From a bacterium (GTDB taxonomy: Bacteria > Actinomycetota > Acidimicrobiia > Spongiisociales > Spongiisociaceae): a stretch of DNA of 42,236 nt. This document shows, piece by piece, positions 1 through 42,236 of the stretch. The translations under genes were made by a program, and so were the position numbers. Within the stretch, counting starts at the first letter, position 1. Each line of letters begins with the position of its first letter. The DNA lies in contig JAPPGV010000136.1 in NCBI GenBank assembly GCA_028821235.1, positions 1 to 42,236 of the forward strand, in the 5' to 3' direction. The notes under the pieces are model-generated. The model did not search any database, was not told the DNA's origin, and saw only the letters and a program-made list of their open reading frames with translations.

Positions 1-45
1 GGCGACCAGCGAGATCAGCAGGTTGGTGATGGCGTCCATGTCCAT
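1..45 (-). CDS. Possible start of a leftward gene cut by the window edge
   Basis: Reading leftward from an ATG at 45 gives 15 open codons (MDMDAITNLLISLVA) before the sequence ends. A second in-frame ATG lies at 39. It follows the 3HCDH-like gene in the same orientation after a 124-nt gap, and that gap shows no other gene. Fifteen residues are too few to assign a family, so this is only a candidate start. Confidence 0.3.
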   Translation of the reverse strand, partial: MDMDAITNLLISLVA

Positions 46-169
46 GAACGTATCATTCTAATCGCTGCCTTAGAACCCCCTATTCTTCGCGTTCTCACGA
101 TCCCATCGGTACGGAAGCGTGGAAGCACCGACCTTGAACCGGTGATGCCCGCCCTTAGGAGGACCACAG

Positions 170-1141
170 TCAATCTGACCGACGGCGCCGATCAGACTCC
201 AGACGCATCAACTCCCGGTCACGCCAGAGCACCTGATCGTCCCGGCGGGACGACGGGAATCTGGACTCCAGGTCCTCGGCCACCCGCTGCACCACGTCGG
301 ATGCCCACGGGTCTTCCTGACCGCGCTCCATCCCGATCCGACCGTATACGGGGCCCATGAACCCGGCATGGGCGACGATGCCGCCCCGAATGTTCAACTC
401 GGCGACGGCCAGGGGGCCGATCACCGACCACCGCCGGGCCAATCCCTCGGACACCACCAGGTCGAGATCAGCCGGCGAGACCACTCCGTCCCTGACCAGC
501 AACAGGGCCTCCCGGAGCAGCGCGCCCTGTAGCCGGTTGAAGACCAGACAATCGATCTCGTGGTGGACCGTGACCGGCAGCATCCCGGCGGCAGAGAACA
601 GCTCGCGGGCCGCATCCACCGTCTCCCCGGCGGTGAACGGCGCCGGCGCCAGCTCGACCACCCGGATCAGGTAGGGCGGGTTGCCGGGATGGGCGAGCAG
701 GCACCGAGAGCGTCCGGCAAGCCCGGCGGCTATCCCGGAGATGGTCATGGAGGAGGAGGAACTGGCTAGCGTGGTGGCGTCATCCGCGCCCTCGTCCATC
801 CTCTCGAACAGTTCGAGCTTGAGGGGAAGGGACTCGGGAGCACACTCCTGGACATGGACGGCGCCGTCCATCGCCTCGCTCAGATCGCCGGTGACCGCCA
901 GCCGGGCGACAATCTCGCCGGGCGCCTCGTCCAGAAGACCGAAGCCGTCCAACTCGCCCAGCCGGACCTTCACCTCCTCGACCAGGACCCCGCGACGGCG
1001 CCCCTCCGGTTCGAACACCGTGGTGACGTGGCCGGCCCGAGCGAAGACGATCGCCCAGCCGACACCGATCGACCCTCCCCCGACTATGCCTATTCGACCG
1101 CGGCCACGGTCATGCCGAGCCGGGGAGTCCGATCCTCCCAC
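170..1141 (-). CDS. 3-hydroxyacyl-CoA dehydrogenase-family protein (L-gulonate 3-dehydrogenase/lambda-crystallin-like)
   Basis: A 323-residue NAD-dependent dehydrogenase of the 3HCDH superfamily. The N-terminal Rossmann fold shows GGGSIG at residues 21-26, followed by an acidic FEPEG segment. The substrate region has a serine run near 126-130, and HPGNPPYLIRVVELAP begins at H149. That resembles the HPxNPPxxxPxVExxP block of CryL/L-gulonate 3-dehydrogenases rather than long-chain acyl-CoA enzymes, so a hydroxy acid or sugar acid substrate is likely. L-carnitine dehydrogenases share this fold and remain possible. The start is a GTG at 1141; an in-frame TAA lies immediately upstream and no good Shine-Dalgarno site is visible. 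It follows the DapA-like gene, separated by a repeat element, and probably belongs to the same transcription unit. Confidence 0.85.
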   Translation of the reverse strand: MGGSDSPARHDRGRGRIGIVGGGSIGVGWAIVFARAGHVTTVFEPEGRRRGVLVEEVKVRLGELDGFGLLDEAPGEIVARLAVTGDLSEAMDGAVHVQECAPESLPLKLELFERMDEGADDATTLASSSSSMTISGIAAGLAGRSRCLLAHPGNPPYLIRVVELAPAPFTAGETVDAARELFSAAGMLPVTVHHEIDCLVFNRLQGALLREALLLVRDGVVSPADLDLVVSEGLARRWSVIGPLAVAELNIRGGIVAHAGFMGPVYGRIGMERGQEDPWASDVVQRVAEDLESRFPSSRRDDQVLWRDRELMRLESDRRRRSD

Positions 1142-1168
1142 TTACTCAAGCGCGAGCGGGGTAGTGGT

Positions 1169-1334
1169 TAGTGGTCTGTCTGCGAAACAACCGGGTGCTC
1201 TGGCGGCCATCGGCGCCCCGTCGCTGCGTTCCGCTTCCTCAACGTACCCTGCGGGTACGCCTTCGTCAGCGGGCCTTGCGAGGAACACCGCTGCCGACGC
1301 CATACCACACCGCCATTACACAGACAGACCACTA
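1169..1334. repeat. 166-bp MITE-like element with 14-bp perfect terminal inverted repeats (family 1, copy a)
   Basis: TAGTGGTCTGTCTG at 1169-1182 is the exact reverse complement of 1321-1334. The interior holds a perfect hairpin, CGTACCC-TGC-GGGTACG, at 1243-1259. The outer unit TAGTGGT is doubled at 1162-1175. The right end (1332-1334) supplies the TAG stop of the DapA-like gene. Just inside the left end, GCGAAACAACC and GTGCTCTGGCG recur in the shorter element at 19345-19418, which shows that this is a family. There is no room for a transposase, so it would be non-autonomous. Confidence 0.75.
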
Positions 1335-2264
1335 GAGACCGAACGACTCGGCCAGCGAATCGGCCTCCTCGACCAGCGGCATCAGCCTCGCCATCCGTTC
1401 GCGGCCCTCCTCGCCCAACTCGGCGTAGGTGGTCAGCGGCGCTCTCACGTCACCCATCGGGTGACCGACCGCGGCCGCGAGCGCCTTGGAGTAGCACTGG
1501 TGGCCATAGGTCGGATGGCCCTCGGCGATCGCGTGCTCGATCCGGTCGATCGGGCGCCAGATGGCCCGGGCGTCGTCGATACGGCCGGCCTCGAGCAGCT
1601 CGAAGATACGGCCGGAAGCCCGAGGTAGGTAGTTGCCGAACGGGTTGACGTAGCCGATCGCCCCAAGCAGGTAGGAGTCGACCACCCACTCACCGGCGTA
1701 TACCTTCATCCGGCCCCCGGAGGCTTCTATCACCTCCGGCACGCGGGAGAGATGCATGCTGGACTCCTTGACGTACTGCACCGACTCCAACTCCAAACAC
1801 AGCTTGGCCTGGAGCTTGGCCGACATGTCCACATTGGAGGTGACCGGGTTGTTGTAGAGCATGATCGGGATCGAGATGGCCGCGTCGATCGCCTCGTAGT
1901 ACCTGAAAATCTCGTCGTCGGTGGGCGTGTAGTAGTAGGGCGGGATGATCATCACGCCGTCGGCGCCCAGATCCTCCGCCTGGCGGCTGTGGCGGACCGC
2001 ATTCGGCGTGTGGGCGTTCATCGTGCCGATGATCACCGGCATGCGCCCATCGATGTGGTTGACGTACGTCTCCACGATCTGGCGGCGCTCCTCGTCGCTC
2101 ACCGTCAGGAACTCCCCCGTGCTGCCCAGCGCGATGATTCCCGGCACGCCGACCTCCAGCTGCCAGTCCAGGAAGTTCTTCAACGCTCCGAAGTCGATGC
2201 CCGAGGCGTCCTCCGTGAAAGGAGTGACCGATACCGTGTAACTGCCCCGAAACTCTTTGGCCAT
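1332..2264 (-). CDS. DapA-family (dihydrodipicolinate synthase/N-acetylneuraminate lyase-type) aldolase or deaminase
   Basis: A 310-residue class I aldolase-fold enzyme working through a lysine Schiff base. GSTGE lies at 47-51 (phosphate/carboxylate loop), the catalytic tyrosine region IMLYNNP near 135-140, and the Schiff-base lysine is K166 in YVKES. PPYYYTPT near 108-115 is common in non-lysine-pathway members. The ATG at 2264 was chosen because GGAGG lies 5 nt upstream; the adjacent ATG at 2267 is too close to it. It follows an HcnAB-type dehydrogenase, not lysine biosynthesis genes, so a catabolic role is more likely. One family precedent is the deaminase acting after D-hydroxyproline dehydrogenase. 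True DapA cannot be excluded. The TAG stop falls in the end of the repeat element downstream. Confidence 0.88.
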   Translation of the reverse strand: MAKEFRGSYTVSVTPFTEDASGIDFGALKNFLDWQLEVGVPGIIALGSTGEFLTVSDEERRQIVETYVNHIDGRMPVIIGTMNAHTPNAVRHSRQAEDLGADGVMIIPPYYYTPTDDEIFRYYEAIDAAISIPIMLYNNPVTSNVDMSAKLQAKLCLELESVQYVKESSMHLSRVPEVIEASGGRMKVYAGEWVVDSYLLGAIGYVNPFGNYLPRASGRIFELLEAGRIDDARAIWRPIDRIEHAIAEGHPTYGHQCYSKALAAAVGHPMGDVRAPLTTYAELGEEGRERMARLMPLVEEADSLAESFGL

Positions 2265-2294
2265 CATTCCTCCAGTCGCCAGTCCTGCCACTCT

Positions 2295-2396
2295 AGGAGG
2301 GTACCGAAGAATCTCCAGGTTGGCCCCATAGCCGGCAACAAATCCCCGGGTCGAGACATGGCGGGCAAGCTAGCCCCGTCTCTCTCAGCACCTCCT
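2295..2396. repeat. 102-bp terminal-inverted-repeat element (family 2, copy a)
   Basis: It begins AGGAGGGTACCGAAGAA and ends TCTCTCAGCACCTCCT, an imperfect inverted repeat. Most of its length aligns with 8330-8432, including shared blocks such as GTTGGCCC, a TATCCGGC/TAGCCGGC block and CCCCGTCT near the right end. It fills most of the gap between the iron-sulfur flavoprotein gene and the DapA-like gene. Its right end at 2395-2397 provides the TAG stop of the upstream flavoprotein gene. No coding capacity is apparent. Confidence 0.75.
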
Positions 2397-4125
2397 AATC
2401 GGGCGCTATAGCAGTCCCGGCGACCTCGCCGATGGACACGGGGCGGATCGGGGCCTGGGGGGCGAAGCCGGAGAACTCCCCGAGCGCCAGTCCTGATGCC
2501 TCGGCGGCCACGGCGAGCACCGACGGGCTGCAGTAGCGGCCCTGGCACTTGCCCATGCCGGCCCGCGTCAGGCGCTTGGTCGCACCGGCAGACGTGGCGC
2601 CGCCGGCCGCTGCTTCTCGTAACTCGCCGAGGGTGACGGATTCGCACCGGCAGACGAGGGTGGTGTCGTGGGCCAACTCGGTTGTCAGTGGCTCCGCCCG
2701 ATAGAGGCCGCGGAGGTGGTGCTGGAAGCGCCGGTGCCGGAGGAGGGTCTTGCGGACGGGCGACAAGGCTCGGTCCAGGTGGTCGGGCGACACGGCTCCG
2801 AGGTCCGCCAGGACATCGCCGCCGGCGATGGCGCCGAGGGCGGTCGCCACGTAGGCGCCGTTGATCCCCCCGGCGTCTCCCACCACCCAGACCGAGTCGA
2901 GCGACGTCCGCCCGGTGGCTGTGCGAACCGCAACCAGCGTGCCGGAGCCCGGGTCGTAGCGATGATCGCACCCCAGGGCGCGGGAGATCTCGTTGGCCGG
3001 GATGAACCCGTAACCGAGGCAGACCGCGTCGGCGGCGAACTCCCGCTCCGTTCCCGGTACCGGACTGCCGAAAGCGTCCAGGCGGGCCACGACCGCCGCC
3101 TCCGCTCGCTCGTCGCCTCGTATCTCCACCACCGAGGCGCGGTCGATGACCGGAACCCGGGCCAGGGTGGTCCGGTAGGAGAACCCCTTGGCGACCAACT
3201 CCGGCGCTGCGGCAAGCATCCCGGCGCCGCTGCCGAGGTTGCGCCACCACCGGAGATCCGCCTGCTCGGCCAGCGCCACAACTTCGACCCCGGCTCTGAC
3301 CAGTTCGGCCGCAACCTGCATGTTGAGCGGGCCGTTGCCGGATAGGACCACCCGCTCCCCCGGGGCGACCTGGCTCGATCTGAGCAGGGTCTGGGCGGCC
3401 CCGGTCGTCATCACGCCGGGCAGGGTCCAGCCCGGGATGGGAACGGGTCGCTCGTGGGCACCGGTCGCGAGCACGAGCCGCCGGGGCCGGAACACCCAGT
3501 CGCAGTCCTCGCTCCTGGCGGCCAGCGAGTCGGGCGCGAAGGCCCCCCACAGGGTGACATCGTTGAGAAACCGGACCCCGGCTTCGTGCGCCCGAGCGAT
3601 CAGCTTGCGTCCGGCCCGGTACTGGGAATCGATCCGCGAATCGTCGATGGCCCGCTCCGGCGGAGGTTGCTTGTAGAACTGGCCTCCGAGCTTGGAGCGC
3701 TCGTCGATGACCACCACGTCAACCCCGTGCCCGGCGATGACCGAAGCCACCGAGAGACCTCCCGGCCCGCCACCGACCACCAGAACCGTCGGCGAGAGTT
3801 CACGCCTCGGTCGGTCGCCCGGGGAGACGTCCGGGGGTCCGGGAGCGGCCGGCTGCAGGCTTACCTCCTGCCCGTCCTCCACGCCGGTCATGCAGGCCAG
3901 CGTCCCCGGCCGATCATCGACCACCACCGCGCACTCGTGGCAGGCGCCCATCCCGCAGAAGACACCCCGCCGGCCTCCGTCCACCGCTTCGCGCAGACCC
4001 ATCTCGCCGTCAGCGACCAGCGCCGACGCCAGCGTATCGCCCACCACCCCCTCCACCGGATGGCCCTCGAAGGTCAGCCGGACCGATTCTGCGGGAGGCT
4101 CGACCCCCGGTACGCCGACCCGCAC
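2395..4125 (-). CDS. Fused HcnA/HcnB-type iron-sulfur FAD oxidoreductase (opine/D-imino acid dehydrogenase alpha subunit type)
   Basis: A 576-residue protein with three modules. Residues 1-100 are a ferredoxin-like [2Fe-2S] domain with C57, C62, C65 and C78 in the Fer2_4 spacing. Residues about 113-450 are an FAD/NAD(P) disulfide-reductase-type domain with GGGPGG at 118-123 and a second nucleotide site around LSGNGPLN. The C-terminal part is a BFD-like [2Fe-2S] domain with C492, C494, C527 and C532. In hydrogen cyanide synthase, opine oxidase and D-hydroxyproline dehydrogenase the first domain is usually a separate subunit of about 100 residues, so this is a fusion. Those enzymes also need a DadA-like FAD beta subunit, which is absent here; the only candidate lies at 18192-19334. 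The GTG start at 4125 lies 7 nt after gcvPB. The substrate is unproven. Confidence 0.88.
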   Translation of the reverse strand: MRVGVPGVEPPAESVRLTFEGHPVEGVVGDTLASALVADGEMGLREAVDGGRRGVFCGMGACHECAVVVDDRPGTLACMTGVEDGQEVSLQPAAPGPPDVSPGDRPRRELSPTVLVVGGGPGGLSVASVIAGHGVDVVVIDERSKLGGQFYKQPPPERAIDDSRIDSQYRAGRKLIARAHEAGVRFLNDVTLWGAFAPDSLAARSEDCDWVFRPRRLVLATGAHERPVPIPGWTLPGVMTTGAAQTLLRSSQVAPGERVVLSGNGPLNMQVAAELVRAGVEVVALAEQADLRWWRNLGSGAGMLAAAPELVAKGFSYRTTLARVPVIDRASVVEIRGDERAEAAVVARLDAFGSPVPGTEREFAADAVCLGYGFIPANEISRALGCDHRYDPGSGTLVAVRTATGRTSLDSVWVVGDAGGINGAYVATALGAIAGGDVLADLGAVSPDHLDRALSPVRKTLLRHRRFQHHLRGLYRAEPLTTELAHDTTLVCRCESVTLGELREAAAGGATSAGATKRLTRAGMGKCQGRYCSPSVLAVAAEASGLALGEFSGFAPQAPIRPVSIGEVAGTAIAPD

Positions 4126-4132
4126 GCTCGGA

Positions 4133-5689
4133 TCAGCCTTCGAGCCCGTTCTTGCGGCGGTACGCTCGCCAGGTGGTGGCCCACCGGTCGGGATCGTCCA
4201 GCCCGCTCCCGACCACCCGGTGGATGGGCTGGTTGTGGGGAGCGGTCTTGACCAACTCGGGATCGGTGCGTGCCTCCTCGCAGATGGCCGCTATGACATC
4301 GATCCAGTAGTCAAGGTCCTCGACCGACCACATCTCCCCCGCTTCGGGCGTGAACGGCTCCGGGATGAACCAGGGCTCGTGGCTCATCCAGAAGGCATCC
4401 ACGCCGTAGTCGACCATCCGGTTGGCGACGTCGACGGTGGTGACCCCGGTCTCCTCCGTGAGCTCGCCCAGGCTGTAGCGGGTCATCTCCATCCGGTACT
4501 CGTCCAGATGGGGTAGGCCCTTGGACACACCGGGGATCCGGAGTAGGCGGGTCTCCATGTAGTTGTTGGCCAGCAGCGACAGGTCGGCCGCCTCCTTGAC
4601 CCCCGCCGCGCCCAGCGCCCGGAGCCACGAGTAGGCCTTGATGATGACCGGGATGTTGCCCAGGTACTCGCGCACCTGCGTGCTGCCGGCGTGCTCGGGC
4701 ACCCTGATGGCGAACGCTCCGTCGTCTCCCTTGACCACCACCGGCGCGGTCAGGTACGGGGCCAGCTCTTCCGAGCACCCGTAGGCGCCCACCGCCGGTC
4801 CGCCGCCCGCCTTGGGAGCGCCGAAGGTCTTGTGAAGCATCATCATGCAGGCATCGAAGCCCAGATCCCGGGCCCGGATCCGGCCCATCACGCCGTTGAA
4901 GTTGGCGGTGTCGTAGAAGCAGAGCCCGCCCACGGAGTGGACGATGTCCACCCACTCCTTGATGTGGGGGTTGTAGATGCCGATGTCGTCCGGGTTGTTG
5001 ACCATCAGGGCCGCTGTACGCTCGGATGCCGCCGCCCGGAGCGCTTCCACCGACGCGTAGCCCTTCTCCTCGAGGGGAAGGTTGATCACGTCGAATCCGG
5101 CCGCCGCGGCGGTGGCGGGATTGCATGGATGGGCCTGGACGGTGGTGATGATCTCCCGCCGTTGGGCCAGATCTCCGCGGGCCTCGTGGTAGGCCCTGGT
5201 CACCGTGGCGTGGAGGAAGGCGGCGTCGGCGCCTCCTCCCGGCTGGAACACGAACTGGTCCATGCCGGTCAGATCCCGAAGCATCCGGTCGAGCCCATGG
5301 ATGACCTCTAGCGTGCCCTGGAGGGTCTCGACGTCCTGATCGGGATGGGTCTCGGCCACGAAAGGCTGCCGGGTGAGCGCCTCGGTAACGCGCGGGTTGT
5401 ACTTCATGGTGCAGGTGCCGAACAGGCTGATTCCCATCATCCCCAGCACCTCCTGGCTGAGATGCAGGTAGTGGCGCAGCACCTCGGGCTCCGAGAGCTC
5501 GGGTAGGTCGGCCGGGCGGCCCCGGCGCAGGGACTCGGGGATCAGGTCGGAGGTGTCACCCACCACCCCGTCGAGATCGGGTTCGTCCACGGGGAAGAGC
5601 TGCCCCCTGCGGCCCGGGGCGCCCATCTCCATCACCAGAGGCTCGTCCCAGACCGCGGCGTGGTACTTCCTCAATCCGTTGGTGGTCAT
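4133..5689 (-). CDS. gcvPB: Glycine dehydrogenase (aminomethyl-transferring) subunit 2
   Basis: A 518-residue C-terminal half of split P-protein, the PLP enzyme that decarboxylates glycine and passes the aminomethyl group to lipoyl H-protein. The PLP-binding lysine is K287 in MLHKTFGAPKAGGG. Conserved blocks TCTMKYNPR near 92-100 and FQPGGGADAAF near 148-158 match the family, as does the length of about 500. The ATG at 5689 overlaps the gcvPA stop in an ATGA (5686-5689), so the two halves are translationally coupled. No gcvT, gcvH or lpd lies in the window, so the rest of the cleavage system must be encoded elsewhere. Confidence 0.95.
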   Translation of the reverse strand: MTTNGLRKYHAAVWDEPLVMEMGAPGRRGQLFPVDEPDLDGVVGDTSDLIPESLRRGRPADLPELSEPEVLRHYLHLSQEVLGMMGISLFGTCTMKYNPRVTEALTRQPFVAETHPDQDVETLQGTLEVIHGLDRMLRDLTGMDQFVFQPGGGADAAFLHATVTRAYHEARGDLAQRREIITTVQAHPCNPATAAAAGFDVINLPLEEKGYASVEALRAAASERTAALMVNNPDDIGIYNPHIKEWVDIVHSVGGLCFYDTANFNGVMGRIRARDLGFDACMMMLHKTFGAPKAGGGPAVGAYGCSEELAPYLTAPVVVKGDDGAFAIRVPEHAGSTQVREYLGNIPVIIKAYSWLRALGAAGVKEAADLSLLANNYMETRLLRIPGVSKGLPHLDEYRMEMTRYSLGELTEETGVTTVDVANRMVDYGVDAFWMSHEPWFIPEPFTPEAGEMWSVEDLDYWIDVIAAICEEARTDPELVKTAPHNQPIHRVVGSGLDDPDRWATTWRAYRRKNGLEG

Positions 5690-7083
5690 CGGGTCACCTC
5701 CTCCAGCGCAGCGGTCAGGCGGTCAATGTCGGCCCGGCTATGCACCTCGGTCACGCAGTAGAGAGCGCTCTGGCCCAGATCGGGGAAGTCGCTGCTCAGG
5801 TCGCGGCCGCCGAAGATGCCGTGGTCCCTGAGGCGCCGGTTGATCTCGGCCACCGGGATGCCCGTGCCGTCGAAACCGACCACGAACTCCTTGAAGAAGC
5901 CGGTCGGCCATGGCAACGACACCCCCGGCACGGCTGCCAGTCGCCTGGCCGCGTAGTGGCTCCTCCGGAGGATCGCTCCGCCCAACTCCTCGAAGCCGGC
6001 CGGTCCCAGTACCGACATGTAGGCGGCGTTGGCGATCGCCCACAGATAGACCGAGTTCCCGGTCCAGTCCTTGCCGTCCTCCCGGGAGCCGTATGAACTC
6101 TGCTGGAAGAGAGCGAGTCCGAACGCCCGCTCCCCCTCGTGGGTGGTGTCGGTGAGGCTGACCTGAAGAGTGGGGTACTCCCGGGCGTAGCGTTCCTCGT
6201 CCCGGGTGGCGATGAAGCCCCCGACCCCGCCGCCGCCGTTCATGTGGATGCCGAGCGGCTGGGTGGTCCCGACCGCGATGTCGGCGCCGTAGTCGGAGGG
6301 CGGGACGATCACGCCGAGCGAGGTCGGATCGACGCCGACGATGGTCTCGGCCCCCGCGGCTCTGGCCATACGCGCGATCTCGGCGGCCCGATCCTCGATC
6401 ACACCGAGGTAGGCGGGGTTCTCGAAGTAGACCGCGGCAACTCCGTCGTCAAGACGGCTGTCGAGGTCGGCCAGGTCGAGGCGTCCGGTGGCCGGGTCGT
6501 AACCCACATGGGCGATCTCGATGTGGCCCTCCTGCTCCGGGAACCCGGCGTACGTGCGGGCCACGTCCAGACGCTGCGGATCCATGAGGGCCGGAACCAG
6601 GACCCGGCCGCGTCCCGTCATCCGGGTCGCCATCCGCATCGAGTGGCCCACGGCGGCGCCCCAGCTGTATACGGGCAGGCCCACGAATTCCATCCCCACC
6701 AACTCCCCCAACTGGCTGGCGAACTCGAACCAGGCCTGATTGCGGCCCAAGTCGGATGAACCTGTACCCCACACCGAGGTCAGGAACTCGCTGCGGGTCC
6801 ATATCTCATCACAAATGGCCGGCACGTGGTGCTGCCAGGTGCCGCCTCCCAGGAAGCTGAGGTTGTCCTCGCAGTGCTCGTTCTTCCCGAGCACCCCGGT
6901 CATATGTCGCTTCAGCTCCACCTCCGAGACGAGGGGCTCTGGCAGTTCGAACCGCCGGGTGGTCACATGTTCGTCGGGTATCTGCTCGAACAGTTCATCG
7001 ACGGTGGCCGCGCCGATCGCGTTGAGCATGTGCTTCTTGGTCTCCTCCGTAGAGTTGGCCATGTAGGGGTGGGCTCTGTTCAC
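5686..7083 (-). CDS. gcvPA: Glycine dehydrogenase (aminomethyl-transferring) subunit 1
   Basis: A 465-residue N-terminal half of split P-protein, partner of GcvPB in one PLP-dependent complex. It has the family blocks NLSFLGGGTWQHHVPA and YFENPAYLG, and the C-terminal alternation of GTGIPVAEIN and VTEVHS. A GTG start at 7083 is preferred because the HPYMANSTEE segment aligns with the usual N-terminus (PYxPNTEEDR); an internal ATG at 7062 is the alternative. It heads the leftward run and is divergent from the NAD-kinase-like gene, so its promoter should lie within 7084-7215, where I see no strong consensus. Confidence 0.95.
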   Translation of the reverse strand: MNRAHPYMANSTEETKKHMLNAIGAATVDELFEQIPDEHVTTRRFELPEPLVSEVELKRHMTGVLGKNEHCEDNLSFLGGGTWQHHVPAICDEIWTRSEFLTSVWGTGSSDLGRNQAWFEFASQLGELVGMEFVGLPVYSWGAAVGHSMRMATRMTGRGRVLVPALMDPQRLDVARTYAGFPEQEGHIEIAHVGYDPATGRLDLADLDSRLDDGVAAVYFENPAYLGVIEDRAAEIARMARAAGAETIVGVDPTSLGVIVPPSDYGADIAVGTTQPLGIHMNGGGGVGGFIATRDEERYAREYPTLQVSLTDTTHEGERAFGLALFQQSSYGSREDGKDWTGNSVYLWAIANAAYMSVLGPAGFEELGGAILRRSHYAARRLAAVPGVSLPWPTGFFKEFVVGFDGTGIPVAEINRRLRDHGIFGGRDLSSDFPDLGQSALYCVTEVHSRADIDRLTAALEEVTR

Positions 7084-7215
7084 TCCATCACACCTTCGGT
7101 CTCGCGCTGATCTTGCTGACCCCTAACTCTACCGATGGAGCCTGCGCCGCGGACCAGGTGGTGGACCGCACGCAATCTCGCACCTTCCACCGGCGGACCA
7201 CTAGCTTGGTGCGTC

Positions 7216-8331
7216 ATGGAGCAAGCTGGGCCCATCCGGTTGGGCTTGATCGTCAACCCGATCGCGGGAATGGGGGGATCGGTGGGCCTCCACGGCACCG
7301 ACGGTGACACCTACCGGCAGGCCGCCGCCCTCGGAGCGGTCCCCATCGCCCACCGGCGGGCGGGCCGGGCCGTCAGGTTGCTGGCGGACGCCCTACCAGA
7401 CCTGCCGATTCTCGCCGGCGGCTGTGACATGGGAGAGACCGTCGCTCGAGAGGCCGGGTTCCTACCGGAGGTGGTGCCGGTGCGGTCGGGCCCGACCACC
7501 TCGTCCGACACTCGCCGGGTAGCCGCCCGGATGTTGGAGGGGGGCGTCGGCTTGATCGCCTTCGCCGGAGGGGACGGGACCGCCCGCGACATCGTGGCGG
7601 TGGTCGGTACCGAGGTTCCAGTGGTGGGCATCCCCACCGGTGTCAAGATGCATTCCGCCGTGTTCGGGAACACGCCGGAGGCGGCCGGCGCCATGGCGGC
7701 CCGCTACCTGGCGACGCCTGACAAGGTCCCTCTGACCAGGCGAGAGGTGTTGGACGCCGGGGACGACCCGGGCCACGTAGCCGGCTTCTCGGTAGCATCC
7801 GTCCCCTTCGTCCGTGACCTTCTCCAGCCGGGCAAGGCCACCACGGCGCTCGGGGACGACGCCAGCCTGGACCGCCTGTGCAAGAAGCTCGCCGACGAAA
7901 TGGCGCCCGATCATCTCTACGTGCTCGGACCCGGCACCACGGTGGCCCGGATCCTCGACCACCTGGACCTGGAGGGGACCCTGGCCGGAGTGGACGTGGT
8001 TCGCGACCGCCGGATGGTCGCCGCCAACGTCACAGCCTCCGAACTGGTCGCCCTTCTGTCGCCAGGCGTTCCGGCCACGATCTACCTAGGGGTGATAGGC
8101 GGCCAGGGTTTCCTGCTCGGCAGAGGCAACCAGCAGATCAGCCCTGAGGTGGTCAGCCGGGTCGGGGAGGACAACGTAACGATCCTGGCAGGCGAGGAGA
8201 AGGTAAGCCTCCTGGACCCGCCCGTCCTCCGGGTGGACACCGGCGTGGAAGCGGCCCGGCCGGTCATGCTGGGATATCGCAGGGTCCACACCGCCCCCGG
8301 TCGCAGCACGGTCATGAAAGTGGTCACCTAG
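7216..8331 (+). CDS. ATP-NAD kinase/AcoX-family protein (COG3199 type)
   Basis: A 371-residue protein with the NAD-kinase fold. An N-terminal VNPIAGMGG block (13-21), the GGDGTARD nucleotide loop (118-125) and GIPTGVKMHSAVF are typical of COG3199 predicted ATP/polyphosphate-dependent NAD kinases and of AcoX. The C-terminal half has the family YVLGPGTT and VIGGQGFLLGRGNQQISPEV blocks. Family members often sit beside catabolic operons, but the reaction is mostly unproven. The ATG at 7216 was chosen because upstream codons (from 7135) are low-complexity and the conserved start aligns here. The TAG stop (8329-8331) overlaps the end of a family 2 repeat element. The gene is divergent from gcvPA and convergent with nagB. 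Confidence 0.85.
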   Translation: MEQAGPIRLGLIVNPIAGMGGSVGLHGTDGDTYRQAAALGAVPIAHRRAGRAVRLLADALPDLPILAGGCDMGETVAREAGFLPEVVPVRSGPTTSSDTRRVAARMLEGGVGLIAFAGGDGTARDIVAVVGTEVPVVGIPTGVKMHSAVFGNTPEAAGAMAARYLATPDKVPLTRREVLDAGDDPGHVAGFSVASVPFVRDLLQPGKATTALGDDASLDRLCKKLADEMAPDHLYVLGPGTTVARILDHLDLEGTLAGVDVVRDRRMVAANVTASELVALLSPGVPATIYLGVIGGQGFLLGRGNQQISPEVVSRVGEDNVTILAGEEKVSLLDPPVLRVDTGVEAARPVMLGYRRVHTAPGRSTVMKVVT

Positions 8332-8432
8332 GAGGGTACTGAAGAATGTCGAGTTGGCCCGTTATCCGGCGATGAGACCCCCGGTCAACGCATCGTGGGC
8401 CAAGCTATCCCCGTCTTTTTCAGCACCCTCCT
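8330..8432. repeat. 103-bp terminal-inverted-repeat element (family 2, copy b)
   Basis: AGGAGGGTACTGAAGAA at the left end pairs with TTTTTCAGCACCCTCCT at the right end with two mismatches in 17. It is clearly related to 2295-2396 along its whole length and differs by one base in length. It starts inside the TAG stop of the NAD-kinase-like gene and fills the convergent gap before nagB. In RNA its ends could form a long stem, so it may also act as a bidirectional terminator. There is no T-run, so this is inference. Confidence 0.75.
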
Positions 8433-8465
8433 GAACCGCCGACGACAGGACCGGTCCGAGCCCTC

Positions 8466-9236
8466 CTACGGCTGCTGTCTGGTCGGGCTACGCATCGGTG
8501 CGCCGGCACAGTTCACAACCGCGTCTGCTGCTTGAGAGTCGAGGACGAGGGTGACGCGGGGGTGAGTCCGGAGGATCGAGGCCGGCACGGATTCTGTCAC
8601 CGGGCCGCGCAGGGCCTTCAGCACCGGAGCGGCCTTGGCCGCGCCGGATGCCATGACCATCAGATGGCCGGCCTCCATGATCGTGCCGAGACCCTGCGTC
8701 ACCGCGCGGCGCGGTACCTCATCCGGGGTGTCGAAGAACCGGGCGTTGTCAGCCCGGGTAGTCGCGGTGAGGCTCACGACCCTGGTGCGGGAGTCGAAGG
8801 CCGAGCCGGGCTCGTTGAAGGCGAGATGGCCGTTGCGCCCGATCCCGAGGATCTGGAGCCCGATCCGTGCCCGGCTGATCATGCGGTCGTAGCGGGCGCA
8901 CTCCTCCTCCAATTCGGCCGAGCAGACGTCGGGCGAGAACAGGTGGGCGGGTCGGAGGCCGACCTGTCCGGTCAACTCGCTGCGGACGACGTTGCGGTAC
9001 AGCTGCGGATGGTCGGGATCGAGCCCCACGTACTCGTCGAGCAGGAAGGCTCGGGCCGCGGCAAACGAGAACGCCTCCTCGCGGTAACGGCGGACCAGTT
9101 CCCGGTAGAGGGGCTGCACGGACGCGCCGGTAGCCAGGCCGAGCACCGGCGAGTGAGTGGAAGCGAGGAACGCCTGGACGATATCCGCCGCGCGGCCGGC
9201 CATTACATCGCTGTCCGAGGCGACGATGACCTCCAC
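8466..9236 (-). CDS. nagB: Glucosamine-6-phosphate deaminase
   Basis: A 256-residue NagB-family isomerase/deaminase that converts glucosamine-6-phosphate to fructose-6-phosphate and ammonia. The phosphate loop LGLATGASV is at 32-40, FLLDEYVGL carries the catalytic acid D67, and GIGRNGHLAFNEPG holds H137 and E142. Asn at 135 instead of the Asp of E. coli NagB also occurs in Bacillus-type enzymes, so activity is expected. The GTG start at 9236 gives the right N-terminus. It is the last gene of the ROK-led operon, 115 nt after the ABC ATPase, which suggests that the imported compound ends as an amino-sugar phosphate. Paralogues with other amino-sugar substrates exist in this fold. Confidence 0.9.
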   Translation of the reverse strand: MEVIVASDSDVMAGRAADIVQAFLASTHSPVLGLATGASVQPLYRELVRRYREEAFSFAAARAFLLDEYVGLDPDHPQLYRNVVRSELTGQVGLRPAHLFSPDVCSAELEEECARYDRMISRARIGLQILGIGRNGHLAFNEPGSAFDSRTRVVSLTATTRADNARFFDTPDEVPRRAVTQGLGTIMEAGHLMVMASGAAKAAPVLKALRGPVTESVPASILRTHPRVTLVLDSQAADAVVNCAGAPMRSPTRQQP

Positions 9237-9351
9237 TTGCAGCGCAGTCCTTCGCAGCCGGACTACTCGACCCGGGGGGTGCGCCCGTCCGGTGTGGGAG
9301 GGTGCTCTGCGGACGGGCTCCCGGACCGGGCGGACCGACCTGCGCCGGCCT

Positions 9352-10146
9352 TCACGGGCTCGAACCTACCCGAGGCTCTCCTGCCGGGGACTCGGTGGCC
9401 CGCGCGCCGGTGATGAAAGCCACCAGGTCGTCCTGCGTCGCCTGGCTGACGTCGACCTCCGCCGTTTTGCGGCCCTGTCGTAGCACCACGGCCGTGTCGC
9501 ACACCGCCGTGACCCGGTCCATGTTGTGTGTTATGAGCAGCACCGCCACGTTCGCGTCCCGCAGCGTCCGGATCAGGTCCAGCACCCGGCGGGCCTGCTC
9601 GACGCCCAACGCCGCGGCGGGCTCGTCCAGGAGCACGATCCGCTGACCCCAGGCCACCGCCCTGCCGATGGCGATGGCCTGACGCTGACCGCCTGACAGC
9701 AGGCCGACCGGCTTGCGCAGCGACGGGAGCGCGATGCCGAGACGGGCCAGGGTCTCGCCGCACTCCTCTTGCATGCGCCGCTTGTTCAGCAACCCCAACC
9801 GAGACCCGAACCGCCCGCCGCGCGTGTACTCCCGGTTCAGGAAAAGGTTCTCGGCCACGTTCAGCGTGTCGATGAGCGACAGATCCTGGTGGACGGACTC
9901 GACGCCCAGCGAGCGGGCCACATCCGGAGAGGAGATCCGATGCTCGGCCCCGTCGATGCGTATGCTGCCCGAGTCCGGCTGGTATATCCCGGCCAGGCAC
10001 TTCACGAGCGTCGACTTACCGGCCCCGTTGTCACCCAGCAGCGCCGTCACCCGTCCACTGTGAAGATCGAGAGAAACGCCATCCAGTGCCTGCACGGCCC
10101 GGAACGCCTTCGACAGGTTCCGTACCTCGAGGGCGGGAGAGGTCAT
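9352..10146 (-). CDS. Sugar-type ABC transporter ATP-binding protein (single-domain RbsA/FrcA type)
   Basis: A 264-residue cytoplasmic ATPase. Walker A is GDNGAGKST (38-46), the signature LLSGGQRQAIAIGRA, Walker B IVLLDEP, and the switch histidine lies in LLITHN. It has one ATPase domain, not the two of classic RbsA, as in FrcA-type transporters. The ATG at 10146 overlaps the YhfX-like stop as ATGA (10143-10146), which fixes the start; an upstream reading frame to 10467 lies inside the YhfX-like gene and is not used. It pairs with the permease at 11355 and the binding protein at 12391. Confidence 0.93.
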   Translation of the reverse strand: MTSPALEVRNLSKAFRAVQALDGVSLDLHSGRVTALLGDNGAGKSTLVKCLAGIYQPDSGSIRIDGAEHRISSPDVARSLGVESVHQDLSLIDTLNVAENLFLNREYTRGGRFGSRLGLLNKRRMQEECGETLARLGIALPSLRKPVGLLSGGQRQAIAIGRAVAWGQRIVLLDEPAAALGVEQARRVLDLIRTLRDANVAVLLITHNMDRVTAVCDTAVVLRQGRKTAEVDVSQATQDDLVAFITGARATESPAGEPRVGSSP

Positions 10147-11354
10147 CCCTGCCGCTCCGGTATCGGGTCGCCCAGGGTGTTCCAGACGCCGGACACCACC
10201 GGGGTGGCCGTCCGGGCGCCCGTCAATCCCACCACGCAGGCCCGAGTCACGAAGGCCTGAACACGGAAGCCGCAGATCACCGTGTCCCCCTCCTCGACGG
10301 TGCGGGATGCCGGTGGATGGAGCCTCGCGTAGTAATCGATGCCGGCCGGGTCGGGCATGTCGAGAGGCACCGGCTCGGTGGACGCGTCCTCGGGGGCGGC
10401 CGCCACGAGTGCCCGTGCGCCGTACGGGTCGAAGACCGGGTCGACGTAGAAGCCGCCGCCGAAGCACAGCGGAACGCCCTGGTGCAGGTGGGCGACCTCG
10501 GTGAGGTAGAGGGCGGCGGGCTGTTCGGGTAGCTCCTCCACCGCGTGCAGCGGCGTCGAACCGGTCAGGCCGTGGCCGGGTTCCACCTGAGTAGCCCCGA
10601 TGTCCGCCAGCAGATCGAGGACCGCAGTGGACGTAGTGCCGGGAGCGTTGACCTCGATGCGGGCCCCGTCCCCGAGCGTGCGGGCGGCCACCTCCACTCC
10701 CCGGGCGAGGGTCTCTACGTTGGGAGTGGCGGCCACTTTCCTGGTCTCCTTGTCGTAGAGAAGCGCGGGGAAGGTGGTGATACCGGCGAACCGCAGCCCG
10801 TCGGTGCGGTTCACGAAGGCGATGGCGGCCGGTAACTCGTCGATGTGGAACCCCCCTTCGTGCCCGGGGTAGAAGGTGTCACCCTCGTTCCAGATCCGGA
10901 GAAGCACATCCTGGGTCCGTCCGAGCCTCGCCACCGCGCGGGAGGCCTCCGACGCCTTGGTGCGGGAGAAGATGGTCCAGTACTCGGGGGCCATGCCGGC
11001 CGCCTCACCGGTCTCCCCCCGCGCGATCTGGACGAGATGCCCCAGATTGCCCAGCCTGTGCCCGCCGGCCACGATGGGCCGGGCACAGGCCATGTCGACC
11101 GCCACGTAACCGTCGGCGCCGCCCCGGGTTATCGCATCCAACGCACCCCCGGCACGGCCCAACTGCTTGCTCATCGCATAGACGGTGAGGCCCCGGCGGT
11201 GGGCCTGGACCGAGAAGTAGCGGGTGTTGGCCTCGATCGTGTCGAGATCCAGGACGTAGCTGTTGGCGGGGATGCTCCCCTCCTGGTGGAGCCGGATGGC
11301 CGCCTCTACGAAGGGCCGGTTACGCGTCAGAAGTGTCCTCAGGAACATCGTCAC
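10143..11354 (-). CDS. YhfX-like fold-type III PLP enzyme (alanine racemase-like)
   Basis: A 403-residue protein whose start (MFLRTLL-RNRPFVEAAI) and core resemble the YhfX family, PLP enzymes of alanine-racemase fold with unassigned reactions. The PLP lysine is probably K63 in VYAMSKQLGR. Also visible are EVNAPGTTSTAV and a glycine-rich VEPGHGLTGSTP segment likely to bind phosphate. The GTG start at 11354 abuts the permease stop; an ATG at 11348 (MFLRT) is the alternative. It sits between the permease and ATPase genes of a sugar transporter, which implies that it acts on the imported compound or on an amino acid released from it. The specific reaction cannot be read from sequence. Confidence 0.8.
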   Translation of the reverse strand: MTMFLRTLLTRNRPFVEAAIRLHQEGSIPANSYVLDLDTIEANTRYFSVQAHRRGLTVYAMSKQLGRAGGALDAITRGGADGYVAVDMACARPIVAGGHRLGNLGHLVQIARGETGEAAGMAPEYWTIFSRTKASEASRAVARLGRTQDVLLRIWNEGDTFYPGHEGGFHIDELPAAIAFVNRTDGLRFAGITTFPALLYDKETRKVAATPNVETLARGVEVAARTLGDGARIEVNAPGTTSTAVLDLLADIGATQVEPGHGLTGSTPLHAVEELPEQPAALYLTEVAHLHQGVPLCFGGGFYVDPVFDPYGARALVAAAPEDASTEPVPLDMPDPAGIDYYARLHPPASRTVEEGDTVICGFRVQAFVTRACVVGLTGARTATPVVSGVWNTLGDPIPERQG

Positions 11355-12353
11355 TCAACTTTCTTGCGGTGCTCGCATGCTGAGCGCCACGGCGAGGATG
11401 ATGATGACGCCGCGGGCGATCAGCTGGTCCGCCACCTCCAGCCCCATCAGGATCAGCCCGTTGTTGAGCATCGCCATGATGACCGCCCCGGTCACCGCCC
11501 CCGCGATCGAGGCGCGCCCCCCGAACAGGCTGGTGCCACCTATGACGACCGCCGCGATCACGGTCAGCAGGTCGTTCTCGCCCAGGTCGTGGCGGCCGAT
11601 GGCCAGCCGTCCTGCCAGCAACACCCCCGCGAAGGCGGCGGCGGTGGCGCTCGCCACCAGCGCGCTGACCCTGATGCGGTCCGTGTTGAGCCCGGATGCG
11701 TTAGCCGACTCCCGGTTCGCCCCCGTGGCCAGGACGTGGCGGCCCCAGCGCAGGTGGTGTAGCGCGAAGTGGCCCAGCGCGAACACGATGATCGTCCAGA
11801 CGACCAGGGACGAGACCGGGCCCAACGAGCCGGCGCCGAACAGAGCCGAGAAGGTGTCGTCCCGGATCGGCATCGACTGGAGGTTGTTCACGTTGCGGGC
11901 GATGCCGCTGATGATGCCCAGCGTGCCCAGGGTGACCAGGAAGGAGGGAATCCGGACCTTGACGGTGATCAGACCGTTGAACAGGCCGACTACGACCCCG
12001 GTGGCCACCGCCGCGGCGGCACCCGCCAGGAACCCGTGATCGCCCACCACCACCGCCGCCACCAGGGAGGAGAGCGCCACCGTGGACCCCACCGACAGGT
12101 CGATCTCCGCGGACGCCAGGGCGAAGGCCATCCCCACCGCCATCACCGCGATGGGCGCAGCCTGGCGGCCGATGTTCAGCAGGTTGGAAGTGCTGAGAAA
12201 CCCGTCGTCCCACAGGAACAGGGCGAAGACGGCGAGGATCGAGACGAAGGCCAGGTAAACGACGTACTGTCGAAACCCGCCATCGTCGCCTTGGCGTGCC
12301 CGCAACCGCATCGACCTGGCTACGGCTCGAAGCGGCTTACGGACCGCCTTCAC
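11355..12353 (-). CDS. Sugar-type ABC transporter permease (RbsC/FrcC family)
   Basis: A 332-residue integral membrane protein with eight or more hydrophobic segments, starting after a basic cytoplasmic N-terminus of about 27 residues. ASAEIDLSVGSTVALSS and GGTSLFGGRASIAGAVTGA are signature blocks of the ribose/xylose/fructose permease family. GRNxxAxxxSGxN-like GANRESANASGLNTDRIRV is the ATPase-coupling loop. It lies 37 nt after the binding-protein gene and directly abuts the YhfX-like gene. It should form the channel with the ATPase at 9352. Confidence 0.93.
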   Translation of the reverse strand: MKAVRKPLRAVARSMRLRARQGDDGGFRQYVVYLAFVSILAVFALFLWDDGFLSTSNLLNIGRQAAPIAVMAVGMAFALASAEIDLSVGSTVALSSLVAAVVVGDHGFLAGAAAAVATGVVVGLFNGLITVKVRIPSFLVTLGTLGIISGIARNVNNLQSMPIRDDTFSALFGAGSLGPVSSLVVWTIIVFALGHFALHHLRWGRHVLATGANRESANASGLNTDRIRVSALVASATAAAFAGVLLAGRLAIGRHDLGENDLLTVIAAVVIGGTSLFGGRASIAGAVTGAVIMAMLNNGLILMGLEVADQLIARGVIIILAVALSMRAPQES

Positions 12354-12390
12354 TTCCGGCAGTTCCTTCGGACACTCGGACGTCTACAGC

Positions 12391-14583
12391 CTATCCGCCG
12401 AGGGCTTGCATGACTTCGGTTGGTGGGTCGGTTGCCAGAGATTGGCGGTAGGCGTCGACGATGTTGTCAGCGGTGACCTTGATGGCGGGAACGACCACGA
12501 AGGGAGGCGCCGGCTTGCCGACCAGGCCGTAGGCGCCCTCGAGAGCCATCGTCCGGCCCAGCGCATAAGCCTCGTCAGCGGCGATCCCCACGATGTTGCC
12601 ACCCTCCACCAGATCCAACGACACGTTCGTGTCCAAGTCGAGCGTCACCACCGCCACATCGGAAGCGCCCGCCGCCCGCAAAGCCGCCAACACACCATCG
12701 GCCGGCCCAGCCGACCACGGCGCGTAGATGCCGTTGAGGTCAGGATTGCGGGTCAACAACGACGCCGCGATCTCCTCAGCAGCCGCCGGGTCCGCCAAAC
12801 CCTGGGAATCGACGATCTCGATGCCCGGATAAGCAGCCTCGATCCAGGCCTTGAACGCCTGATCCCGCTGATTCGTCACGTAATAGGCAGCATCATGGAA
12901 GATGAACCCCACCTTTCCCTGACCCCCCAACGCGTCAGCCAGCAGATCGGCCGCAGCGATACCCATCGCCGCCAGGTCATCGGTCACCACCCCGACATAG
13001 TCGGTCCCATGCACGTATCCCTCGGGCACGTTGCTCAAGAACACCAGCTGCACGCCCGCGTCCACAGCCGGGCGGAACGCCTCCGCGCCCGACACCGGAT
13101 CCAGAACCAAGCTGATAATGATGTCAGGGTTCTGAGCCATCACCGTCTCCACGTCGTTGGCCTGCTGCGCCGCGTCGAACTGCGCGTTGGTCTCAGCAAT
13201 GACCTCGATACCCAACTCGGCGAACGCGTCCCGAGCTCCCTGGCTCACCGCATCAGTGAACGCACCCGCGGTATGCCACAACAACGCAGCCGTGTAACCA
13301 CCCGCCTTCACCTCAGCGATCTCATCCGCCGAAAGCGCAATCTCACCCGACGGCGTAGCCGACTCACCCCCCGGCCCCCGAGTCACAGGCGCCACCGGCG
13401 CAGCAGGCGCCTCGCCGAGGGCTTGCATGACTTCGGTTGGTGGGTCGGTTGCCAGAGATTGGCGGTAGGCGTCGACGATGTTGTCAGCGGTGACCTTGAT
13501 GGCGGGAACGACCACGAAGGGAGGCGCCGGCTTGCCGACCAGGCCGTAGGCGCCCTCGAGAGCCATCGTCCGGCCCAGCGCATAAGCCTCGTCAGCGGCG
13601 ATCCCCACGATGTTGCCACCCTCCACCAGATCCAACGACACGTTCGTGTCCAAGTCGAGCGTCACCACCGCCACATCGGAAGCGCCCGCCGCCCGCAAAG
13701 CCGCCAACACACCATCGGCCGGCCCAGCCGACCACGGCGCGTAGATGCCGTTGAGGTCAGGATTGCGGGTCAACAACGACGCCGCGATCTCCTCAGCAGC
13801 CGCCGGGTCCGCCAAACCCTGGGAATCGACGATCTCGATGCCCGGATAAGCAGCCTCGATCCAGGCCTTGAACGCCTGATCCCGCTGATTCGTCACGTAA
13901 TAGGCAGCATCATGGAAGATGAACCCCACCTTTCCCTGACCCCCCAACGCGTCAGCCAGCAGATCGGCCGCAGCGATACCCATCGCCGCCAGGTCATCGG
14001 TCACCACCCCGACATAGTCGGTCCCATGCACGTATCCCTCGGGCACGTTGCTCAAGAACACCAGCTGCACGCCCGCGTCCACAGCCGGGCGGAACGCCTC
14101 CGCGCCCGACACCGGATCCAGAACCAAGCTGATAATGATGTCAGGGTTCTGAGCCATCACCGTCTCCACGTCGTTGGCCTGCTGCGCCGCGTCGAACTGC
14201 GCGTTGGTCTCAGCAATGACCTCGATACCCAACTCGGCGAACGCGTCCCGAGCTCCCTGGCTCACCGCATCAGTGAACGCACCCGCGGTATGCCACAACA
14301 ACGCAGCCGTGTAACCACCCGCCTTCACCTCAGCGATCTCATCCGCCGAAAGCGCAATCTCACCCGACGGCGTAGCCGACTCACCCCCCGGCCCCCGAGT
14401 CACAGGCGCCACCGGCGCAGCAGGCGCCGCGGTGGTGCCGGGGGTCTGGGTGGTGGTCGCTGCCCTGGTGGTCGTCGTCTCCTCGGCTACGTCATCACCG
14501 CCGCAGGCCGCAGCCAGCAGGCCGAGCACCGCCATCGTGGCAATGAACATCCGCCGCCTCGATGTCCTTGTTCTTGTCTTCAT
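12391..14583 (-). CDS. Tandem double-domain sugar-binding lipoprotein of an ABC transporter
   Basis: A 730-residue lipoprotein. The signal peptide ends in a lipobox LLAAAC with the lipidated C27, and a Thr/Pro/Ala linker runs to about 52. Two copies of a complete periplasmic sugar-binding domain (Peripla_BP_4/RbsB type) follow at about 53-391 and 392-730, with no amino-acid difference between them. Ordinary family members have one domain (about 350 residues), so this protein is doubled by a tandem duplication at DNA level. The ATG at 14583 has GGAGGA just upstream and forms an ATGA overlap with the M20 stop; a longer frame to 14631 lies inside that gene. Two linked domains could raise local ligand capture, or this could be a recent or assembly-borne duplication. 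Confidence 0.9.
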   Translation of the reverse strand: MKTRTRTSRRRMFIATMAVLGLLAAACGGDDVAEETTTTRAATTTQTPGTTAAPAAPVAPVTRGPGGESATPSGEIALSADEIAEVKAGGYTAALLWHTAGAFTDAVSQGARDAFAELGIEVIAETNAQFDAAQQANDVETVMAQNPDIIISLVLDPVSGAEAFRPAVDAGVQLVFLSNVPEGYVHGTDYVGVVTDDLAAMGIAAADLLADALGGQGKVGFIFHDAAYYVTNQRDQAFKAWIEAAYPGIEIVDSQGLADPAAAEEIAASLLTRNPDLNGIYAPWSAGPADGVLAALRAAGASDVAVVTLDLDTNVSLDLVEGGNIVGIAADEAYALGRTMALEGAYGLVGKPAPPFVVVPAIKVTADNIVDAYRQSLATDPPTEVMQALGEAPAAPVAPVTRGPGGESATPSGEIALSADEIAEVKAGGYTAALLWHTAGAFTDAVSQGARDAFAELGIEVIAETNAQFDAAQQANDVETVMAQNPDIIISLVLDPVSGAEAFRPAVDAGVQLVFLSNVPEGYVHGTDYVGVVTDDLAAMGIAAADLLADALGGQGKVGFIFHDAAYYVTNQRDQAFKAWIEAAYPGIEIVDSQGLADPAAAEEIAASLLTRNPDLNGIYAPWSAGPADGVLAALRAAGASDVAVVTLDLDTNVSLDLVEGGNIVGIAADEAYALGRTMALEGAYGLVGKPAPPFVVVPAIKVTADNIVDAYRQSLATDPPTEVMQALGG
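12396..14428. repeat. Perfect tandem duplication, two 1,016-bp copies
   Basis: Copy A is 12396-13411 and copy B is 13413-14428, with one T at 13412 between them and a period of 1,017 bp (339 codons, in frame). I found no base difference in the stretches read side by side, and translation in two different frames is identical between copies. The bases GGCG occur at both the donor ends and the junction, which fits a microhomology or slippage origin. It lies wholly inside the binding-protein gene. Confidence 0.93.
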
Positions 14584-15866
14584 TGTTCCTCCTCCGGCCG
14601 ACCTCTCCCTGGCGCCTCCACTCCGCACCACGACGCCACGAAGTGCGCGAGGGTGCGGGTAGCGGAGATCAACTCCTGGATCGGGAGCCGTTCGAATGGG
14701 GTGTGACAGGTAGCTATGTCTCCGGGAGCGAAGTACACGCCGGGGATCCCGGCCGCCCGGAGCAGTGGCTTCTCGGACCAGTAGGGGGCGCCCTCGATCC
14801 GGGCGCGTCCTCCGGTCGTGTGTTCGATCGAGTCCATCAACGAGCGGACGCCCGGATGATCCGCCGGGACCTCGTCGGGTGTTCCGCCCACCGGGTGATC
14901 GCGGGAGGCGGAGAAGACCACCTCGGCCGATACGCCGTGGCGGTCCGCCACCTGCGCGGCTATGTCCCGCAATGCGTCGGCCTGGCGGTCGAGGTCGTCA
15001 CCGGGAAGTAGTTTCTGGATGAGCGACAGCCGGAAATCCCCCGGAACAGCGATGTTGCCCCCGGATTCGACGTGGGTGACCAGCAGGAAGCGCTCACCGA
15101 GCAGGTCATGGGCCTCCCCGACCCGCAGGGTCTCGTCCCGGTCCCATAGCTCGCTCAGCAGCGCGTGGCCGGCCCGCAGCGCATCCACTCCGAGTTCGGG
15201 GGATCCGAAGTAGGCCGAGCGGCCGGTCAGGGTCACGTCGGCGATCAGGAAACCCATCTGTGCGGTGTAGATCGCCCCCGTGGTCGGCTCGGTGTAGATG
15301 GCGAAGTCAGGTGCCTCACCGGGACCGTCGAAGAGGTGCGACACGGCTGCCCGCATTCCCACGGAGAGCCCGGTGCCGGGCTGACCGGATTCCTCATCAC
15401 ACACAAGCAGTCCGGTGAGGCTGCCGGACAGGCGGTATCCGGCCCGGTTTACTGCTCTAACCGCCTCGATGATCGAGCAGACTCCCGCCTTCTGGTCGGT
15501 GACGCCTCGGGCCCATATCTCGCCGTCGACAATGCGTCCGGTGAACGGGTCGGAACGGTCGGTCCCGCCCCACTCCCGCACCCAGTCGTCCGCGTGCACC
15601 GTGTCGAGATGCCCGGCCAGTACCAGGGAACGTCCTCGTGCCCGGCCGGTCTCCGCGTAGACGTTGGGCCGTCCCGGTTCTGCCTCTACAAGACGCACCC
15701 GGTCCCAGGACCCCTCCTCCATCCGGCTCCCGACCCATTCGGCGAAGGCCTGCTCGTGCGGAGTGACGCTGGGGATCCCTACGGCCTCCAGAACCAGTCC
15801 GACCAGTTCCTCCTCGTTGACCGCGGCTGCGATCTCGTCGGCCGATGACCTCAGGTTCGCCTTCAT
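14580..15866 (-). CDS. M20-family metallopeptidase/amidohydrolase (ArgE/DapE/carboxypeptidase G2 type)
   Basis: A 428-residue cytoplasmic di-zinc hydrolase of peptide or N-acyl bonds. Metal and catalytic residues are complete: H86 and D88 in AGHLDTVHADD, D124 in ARGVTDQKAG, the pair E158-E159 in VCDEESG, a FAIYTEPTTG block and the C-terminal H in DIATCHTPFERL. The ATG at 15866 overlaps the ROK stop as ATGA (15863-15866), so upstream codons to 16082 are discarded. It is second in the ROK operon, followed by the binding protein. A deacylase or dipeptidase step on the imported compound is the natural reading; the substrate is unknown. Confidence 0.9.
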   Translation of the reverse strand: MKANLRSSADEIAAAVNEEELVGLVLEAVGIPSVTPHEQAFAEWVGSRMEEGSWDRVRLVEAEPGRPNVYAETGRARGRSLVLAGHLDTVHADDWVREWGGTDRSDPFTGRIVDGEIWARGVTDQKAGVCSIIEAVRAVNRAGYRLSGSLTGLLVCDEESGQPGTGLSVGMRAAVSHLFDGPGEAPDFAIYTEPTTGAIYTAQMGFLIADVTLTGRSAYFGSPELGVDALRAGHALLSELWDRDETLRVGEAHDLLGERFLLVTHVESGGNIAVPGDFRLSLIQKLLPGDDLDRQADALRDIAAQVADRHGVSAEVVFSASRDHPVGGTPDEVPADHPGVRSLMDSIEHTTGGRARIEGAPYWSEKPLLRAAGIPGVYFAPGDIATCHTPFERLPIQELISATRTLAHFVASWCGVEAPGRGRPEEEQ

Positions 15867-17053
15867 CGGCCCAACCGGCCCCGTACGAACGTGGTCCTCA
15901 CCGAGGCCCGAGCGGTTGAGATCGCTCCCATGAAGGCAGCCCGGCTCCCCAGTGCCGAAGCGACCAGTTCGGGCGTCTCGTCCAGGTAACCGCCCAGTCT
16001 GGAGCGCACGGCATCGACGAATATGGGATTGGATCCCACCCCTCCCCCGAAGACGATCCGGGCCGGATCGCTGAACCAGCAAAGCCAGGCCACCGCCGAT
16101 GCCATCGCCTCGGCGGCGATGCCGAGGGCCTCGGACGCGGCTTCGTCATCCGATGACGCCGCGAGGAGGATCTCCGAGACCTCGGCATCGCGCTCGAGGC
16201 GGGAGGTAAGGCCGGTGTCTATTGCATGGCGGAACCGCCTACGGATAGCCGGAGCGGAGGCCAGATCCTCCAGCGTCAGGCGTCCCGCCCGGTTGTCGGT
16301 CACGCCCGAGATGTCGATCGACCCGAGCTCTCCGGCGGCGCCGTGTCCTCCCCGGTACAGCCTCCCGTCCATCACCAGACCGGCGCCTATTCCGGTGCCG
16401 ACCGAGATGGCGACGAAGTCGAGCCCACCACGGTCGTCCATCGCCTCAGCCTCAGCCACCGCCGCCAGGTTCACGTCGTTCTCGATCGTTACCGGCACGC
16501 CGAGCCGCTCGGAGAGTTCCGCACGGATCGGGAGATCGGAGAATCCTGCGAGGTTGGGGGACATCTCCACCCTGTCCGGCCGCGGCCGGTACACGCCGGG
16601 CACGCCTACACACCCGGACTCCAGGAGGTGGCCCTTGCCGAGGCTCGCGAGCAGCCGGGTCGTAGACCCCACGACCGTGTCCACCGCTGCCCGGGCATTG
16701 GAGGCGGTCTCGATACGGTCCTCCGCCAGTACCCGCCCGAGGAGGTCGGCGACACCCACGATCACCTTGGTGGCCCCCATGTCCACTCCCACCACCACCG
16801 CGGCGTCCGGAACCAGCGCGTAGGGCGCGGCCGGGCGCCCGATCCGGCCTTGCGACGCTTCGGGAGGGATGAGGCTCACCACGCCGGCGTCCTCGAGGTC
16901 GGACACCAGGGCGGACACGGTCGGCTTCGACAAGCCGGTCCGGCGGGCAAGGGTGGCGCGAGAGATCGGGAACGGCGCAGCCTCCATGAACTCGTCGAAG
17001 ACCGCCTGACCGTTGCGGAGGCGAAGTGCCCAGGAGCCGGATCCGTCTATCAC
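15863..17053 (-). CDS. ROK-family transcriptional regulator (NagC/XylR type)
   Basis: A 396-residue repressor. A winged helix-turn-helix lies at about 30-60 (SRATLARRTGLSKPTVSALV) and an ROK sugar-kinase-like domain from residue 88 (VGVDMGATK), with ENDVNLAAVAEAE, the ISVGTGIGAG block and GHGAAGELG. The usual zinc cysteines after GELG are missing (SGVTDNRAGR instead), so metal binding there is unlikely. A GTG at 17053 was chosen because GAGGAG lies 8 nt upstream; a longer frame from 17131 has no ribosome site. It is first in its operon and about 165 nt downstream of the predicted start point. It probably represses the operon and releases DNA on binding a sugar. Confidence 0.9.
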   Translation of the reverse strand: MIDGSGSWALRLRNGQAVFDEFMEAAPFPISRATLARRTGLSKPTVSALVSDLEDAGVVSLIPPEASQGRIGRPAAPYALVPDAAVVVGVDMGATKVIVGVADLLGRVLAEDRIETASNARAAVDTVVGSTTRLLASLGKGHLLESGCVGVPGVYRPRPDRVEMSPNLAGFSDLPIRAELSERLGVPVTIENDVNLAAVAEAEAMDDRGGLDFVAISVGTGIGAGLVMDGRLYRGGHGAAGELGSIDISGVTDNRAGRLTLEDLASAPAIRRRFRHAIDTGLTSRLERDAEVSEILLAASSDDEAASEALGIAAEAMASAVAWLCWFSDPARIVFGGGVGSNPIFVDAVRSRLGGYLDETPELVASALGSRAAFMGAISTARASVRTTFVRGRLGR

Positions 17054-17227
17054 GTCTCGCGCTCCTCGAGGTGTCGGAAGTGGGCGTCGCGCCGCGCCGG
17101 TGACCGCCTGTCCCGGAAACCCGATACACACCGGTAGCCGCAGGTGCCGGACGTCATCCCATCCTCGTGATCCGTTGACGGCAATCCATGCGGCCTGGCG
17201 ACCGGGTGGATGTTGCCGACTCGCCTT

Positions 17228-17257
17228 ATTGTCACCCTCTTCGAGTTAGTTTGTCAA
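17228..17257 (-). promoter_or_regulatory. Predicted sigma-70-type promoter of the ROK-led operon
   Basis: On the minus strand TTGACA (17252-17257) matches the -35 consensus fully, and GACAAT (17228-17233) matches 4 of 6 of the -10, with an 18-bp spacer. It lies in an A+T-rich patch in otherwise G+C-rich sequence. Initiation near 17221 would leave a leader of about 165 nt before the ROK GTG. Confidence 0.55.
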
Positions 17258-17270
17258 GTTACTTTACTAA
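17246..17270. promoter_or_regulatory. Palindromic operator overlapping the -35 box, probable ROK binding site
   Basis: TTAGTTTGTCAAG followed by TTACTTTACTAA forms an imperfect palindrome (9 of 12 half-site positions match). TTAGTTTG with CTAA ends resembles XylR/ROK operators in actinobacteria. It contains the -35 hexamer, so binding would block RNA polymerase. Autoregulation by the adjacent ROK protein is inferred. Confidence 0.5.
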
Positions 17271-17422
17271 TTATTTCGCCGGAGAAGGGCACACCGGTTA
17301 GGGCTGGAGGACCCCCGAAGCCGGTCGAGCGGTGCGGAGACGCGGCGAGGGGTGCCGAATGTTCGGTCAGAGGTGCGCTGGAGCCGCCGGGGTGTTGGAA
17401 ACGCGGGCTGCCGGCCTTGCTT

Positions 17423-18100
17423 CTACCGGAGAGGCGAATCCGTTCCGGTTTCCGGAGATGCATCCCGGAGAGCTGAGGCGGCGAGGGTGAGCGCCGCCAG
17501 GCATGGCTCGATGACCGGCATCCCGAGGTCGCTCTGGAGCCGGGTGCGGAGGTGGGTCATACCGGTGCATCCCAGCACCACAGCCTCCGCGCCGGCCTCT
17601 GCCAGCTTCCGCCCGGTTACGAGCACGTCCTGGTAGGCATCCTCGCTCTCGAGATCCAGCACTCCCCTGCCTGTGGCGATGTCGGCCACGATCCGCGCCG
17701 ACACGCCGATGCGGTCCCAGTAGCGGTAGTGGCGCGGTATGGCGATGTCGAGGGCGGAGATGATTCCGACCCTACGTCCTCGAGACATGGCGGCGAGTAC
17801 AGCCGACTCGGCGATTCCGAACACCGGCGCCTCCAGCGCGTTCCTCAACTCGGCGACCCCCGGATCCGAGAAGCACGCCACTACGTAGGCATCGGCGGGA
17901 TGGGCCAGGGCGGTCTCAACCATGGGGCCGACCGCGGCGGCCACGTCCTCGTCCGACTCGATGGCCGCGGGACCGCCGCGGCAGGTGACCACCTCCACCT
18001 CGACTCCCATGTCGTGAGCAAGGGCACTCACGGCATCCTCGATCTGTAGGGAGATGTTCTCCGAGTTGTTCGGGTTGACCACGCAGACAGTTCCGATCAC
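17423..18100 (-). CDS. Aspartate/glutamate/hydantoin racemase-family protein
   Basis: A 225-residue cofactor-independent racemase of the Asp/Glu/hydantoin superfamily. The N-terminal VVNPNNS block (8-13) binds the substrate, and the two catalytic cysteines are C76 in ACFSDPG and C178 in LGCTGMT. Length and motifs fit hydantoin racemase or maleate isomerase-like members. It lies 91 nt after the DadA-like gene in the same direction, so a racemase/D-amino acid dehydrogenase pair is a reasonable reading. About 370 nt separate it from the ROK gene, and that interval (17054-17422) holds the ROK promoter and operator and no other gene I can see. Confidence 0.88.
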   Translation of the reverse strand: MIGTVCVVNPNNSENISLQIEDAVSALAHDMGVEVEVVTCRGGPAAIESDEDVAAAVGPMVETALAHPADAYVVACFSDPGVAELRNALEAPVFGIAESAVLAAMSRGRRVGIISALDIAIPRHYRYWDRIGVSARIVADIATGRGVLDLESEDAYQDVLVTGRKLAEAGAEAVVLGCTGMTHLRTRLQSDLGMPVIEPCLAALTLAASALRDASPETGTDSPLR

Positions 18101-18191
18101 GGGGACACACTACCGCTCCACACCATCATGACTCCTAGGACCCGCATCGGGCCCCGACGGAGTCCGCACCGGGAACCCCGGGCGATCGATG

Positions 18192-19334
18192 TCAGAAGCG
18201 GTCGGGGGCGAAGGGGGTCAGGTCGACCTCGGGGGTGCGGTCCAGCGCCAACTGGGCCAGCACGCGGCCCATGAGCGGGCCCGCCGTCAGGCCCATGTGG
18301 GGATAGACGCCGACCACGAGGCCGGGCGGGCCGACCTTGCCGATGATCGGGGACAGGTCCGGGGTGGCCAGGCCGCGTCCGGGCCAGGTGCGTATCAGGC
18401 GGACTCCGGCCAGCGACGGCACGACCCGCAGCGCCACCTTCATGTTGGCGACCAGGTTGCGGGGATTGACCCTGTTGTGGCCGGTCACGGGGTCGAGGTC
18501 CGATGACCAGCCGCCGCCGATCAGCAAAGTCCCGGCTTTGGCCTGCTTGAAGGTCAACTGGCCGCCTGCGAAGTAGACCAGGTGGTGGACCATCGGAGCC
18601 AGGGGTTCGGTCGCGCCGACCTGGGCCGGATCGTCGGAGATGGCCAGGTCACCACCCCACATCGAGGCGAACCGGTTGAGGTCGTTGCCCGTAACCAGCA
18701 CCACCCGGCCGGCACTCACCTGACCGACGGGCGTGGAGGCGGTGAAGGTGCCGTCATGCCACTCCAGCCCGATCACCTCGGCGCCGGTCCGGATGACCGC
18801 TCCCCTGGACACGGCGGCGCGGGCGAATGCGGGCGCCGCCAGCATCGAGTTGACCTTCCCCTCCACCCGGGTGAGCTGGGCGCCCACCATCGACTCGGAC
18901 ACGTAGGGAGCGATCCGCTGGAGGTCTGCAGGCCCGAGGAGGTCGGATTCCACGCCGGCGGACCGCTCGATGGCGACCTTCCGCTCTATGTCCCCCATCT
19001 GCTCGGAGGTCTCGGCGATGAGGAGGCCCCCGTTGAGCGAGACCTCCAGGTCGGTGTCCAGCACATCGCTCAGATCCCTCCACATCTCCAGGGAGTCGGC
19101 CAGGAATCGAAGGGCCGGCAGGAAGCCGCGGGCCCATTCCTCACCGAACTCCAGGAACGAGGAGTGCTGGATCTGGCCGTGGAGGCTGCCTGCGTTCCTC
19201 CCCGACGCCTGGGTGTTGAGGTCGAACTGCTCCAGCAGCAGCACCTCGGCGCCGAGCCCGGCCAGATTCCAGGCCGTCGCGCAACCCGTCACTCCCCCGC
19301 CGATCACGAGGACATCACAGGTGCGGCCGGCCAT
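18192..19334 (-). CDS. DadA/HcnC-like FAD-dependent amino acid oxidoreductase
   Basis: A 380-residue flavoprotein of the DAO family. The FAD dinucleotide fold is VLVIGGGVTGCATAWNLA at the start, with LLLEQF and ASGRNAG. The C-terminal block GLVVGVYPHMGLTAGPLMG completes the FAD site. Relatives oxidise D-amino acids, glycine, sarcosine or opines and may be the beta subunit of HcnABC-type complexes. The ATG at 19334 was chosen because AGAGAAGG lies just upstream and the FAD fold starts there. Codons further upstream (to 19400) come from the repeat element at 19345-19418 and are not conserved-looking. It could partner the HcnA/HcnB fusion at 2395, 14 kb away. Confidence 0.9.
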   Translation of the reverse strand: MAGRTCDVLVIGGGVTGCATAWNLAGLGAEVLLLEQFDLNTQASGRNAGSLHGQIQHSSFLEFGEEWARGFLPALRFLADSLEMWRDLSDVLDTDLEVSLNGGLLIAETSEQMGDIERKVAIERSAGVESDLLGPADLQRIAPYVSESMVGAQLTRVEGKVNSMLAAPAFARAAVSRGAVIRTGAEVIGLEWHDGTFTASTPVGQVSAGRVVLVTGNDLNRFASMWGGDLAISDDPAQVGATEPLAPMVHHLVYFAGGQLTFKQAKAGTLLIGGGWSSDLDPVTGHNRVNPRNLVANMKVALRVVPSLAGVRLIRTWPGRGLATPDLSPIIGKVGPPGLVVGVYPHMGLTAGPLMGRVLAQLALDRTPEVDLTPFAPDRF

Positions 19335-19344
19335 GCCTTCTCTC

Positions 19345-19418
19345 AGTGGTCCGTCTGCGAAACAACCAGGCGTGCTCTGGCGTTCATCCCACGCCGCCAT
19401 TCCACGGACCTACCACTA
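19345..19418. repeat. Short MITE-like element (family 1, copy b)
   Basis: AGTGGTCCGTCTGCGAAACAACC near the left end and CGCCGCCATT plus CCACTAG near the right match the ends of the 166-bp element at 1169-1334, so this is an internally deleted relative of about 74 bp. The ends are an imperfect inverted repeat, with three extra bases in the right arm. The right end (19416-19418) forms the TAG stop of the CoA-transferase beta gene, and the left end sits just upstream of the DadA-like start. Confidence 0.7.
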
Positions 19419-20180
19419 GGTACGGCTCTTGAGGTCCCGGAGCGCCGCCAACTCCTCGCTGGTCGGGGCATCCGTCACGTCGAGGGGTGATGCCACCCTG
19501 AGCGGCCACTGGGTCTGATCCTGGACTTCTTGCATGTCGACACCCGGATGCACCGCCACCAGGGTCAGCTCGTTGTCGTGCGGATCCGGCCTCAGTATCC
19601 CCAGGTCGGTGATGACGTTGACAGGCCCAGCCCCCCGGAAGCCGAGCCGGGACCTGGCGTCGGGCGCCGGACCCAGGCCGACCGAGGTCACGAAGTCGAC
19701 CCGGGGCACGAAGGCCCGCCTGGTGTGGCGCATGATCACCGTCACCTCATGGCAGTGGGCGGCGATCTCGGGAGCGCCTCCCGCTCCGGGTAGGCGAACC
19801 TTCGGATCGTGATAGTCCGGGCCTATGACGGTGGTGTTCAGGTTGCCGAACCGATCGATCTGGGCGGCGGACAGGTAGCCGACATCGATGTGTCCGCCTT
19901 GTAGCCAGTAGTTGAAGACCTCGGGCACCGAAACAACCGCGTCGGCGGTCTCCGCCAACTCGCCGTCGCCAATCGACAGCGGCAAGCGGTAGGGCTTGGC
20001 GCCGAGAGGCCCTGCTTCATAGATGAGGAACAGGTTCGGCGCGTGGGTGTTGCGGGCCAGATTGGCGACCGTGCTGGGGATGCCGATGCCCACGAAGCAT
20101 GACATGCCGTCCCTTAGGAGGCGGGATGCCACCACGGACATGATCTCATCAGCGGCCCACGCCGGCGTGCGGTCGGCCAC
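19416..20180 (-). CDS. Class I CoA-transferase, beta subunit
   Basis: A 254-residue subunit of a family I CoA-transferase (glutaconate/3-oxoacid type). The probable catalytic glutamate lies in LIYEAGPLG (ExGxxG), and a GAGGAPEIAAH block sits at the usual place after VGYLSAAQIDRFGNLN. The alpha subunit ends 3 nt upstream, so the two form an operon and presumably a heteromer. Substrate specificity is not readable; IpdB-like hydrolases share this fold. The TAG stop lies in a repeat element. Confidence 0.88.
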   Translation of the reverse strand: MADRTPAWAADEIMSVVASRLLRDGMSCFVGIGIPSTVANLARNTHAPNLFLIYEAGPLGAKPYRLPLSIGDGELAETADAVVSVPEVFNYWLQGGHIDVGYLSAAQIDRFGNLNTTVIGPDYHDPKVRLPGAGGAPEIAAHCHEVTVIMRHTRRAFVPRVDFVTSVGLGPAPDARSRLGFRGAGPVNVITDLGILRPDPHDNELTLVAVHPGVDMQEVQDQTQWPLRVASPLDVTDAPTSEELAALRDLKSRT

Positions 20181-20183
20181 GGC

Positions 20184-20990
20184 TCAAGCTCCCATGACGT
20201 ACTCGTCCAGCCAGGCCAGGAAGGCATCACGATCCCTGCTGAGCGCGGGCCACTTGCGATACCAGTCGTTGTCGCGGTCGTAGTAGTCCTGCACGTAGGA
20301 TGGCCAGGCGCCCCCGGTCACCTCGCACACCGCGGTGATAGCCATGGAGGGGATGACGAAGTCGCCGGGGCGCCGCTCCAGGACGTCGACGATCTCCTCC
20401 ACCGTCACCACGACCCGTCGGGACGCCATGACCACCTCCCGGAAGCACCCGGATATCCCCCAGACCTGGACGTTGCCAGTCCGGTCCGCCCGCTGGGCGT
20501 GGAGTATCCCCGTGTCGGGGTTCAGGGCGCGCACCGCCGCCACCGGCTCGCCGGTGAAGGGGCAGTCCAGAAACCGGACATGAGGGGCTATCTCGCCGAG
20601 CGAAGTGCCGAGATATCCCTTCATGACAGTGAACGGCATCCCGGAAGCTCCGGCCACGTACCGGTTGGTCAGACCGGCGTGGCTGTGCTCCTCCAACTCG
20701 AGGGGTGTCGGCCAGCCGTTCTCCACCGCATCCCTGAAGCGGTACAGCGAACCGACTCCTGGGTTCCCGCCCCACGAGAAAAGAAGCTTGCGAACACATC
20801 CGGCCCCTATCAACTGGTCGTAGATCAGGTCCGGGGTCATCCTCGACACGGTCAGGTTGCGCTTCTCCTGGCGGATGATCTCGTGGCCGGCCGCGAACGG
20901 GATCAGATGTGTGAAGCCCTCCAGCGCCACCGTGTCGCCGTCCCGGACGTGGCGGGAGATAGCGGTCGTCAGGTCGAGGTGCTCTGCCAT
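20184..20990 (-). CDS. Class I CoA-transferase, alpha subunit
   Basis: A 268-residue alpha subunit paired with the following beta gene. It has the DGDTVALEGFTHLIPFAAGHEIIRQ opening, the KLLFSWGGNPGVGSLYRFRDA block and NPDTGILHAQRADRTGNVQVWG, characteristic of glutaconate CoA-transferase/IpdA-type subunits. It starts at ATG 20990, 18 nt after the ppk2 stop. Its place beside a DadA-like oxidase and a racemase suggests activation of an acid formed by amino acid deamination; this is inference. Confidence 0.88.
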   Translation of the reverse strand: MAEHLDLTTAISRHVRDGDTVALEGFTHLIPFAAGHEIIRQEKRNLTVSRMTPDLIYDQLIGAGCVRKLLFSWGGNPGVGSLYRFRDAVENGWPTPLELEEHSHAGLTNRYVAGASGMPFTVMKGYLGTSLGEIAPHVRFLDCPFTGEPVAAVRALNPDTGILHAQRADRTGNVQVWGISGCFREVVMASRRVVVTVEEIVDVLERRPGDFVIPSMAITAVCEVTGGAWPSYVQDYYDRDNDWYRKWPALSRDRDAFLAWLDEYVMGA

Positions 20991-21008
20991 CTTGCCGAGA
21001 AAAGGCCC

Positions 21009-21839
21009 TCAGTACCTCTCGGAGACGAAGGTCTGATCCGTGATAGGCGGACGGACGTAGCCGACCCCCGACTGACGTTCGGGTAGCTCTATGTCGTCCC
21101 AAGGAACATCCTCGTAGGGAATCTGGTCCAGCAGGTGGGCGATGCAGTTCAGGCGAGCACGCTTCTTGTTGTCGGCGTTGACCACGTACCAGGGGGCCTG
21201 CTTGATGTCCGTGTGGGCGAACAGGATGTCTTTCGCCTTGGAGAACTCCACCCATCGGGACCTCCCCTCCACGTCGACGGGGGACAGTTTCCAACGCTTT
21301 CTCGGGTCGTGGATCCGGGACTGGAAACGTCTCTCCTGTTCAGCGTCGCTCACGGAGAACCAGTACTTGATCAGGATGATGCCGGAGCGGATGAGCATGC
21401 GCTCGAACTCGGGACACGAGCGGAGAAACTCACGGTATTCCTCCTCGGTGCAGAAACCCATGACCGGCTCCACGACCCCGCGGTTGTACCAACTGCGATC
21501 GAAGAGGGCCATCTCGCCGGCGGCGGGCAACTCGGCCACATACCGCTGGAACCACCATTGCGTCTTCTCCCGGTCGCTGGGGGTGCCGAGCGCCACCACC
21601 CGCACGACGCGGGGATTCAGCCGTTCCGTGATCCGCTTGATCACACCACCCTTGCCGGCCGCATCACGGCCCTCGAAGATGACCACCACCTTGAGACCCT
21701 GGTGCTTGATCCAGCGCTGCAGGCGGACCAGCTCCTCCTGCAGCCGGCCCAACTCCGCCTCGTAGACCTTCCGCTTGAGCTTGGGTCGGTCCTGGTCGGG
21801 CGCTTGCGAGTCGAGCGCTTCCAGGAAATCAACACTCAT
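21009..21839 (-). CDS. ppk2: Polyphosphate kinase 2
   Basis: A 276-residue PPK2-family kinase that moves phosphate between polyphosphate and nucleotides. Walker A is FEGRDAAGKGG, the lid module starts KRITERLNPR, and Walker B is FDRSWYNRGVVEPVMG. KYWFSVSDAEQERRFQSR and the WKLSP-DVEGRSRW region are typical. The ATG at 21839 was preferred to an upstream TTG at 21848. It leads the CoA-transferase genes by 18 nt, though a functional link to them is not evident. Confidence 0.95.
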   Translation of the reverse strand: MSVDFLEALDSQAPDQDRPKLKRKVYEAELGRLQEELVRLQRWIKHQGLKVVVIFEGRDAAGKGGVIKRITERLNPRVVRVVALGTPSDREKTQWWFQRYVAELPAAGEMALFDRSWYNRGVVEPVMGFCTEEEYREFLRSCPEFERMLIRSGIILIKYWFSVSDAEQERRFQSRIHDPRKRWKLSPVDVEGRSRWVEFSKAKDILFAHTDIKQAPWYVVNADNKKRARLNCIAHLLDQIPYEDVPWDDIELPERQSGVGYVRPPITDQTFVSERY

Positions 21840-21869
21840 GCCGCCCAAGACTAAACGAAGCCCCGAGCG

Positions 21870-22018
21870 GCCAGTCGTCAGTGGTCAGTGGTCAGTGGTC
21901 AGTGGTCAGTGGTCAGTGGTCAGTGAATGGTCTAACGGAATTGTTGGGGAGGGAACACAGGCCGGGGGGCCAGGGGAACTTGATCACCCATAGGCCGCTG
22001 ACTGGCCACTGGCTACTA
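21870..22018. repeat. Inverted-repeat-bounded element containing a 7-bp tandem array
   Basis: The left end GGCCAGTCGTCAGTGG (from 21869) and the reverse complement of the right end (TAGTAGCCAGTGGCCAGTCAGCGG, ending near 22018) share GGCCAGTC with CAGTGG. The element fills the gap between ppk2 and the HDAC-family gene. Its right end (22016-22018) coincides with that gene's TAG stop, followed by a second TAG. No gene fits between the ends. Confidence 0.5.
21877..21925. repeat. Seven perfect tandem copies of GTCAGTG
   Basis: Seven uninterrupted 7-bp units run from 21877 to 21925 (49 bp). Shifted by three bases the unit is CAGTGGT, close to the TAGTGGT/CAGTGGT outer end of the family 1 elements at 1162-1175 (two units) and 19344-19350 (one unit). 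It lies upstream of ppk2, about 40 bp from its start, and copy number could vary by slippage. Confidence 0.95.
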
Positions 22019-23035
22019 CACAAAGGCGGCCAGCACCGCAGGCACTGCCGCCTCGAGTACGCCGGGACCGTAGCCACCCTCCTGGATGATCACCGTGGGC
22101 AGGCCGGTGCGCAGAGCCTCCCCCAGCAGCGGATAGTCCTGGTCGGTCAGGGCCAACACGCCGTCGGTGACATGGGTGTCCACCCCCAGAGCCACCACCA
22201 GGAATTCTGCTCCGAAGGAACCGACTGCCTCGACGGCCTCCTGCAAGGCGGGGCGGTATGCCGGCCAACCGGACCCGCTCGGGAGGGGAAGGTTGAGGTT
22301 GGCGCCCGACCCGGCCCCGTCCCCCCGCTCCTCGGGAAATCCGGAGAAGAATGGGAAATGTACCTCGGGATCACCATGGATCGAGATGGTCAGCACGTCC
22401 CCACGGCTCCAGAACACCGCCTGGGTGCCGTTGCCGTGGTGGGTGTCGACATCCACGATCGCCACTCTGGCCCCCCGTGACGCCAGCCACGCCGCCGAGA
22501 GCGCGGTGTTGTTCAGGTAGCAGTAGCCGCCGAAGGTCGCAGGAGCGGCATGGTGGCCGGGAGGGCGGCAGATGGCATAGGCAACCCGCCCTCCGTCATG
22601 GACGGCACCGGCCGCGGCGACAGCGGATGCCGCCGCCGAGAGCGCCGCCGGCCAGGTGCCTTCCAGGATCGGATCGACATCGTTGGAGTAGATGCCGAGT
22701 TGAGCGTCGACGTGGGTAGGGGGACGGCCCGGCAATCCGGGGATGGGACGGATGTAGGCCACCGCTTCGCCGTCGGCCGGGGCGCCGGTGGCGGCCCGCC
22801 AGCGGTCGTGCGCCATGCGCAGGAACTCCAGGTACTCGGGCTCGTGTACGAGGAGCAAGTCCTGCTCGTCCACAGGAGGGGGGCAGACCACGTCGACTGC
22901 TTCGAGCTGTGCCAGGGCGGAGAGAATGCGGTCGGCTCGCGCCGCGGTCTCCGCCGGAGGCAAGAGGACTCCCCCGAATCGGTGGGGCTCCGAGGGATTA
23001 TGGAGACGGTGGTCGGGATGGACATAGACCTGCAC
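22016..23035 (-). CDS. Histone deacetylase-superfamily protein (acetylpolyamine amidohydrolase-like)
   Basis: A 339-residue zinc hydrolase. The tandem active-site histidines are H161-H162 in RPPGHHA, zinc ligands lie in VDVDTHHGNGTQ (D197, H199) and in LGVDTH, and the transition-state tyrosine is in QEGGYGP. YCYLNN and FFSGFPEERG fit acetylpolyamine amidohydrolases more than AcuC. The expected reaction is deacetylation of acetylated polyamines or another N-acetyl amine in the cytoplasm. Transcription is leftward from the 23041-23320 gap; the TAG stop sits at the edge of the repeat element before ppk2. Confidence 0.9.
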   Translation of the reverse strand: MQVYVHPDHRLHNPSEPHRFGGVLLPPAETAARADRILSALAQLEAVDVVCPPPVDEQDLLLVHEPEYLEFLRMAHDRWRAATGAPADGEAVAYIRPIPGLPGRPPTHVDAQLGIYSNDVDPILEGTWPAALSAAASAVAAAGAVHDGGRVAYAICRPPGHHAAPATFGGYCYLNNTALSAAWLASRGARVAIVDVDTHHGNGTQAVFWSRGDVLTISIHGDPEVHFPFFSGFPEERGDGAGSGANLNLPLPSGSGWPAYRPALQEAVEAVGSFGAEFLVVALGVDTHVTDGVLALTDQDYPLLGEALRTGLPTVIIQEGGYGPGVLEAAVPAVLAAFV

Positions 23036-23183
23036 GGGGCTCCTCCGAGGTCATCGGGCTGCCAGGGAGGATGCTAGGGCCGGTTGCTAGCCCTGATTAT
23101 TCCTGTTCCCCGCACACCGACGCGGATCAGGCCACTTCAACCACACCATTTGCAACGCGGCCGCCCTTCACGCAGCGGTTTGA

Positions 23184-23215
23184 TTTGACACCCGGTCGGA
23201 AGATCGGGGGTCAAA
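23184..23215. promoter_or_regulatory. Inverted repeat in the divergent promoter region
   Basis: TTTGACACCC (23184-23193) and GGGGGTCAAA (23206-23215) are inverted repeats matching at 9 of 10 positions with a 12-bp spacer. The left arm contains TTGACA. It lies between the leftward HDAC-family gene and the rightward NitT-type operon, so it may be an operator for either. No matching -10 at proper spacing is clear. The rest of 23036-23371 shows no gene. Confidence 0.4.
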
Positions 23216-23371
23216 CGGCTATAACCCCAGGTCAGGAGCACGAAGCACCCATCTCCGTCACCCGGACAAACCCCGACCATGAATAATTGGGGCTAGGCTT
23301 GGTCAACTGTTCATCACTACGTGCTACTCGGTATCACGGTGGTGTGTGTCGCAGGAAGGACCCGTTCGGCC

Positions 23372-24100
23372 TTGGATCCGGTAATCGCCTTCACCGAAGT
23401 GACCAAGTCCTTCGGGTCAATCGATGCCCTGGATCCCATCGGCCTCACCATCCGCAAGGGCGAGTTCGTATCCCTAGTGGGACCGTCCGGGTGCGGGAAG
23501 TCAACCGTTCTGAGGCTCGGATCGGGACTAATCGAGCCCACGAAAGGCACAGTGAGCCGGTCTTCGGACAACGTCGGCTACATCTTCCAGGAGCCCACGC
23601 TGATGCCGTGGCGTACGGTGGAACAGAACGTGACCTTCCTCGGCGAACTGGACGGGTTGGGCCGCCAGGAGGCCAGGCGGCGCGCCGACGAGGTGCTCTC
23701 GCTAGTCGGGCTCGAGGAGTTCCGCGACCACTATCCCCTGGCCCTGTCGGGCGGGATGAAGATGCGCACCAGTATCGCCAGGTCGTTGCTGCTCGATCCC
23801 GACCTGTTCCTGTTCGACGAGCCGCTCGGTGCGCTGGACCAGATCAGCCGGGCGCGGCTCAACGCAGAGCTGTGTGCCCTGTTCTCCGAGCGACGCTTCG
23901 CGGCCCTGTTCGTCACGCATTCGGTTGACGAGGCCGTATTCCTGGCATCTCGCCTGCTCGTGATGAGCAAGCGGCCGGGAAGGCTCGTGGCCGAGTTCGC
24001 AATCCCTTACGAGTTCCCTCGCCAGCCCGAAATCCGCTACGAGCCGGAGTTCGCGGTGCTGGCCGGCCAGGTCGCCGCCGCACTGGCAGAGGCATCATGA
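23372..24100 (+). CDS. NitT/TauT-type ABC transporter ATP-binding protein
   Basis: A 242-residue ATPase. Walker A is GPSGCGKST, the Q-loop YIFQEPTLMPWRTVEQNV, the signature LSGGMKMRTSIARS, Walker B LFLFDEPLGALD and the H-loop FVTHSVDEAV, all typical of SsuB/TauB/nitrate-type ATPases. The start is uncertain. A TTG at 23372 places the conserved N-terminus correctly and has AGGAAGGA 11 nt upstream, while an upstream GTG at 23321 keeps the frame but lacks a ribosome site. The stop overlaps the permease start as ATGA (24097-24100). Confidence 0.9.
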   Translation: MDPVIAFTEVTKSFGSIDALDPIGLTIRKGEFVSLVGPSGCGKSTVLRLGSGLIEPTKGTVSRSSDNVGYIFQEPTLMPWRTVEQNVTFLGELDGLGRQEARRRADEVLSLVGLEEFRDHYPLALSGGMKMRTSIARSLLLDPDLFLFDEPLGALDQISRARLNAELCALFSERRFAALFVTHSVDEAVFLASRLLVMSKRPGRLVAEFAIPYEFPRQPEIRYEPEFAVLAGQVAAALAEAS

Positions 24101-24954
24101 GCAACCGGACCGGCGAGACCACCAACGCCTCCCGCGCCGGCCCCGCCCGCATCCGGGAGCTGCTCGGCGTTGCCATTCCACCCGCTCTGGTCGCCCTGGC
24201 CATAATCCTCCTCTGGTACGGAATCACCTTCTTCGTGCTCGAGCCCGACCGGCGCTTTCTCCTCCCGCCGCCCCACGGCGTGATCGAGGAGGGGATTCTC
24301 GACGGAGAGGTGTTAGCGGAGATCATGGGCGGCCTGTACCGGACCGCCATGGTCGCCGGCCTCGGGCTGTTAATCGGCTTCGCGTTGGGGTTCTCGATGG
24401 CCTTGGTGATGAGCCAGGCCAAATGGATCGAGCGCTCACTGTACCCCTGGGCCGTCGTATGCCAGACGGTGCCGATCCTGGCCTTGGTCCCGCTCCTCGG
24501 CTTCTGGTTCGGCTTCGGGTTGATGTCTCGGGTAACGGTTTGCGTGATCATCGCTCTCTTCCCGATCGTCATCAACTCCCTGACCGGCTTGCAGGGTGCC
24601 GACCCCAGACTGCACGACCTGCTCACGCTCCACAACGCCGGCCGGTGGACCCGGGCTCTGAAGCTCCAGGTCCCCGCCGCCCGCCCGCTCATCTTCACCG
24701 GCCTCCGCACCTCGGCCGGCCTGTCGGTGATCGGAGCGATCGTGGGCGACTTCTTCTTCGGTCGGGGCCAGCCCGGCCTGGGCATCCTGCTCGACCGATA
24801 CAGCCGCCGTCTCAGAAGCGAGGAACTGCTGGCCGCGGTCATCGCCGCCTGCCTGCTCGGCGTGGTGGCTTTCTGGATATTCGGCGTGATCGGCCGCCGG
24901 GCCGTCGGCCATTGGGATCCGTCGTGGGCTGACGAGCGGAACAAGGACACTTAG
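24097..24954 (+). CDS. NitT/TauT-type ABC transporter permease
   Basis: A 285-residue membrane protein with about six hydrophobic segments, the first at 25-50. The coupling loop sits around DLLTLHNAGRWTRALKLQVPAARP, an EAA-like motif, and RTSAGLSVIGAIVGDFFFG is the conserved segment after it. Translation is coupled to the ATPase gene, and the lipoprotein follows after 79 nt. It belongs to the SsuC/TauC/ThiX group. Confidence 0.92.
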   Translation: MSNRTGETTNASRAGPARIRELLGVAIPPALVALAIILLWYGITFFVLEPDRRFLLPPPHGVIEEGILDGEVLAEIMGGLYRTAMVAGLGLLIGFALGFSMALVMSQAKWIERSLYPWAVVCQTVPILALVPLLGFWFGFGLMSRVTVCVIIALFPIVINSLTGLQGADPRLHDLLTLHNAGRWTRALKLQVPAARPLIFTGLRTSAGLSVIGAIVGDFFFGRGQPGLGILLDRYSRRLRSEELLAAVIAACLLGVVAFWIFGVIGRRAVGHWDPSWADERNKDT

Positions 24955-25033
24955 ACGTGCGAATCCGACCGGAGTCGGGCGCGGTCAGGAGCCATGGAAC
25001 AGGTAGCAACGGAAGATCGGAAAGGAGGCCGAC

Positions 25034-26236
25034 ATGAGAAGACATCGGATAGGAGGAAGGGCAGCTACCACGCTGGCCCTGATCGCCGCTCTGTCGCTGG
25101 TGGCAGCGGCGTGCGGCGGCGAAGAGGAAGCCCCCGCCACCACGGCGGCGCCGGCTACCACCGCAGCGCCGGCCACCACCGCAGCGCCTGCTACGACAGA
25201 GGCTGCGGCGATGACGCTGGCGGATGTCTGCCCCGACCCGCTCGTGATCCAGCTCGACTGGGAACCCGAGTCGGAGCACGGCGGCATCTACCAGTTGGTC
25301 GGTCCCGGTTACGAGATCAACAACGACGCCAAGAGCGTCCGTGGTCCGCTGGTCGCGGGCGGCGAGGACACCGGCATCGACATCGAGGTGCGTATCGGTG
25401 GCTTCGCGGTCGGCTTCCAGCCGGTGCAGTCGCTGCTGTACCAGGACCAGGACATCTTCATGGGCTTCGTCCGGGCTACCGAAGCCATGTCGACCTATGC
25501 GGATGTTCCGGTCGTGAGCGTGATGGCAACGTTCGAGAAGAGCGCCTTCGCGATCTACTGGGACCCGGAGACCTACCCGAACGTCAACGAGATCGCCGAC
25601 CTCAAGGACGAGGGAGCGATCATCCTGCTCGGACGCCCGGATGTGTTCCAGGACTGGTGGGTCGCCGAGGGCATCATGGACGAGTCCCAGATGGACCTGA
25701 CCGACGCGCCCAAGCCGGCTGCGTTCATCGGCGCCGGCGGCGAGGTCGCCGAGGCCGGGTTCGCCACCGCCGAGCCCTACATCTACGAGGTGGAGGTGCC
25801 CGAGTGGGGCAAGCCGGTAAGGACCCAGTTGATCCATGACACCGGCTTCGAGGAGTACTTCCAGGCGCTCGGAGTGCGGGCCGCAGATGCCACCGACCGG
25901 GCCGATTGCCTCCGGGAAGTGGTGCCCATCATCCAGCAGGCCCACGTGGACTTCCTGAACAACCCGGATCCGACCAACCAGTTGATCCTGGAATTGGTGG
26001 ACGTCTACGACACCGGATGGATCTACACCGAGGGCGTGGCCGACTTCGCGGTGTCCACGATGCTGGAACTCGGCATCATGGGCAATGGTGACAACGACAC
26101 CCTCGGCGACTTCGACATGGACCGGGTCGTCGGGCTCCTGGCGATCATCGACCAGGTCACCGAGGCGGATGTCAGCGGGCTCGCTCCGGAAGACCTCGTC
26201 ACCAACGAGTTCATCGACTTCTCGATCGGGCTGTAA
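25034..26236 (+). CDS. ABC transporter substrate-binding lipoprotein (NMT1/ThiY-like)
   Basis: A 400-residue lipoprotein. The signal peptide ends LVAAACGG (C27) and is followed by four APATT repeats encoded by near-identical 15-bp units (about 25133-25205). The domain opens with VIQLDWEPESEHGGIYQL, like the LDWxPxxxHxGxY start of ThiY/NMT1 proteins that bind pyrimidine precursors, and continues with GGFAVGFQPVQSLL. AAGGAGG lies just before the ATG. It should deliver ligand to the permease at 24097. The nitrilase and amidohydrolase genes immediately downstream point to an amide- or ring-nitrogen compound, but the ligand is not known. Confidence 0.9.
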   Translation: MRRHRIGGRAATTLALIAALSLVAAACGGEEEAPATTAAPATTAAPATTAAPATTEAAAMTLADVCPDPLVIQLDWEPESEHGGIYQLVGPGYEINNDAKSVRGPLVAGGEDTGIDIEVRIGGFAVGFQPVQSLLYQDQDIFMGFVRATEAMSTYADVPVVSVMATFEKSAFAIYWDPETYPNVNEIADLKDEGAIILLGRPDVFQDWWVAEGIMDESQMDLTDAPKPAAFIGAGGEVAEAGFATAEPYIYEVEVPEWGKPVRTQLIHDTGFEEYFQALGVRAADATDRADCLREVVPIIQQAHVDFLNNPDPTNQLILELVDVYDTGWIYTEGVADFAVSTMLELGIMGNGDNDTLGDFDMDRVVGLLAIIDQVTEADVSGLAPEDLVTNEFIDFSIGL

Positions 26237-26240
26237 GGAC

Positions 26241-27107
26241 ATGGCGGCGGGATCCCTCCGGCTCGCCGTTGCGCAGCCGCGCACGGTGGTGGATCCCGAC
26301 GCAGAAGTGAACGTTGCCCGGGCGGTGGAGCTGGCCGCCCGGGCAGCCGATCTGGGGGCCGACCTGATCCTGTTCCCCGAGGGATACCCGGGCCCGGTGC
26401 TCGGCAAGCCCCGGGACACTTACGAGGCAACGGAGGCCATGGAGACCGCAGCGGCGGACCACCGCATCTCCGTGTGCTGGAGCCGCATGGAATCATGCGC
26501 TGACGGGAAGTACCGCCTCGTGGTCTACGTAGTGGACCGCGGCGGCCGGCAGTTGCTCCGTTACGAACGGGCCCATCCCGCCACCCTCCCGCCCGACGAG
26601 ACGAGGGTCTGGGTGGCGCCAGGGCCCGATCTGGCCCTTCTCGAGATTGACGGGGTCCGGATGGGGATCGTCGTGTGCTCGGAACTGTGGATACCCGAGC
26701 CCACCCGCGTGCTGGCCCTGCGAGGCGCCCAACTGATCCTGTCCCCGGCCGGCGGCGGATTCACCTCTCTCACGGACAACTGGCAGACCATCGTCCGTGC
26801 CAGGGCCATGGAGAATCTCTGCTACGTGGCCATGACCAACAACATCTGGCGCGACGAGGTGGGCGCGGCGATGATCGCCGGCCCGGAATACGTGGCGGTG
26901 AGCTCGGGAACGGAGGAACTGCTCCTGGCCAACCTCGACCTGGAACGGGTGGAGTGGCTCAGGTCGCACGACGACTCGATGGTGGAGCCCAAGGGCTTCT
27001 CATCCATTCCCGGCCTGCTCAGGGCCCGCCGTCCGGAACTCTACGAGGAGTTGGTGAAGCCGGGTCCCGACCTGTACGACTTCCATACCCCTCCCCCGTC
27101 GCAGTGA
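26241..27107 (+). CDS. Nitrilase-superfamily (carbon-nitrogen hydrolase) protein with altered lysine
   Basis: A 288-residue hydrolase of the nitrilase fold. The general-base glutamate is E47 in LFPEGYPGP and the nucleophile C146 in GIVVCSELWIPE. The third triad residue, normally Lys in YxKxHL, aligns with R110 in YERAHPATLPPDE, so the catalytic lysine is replaced by arginine. That could alter or abolish hydrolysis. The ATG at 26241 lies 4 nt after the lipoprotein stop, with AAGGA just upstream. The stop overlaps the next gene's start as GTGA. It probably acts on the transported compound, as amidase, nitrilase or N-carbamoyl hydrolase. Confidence 0.85.
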   Translation: MAAGSLRLAVAQPRTVVDPDAEVNVARAVELAARAADLGADLILFPEGYPGPVLGKPRDTYEATEAMETAAADHRISVCWSRMESCADGKYRLVVYVVDRGGRQLLRYERAHPATLPPDETRVWVAPGPDLALLEIDGVRMGIVVCSELWIPEPTRVLALRGAQLILSPAGGGFTSLTDNWQTIVRARAMENLCYVAMTNNIWRDEVGAAMIAGPEYVAVSSGTEELLLANLDLERVEWLRSHDDSMVEPKGFSSIPGLLRARRPELYEELVKPGPDLYDFHTPPPSQ

Positions 27108-28456
27108 CGGACCGAGGAATCCTGGTCAGGGGCGGCTACGTCCTCACCTCTTCGATACCGGAGATGATCGAGGACGGAGCGGTTCGTATCGTCGGCGACC
27201 TGATCGACGAGGTCGGGACATGGACCGACCTAAGCGCCCGTCATCCGGACGATGAGGTTCAGGGAGACCGCCACTCCATCATCACACCCGGGTTCGTCAA
27301 CACCCACGGACACTTCTCGGAAGGCCTCTTCACAGGCATCGCCGAGGACTTCACCCTCTGGGAGTGGATCGAGGCGGTGATCAATCCCACTGCGCCCCAT
27401 CACGACCACCAGATGGCCTACGTGGGCACGCTCCTGGCCGGCATCCAGATGCTACGGACCGGAATCACCGTGGCGAGTGACATGTACGTCTGCGACCCGG
27501 CCGATCAACCTGTCACCCCGGGGATCGTCCGGGCGCTGGACGAGTTGGGGATGCGCGGCGTGGTCACCTTCGGCGCCGCCGACAGGAGGGGCGCTGCCGT
27601 GTCGGCGATTCTCGAAGAGCATGCCGCCCTACGGGAGGCATGCGAAGCGAGCCGCCTGTCCCGTTTCCGAGTCGGGATCGCCCTCATGGGCGCGCAATCG
27701 GAGGAACTCTTCGAGCATTCTGTGAGGCTCTCCGCAGCCCACGGAAGCCACATACACCTCCACGAGGTCCGCGAGGAGGTGACGGCGGTGAGGGCCGCCA
27801 CGGGGCGCTCACCCATCGAGCAGTGCGCTCGTCTGGGCCTGTTCGACGGTCCCACCATCGCCGCCCACTGCGTGTGGCTGGACGAGAGCGATCGAGACCT
27901 GCTGGCGGAGCACGGGGTGGGGGTGGCTCACAACCCGGTCTCGAACATGATCCTCGCATCCGGTGTGTGCCCGGTTCCCGCCCTACGCCGCCTTGGTGTG
28001 GCAGTCGGGATCGGGGTGGACGGGCCCGCCAGCAACGACAGCCAGAACATGCTCGAAGCGATCAAGATGGCAGTGCTCCTCCAGCGGGTCGACCGGCTCC
28101 AGGCGACCGCTCTGTCCGCTCGTGATGCGATGGCGATGGCCACGATCGAGGGCGCCCGAGCCCTGCGCCTCGATGGCGAACTCGGTTCCATAGAACCCGG
28201 CAAGCAGGCCGACCTGGTGGTATTCGACGGCTCCTCCCCGGCCTTGGCCAATATCCACGACCCGTTCCAGAAGGTCGTCTACTGCGCCGGTCCACGAGAG
28301 GTCTCCGACGTGTGGGTGGCAGGATCGAGGTCGATAGCGAACGGGAAGGTCACCAACGTCGATCCTGTGGACGTCGTAAACCGGTCGCGACCCCTGGCTG
28401 AGAAGCTGGCCCGCCTCGCGCAGCTCGGACAGCATTCCCTGCTGGCCCCTTCCTGA
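27104..28456 (+). CDS. TRZ/ATZ-type amidohydrolase (cytosine/S-adenosylhomocysteine/8-oxoguanine deaminase family)
   Basis: A 450-residue metal-dependent deaminase or hydrolase. H68 and H70 lie in PGFVNTHGHFSEG, further metal or acid residues in HIHLHEVREE (216-225), H255 in AAHCVWLD and D306 in VGIGVDGPASNDSQNM. This set matches SAH/MTA, guanine-type and atrazine-family enzymes that deaminate N-heterocycles. The GTG at 27104 overlaps the nitrilase stop (GTGA), so a longer frame from 26675 is rejected. It is paralogous to the enzyme at 40502-41887, with the same SNDSQNMLEA and VVYCAGP segments. Substrate unknown. Confidence 0.9.
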   Translation: MTDRGILVRGGYVLTSSIPEMIEDGAVRIVGDLIDEVGTWTDLSARHPDDEVQGDRHSIITPGFVNTHGHFSEGLFTGIAEDFTLWEWIEAVINPTAPHHDHQMAYVGTLLAGIQMLRTGITVASDMYVCDPADQPVTPGIVRALDELGMRGVVTFGAADRRGAAVSAILEEHAALREACEASRLSRFRVGIALMGAQSEELFEHSVRLSAAHGSHIHLHEVREEVTAVRAATGRSPIEQCARLGLFDGPTIAAHCVWLDESDRDLLAEHGVGVAHNPVSNMILASGVCPVPALRRLGVAVGIGVDGPASNDSQNMLEAIKMAVLLQRVDRLQATALSARDAMAMATIEGARALRLDGELGSIEPGKQADLVVFDGSSPALANIHDPFQKVVYCAGPREVSDVWVAGSRSIANGKVTNVDPVDVVNRSRPLAEKLARLAQLGQHSLLAPS

Positions 28457-28575
28457 GATCGAAACACCACCTAGCCCCAAGCATGGGGCGAACTCCATAG
28501 GCAAGTGATGGCAGCCCGTCCGTCAACTCCGCCCATCCGGCGGAAGGCTCTCAGCACCCTCAGGAGGGAGGGCGG

Positions 28576-29565
28576 TCAGGATCCTCCGTGGTGGTCATCA
28601 CCGCGGATGATCACGGTGCGGTGGGGGAAGGGCATCTCTATGCCTGCGGCATCGAGGGCTTCCTTGATGCGCAGGCGCAGCTCCCGCTCGGTCCTCCACT
28701 GCACGGAGGGCCGGGTCTTCGCCCTCACCCGGATGAAGATGCCGGACTCGGCGAGGTTCTGGACGCCCTTGACCTCGGGAGGCTCCGAGAGTTCGTCCTC
28801 ACCCCATTCCGGGTCTTCCCACATGTCCTGACCCGCTCGGCGGATCACCTCCATGGCCTCGCGGAGGTCGCAGTCGTACGGGACCTCCACATCGATCTGC
28901 GCCCGGGCCCACAGCTGCGAGTAGTTGGCCACGAAGTCGAGCTTGCCGTTGGGAACATTCCAGACGGTGCCCTGACGGGTACGGATCGAGGTGGACCGCA
29001 AACTTATCTTCTCCACGGTTCCCCGGCCCCGCCCGAAATCTATGTCATCTCCCACGCTATAGATGTCCTCGACCATCAGGAAGATCCCAGCCAAGAAGTC
29101 TCTGACCACCGACTGAGCACCGAAACCTATCGCTATACCGACCACGCCGGCGCCGGCGAGCAGGGGCCCGAGGTTGATATTGAGTTGGCCGAGAGCCAGC
29201 AGCGCCGTCAGCGCCCATATGGTGGTCTGGGCCACGCTGCGAAGAACCACCGCCAGCGTCTCGGCCCGGGCCTTTGCCCGGACCGTCTCCGCTTCCTCGT
29301 TGGCAGCCGGGTCCCGACCCACATCCCGCAGATCCGGCCTTCCTATCCGTTCGGTGAAGTGCTCGATCGCCCTCTTGACGGCCCTGGAGACCAACCACCC
29401 ACCCACCAGGATCAGGGCCAGGACCAACCCGCGTCCAAAGAGCCAAGCCGCTATCCCGGCCACGGCCTCGTTGCCGGTCCACTCGTAAACAGTGTCGCAA
29501 ACGAAGCTCGTACTGTCGGCGCACGCGGCCGATGAACTACCGGCTTGCTGGGCTATGGGAATCAT
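28576..29565 (-). CDS. MscS-family mechanosensitive channel
   Basis: A 329-residue inner-membrane channel that opens under membrane tension. Hydrophobic segments lie near 37-62, 107-130 and 133-160; the last includes the glycine/alanine-rich pore helix AGAGVVGIAIGFGAQSVVRD. The beta domain that follows has GRGTVEKISLRSTSIRT and NVPNGKL, and the C-terminal alpha-beta domain ends near FPHRTVII. It is convergent with the amidohydrolase gene. The 119-nt gap between them has a short GCCCC/GGGGC hairpin but no convincing terminator. Confidence 0.92.
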   Translation of the reverse strand: MIPIAQQAGSSSAACADSTSFVCDTVYEWTGNEAVAGIAAWLFGRGLVLALILVGGWLVSRAVKRAIEHFTERIGRPDLRDVGRDPAANEEAETVRAKARAETLAVVLRSVAQTTIWALTALLALGQLNINLGPLLAGAGVVGIAIGFGAQSVVRDFLAGIFLMVEDIYSVGDDIDFGRGRGTVEKISLRSTSIRTRQGTVWNVPNGKLDFVANYSQLWARAQIDVEVPYDCDLREAMEVIRRAGQDMWEDPEWGEDELSEPPEVKGVQNLAESGIFIRVRAKTRPSVQWRTERELRLRIKEALDAAGIEMPFPHRTVIIRGDDHHGGS

Positions 29566-29608
29566 GCGGCACCGCCACCTTGATCCAGGGATGTAACAGC
29601 CGACATCG

Positions 29609-29768
29609 CTACTCGGGCAGGCATCCTAGTGGTTTACGGTGCCACGGGGCGGACATGGCGCCGAGGATCCTCTTCAGGCTCTTGTTCCGTGACCTGCGGA
29701 TCAGGTCCTCGGGCGAACCCTGCTCCACCAACTCCCGCGTCCATGTAGATCATCCGGTCGGCAACGTC
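29609..29768 (-). pseudogene. Remnant of a GlnQ-type amino acid ABC transporter ATPase, C-terminal end, frameshifted
   Basis: Read leftward, 29768 down to about 29728 encodes DVADRMIYMDAGV. Skipping one G in GTTGGTGGAG restores the frame as VEQGSPEDLIRR, then SRNKSLKRILGAM, ending in TAG at 29609-29611. This matches the tail of polar amino acid transporter ATPases, which typically reads VADRVxFMDxGxIVEQGPPEE. No Walker A, signature or Walker B part is present upstream. It is therefore a 5'-truncated, frameshifted relic at the left edge of the lower-G+C segment. Confidence 0.6.
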
Positions 29769-29893
29769 CAGGTCGGTGGTAGACGAGTCGTTGATGGTTG
29801 TGCCGTCGATCCCCAACAGCTCCACCTCGCCTAGGCCTACCAACAACTCGCTCACGCGCGTAGGACCAGATTCCCCAGGGGTCCTCTTGTCTC
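29769..29893 (-). other. Decayed coding fragment, possibly the start of an ISL3-type transposase
   Basis: In frame with the relic, the minus strand encodes RDKRTPGESGPTRV and SELLVGLGEVELLGID. The ELLVGLxxVxLLGID pattern resembles the N-terminus of ISL3-family transposases; a decayed ABC ATPase N-terminus is the alternative. It passes directly into the GlnQ-like tail, so the join looks like an insertion or deletion scar. No intact transposase exists here. Confidence 0.3.
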
Positions 29894-29954
29894 GGATGTG
29901 GTTCTCAACACCCGATCATGGAGGGTCCGCCTCACTTCTGGTGGACTCCGACTT

Positions 29955-29967
29955 CCCCCCCCCCCCC
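29955..29967 (+). repeat. Homopolymer of 13 C upstream of the LLM oxidoreductase gene
   Basis: Thirteen consecutive C residues end 38 nt before the ATG at 30006. A TAGAGT hexamer (29976-29981), a weak -10 candidate, follows. Such tracts change length readily by slippage and could alter promoter spacing. That role is inference, and sequencing error in tract length is also possible. Confidence 0.9.
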
Positions 29968-30005
29968 TTCATAGGTAGAGTCTCAACAGGAGGCGAAATC
30001 TGAAC

Positions 30006-31040
30006 ATGTTGTCGGCACCCGAGACTGCCTTCACACTCAGCATCATGACGGACCTGCGTCCGGGTCCTGGATGTGAAGACTGGGTGACGCACTATGACCA
30101 GTGTCTGGAGGAGATCAGGTTCGCGGACTCACTTGGGTTTCGAACGGTTCGCATACCCGAGTCTCACGGGCACGACGATGGGATGGCAGCCGCTCCTCTG
30201 ACCGTCCTGGCAGCAGTCGCTGCGGTGACCAACACCATAAGGCTGATGACGTATGCCATCCCATTGGCTCTACACAATCCGCGGATGATTGCCGAACAGG
30301 CTGCTGTCGTTGATCTCTTGTCTTCAGGTCGGCTGGAACTCGGTGTTGGAGCAGGCGGTCGGACTGCCCAGTTCGACGTCTTCGGTGTTTCTCCATCTAC
30401 GAGAGGCCGAAGGGCGGAGAGTGCCCTTCGGGCCCTCCGGACAGCACTCACTACCGGAGTACTGTATGACGGTAAGGATGGACAGCCGGTCCCGATTAGT
30501 CCTCGCCCCGCTCAGGACAACCTGCCCATCTACTACGGAGGCCTCTCCTCGCCTGCTGTGCACCGGGCCGTGCGGATGGCGGACGGCTGCCTTCCATACG
30601 ACTACATAGCTCCAGAGCGGAACCTCCCAGCATTCTACGCCGAGAAGTTGATCCCCGCCCTACAACACTCCGGAAGGGACCTCAGTAGTTTCTTTTTCGG
30701 AGTAGGCGTCGTCCTTTGGGCGAGCGACGACCCTGAGCGCGCGTGGGACACAACGATTCAGCCGGCCCTGGCCTACCGGCAGCAGAAGTATCTTGAGTGG
30801 TCAGGACATGAAGATGCCCTTGAGGGCATGACTTCAAAGGCGCTCAGGCAGGGCGTACTGGTGGGTACACCGGAGGATCTTGCCCTGAGACTACGTGCGA
30901 CCCACGAGAAGGCTCCCTGGCATGATTTGGCCTTCTGGCATCGTCTTCCTGGTGTGCCCCACGAAGACGCCATGGAACATCTCGAGTTGACCTCACGCCG
31001 ACTGATACCGCTGCTTGATGATAACGGATCCGGCGGTTAG
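30006..31040 (+). CDS. LLM-class flavin-dependent oxidoreductase (luciferase-like monooxygenase)
   Basis: A 344-residue luciferase-fold protein that uses FMNH2 or F420. Its blocks are typical: GFRTVRIPESHGHDDG after strand 2, AVTNTIRLMTYAIPLALHNPRMIAEQAAVVDLLSSGRLELGVGAG, and NLPIYYGGLSSPAVHRA. AGGAGG precedes the ATG at 30006. The gene overlaps the convergent permease gene by 4 nt (31037-31040). It is the only rightward gene in the lower-G+C segment; it may oxidise the compound imported by the facing operon, but this is inference. Confidence 0.9.
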   Translation: MLSAPETAFTLSIMTDLRPGPGCEDWVTHYDQCLEEIRFADSLGFRTVRIPESHGHDDGMAAAPLTVLAAVAAVTNTIRLMTYAIPLALHNPRMIAEQAAVVDLLSSGRLELGVGAGGRTAQFDVFGVSPSTRGRRAESALRALRTALTTGVLYDGKDGQPVPISPRPAQDNLPIYYGGLSSPAVHRAVRMADGCLPYDYIAPERNLPAFYAEKLIPALQHSGRDLSSFFFGVGVVLWASDDPERAWDTTIQPALAYRQQKYLEWSGHEDALEGMTSKALRQGVLVGTPEDLALRLRATHEKAPWHDLAFWHRLPGVPHEDAMEHLELTSRRLIPLLDDNGSGG

Positions 31041-31840
31041 GTGCGGTCAGGGGATGATATCGATCGCCGGTACCGAAGATAGGCGATAGTCAACACCGCC
31101 GCGATCACATAGACGATGAGGCTTGACACGGCTGCCAATGTGGGTCGGATTTGTGTCTCAATGAACTCGAACATGCGCAGAGGCAGTGTCTGTGATCTCG
31201 CTCCGCCGATGAAGACCACGAGCACCACTTCATCCCACGAAATGAGGAATGAGAAGACGGCAGAAGCCACGAGAGCGGGAGTGATCCCTGGAAGTACGAC
31301 CATCCGCCAGGCCCGCCGGTTCGTCGCGCCGAGGCTGAGTGCTGCCTCGAACGGACCGAAGTCGACGGCTCTGAGCGCACTCTCGATGAGAAGCACGGCA
31401 AACGGTAGGGCCAGGATCGTGTGAGCAACGACCAGCCCTGGGAACGTGCGGAGAAGCCCCACCCTCACGTATATATCGAAGACCGCGACAGCTGTGACTA
31501 TCGGTGGAACGATGAGCGGCGCGACGAGAAGACCGCGCACCAGGAATGCCCCCTTCTTGATATATCGGGTGAGGGCAATGGCTGCGAGCAAGCCAAGCGC
31601 CGTCGAGGTAATGGCGACTGCCACACCAAGTCTGATACTCAACCAAGCAGCACTAGTCCAGCGCACGTCGCCGAAGAAGTCTTGGTACCACCTAAGGGAA
31701 AGCCCGTCCGGCGGAAAGTCGAAGACTGTCCCCGGTGTGAAGGACAACGGAATCACAACCAGAATCGGCAGGATCAGGAAGGCGACCACAGTGTTGCCCA
31801 CAACGGCCAATACGCGTTGCCCTATCTTGCCCAGCCTCAA
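31037..31840 (-). CDS. ABC transporter permease (PotC type)
   Basis: A 267-residue membrane protein with six predicted segments, the first at about 9-32. The coupling motif is ALSLGATNRRAWRMVVLPGITPALVAS, the EAA loop of spermidine/putrescine/iron-type permeases, followed by SFLISWDEVVLVVFIGG. It overlaps the companion permease by ATGA (31837-31840) and its stop overlaps the LLM gene. With the PotA-like ATPase and the lipoprotein at 36381 it forms one importer. Confidence 0.92.
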   Translation of the reverse strand: MRLGKIGQRVLAVVGNTVVAFLILPILVVIPLSFTPGTVFDFPPDGLSLRWYQDFFGDVRWTSAAWLSIRLGVAVAITSTALGLLAAIALTRYIKKGAFLVRGLLVAPLIVPPIVTAVAVFDIYVRVGLLRTFPGLVVAHTILALPFAVLLIESALRAVDFGPFEAALSLGATNRRAWRMVVLPGITPALVASAVFSFLISWDEVVLVVFIGGARSQTLPLRMFEFIETQIRPTLAAVSSLIVYVIAAVLTIAYLRYRRSISSPDRT

Positions 31841-32715
31841 CGCCTGCTACCTCCAACTACCACACTCTTGGGATCGAACACCTTGGTGAGCAAAGCGAAG
31901 AGCGCAAGGGTTACGATCAGGAGGATCATGCTCATTGCGCTGGCGATCCCCCATTTGAAGAGACGTATCTGCGTCTGCACATATATGGGAATGGTGATAT
32001 CTCCCCCTCCGCCCAAGACAGCTGGAAGAATGAAGAAACCCATAGACATGATCAGGACCAGCAATGACCCGGCAATCAACCCAGGGCTAATGAGGGGTAG
32101 GTAGATCCGTACGAATGTCTGCCGAGGACGCGCCCCGAGGCTGTCCGCACTCTCGACAAGCGATTCATCTACTCCGCTCATCGACGAGTAGAGAACAAGG
32201 ATCATGAATGGCAGCATCACGTGAATCATGCCGATGAGAATAGCCCGCGTGTTGAAAAGGAGTTCGAGTGGTTCCTGAACCAGTCCGATAGCGGCCAACG
32301 AGTCGTTTATTAGTCCTCTTCTCCCAAGAATCACTGTCCACGCATAGAGCCGGGCGAGAATCGCCACCCATAGCGGAGCAGTGCTCAGAACCAGGAACAG
32401 CTGCGCTCTTCTCTTCTCGAGGGTCGTGATGTACCACGCGACAGGAAATCCGAGTACTAGACAACCCACAGTTGTTAGGAGCGATACCTCAACTGTCAGT
32501 CTCAGGATGTTGCGAAAGGCCCGTGACGAAAATATCTCAACGTAGTTGCTTATGCCTGGAGCCGGGTCGGAGACGCTTCTCACGAACACACCTACGAGCG
32601 GATAGGCAAAAAAGAGCAGAACGACTACCAGGCACGGCAACAATAGAGCCAGGCCAACAAGGGAATCCCGGTGTGGACGCCGCCGAGTCCGTCTTTGCCA
32701 CCCGCGTTTCTTCAT
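31837..32715 (-). CDS. ABC transporter permease (PotB type)
   Basis: A 292-residue membrane protein with a basic N-terminus (MKKRGWQRRTRRRPHRD) and about six membrane segments. SADSLGARPRQTFVRIYLPLISPGLIAGS is the EAA loop. The ATG at 32715 overlaps the ATPase stop as ATGA (32712-32715), so the longer frame to 32763 is not used. It pairs with the PotC-like permease to form the membrane channel. Confidence 0.92.
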   Translation of the reverse strand: MKKRGWQRRTRRRPHRDSLVGLALLLPCLVVVLLFFAYPLVGVFVRSVSDPAPGISNYVEIFSSRAFRNILRLTVEVSLLTTVGCLVLGFPVAWYITTLEKRRAQLFLVLSTAPLWVAILARLYAWTVILGRRGLINDSLAAIGLVQEPLELLFNTRAILIGMIHVMLPFMILVLYSSMSGVDESLVESADSLGARPRQTFVRIYLPLISPGLIAGSLLVLIMSMGFFILPAVLGGGGDITIPIYVQTQIRLFKWGIASAMSMILLIVTLALFALLTKVFDPKSVVVGGSRR

Positions 32716-33845
32716 AGTTGCCCGTCTGGCGGGATGAGGACAATCGTCTGTTCCTCGTCCCAATGGAGCCAGACAGTTGAGCCTTCGGCGGGTGCCGACA
32801 GTGATGAACTTGACTCAACGATGAAGCGGCGACCATCTCTGAGACGGGACAGGATTCGATAGGAGTTTCCGTGGAACGACACCAACTCTACGGTCGCCTG
32901 CAAGCGCGGGCTATCCATCGGCTCTTCTTGAATCAGTACCATCTCCGGTCGAATGCCACAAAGCACGCGGTCTCCTTCCCCCAGCGACCGGCTCAGATAT
33001 GGCGGCACCATCAGGGTGTTGCCTTCAGCTATTTCGATGACGAGTCCGTGACCGGACTCACGCAAGACGCCCTCCATCTCGTTGATGTCTCCAACGAAGT
33101 CCGCAACGAAATGCTCCGTCGGCGAGCGGTAGACGGTTTCTGGGACTCCCAATTGTCGTACAGTTCCTCCATGCATGACCACAATTCGATCTGACATCGC
33201 GAAGGCTTCTTCCTGGTCATGAGTGACGTACACCGCCGTGAAGCCAATCTCCTTCTGAAGGAGTCTGATGGAGTTCTGTAGGTACTGGCGCAATCGCTTA
33301 TCTAGGGAGCCAAGAGGTTCGTCCATCAAGACAACCGTGGGGTTAAAGACCAGCGCTCTTGCCAGCGACACTCGCTGTTGCTGGCCGCCACTCAGTTCTC
33401 TGGGAAGACGGGAACCCAGCCCTTGGAGGTTGACCAGATCTAGGGCTCGCTCGACATCTCGATCGATCTGGTCAGAGGAGATCCCGCGAATCTGAAGGGG
33501 AAACGCGACATTGTCCTGGACTGTCATGTGGGGAAACAGGGCGTAGTTCTGGAATACGAATCCCATTCCGCGCTCCCGTGCCGGTAGAAGTGTCATGTCA
33601 ACACCCCCGACGATCACGCTCCCCTCATCAGGAATCGTTAGTCCACCAACGATCCTGAGGAGAGTCGTCTTGCCCGATCCGCTAGGGCCCAGAAGGGTGA
33701 GAAACTCACCCGGTTCGACAGTCAGATCGAACTCATCGAGGACCAGCACATCCCCAAAACTGTGCCGAACACCCCTTATCTCAATCCTGGCTCCCGTCGA
33801 AGGCTGAAGGGAGCGCGACTCCGTCGAGGGTATGGACTCGCTCAT
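32712..33845 (-). CDS. ABC transporter ATP-binding protein (PotA type)
   Basis: A 377-residue ATPase with Walker A GPSGSGKTT (53-61), signature LSGGQQQRVSLARA, Walker B VVLMDEPLGSLD and YVTHDQEEAFAMSD. The C-terminal third is a TOBE-like domain (CGIRPEMVLI onward). This size and layout fit polyamine, iron and thiamine importers. Its ATG at 33845 overlaps the M20 stop as ATGA. It drives the two downstream permeases. Confidence 0.94.
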   Translation of the reverse strand: MSESIPSTESRSLQPSTGARIEIRGVRHSFGDVLVLDEFDLTVEPGEFLTLLGPSGSGKTTLLRIVGGLTIPDEGSVIVGGVDMTLLPARERGMGFVFQNYALFPHMTVQDNVAFPLQIRGISSDQIDRDVERALDLVNLQGLGSRLPRELSGGQQQRVSLARALVFNPTVVLMDEPLGSLDKRLRQYLQNSIRLLQKEIGFTAVYVTHDQEEAFAMSDRIVVMHGGTVRQLGVPETVYRSPTEHFVADFVGDINEMEGVLRESGHGLVIEIAEGNTLMVPPYLSRSLGEGDRVLCGIRPEMVLIQEEPMDSPRLQATVELVSFHGNSYRILSRLRDGRRFIVESSSSLSAPAEGSTVWLHWDEEQTIVLIPPDGQL

Positions 33846-35167
33846 GCGGCCTTGGCCGCATCGGCGTTGACCTCGCCGAGGAAGTTGAAGATCATTTCGG
33901 CGGCGATCCCAAGGCTGCGGATCGGCACCCTTTCATCGTGACCCGCAATAGTGGCCCGATCCTCGAGGGTGATAGGCGCTGTGTGACACCCGTAGGCGGG
34001 AATGTCTCGCGCTCGGAAGATCCGCAAGTCGGTATAGCCCGCAGAGACCACCGGAACCATCGCCGCGCCTGGGACAGTCGCCGCAAGGGCTCGTTCCAGC
34101 GCTCGGGGTACCAACCCCCTTGGGTCAGAAGCACCGCTGACGGCTCGAAAGGTCTCAGTCACACTGACTCCAAACTCGGCGATCACGGTCTCCAGATCGG
34201 CAATGAACTGGCTCGGATCCGTGTCTGGCAATAGTCGACAATCGAGAGTGGCCTTCGCCGACGATGGCACAACACTCGGTTCCATTCCTGCTTCCACAAT
34301 CGTGATGCTGACTGTGTCTGTGAACATCGCCGAAAACGCAGGAGATTCTGCAATCGCCATCTCGACTCTGCTCCGGTCGGACTCAGACGCACGCATCATG
34401 ACCTCGATGAACTCCTCCTGTATGTGGCCCGCGTGGCGTGGAGATTGAATAGACCCGATGGCTGCAAGGGCACCTACGAGTCTGGTCACAGCAGTCGACT
34501 CACGTGGAACCGAGGAATGCCCACCTGCACCTTGAGCTTCCACAACAAGCCAAAGAGCAGTTTTTTCTTGTGGACAGTACGTGAAAACAGGATCCTTGCT
34601 GCCCAGCAGCGTTGGATAGCTGAAACTACCTTCTCCTAAGACCCAGGCACAGTCCAAGATATCGGAGCGATGCTCCTCAATCCAGCGGATGCCCGCCTTG
34701 CCGCCACGCGTCTCGTCAGCTGCGGCCAACAGCATGACGTCGACATGAGGAGACGGGTTCTGACGCGCAAACTCTGCCAAACCCACAGCATGTGCTGCTA
34801 CCAGAGTCTTCAGGTCTATCGCTCCGCGTCCCCACAGATAACCACTCTGAACGGTGGGGGTAAAGGGAGAAGTGGACCAGAACGAACGCTGCACAGGTGA
34901 CACGTCGAGATGGGACAACAGAAGTCCCGGCGGCCCCGCACTTGCCGAAACGCCCCTCATGCGGGCAACAACGCTGCTGCGGCTGCTGCTGGACTCGATC
35001 AACTCGACATCAAGCCCTTCGTTCAACAGAAACCGCATCAGAGGTCGTGCCGCTCGATGCTCGTTGCCAGGAGGGTTCGATGTGTCTTGCCTGATCAACT
35101 CTTCGACAAGGCCCAGCGTCCTCTCTTGGAAGCTGCTTGGTCGCGTATTGAGAGGCTCCTCAGCCAT
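33842..35167 (-). CDS. M20-family peptidase with a changed metal-site residue
   Basis: A 441-residue hydrolase of the ArgE/DapE/carboxypeptidase family. H86 and D88 lie in LLSHLDVSP, D118 in GRGAIDLK, and the C-terminal metal histidine in YGCHTAPITLED. The usual acid pair DEE appears as D151-E152-T153 (AADETRGG). The general base is thus kept, but the second glutamate, a zinc ligand in carboxypeptidase G2, is Thr. The ATG at 35167 follows closely on AGAGG. It sits between an alcohol dehydrogenase and the transporter genes, with a probable promoter in the 103-nt gap upstream. It likely trims an N-acyl or peptide bond of the imported compound. Confidence 0.88.
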   Translation of the reverse strand: MAEEPLNTRPSSFQERTLGLVEELIRQDTSNPPGNEHRAARPLMRFLLNEGLDVELIESSSSRSSVVARMRGVSASAGPPGLLLSHLDVSPVQRSFWSTSPFTPTVQSGYLWGRGAIDLKTLVAAHAVGLAEFARQNPSPHVDVMLLAAADETRGGKAGIRWIEEHRSDILDCAWVLGEGSFSYPTLLGSKDPVFTYCPQEKTALWLVVEAQGAGGHSSVPRESTAVTRLVGALAAIGSIQSPRHAGHIQEEFIEVMMRASESDRSRVEMAIAESPAFSAMFTDTVSITIVEAGMEPSVVPSSAKATLDCRLLPDTDPSQFIADLETVIAEFGVSVTETFRAVSGASDPRGLVPRALERALAATVPGAAMVPVVSAGYTDLRIFRARDIPAYGCHTAPITLEDRATIAGHDERVPIRSLGIAAEMIFNFLGEVNADAAKAA

Positions 35168-35216
35168 CCTCTAGCATCCTGGTCGCTCTTCTCATCGAGA
35201 CGTCGCTCTTCAGAGG

Positions 35217-35245
35217 ATTGTACTCCGCTCTCAACAGACCGTCAG
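35217..35245 (-). promoter_or_regulatory. Predicted internal promoter before the M20-transporter genes
   Basis: On the minus strand CTGACG (35240-35245, 4 of 6) and TACAAT (35217-35222, 5 of 6) are separated by 17 bp. It lies in the A+T-richer gap between the alcohol dehydrogenase stop and the M20 start, about 50 nt before the ATG. It could let the hydrolase and transporter genes be expressed apart from the lipoprotein gene. Confidence 0.45.
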
Positions 35246-35270
35246 ACGACAAGATTGCTACCAATCCCGT

Positions 35271-36350
35271 TTACCATGTAGTGATTACTGAGAACCCGAC
35301 GTTCTCGAAGCTTGACATCCCGTCAAGTACAGAATTCACATTCTCAAGACTTACTTCTTGGCCAATGAGGGACGCCGGTTGGATCAGCCCCTTGTCGACC
35401 ATCCTCAGTAGATCGGGATAGCGCCGTCGCGGCATGCCATGACAGCCAGCGATCCGGATCTCTTGGGCAACGATGATGTCTACGGGCATCGCGACCAGAC
35501 CTCGCTCCTTTGCCGTGGTAAGTCCGATCTGAACATGACGCCCACGCACGCGTAGCGTGCCGATTGAGTTCTGGACCGTCTCCTCTATACCGAGAGCGTC
35601 GATCGTGACTTCAACACCACCGTTGGTGAACTCCTTGATTGCTGAGACTGGGTCCTCGCTCGAGCTATTGACACTGAAGCTGGCGCCAACCTCATGGGCC
35701 TTATCGAGCTTCACATCGTCGATGTCAACAGCAATGACCTCGGCCCCCAAGGCAGAGGCGATCATCACTGCTGACAGACCAACCCCGCCGCATCCATAAA
35801 CAGCGACCCGCTCTCCTGGCCGTAACTGTGCAATCTCGACCGTTCCATGAAATGCTGTCATGAATCGACAGCCAAGGGTGCTCGCGGCAAGTGAATCGAC
35901 ACTGTCCGGCAACACAAGAAGGTTCACTTCCGCACGTGGGACAGGTACATACTCTGCGAATCCGCCTTGGAGCGAAGATCCAGGAAACTGGGGCCGCTTA
36001 CAGAGGTTCTGAAAGCCCGCCTGACACCGATTGCAAAGCCCGCATGAGTAGTGGAACGGCGCAACAACTCGATTGCCGACATGAAGATTCCGGACCTCGC
36101 CGCCCACCTCCACAACAACCCCAGCCATCTCGTGCCCGAGTATCAAAGGCAACCGTGGGTGCACCCCCAACCAATCCCAGTGTCCTTTCCAGATGTGCCA
36201 GTCTGTCCTGCACACGCCGCAAGCATCAAGCTTGACGACCACGCCATCGGGGGGAACTCGTGGAAAATCAACTTCGGATATCGCGAGCGGCTCGTATTGC
36301 CCGACCATCAGAGCCGCTCGCATTGCCTTCTTCAACGTGGCACTACGCAT
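35271..36350 (-). CDS. Zinc-dependent alcohol dehydrogenase (MDR superfamily)
   Basis: A 359-residue NAD(P)-dependent dehydrogenase. Catalytic zinc ligands are C47 in CGVCRTDWH and the H73-E74 pair in LGHEMAG; the structural zinc site has C103, C106, C109 and C117. The cofactor site is VAVYGCGGVGLSAVMIA followed by the acidic VDIDD, suggesting NAD. The start is uncertain: the ATG at 36350 has no ribosome site, while an internal ATG at 36323 is preceded by AAGAAGG. It follows the lipoprotein gene by 30 nt. The alcohol or aldehyde substrate probably derives from the imported compound. Confidence 0.92.
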   Translation of the reverse strand: MRSATLKKAMRAALMVGQYEPLAISEVDFPRVPPDGVVVKLDACGVCRTDWHIWKGHWDWLGVHPRLPLILGHEMAGVVVEVGGEVRNLHVGNRVVAPFHYSCGLCNRCQAGFQNLCKRPQFPGSSLQGGFAEYVPVPRAEVNLLVLPDSVDSLAASTLGCRFMTAFHGTVEIAQLRPGERVAVYGCGGVGLSAVMIASALGAEVIAVDIDDVKLDKAHEVGASFSVNSSSEDPVSAIKEFTNGGVEVTIDALGIEETVQNSIGTLRVRGRHVQIGLTTAKERGLVAMPVDIIVAQEIRIAGCHGMPRRRYPDLLRMVDKGLIQPASLIGQEVSLENVNSVLDGMSSFENVGFSVITTW

Positions 36351-36380
36351 TCATAACTGCGTAATGAAACCTCTTTCTTC

Positions 36381-37730
36381 CTAGTGGCCGCTTTGCCACT
36401 CCGCCCAAGCCTCTTCGACCTCGGGTCGGTCGGAGAAGAAGAATGGATCGGCCAGTCCGGCAGCCGCTCCGTATTGCGGTCCCCACTCGGATCCAAAGTC
36501 GTCGAGGCAACCCGGGAATGGATCAGCGTTCATGACGACGCCGTAGCCGATTGCGTTCAGTGCCGCACACTGCCGGGAGGGCAGCATGGAGAGCGCATAG
36601 ACGGACAGGGCGGCATCGTAGTTGGGAGCGCCCTTGGGAATGGCAAACGGTCCACCGTTGACGATGCTTCCACCCCAAGTAATCGTCACCGGCAGTCCGG
36701 GTTCCTGCTTGATGCGAAGTGCTGGTCGACCGTTGAACGTGATGCCAAGGTCGCATTGGCCATCCAGCAGGAACTGAATGGAATCAGCGCCGCTGTTTGC
36801 CCAGACGATCTCGTCGTAGATGTCATCAAGTCGGTCGAAAGCTGCCTGTAGCCCCTCTTCAGTGGCTAGTACGTCGTAGACCTCGTCCCACGTAGCACCG
36901 TTGGCCATAGCGGCGAACTCGAGGTTGCCGCCGAACTGTGCGAAGTTGAACGCGCACCGTTTGCCGGGGAACTGCTCTACGTCGAAGAAGTCAAGTGTCG
37001 AGTCGGGTTGGGAGCCTTCCGCAAACACGTCGGTGTTGTATTGCAGGACGATTCCGAAGTCTGAGGCACCCACGTAGTAGCCCTGCGATGGAATAGCTCC
37101 TCCTGAGCCACCCCTGACGAGGTTGCCTTCTTCATCCGAGTAGAAGGCGACGTCGGGGAGGGCAGCAACGTCGAAGAGGCTGTAATCAATAGGCTCCCAG
37201 TAGCCTTCTAATGCAAGACGCTCAGCCGTTCCGTAGTCCAAGATGGCGAACACGTCCCACTCTGTGGCGCCCGAGTCGACTTGCGCCTGCACCGCTGCAG
37301 TAGAGAGGTCCAGCCCTGGGGCCGACTCGATCACACTCCAACCGGTTATTGCCTCCCAATCGTCGAGAAAGGCTTCGCTCCACCCTTCGTGCACTTCACC
37401 ACCCGCATCGACCCAGACAAGCTCCCCGGGTCCCTGATCCCGCACGTCAACGAGAAGTTGCAACAGATTGTCCGGAATGTCCTCGGTCAGGGGGTGAACC
37501 TCCCCCGGAAGCCTCTCCAGAAGAGAATCACGCAATGACATGCTTTCTGTGGTCGCTGGGGACGCCTCTGTCGGCTCCGGTGAATCGACTTGGGTCGTCG
37601 TCGGCGACTCGGACACACTCGTGTCGTCGCTGTCATCTGCGCCACAGGCGGATGCCATAAGCGCTATCACTACCCCCAGGGCGAGTACCCGGGCCCTGCT
37701 CTTCGCTGGTCGACTCCCCGTTTTCCCCAT
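36381..37730 (-). CDS. PotD-like ABC transporter substrate-binding lipoprotein
   Basis: A 449-residue lipoprotein. The signal ends LMASACG, with the lipidated cysteine near residue 29, and an acidic Thr/Ser/Pro linker follows. The mature domain is of the spermidine/putrescine or iron-type binding fold: WSEAFLDDWEAITGWSV, the VLQYNTDVF block, FPGKRCAFNF and a late AIPKGAPNYDAALS segment. GGGAGGG precedes the ATG at 37730, and a promoter lies 54-82 nt upstream. It is first in its operon, ahead of the dehydrogenase, and pairs with the transporter genes at 31037-33845. Ligand unknown. Confidence 0.92.
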   Translation of the reverse strand: MGKTGSRPAKSRARVLALGVVIALMASACGADDSDDTSVSESPTTTQVDSPEPTEASPATTESMSLRDSLLERLPGEVHPLTEDIPDNLLQLLVDVRDQGPGELVWVDAGGEVHEGWSEAFLDDWEAITGWSVIESAPGLDLSTAAVQAQVDSGATEWDVFAILDYGTAERLALEGYWEPIDYSLFDVAALPDVAFYSDEEGNLVRGGSGGAIPSQGYYVGASDFGIVLQYNTDVFAEGSQPDSTLDFFDVEQFPGKRCAFNFAQFGGNLEFAAMANGATWDEVYDVLATEEGLQAAFDRLDDIYDEIVWANSGADSIQFLLDGQCDLGITFNGRPALRIKQEPGLPVTITWGGSIVNGGPFAIPKGAPNYDAALSVYALSMLPSRQCAALNAIGYGVVMNADPFPGCLDDFGSEWGPQYGAAAGLADPFFFSDRPEVEEAWAEWQSGH

Positions 37731-37751
37731 GAGTACCCTCCCTCAAATCAA

Positions 37752-37771
37752 CGCACGCGCCAACGCGTGCG
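37752..37771. promoter_or_regulatory. Perfect 8-bp inverted repeat between promoter and start of the PotD-like gene
   Basis: CGCACGCG (37752-37759) and CGCGTGCG (37764-37771) form a perfect inverted repeat with a CCAA loop. It sits just downstream of the predicted -10 and before the ribosome site, a typical place for a repressor operator or a 5' hairpin. The sequence is G+C-only in an A+T-rich patch. No regulator gene lies in this module. Confidence 0.5.
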
Positions 37772-37783
37772 CCGAATCTCAAA

Positions 37784-37812
37784 AGGGTACACCATTTTAT
37801 GAGAAAAGTCAA
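37784..37812 (-). promoter_or_regulatory. Predicted promoter of the PotD-like operon
   Basis: On the minus strand TTGACT (37807-37812, 5 of 6) and TACCCT (37784-37789, 3 of 6) are separated by 17 bp, in an A+T-rich patch. Transcription would start near 37776 and run into the palindrome at 37752-37771. The remaining 37813-37962 shows no gene. Confidence 0.5.
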
Positions 37813-37962
37813 ACGCGACTAGTCGTCAGAATTGGAAACTCATCGGAATTCAGTGGGGAGTGACCGTGCCTAGCGGACCCTTAGCTACTGAGATCCGTGT
37901 CCGGTACATATCACTAGTAACCAACAGCTAGGAAAGGAGCGCGGGTCTCAGTGGTGAGGACC

Positions 37963-38934
37963 TCATGGCCTGACGCCTATGTAGACCGTGAGGGGATCTT
38001 CGTACGGCAACCGCCTGATCCTCTCGAACCCCGCCCCGGCCAGCATGGACTCCAGGGCTTTCCTCGAATGGGCCGCTCCACCGGTCTCGACCCTCATCAT
38101 GACATCGAAGAGGGCGCCGAACGCTCCCGGACCGCTGTCACCGGCGAAGTCGTTGACCACGACGTGGCCGCCCGGTGCGATCGCCGACCGCACCCTGCGC
38201 AGCAGTTCCACCGCCTGGTCCTCGGCGAGGTCATGGATCAAATGGGACACCAGGGCCGCGTCCATCGATCCGGGCAGGACCCCGCACGAAGGGTGCTCGA
38301 AGAGGTCCACCCCGACCACCTCCACTCCCGTGCCCTCCAGCTCCTCGCTTGCCCAGCCGGCAACGAGGGGGTAGTCGACCAGGGTGACATGACAGCCGGC
38401 CTCGGAGAGCGGGCGTGCATAGCTTCCGAGACCGCCGCCCACGTCCAGGACCCGCTTCCCGGGAGCAAGCTCGCCGAGCTCATGGAGCGGCGGTCCGCCG
38501 ATCCTCGCCAACACATCGAGCGCGTCCAGAAACGCCCGGGCTTGCTCCGGATTCCGGTCGAGATGGGATCGCCAGGGTTCCATGACCGGGCGCCCTGCCG
38601 TCACCACCTCATCCAGGCAGGACCAGGCCCCGGCGAACACTGCTTCCTTAGCCACTACGAGGCCCATCTCCCCGCCCGGGCCCAGGCGCTCCGCGGTGTA
38701 GGGCGTGGCGGCGAACCGGTCGCCCTCCCTGCGCAGCAGGCCGATCCCGACCAACGCCTCCAGCAAGGCCCCGAGGTTGGAGGCATCCACCGCCAACTCC
38801 GCTGCCAGGTCACCGGCCGACCGGGGAACGCGCCCGAGAACCGAGAACACGCCCAGCCGATGGGCGGTCGTGATCGCCGCGGCAGGCTGGTACCCGGTGA
38901 TCAGGTCGATGAGCTGCCAGTCGTTGTCGATCAT
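37963..38934 (-). CDS. SAM-dependent O-methyltransferase (plant-type/hydroxyindole OMT family)
   Basis: A 323-residue methyltransferase. The N-terminal winged-helix dimerisation domain (TTAHRLGVFSVL through LLEALVGIGLLRREGDRFAATPYT) is followed by the SAM site VLDVGGGLGSYARPL, then HLIHDLAEDQAVELLRRVRSAIAPGG and a final GFERIRRLPYEDPLTVYIG. The domain order matches small-molecule O-methyltransferases acting on hydroxyl or phenolic groups. The ATG at 38934 overlaps the preceding gene's stop as ATGA (38931-38934), so the longer frame to 38964 is not used. It is last in a four-gene operon and may methylate the oxidase product; substrate unknown. Confidence 0.9.
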   Translation of the reverse strand: MIDNDWQLIDLITGYQPAAAITTAHRLGVFSVLGRVPRSAGDLAAELAVDASNLGALLEALVGIGLLRREGDRFAATPYTAERLGPGGEMGLVVAKEAVFAGAWSCLDEVVTAGRPVMEPWRSHLDRNPEQARAFLDALDVLARIGGPPLHELGELAPGKRVLDVGGGLGSYARPLSEAGCHVTLVDYPLVAGWASEELEGTGVEVVGVDLFEHPSCGVLPGSMDAALVSHLIHDLAEDQAVELLRRVRSAIAPGGHVVVNDFAGDSGPGAFGALFDVMMRVETGGAAHSRKALESMLAGAGFERIRRLPYEDPLTVYIGVRP

Positions 38935-40505
38935 CGCTTCCTCAGGGAACGGTACATTCGCCAACCGCGGACCAGCGTCGACATGGTGGACGGCTCAGCC
39001 TGCCGGGAACGCTTGCGGCCCAAGTCGTCGAGCACGGTGAGCGCGGCGTTCCTGCCCGGCACACCCGACAAGCCTCCGCCCGGGAAGGTGCCGGCCCCCG
39101 TCAGGTAGAGCCAGGGCACGGCAGTCCGGTAGCCCCGGCCGGCGCCGGGCCGGAGCGAGAACATCTGGTCGATGGTCATGTCGATGTGGTTGGGATTGCC
39201 GAACCTGGCGCCCGTGCGCCTCTCCCAGTCGACGGGACCGGCCACCCGCTTGTCGACGATCCGTTCCCGTAGCGAGACGCCCGTGATGGCCTGGTAGCCG
39301 TCGATCACCCGCTCCGCATGCCTCGACACCTCCGCCCCGGTCCATTCCCCATGCCTGATGCGGGCCGGAACGAAGGTCGACAACCAGGCGACGCCGCCTC
39401 CCTCGGGCGCGGCCGACGGGTCCAGAGCCGACGGAGAGGCCCAGAGCATGGCCGGTTCCGACGGGCAGATGCCGGCGGCGATCTCGCCGAACGACCGGGC
39501 CATGGAACCGGGGTGTTGCTGCAGCAGCCAGATCGCCTCGGGGTGACCGAACTGACCGGGCTCGGCCTCGGCGGACAGCGCCAGATCCACCTTGAACTCG
39601 GCAACGTTGAGGGATCCGCTGGTCACCATCCGGGCCGCCTCGTCGAGTTCGGGCACGGGCTCGGCCATAAGCCGGGCGGTGCGCGCCACGTCGAGCGCCG
39701 AGACCACCATGTCGAAGGTGGCCGTATCGCTCGAGGCAGTGGTGACCCTTGACTTGGCGCCCGACCGATGGATCGACGCCACCGCAGCGTCGGTGAGGAT
39801 CTTCCCGCCGGCCGACTCGATGGCACCGACCAGGGCATTGACCAGCTGGACGGAGCCACCGATGGGGCGCCCGGCCCCGTGGCCGTGCGAACCGGCCAGC
39901 AGCAGGCCGAACAGGCCCGTGCCGGGCAGCCACGGGGGAAGCTGGCTGAACGCCCCGTACATGGTGAGGGCAGCGGCCAAGTGCGGATCGGCGATGTGGG
40001 CGCCGACCACCTTCTCGGCCGAAGCCAGGACCGTCCGGAGCGGGTCGAACCCGGCTATGGGTCCTAGCTCGGCGATCTGGGCCAGCGAAGGCGGGGTGGC
40101 GAAGGCGTCCATCATTCCCATCAGACCGGTTCCCAGCTCCGATAGCCGCCGGTAGCCCTCTACGTCTCGGGAGTCCAGGCCGCCGAAACCCGCCAAGGTG
40201 GTTGACAGGTCCCTGTGGAACAGCAACCGCGTACCGTCCCCGAAGCCTGCCCCGACCGACACCTCCCGGAAGGCGTACTCCAGGCCGAACCGGGCCAGAC
40301 CCAGCTCTTCAGCGATGCCGAGGATCATGCCATGATCGATGGCGCCCCGCTCCAGGCGGTAGCCGGAAGCAAGCTGGTCGGTCCAGATACACCCGCCCGC
40401 CGTCGCGTTGGCCTCGAAAACGGTAACGTCGAGGCCGGCTCTGGCAAGGAAGCATGCGCAGACCAGGCCGTTGTGGCCCCCTCCGATGACCGCCACGCGG
40501 GTCAT
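38931..40505 (-). CDS. PYROXD2-like/phytoene desaturase-type FAD oxidoreductase
   Basis: A 524-residue flavoprotein. The FAD fold opens VAVIGGGHNGLVCACFLARAG, with VFEANATAGGCIWTD next. The GGGHNGL variant is typical of PYROXD2-like proteins, which are related to carotenoid desaturases. The C-terminal FAD block YLTGAGTFPGGGLSGVPGRNAA is complete. No other carotenoid genes are present, so carotenoid desaturation is unlikely. Its ATG at 40505 overlaps the amidohydrolase stop as ATGA (40502-40505), and its stop overlaps the methyltransferase start. Confidence 0.9.
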   Translation of the reverse strand: MTRVAVIGGGHNGLVCACFLARAGLDVTVFEANATAGGCIWTDQLASGYRLERGAIDHGMILGIAEELGLARFGLEYAFREVSVGAGFGDGTRLLFHRDLSTTLAGFGGLDSRDVEGYRRLSELGTGLMGMMDAFATPPSLAQIAELGPIAGFDPLRTVLASAEKVVGAHIADPHLAAALTMYGAFSQLPPWLPGTGLFGLLLAGSHGHGAGRPIGGSVQLVNALVGAIESAGGKILTDAAVASIHRSGAKSRVTTASSDTATFDMVVSALDVARTARLMAEPVPELDEAARMVTSGSLNVAEFKVDLALSAEAEPGQFGHPEAIWLLQQHPGSMARSFGEIAAGICPSEPAMLWASPSALDPSAAPEGGGVAWLSTFVPARIRHGEWTGAEVSRHAERVIDGYQAITGVSLRERIVDKRVAGPVDWERRTGARFGNPNHIDMTIDQMFSLRPGAGRGYRTAVPWLYLTGAGTFPGGGLSGVPGRNAALTVLDDLGRKRSRQAEPSTMSTLVRGWRMYRSLRKR

Positions 40506-41887
40506 AAGAGGGAGTGAACCCCGCTCAGCCCCGCTTCCCGGACCACCGCGCGGGCCAGCGACCGCCCCCGGGCTATCTGGGCGGCCTCGTCGATAGTGGT
40601 CAGGGATCGTTCCGCCAGAAGCCGGCGCCCGTCCACCCAGACATCGCTGACCGAGCCCGGACCGGCGCAGTAGACGACCTGCTGGTAGGGGTCGTGGACT
40701 GCGGCCAACTCGACCGTTCCACGGAGCAGGACCAGGTCGGCCCGCTTCCCGGCCTCCAGGCTGCCCACCTCGCTATCAACGCCCAGCACCCGGGCGCCGC
40801 CGATGGTCGCCATCGCCAGGACCTCATCGGCCGAGATCACTGCCGGATCCAACTCGTGAACCTTCTGGAGGAGCGCGGCCATCTTCACGGCTTCGAGCAT
40901 GTTCTGGGAGTCGTTGGAAGCCGCCCCGTCGGTTCCGATCCCCACCTCGAGGCCCGCGGCTCGGAGCCGCGCCAGCGGGCACACACCCGAACCCAGGATC
41001 ATGTTGGCGACCGGGTTGTGGGCTATCCCCGCCTGCGCCCCGGCCAGTATCTCGATGTCCTCCTGGGTGACCCAGATGGCGTGAGCCGCCAGGAGCGGGA
41101 CATCGAGAAAGCCCAGGTGAGCGGCTTGCGATACCGGGCGCCGCCCCCACCGCAAGGAGGAGTGGACAACCTCCTCCCGTACCTCGGAGAGATGGGTGTG
41201 AACCCCCCAGCCGTTCTCGCGGCAGGCTGCCGCTCCGGCTTCGAGCAACTCGTCGGACTGCCCGAGCAGGGTCCCGATCCCGTACCGGAATCCCACCAGG
41301 CCGGACTCCCGAGCAGCGGTCGCCAGATCGTGATGCTCCTCAAGGACCTCCTCCACCCCCATCGGGGGGATCGAGGAGGTGTCGCCCAGGGCGTCCTCCG
41401 CCCCGAAGCTGACCGCTCCACGAAGGCCGACTTCCACGAGGCCCTCGACCACGCCCAGCGAAGCGCGGGTCCCGGGATTCGAGTGGACGAACATGTCGTT
41501 GACGAAGGTGATCCCGGAACGGATCATCTCGGCGGCCTTCAGGATGGTCCCCTCCCGCGCCATCTCCGCGGTGAGGTTCCTCGAAACGGGAGTGACCAGG
41601 CGTTCGCCCCATTCGTAGAGGCTCAGCTCCGAGCCCATACCCGGAATGAGCGCCTCGGAGAGGTGGGTGTGAGCGTTGATGAGACCCGGAAGCACGATGC
41701 TGTGCTCGTCGCCGACCACGGCTACGTCTGGATGCTGCCTCCTCAACTCCCGGTAGGGACCCACCGAGGTGATCCCGCCACCCTCGATATGGACGGCCCC
41801 GTCCTCGATGGCGCCAACGGGTCCCATGGTCAGCACCCAGGCGCCCCGGACGATCACCTGCTCGCCGGGAGGAACGGAAGGCGGCAT
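40502..41887 (-). CDS. TRZ/ATZ-type amidohydrolase, second paralogue
   Basis: A 461-residue metal-dependent deaminase or hydrolase of the same group as 27104-28456. H73 and H75 lie in PGLINAHTHLSEAL. Further visible are GVHTHLSEVREE, LLAAHAIWVT and VGIGTDGAASNDSQNMLEA with its metal aspartate. It aligns with the other copy along its whole length, including the C-terminal VHDPYQQVVYCAGPGSVSDVWVDG. The ATG at 41887 overlaps the aminotransferase stop by one base (TGATG), so the frame upstream to 42085 is rejected. It is second in an operon with aminotransferase, FAD oxidoreductase and methyltransferase genes. Confidence 0.9.
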   Translation of the reverse strand: MPPSVPPGEQVIVRGAWVLTMGPVGAIEDGAVHIEGGGITSVGPYRELRRQHPDVAVVGDEHSIVLPGLINAHTHLSEALIPGMGSELSLYEWGERLVTPVSRNLTAEMAREGTILKAAEMIRSGITFVNDMFVHSNPGTRASLGVVEGLVEVGLRGAVSFGAEDALGDTSSIPPMGVEEVLEEHHDLATAARESGLVGFRYGIGTLLGQSDELLEAGAAACRENGWGVHTHLSEVREEVVHSSLRWGRRPVSQAAHLGFLDVPLLAAHAIWVTQEDIEILAGAQAGIAHNPVANMILGSGVCPLARLRAAGLEVGIGTDGAASNDSQNMLEAVKMAALLQKVHELDPAVISADEVLAMATIGGARVLGVDSEVGSLEAGKRADLVLLRGTVELAAVHDPYQQVVYCAGPGSVSDVWVDGRRLLAERSLTTIDEAAQIARGRSLARAVVREAGLSGVHSLL

Positions 41888-42236
41888 CAGCCCTCCAGGG
41901 CGTTCAGGGAGCTTTCCAGGATCCCGAGGAACCGGTCGATGTGTTCCTGCTCGACCACCAGCGGTGGGGCCACCCGGACCGTTCCCGCCGAGTTGAGCAT
42001 CGACCCGACCACTACACCGCGGCGGGCCATCTCCTCTACCAGGGGCTGAGCCAGCTCGGCCGGTTGGACGTCGAACGCACACCACAGGCCCATGCCGCGG
42101 ATGCCTGCCAACGTCCCGGGATGGTTCCGGCGGACGGAACGGAGGCCGCTCCGGAGGTACTCCCCCATATCCGCGGCCCGCTCCACCAGGCCCTCGTTCC
42201 GGATCACGTCGAAGGCGGCTATGGCGGCGGCGCAGG
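41887..42236 (-). CDS. Class III aminotransferase, C-terminal part, cut by the window edge
   Basis: About 116 codons are open to the right edge. The first residues, CAAAIAAFDVIRNEGLVERA, match the segment after the PLP-lysine domain in class III (omega or GABA-type) aminotransferases. GLWCAFDV, ARRGVVVGSMLNSAGTVRVAPPLVV and a final EEx-like EHIDRFLGILESSL complete the small domain. The PLP lysine lies beyond the window. It is the first gene seen of the leftward four-gene operon. Substrates in this class are often omega-amino acids or polyamines. Confidence 0.85.
   Translation of the reverse strand, partial: CAAAIAAFDVIRNEGLVERAADMGEYLRSGLRSVRRNHPGTLAGIRGMGLWCAFDVQPAELAQPLVEEMARRGVVVGSMLNSAGTVRVAPPLVVEQEHIDRFLGILESSLNALEG

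Follow-up and report, generated by a model that had tools for sequence, protein, structure and literature searches.

A glnQ-type gene tail joined to an ISL3-family insertion sequence remnant at the left edge of a probably acquired transporter island in a bacterium of the Spongiisociaceae

Results

Genes and composition of the locus

The window analysed here, 42,236 nucleotides long, is a whole contig (G000:C136) of a genome assembled in 162 contigs; the closest records with the same locus are metagenome-assembled genomes, and the bacterium is presumably associated with sponges. An operon and a luciferase-like monooxygenase gene, the latter preceded by AGGAGG at 29988-29993, lie between an mscS-type channel gene and an O-methyltransferase gene (Table 1). 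The G+C content of this island is 57.7% (29984-37933) as against 67.0% to its left and 68.9% to its right, and segmentation places the low-G+C segment at 29481-38004; as a preliminary description of the DNA had stated, the odd stretch beside mscS forms the left limit of this segment. Import of a polyamine-like or another organic nitrogen compound is the probable role of the island genes. Among the four genomes that carry the island, 339 of the 433 variable sites in seven island genes fall at third codon positions, and selection on these genes appears to be purifying. The island binding protein was found in four of 395 genomes of the class, our own included (E<=1e-60), with no second island copy or intact composite unit among these genomes, and a plasmid collection contained 674 records with a binding protein, all of less than 60% identity.

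A search of the window with ARAGORN found no tRNA, so that no tRNA attachment site was seen. Between 29500 and 30100 no sigma-70-like promoter was detected, and the plus strand has one terminator-like site (29869-29883; shuffle mean 0.1). The literature, judged by titles, yielded none concerning this locus.

Table 1. Coordinates of the features at the variable site, in positions of the window
Feature	Position	Strand	Basis or remark
mscS-type mechanosensitive channel gene, left flank of variable site	28576..29565	minus	Pfam MS_channel domains
glnQ-type ABC ATPase C-terminal tail, ~44 codons	29642..29774	minus	frame broken near 29733-29737
Joint between glnQ tail and ISL3 piece	29775..29803	minus	aligned among island-bearing genomes
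ISL3-family IS remnant, transposase-start end	29804..29976 (right limit approximate)	minus	DNA similarity
Run of 13 C inside IS remnant	29955..29967	plus	5 C in three relatives
Luciferase-like monooxygenase gene, first island gene on scar side	30006..31040	plus	Pfam Bac_luciferase 3e-47
Island operon	31037..37730	minus	substrate-binding protein, Zn dehydrogenase, M20 peptidase, PotA-like ATPase, PotB-like and PotC-like permeases
ISL3-family IS remnant, transposase-3' terminal inverted repeat	37837..37868 (right limit approximate)	plus	outer end toward island
O-methyltransferase gene, right flank of variable site	37963..38964	minus	Pfam Methyltransf_2 1.1e-17

The GlnQ-type tail

Read on the minus strand from 29774, the tail begins with LDVADRMIYMDAG and continues with ELVEQGSPEDLIRRSRNKSLKRILGAMSAP in another frame. 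The break sits in a G-run and is caused by a short indel. It had been described as a one-base shift; the change of frame is confirmed, the single base is not, since the window differs from genome G008 by more than one base at this point, with a changed frame as the net result. The stop codon of the tail is kept in three relatives and read through in the window.

The proposed identity as a GlnQ C-terminus was supported by several searches, and the similarity is real. The top four PDB matches of the G008 relic were polar amino acid ABC ATPases (E=3e-5 to 1.8e-4), among them 4u00 (3e-5), 4yms (1e-4) and ArtP (1.6e-4), and both window pieces read jointly matched TcyN, EhuA and GlnQ models near the model ends (E=4e-5 to 9e-5). 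Against a five-protein GlnQ profile the G008 relic reached 28.3 bits, the top of 5000 shuffles 8.9 bits; the second window piece alone reached 8.2 bits, with a smaller margin over its top shuffle at 4.3 bits (HMMER reported scores for 3376 and 2384 of the 5000 shuffles, respectively). With the same profile, unjoined six-frame segments of 29560-30005 gave 8.4 and 5.4 bits and every other segment <= -2.2. A Pfam search of the relic gave no match; the matches came from NCBIfam and PDB sequences. The tail is thus recognizable as the C-terminal region of a GlnQ-type ABC ATPase. In six frames of 29560-30010 no ATPase sequence lies ahead of it, Walker A, signature and Walker B being absent, which identifies the stretch as a relic and not as a GlnQ-type member gene. 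The preliminary reading that the preceding sequence is not ATPase holds in all four island-bearing genomes, even with an open frame; neither of the outcomes named as refuting that reading, a lack of GlnQ similarity or an intact gene after sequence correction, was observed.

Matches to the tail at E<=1e-4 were present in 52 of the 395 class genomes, the best four being the present locus. Outside this locus they were at most 48% identical, and no glnQ donor was found among these genomes; the best-scoring intact match was a GlnQ protein with 46% identity. Four donor-candidate loci were inspected and contain, by reading, polar amino acid-type ABC ATPases, one of which tested as GlnQ-like.

The ISL3 remnants at both island edges

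The piece that adjoins the tail was assigned to the ISL3 family by DNA similarity and encodes only about 17 N-terminal residues, that is, the first transposase codons from 29855, together with upstream sequence. Repeats with 76-86% identity to 29804 to ~29958 occur elsewhere in six relatives (G001, G002, G005, G007, G011 and G013), the G001 piece matching the window at E=2e-47. In G011 the repeat is the end of a complete ISL3 reference element of ~1447 bp, present in two copies that are 99.9% identical over 1448 aligned bases. Its frame is itself broken, its pieces matching NF033550 (1e-18), HTH_Tnp_ISL3 (1.3e-8) and DDE_Tnp_ISL3 (2.5e-25); besides these transposase domains it has terminal inverted repeats and, at both copies, 8-bp direct repeats. 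An 8-bp target duplication is typical of the ISL3 family. With these repeats and the G011 element, the earlier assignment to an ISL3-type N-terminus proved correct and its extent too short, as the remnant runs past 29893 to ~29976. The last ~30 bp including the terminal repeat are missing from it, the terminus being expected near 29977. Searches of the 59 genomes and the fetched loci with the joint between tail and IS piece gave matches confined to the four island-bearing genomes.

Solo ISL3 transposase-start ends with near-identical surroundings were observed in G007 and G002 (L038 5001-5159, L039 5001-5158). Their truncation points lie at almost the same codon as that of the window remnant. 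In G013, both ends of a 14.4-kb contig (G013:C150, L035) are ISL3 transposase-start ends, which suggests several near-identical copies in that genome.

A matching ISL3 terminus at the right island edge is new here and had no place in the preliminary description. The G011 reference gave a second short match to the window by alignment, at 37839-37863 (E=3e-4), and copies of the same genus improve it: the end of the ISL3 copy of G007 matches at E=2e-8 and shares 27 of 28 bases with the window; with G008 it shares 28 of 29. This relic was missed in a pattern search with the G011 terminus (<=3 mismatches, 0 sites); it was found in all four island-bearing genomes. Because its CATCGG...TTCAG differs from the CTTCGG...GAG of the other IS end, it can be assigned an orientation: the two remnants run in the same direction, and the island lies between their outer ends. 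Neither IS copy has kept its outer end in any of the four genomes. The window holds two end fragments and no complete self-mobile ISL3 element; the two IS copies flank the cargo as remnants only, with no intact transposase at the island edges. The pair resembles a composite transposon in decay, or else two IS copies in direct repeat.

States of the site in related genomes

The same chimera was found in place, with ~91-92% DNA identity, in three of the 58 relatives searched (59 genomes with our own). The site itself was compared within the family, at 11 loci of relatives (L022-L032) selected by a match to the mscS region; of the remaining family members, G009 and G014 match on short contigs only and G012 gave no match. 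Three of the 11 loci (G003, G006 and G008) are colinear with the window over 10 kb, at 95.6-95.9% identity. In two others (G007 and G004) the methyltransferase and mscS-side flanks are at most ~90 bp apart, and in another two (G005 and G002) the site is filled by a different amino-acid transporter cassette in which no ISL3 piece is detectable, so that ISL3 is not needed for filling the site. That sister species have the site empty or otherwise filled is a further point absent from the preliminary description, and the island is a replaceable insertion between the O-methyltransferase gene and mscS.

Similarity to the tail extends, without the island, up to 29731 in G005 and 29699 in G002. The preliminary description had looked to relatives with an intact glnQ at this locus. 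A GlnQ-type ATPase gene is indeed intact in the G005 cassette (L025 10834-11601), with a similar one in G002; both are away from mscS and their tails only 28-29% identical to the relic, and hence they are not its intact form.

In G001 a truncated methyltransferase copy adjoins mscS, with an amino-acid transporter cassette beyond. The 3' part of the methyltransferase gene stands on either side of this cassette (L029 2570-3205 and 9623-9742), a duplication pattern as after single-crossover integration, the second copy being at the contig end. Between the flanks of G010 and G013, which belong to another genus of the family, lies a regulator gene named GntR-like by sequence reading (L030 11.8-12.7 kb, L032 2593-3486). 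The methyltransferase was not found in the fetched G011 stretch.

Discussion

A GlnQ tail fused to an ISL3 end, as a chimera common to four genomes, agrees with the scar of insertion and deletion that the preliminary description had proposed. In our view the stretch is likely a neutral scar that borders an acquired island on its left, probably has no function of its own, and arose as follows. A glnQ-type gene would formerly have ended beside mscS; the part of the ATPase tail present without the island in G005 and G002 suggests that the tail is older, and may be common to them by descent or exchange. Later ISL3-family activity would have led to two partial, directly oriented IS copies around the ~7.9-kb operon: a composite transposon may have delivered the operon, or the IS copies may have inserted separately and then undergone recombination and deletion. 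The greater part of glnQ and of each IS copy might then have been deleted, so that on the left the glnQ tail now abuts an ISL3 5' end and on the right one ISL3 terminal repeat survives. The relics, their orientation, the frame damage and the distribution of island and tail among the species are observed; the order of the events and the part of ISL3 copies in the arrival of the island are inferred, and the island may have come by composite transposition or by recombination. With the outer end of each IS copy lost, no target duplication shows joint movement of the unit. The missing island-facing terminus of the left copy and the ~30 bp of the right relic, which the G011 pattern search did not hit, speak against this account, as do the lack of a second island copy or intact composite unit among the 395 genomes and the G005 and G002 cassette with no detectable ISL3 piece.

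The several states of one site in the genus, one of them a cassette free of ISL3 traces, lend some weight to a different history, in which the island came by homologous recombination between the mscS and methyltransferase flanks, as an allele swap, and the ISL3 pieces are debris from before or after that event which did not move it. The flank does recombine between species, as indicated by G007, which is identical to the window over 1,059 bases (28252-29311; L026/L054) where other nearby bins have 71 to 97% identity, and by discordant trees: in the mscS tree G007 stands next to the window (support 0.939), in disagreement with the right-flank tree, in which the four island genomes stand apart from all others (support 1.000; G001 with only 636 bases). 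The 1,059-base identity reflects either very recent interspecies exchange or assembly cross-talk. Same-orientation ISL3 relics at both edges are, however, hard to obtain by chance, the more so as a whole-element ISL3 search of the window's own genome returned only four matches, the left relic among them, and we regard the allele swap as a serious but less probable account.

The chimeric frame (ISL3 start codon plus GlnQ tail; in G008, 71 residues) is very improbable as a new small protein gene kept under selection. The whole frame, from the ISL3 ATG to the GlnQ stop, is open in G008 only, one of four genomes, the tail alone being in frame in G006 as well, and eight of the 13 variable sites of the second GlnQ piece are third positions; these two points, the tail in frame in two of the four genomes and the third-position share of the second piece, also speak against pure decay. 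Yet the frame is broken in the other three genomes, by frame-changing gaps in the G-run at 29733 (window, G003) and at 29826 (G006), and over the whole relic the third-position share is just 15 of 30. Gaps of 1-3 bases among the four island genomes occur at 29733 (in two patterns), 29757 and 29826, with a gap of 8 columns in the C-run; a 16-base gap in mscS in this comparison is an artefact of the starting point of one sequence. Hardly any likelihood is left for the view that an intact gene was corrupted by a sequencing or assembly error, for which the position of the break within a G-run and the nearby 13 C, unique to the window among the four genomes, might be cited, because three relatives, separately assembled, carry the same chimera in place and none has ATPase sequence before the tail.

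The decayed scar as the preferred reading explains an odd stretch that annotators would otherwise leave blank, delimits an acquired operon on both sides, and, together with the sister genomes, shows transporter cassettes of uncultured bacteria coming and going at one chromosomal site. It is ordinary genome debris and does not suggest a new mechanism; with the matching ISL3 terminus on the right and the empty sites it becomes a readable though incomplete record of the arrival of the island. A broader, tentative proposal, which we think somewhat doubtful as a whole, is that the methyltransferase-mscS interval is the exchange site of the genus for nutrient-transporter cassettes and that an ISL3 composite transposon, its IS copies since decayed, brought one of these cassettes in from beyond the class.

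Compared with the GlnQ, TcyN, EhuA and ArtP polar amino acid ABC ATPases, the relic matches the C-terminal ~44 residues; unlike them, it lacks Walker A, signature and Walker B, and its frame is broken in the window. The G011 copies share with ISL3 insertion sequences (the IS204/IS1001/IS1096/IS1165 group in Pfam) the transposase domains, GGCTC-type inverted ends and 8-bp direct repeats, whereas the window has two end fragments without a transposase gene. With a composite transposon of directly repeated IS copies the locus shares an operon placed between two same-orientation IS remnants; it differs in that both IS copies are ruined and neither an outer target duplication nor a second location was found.
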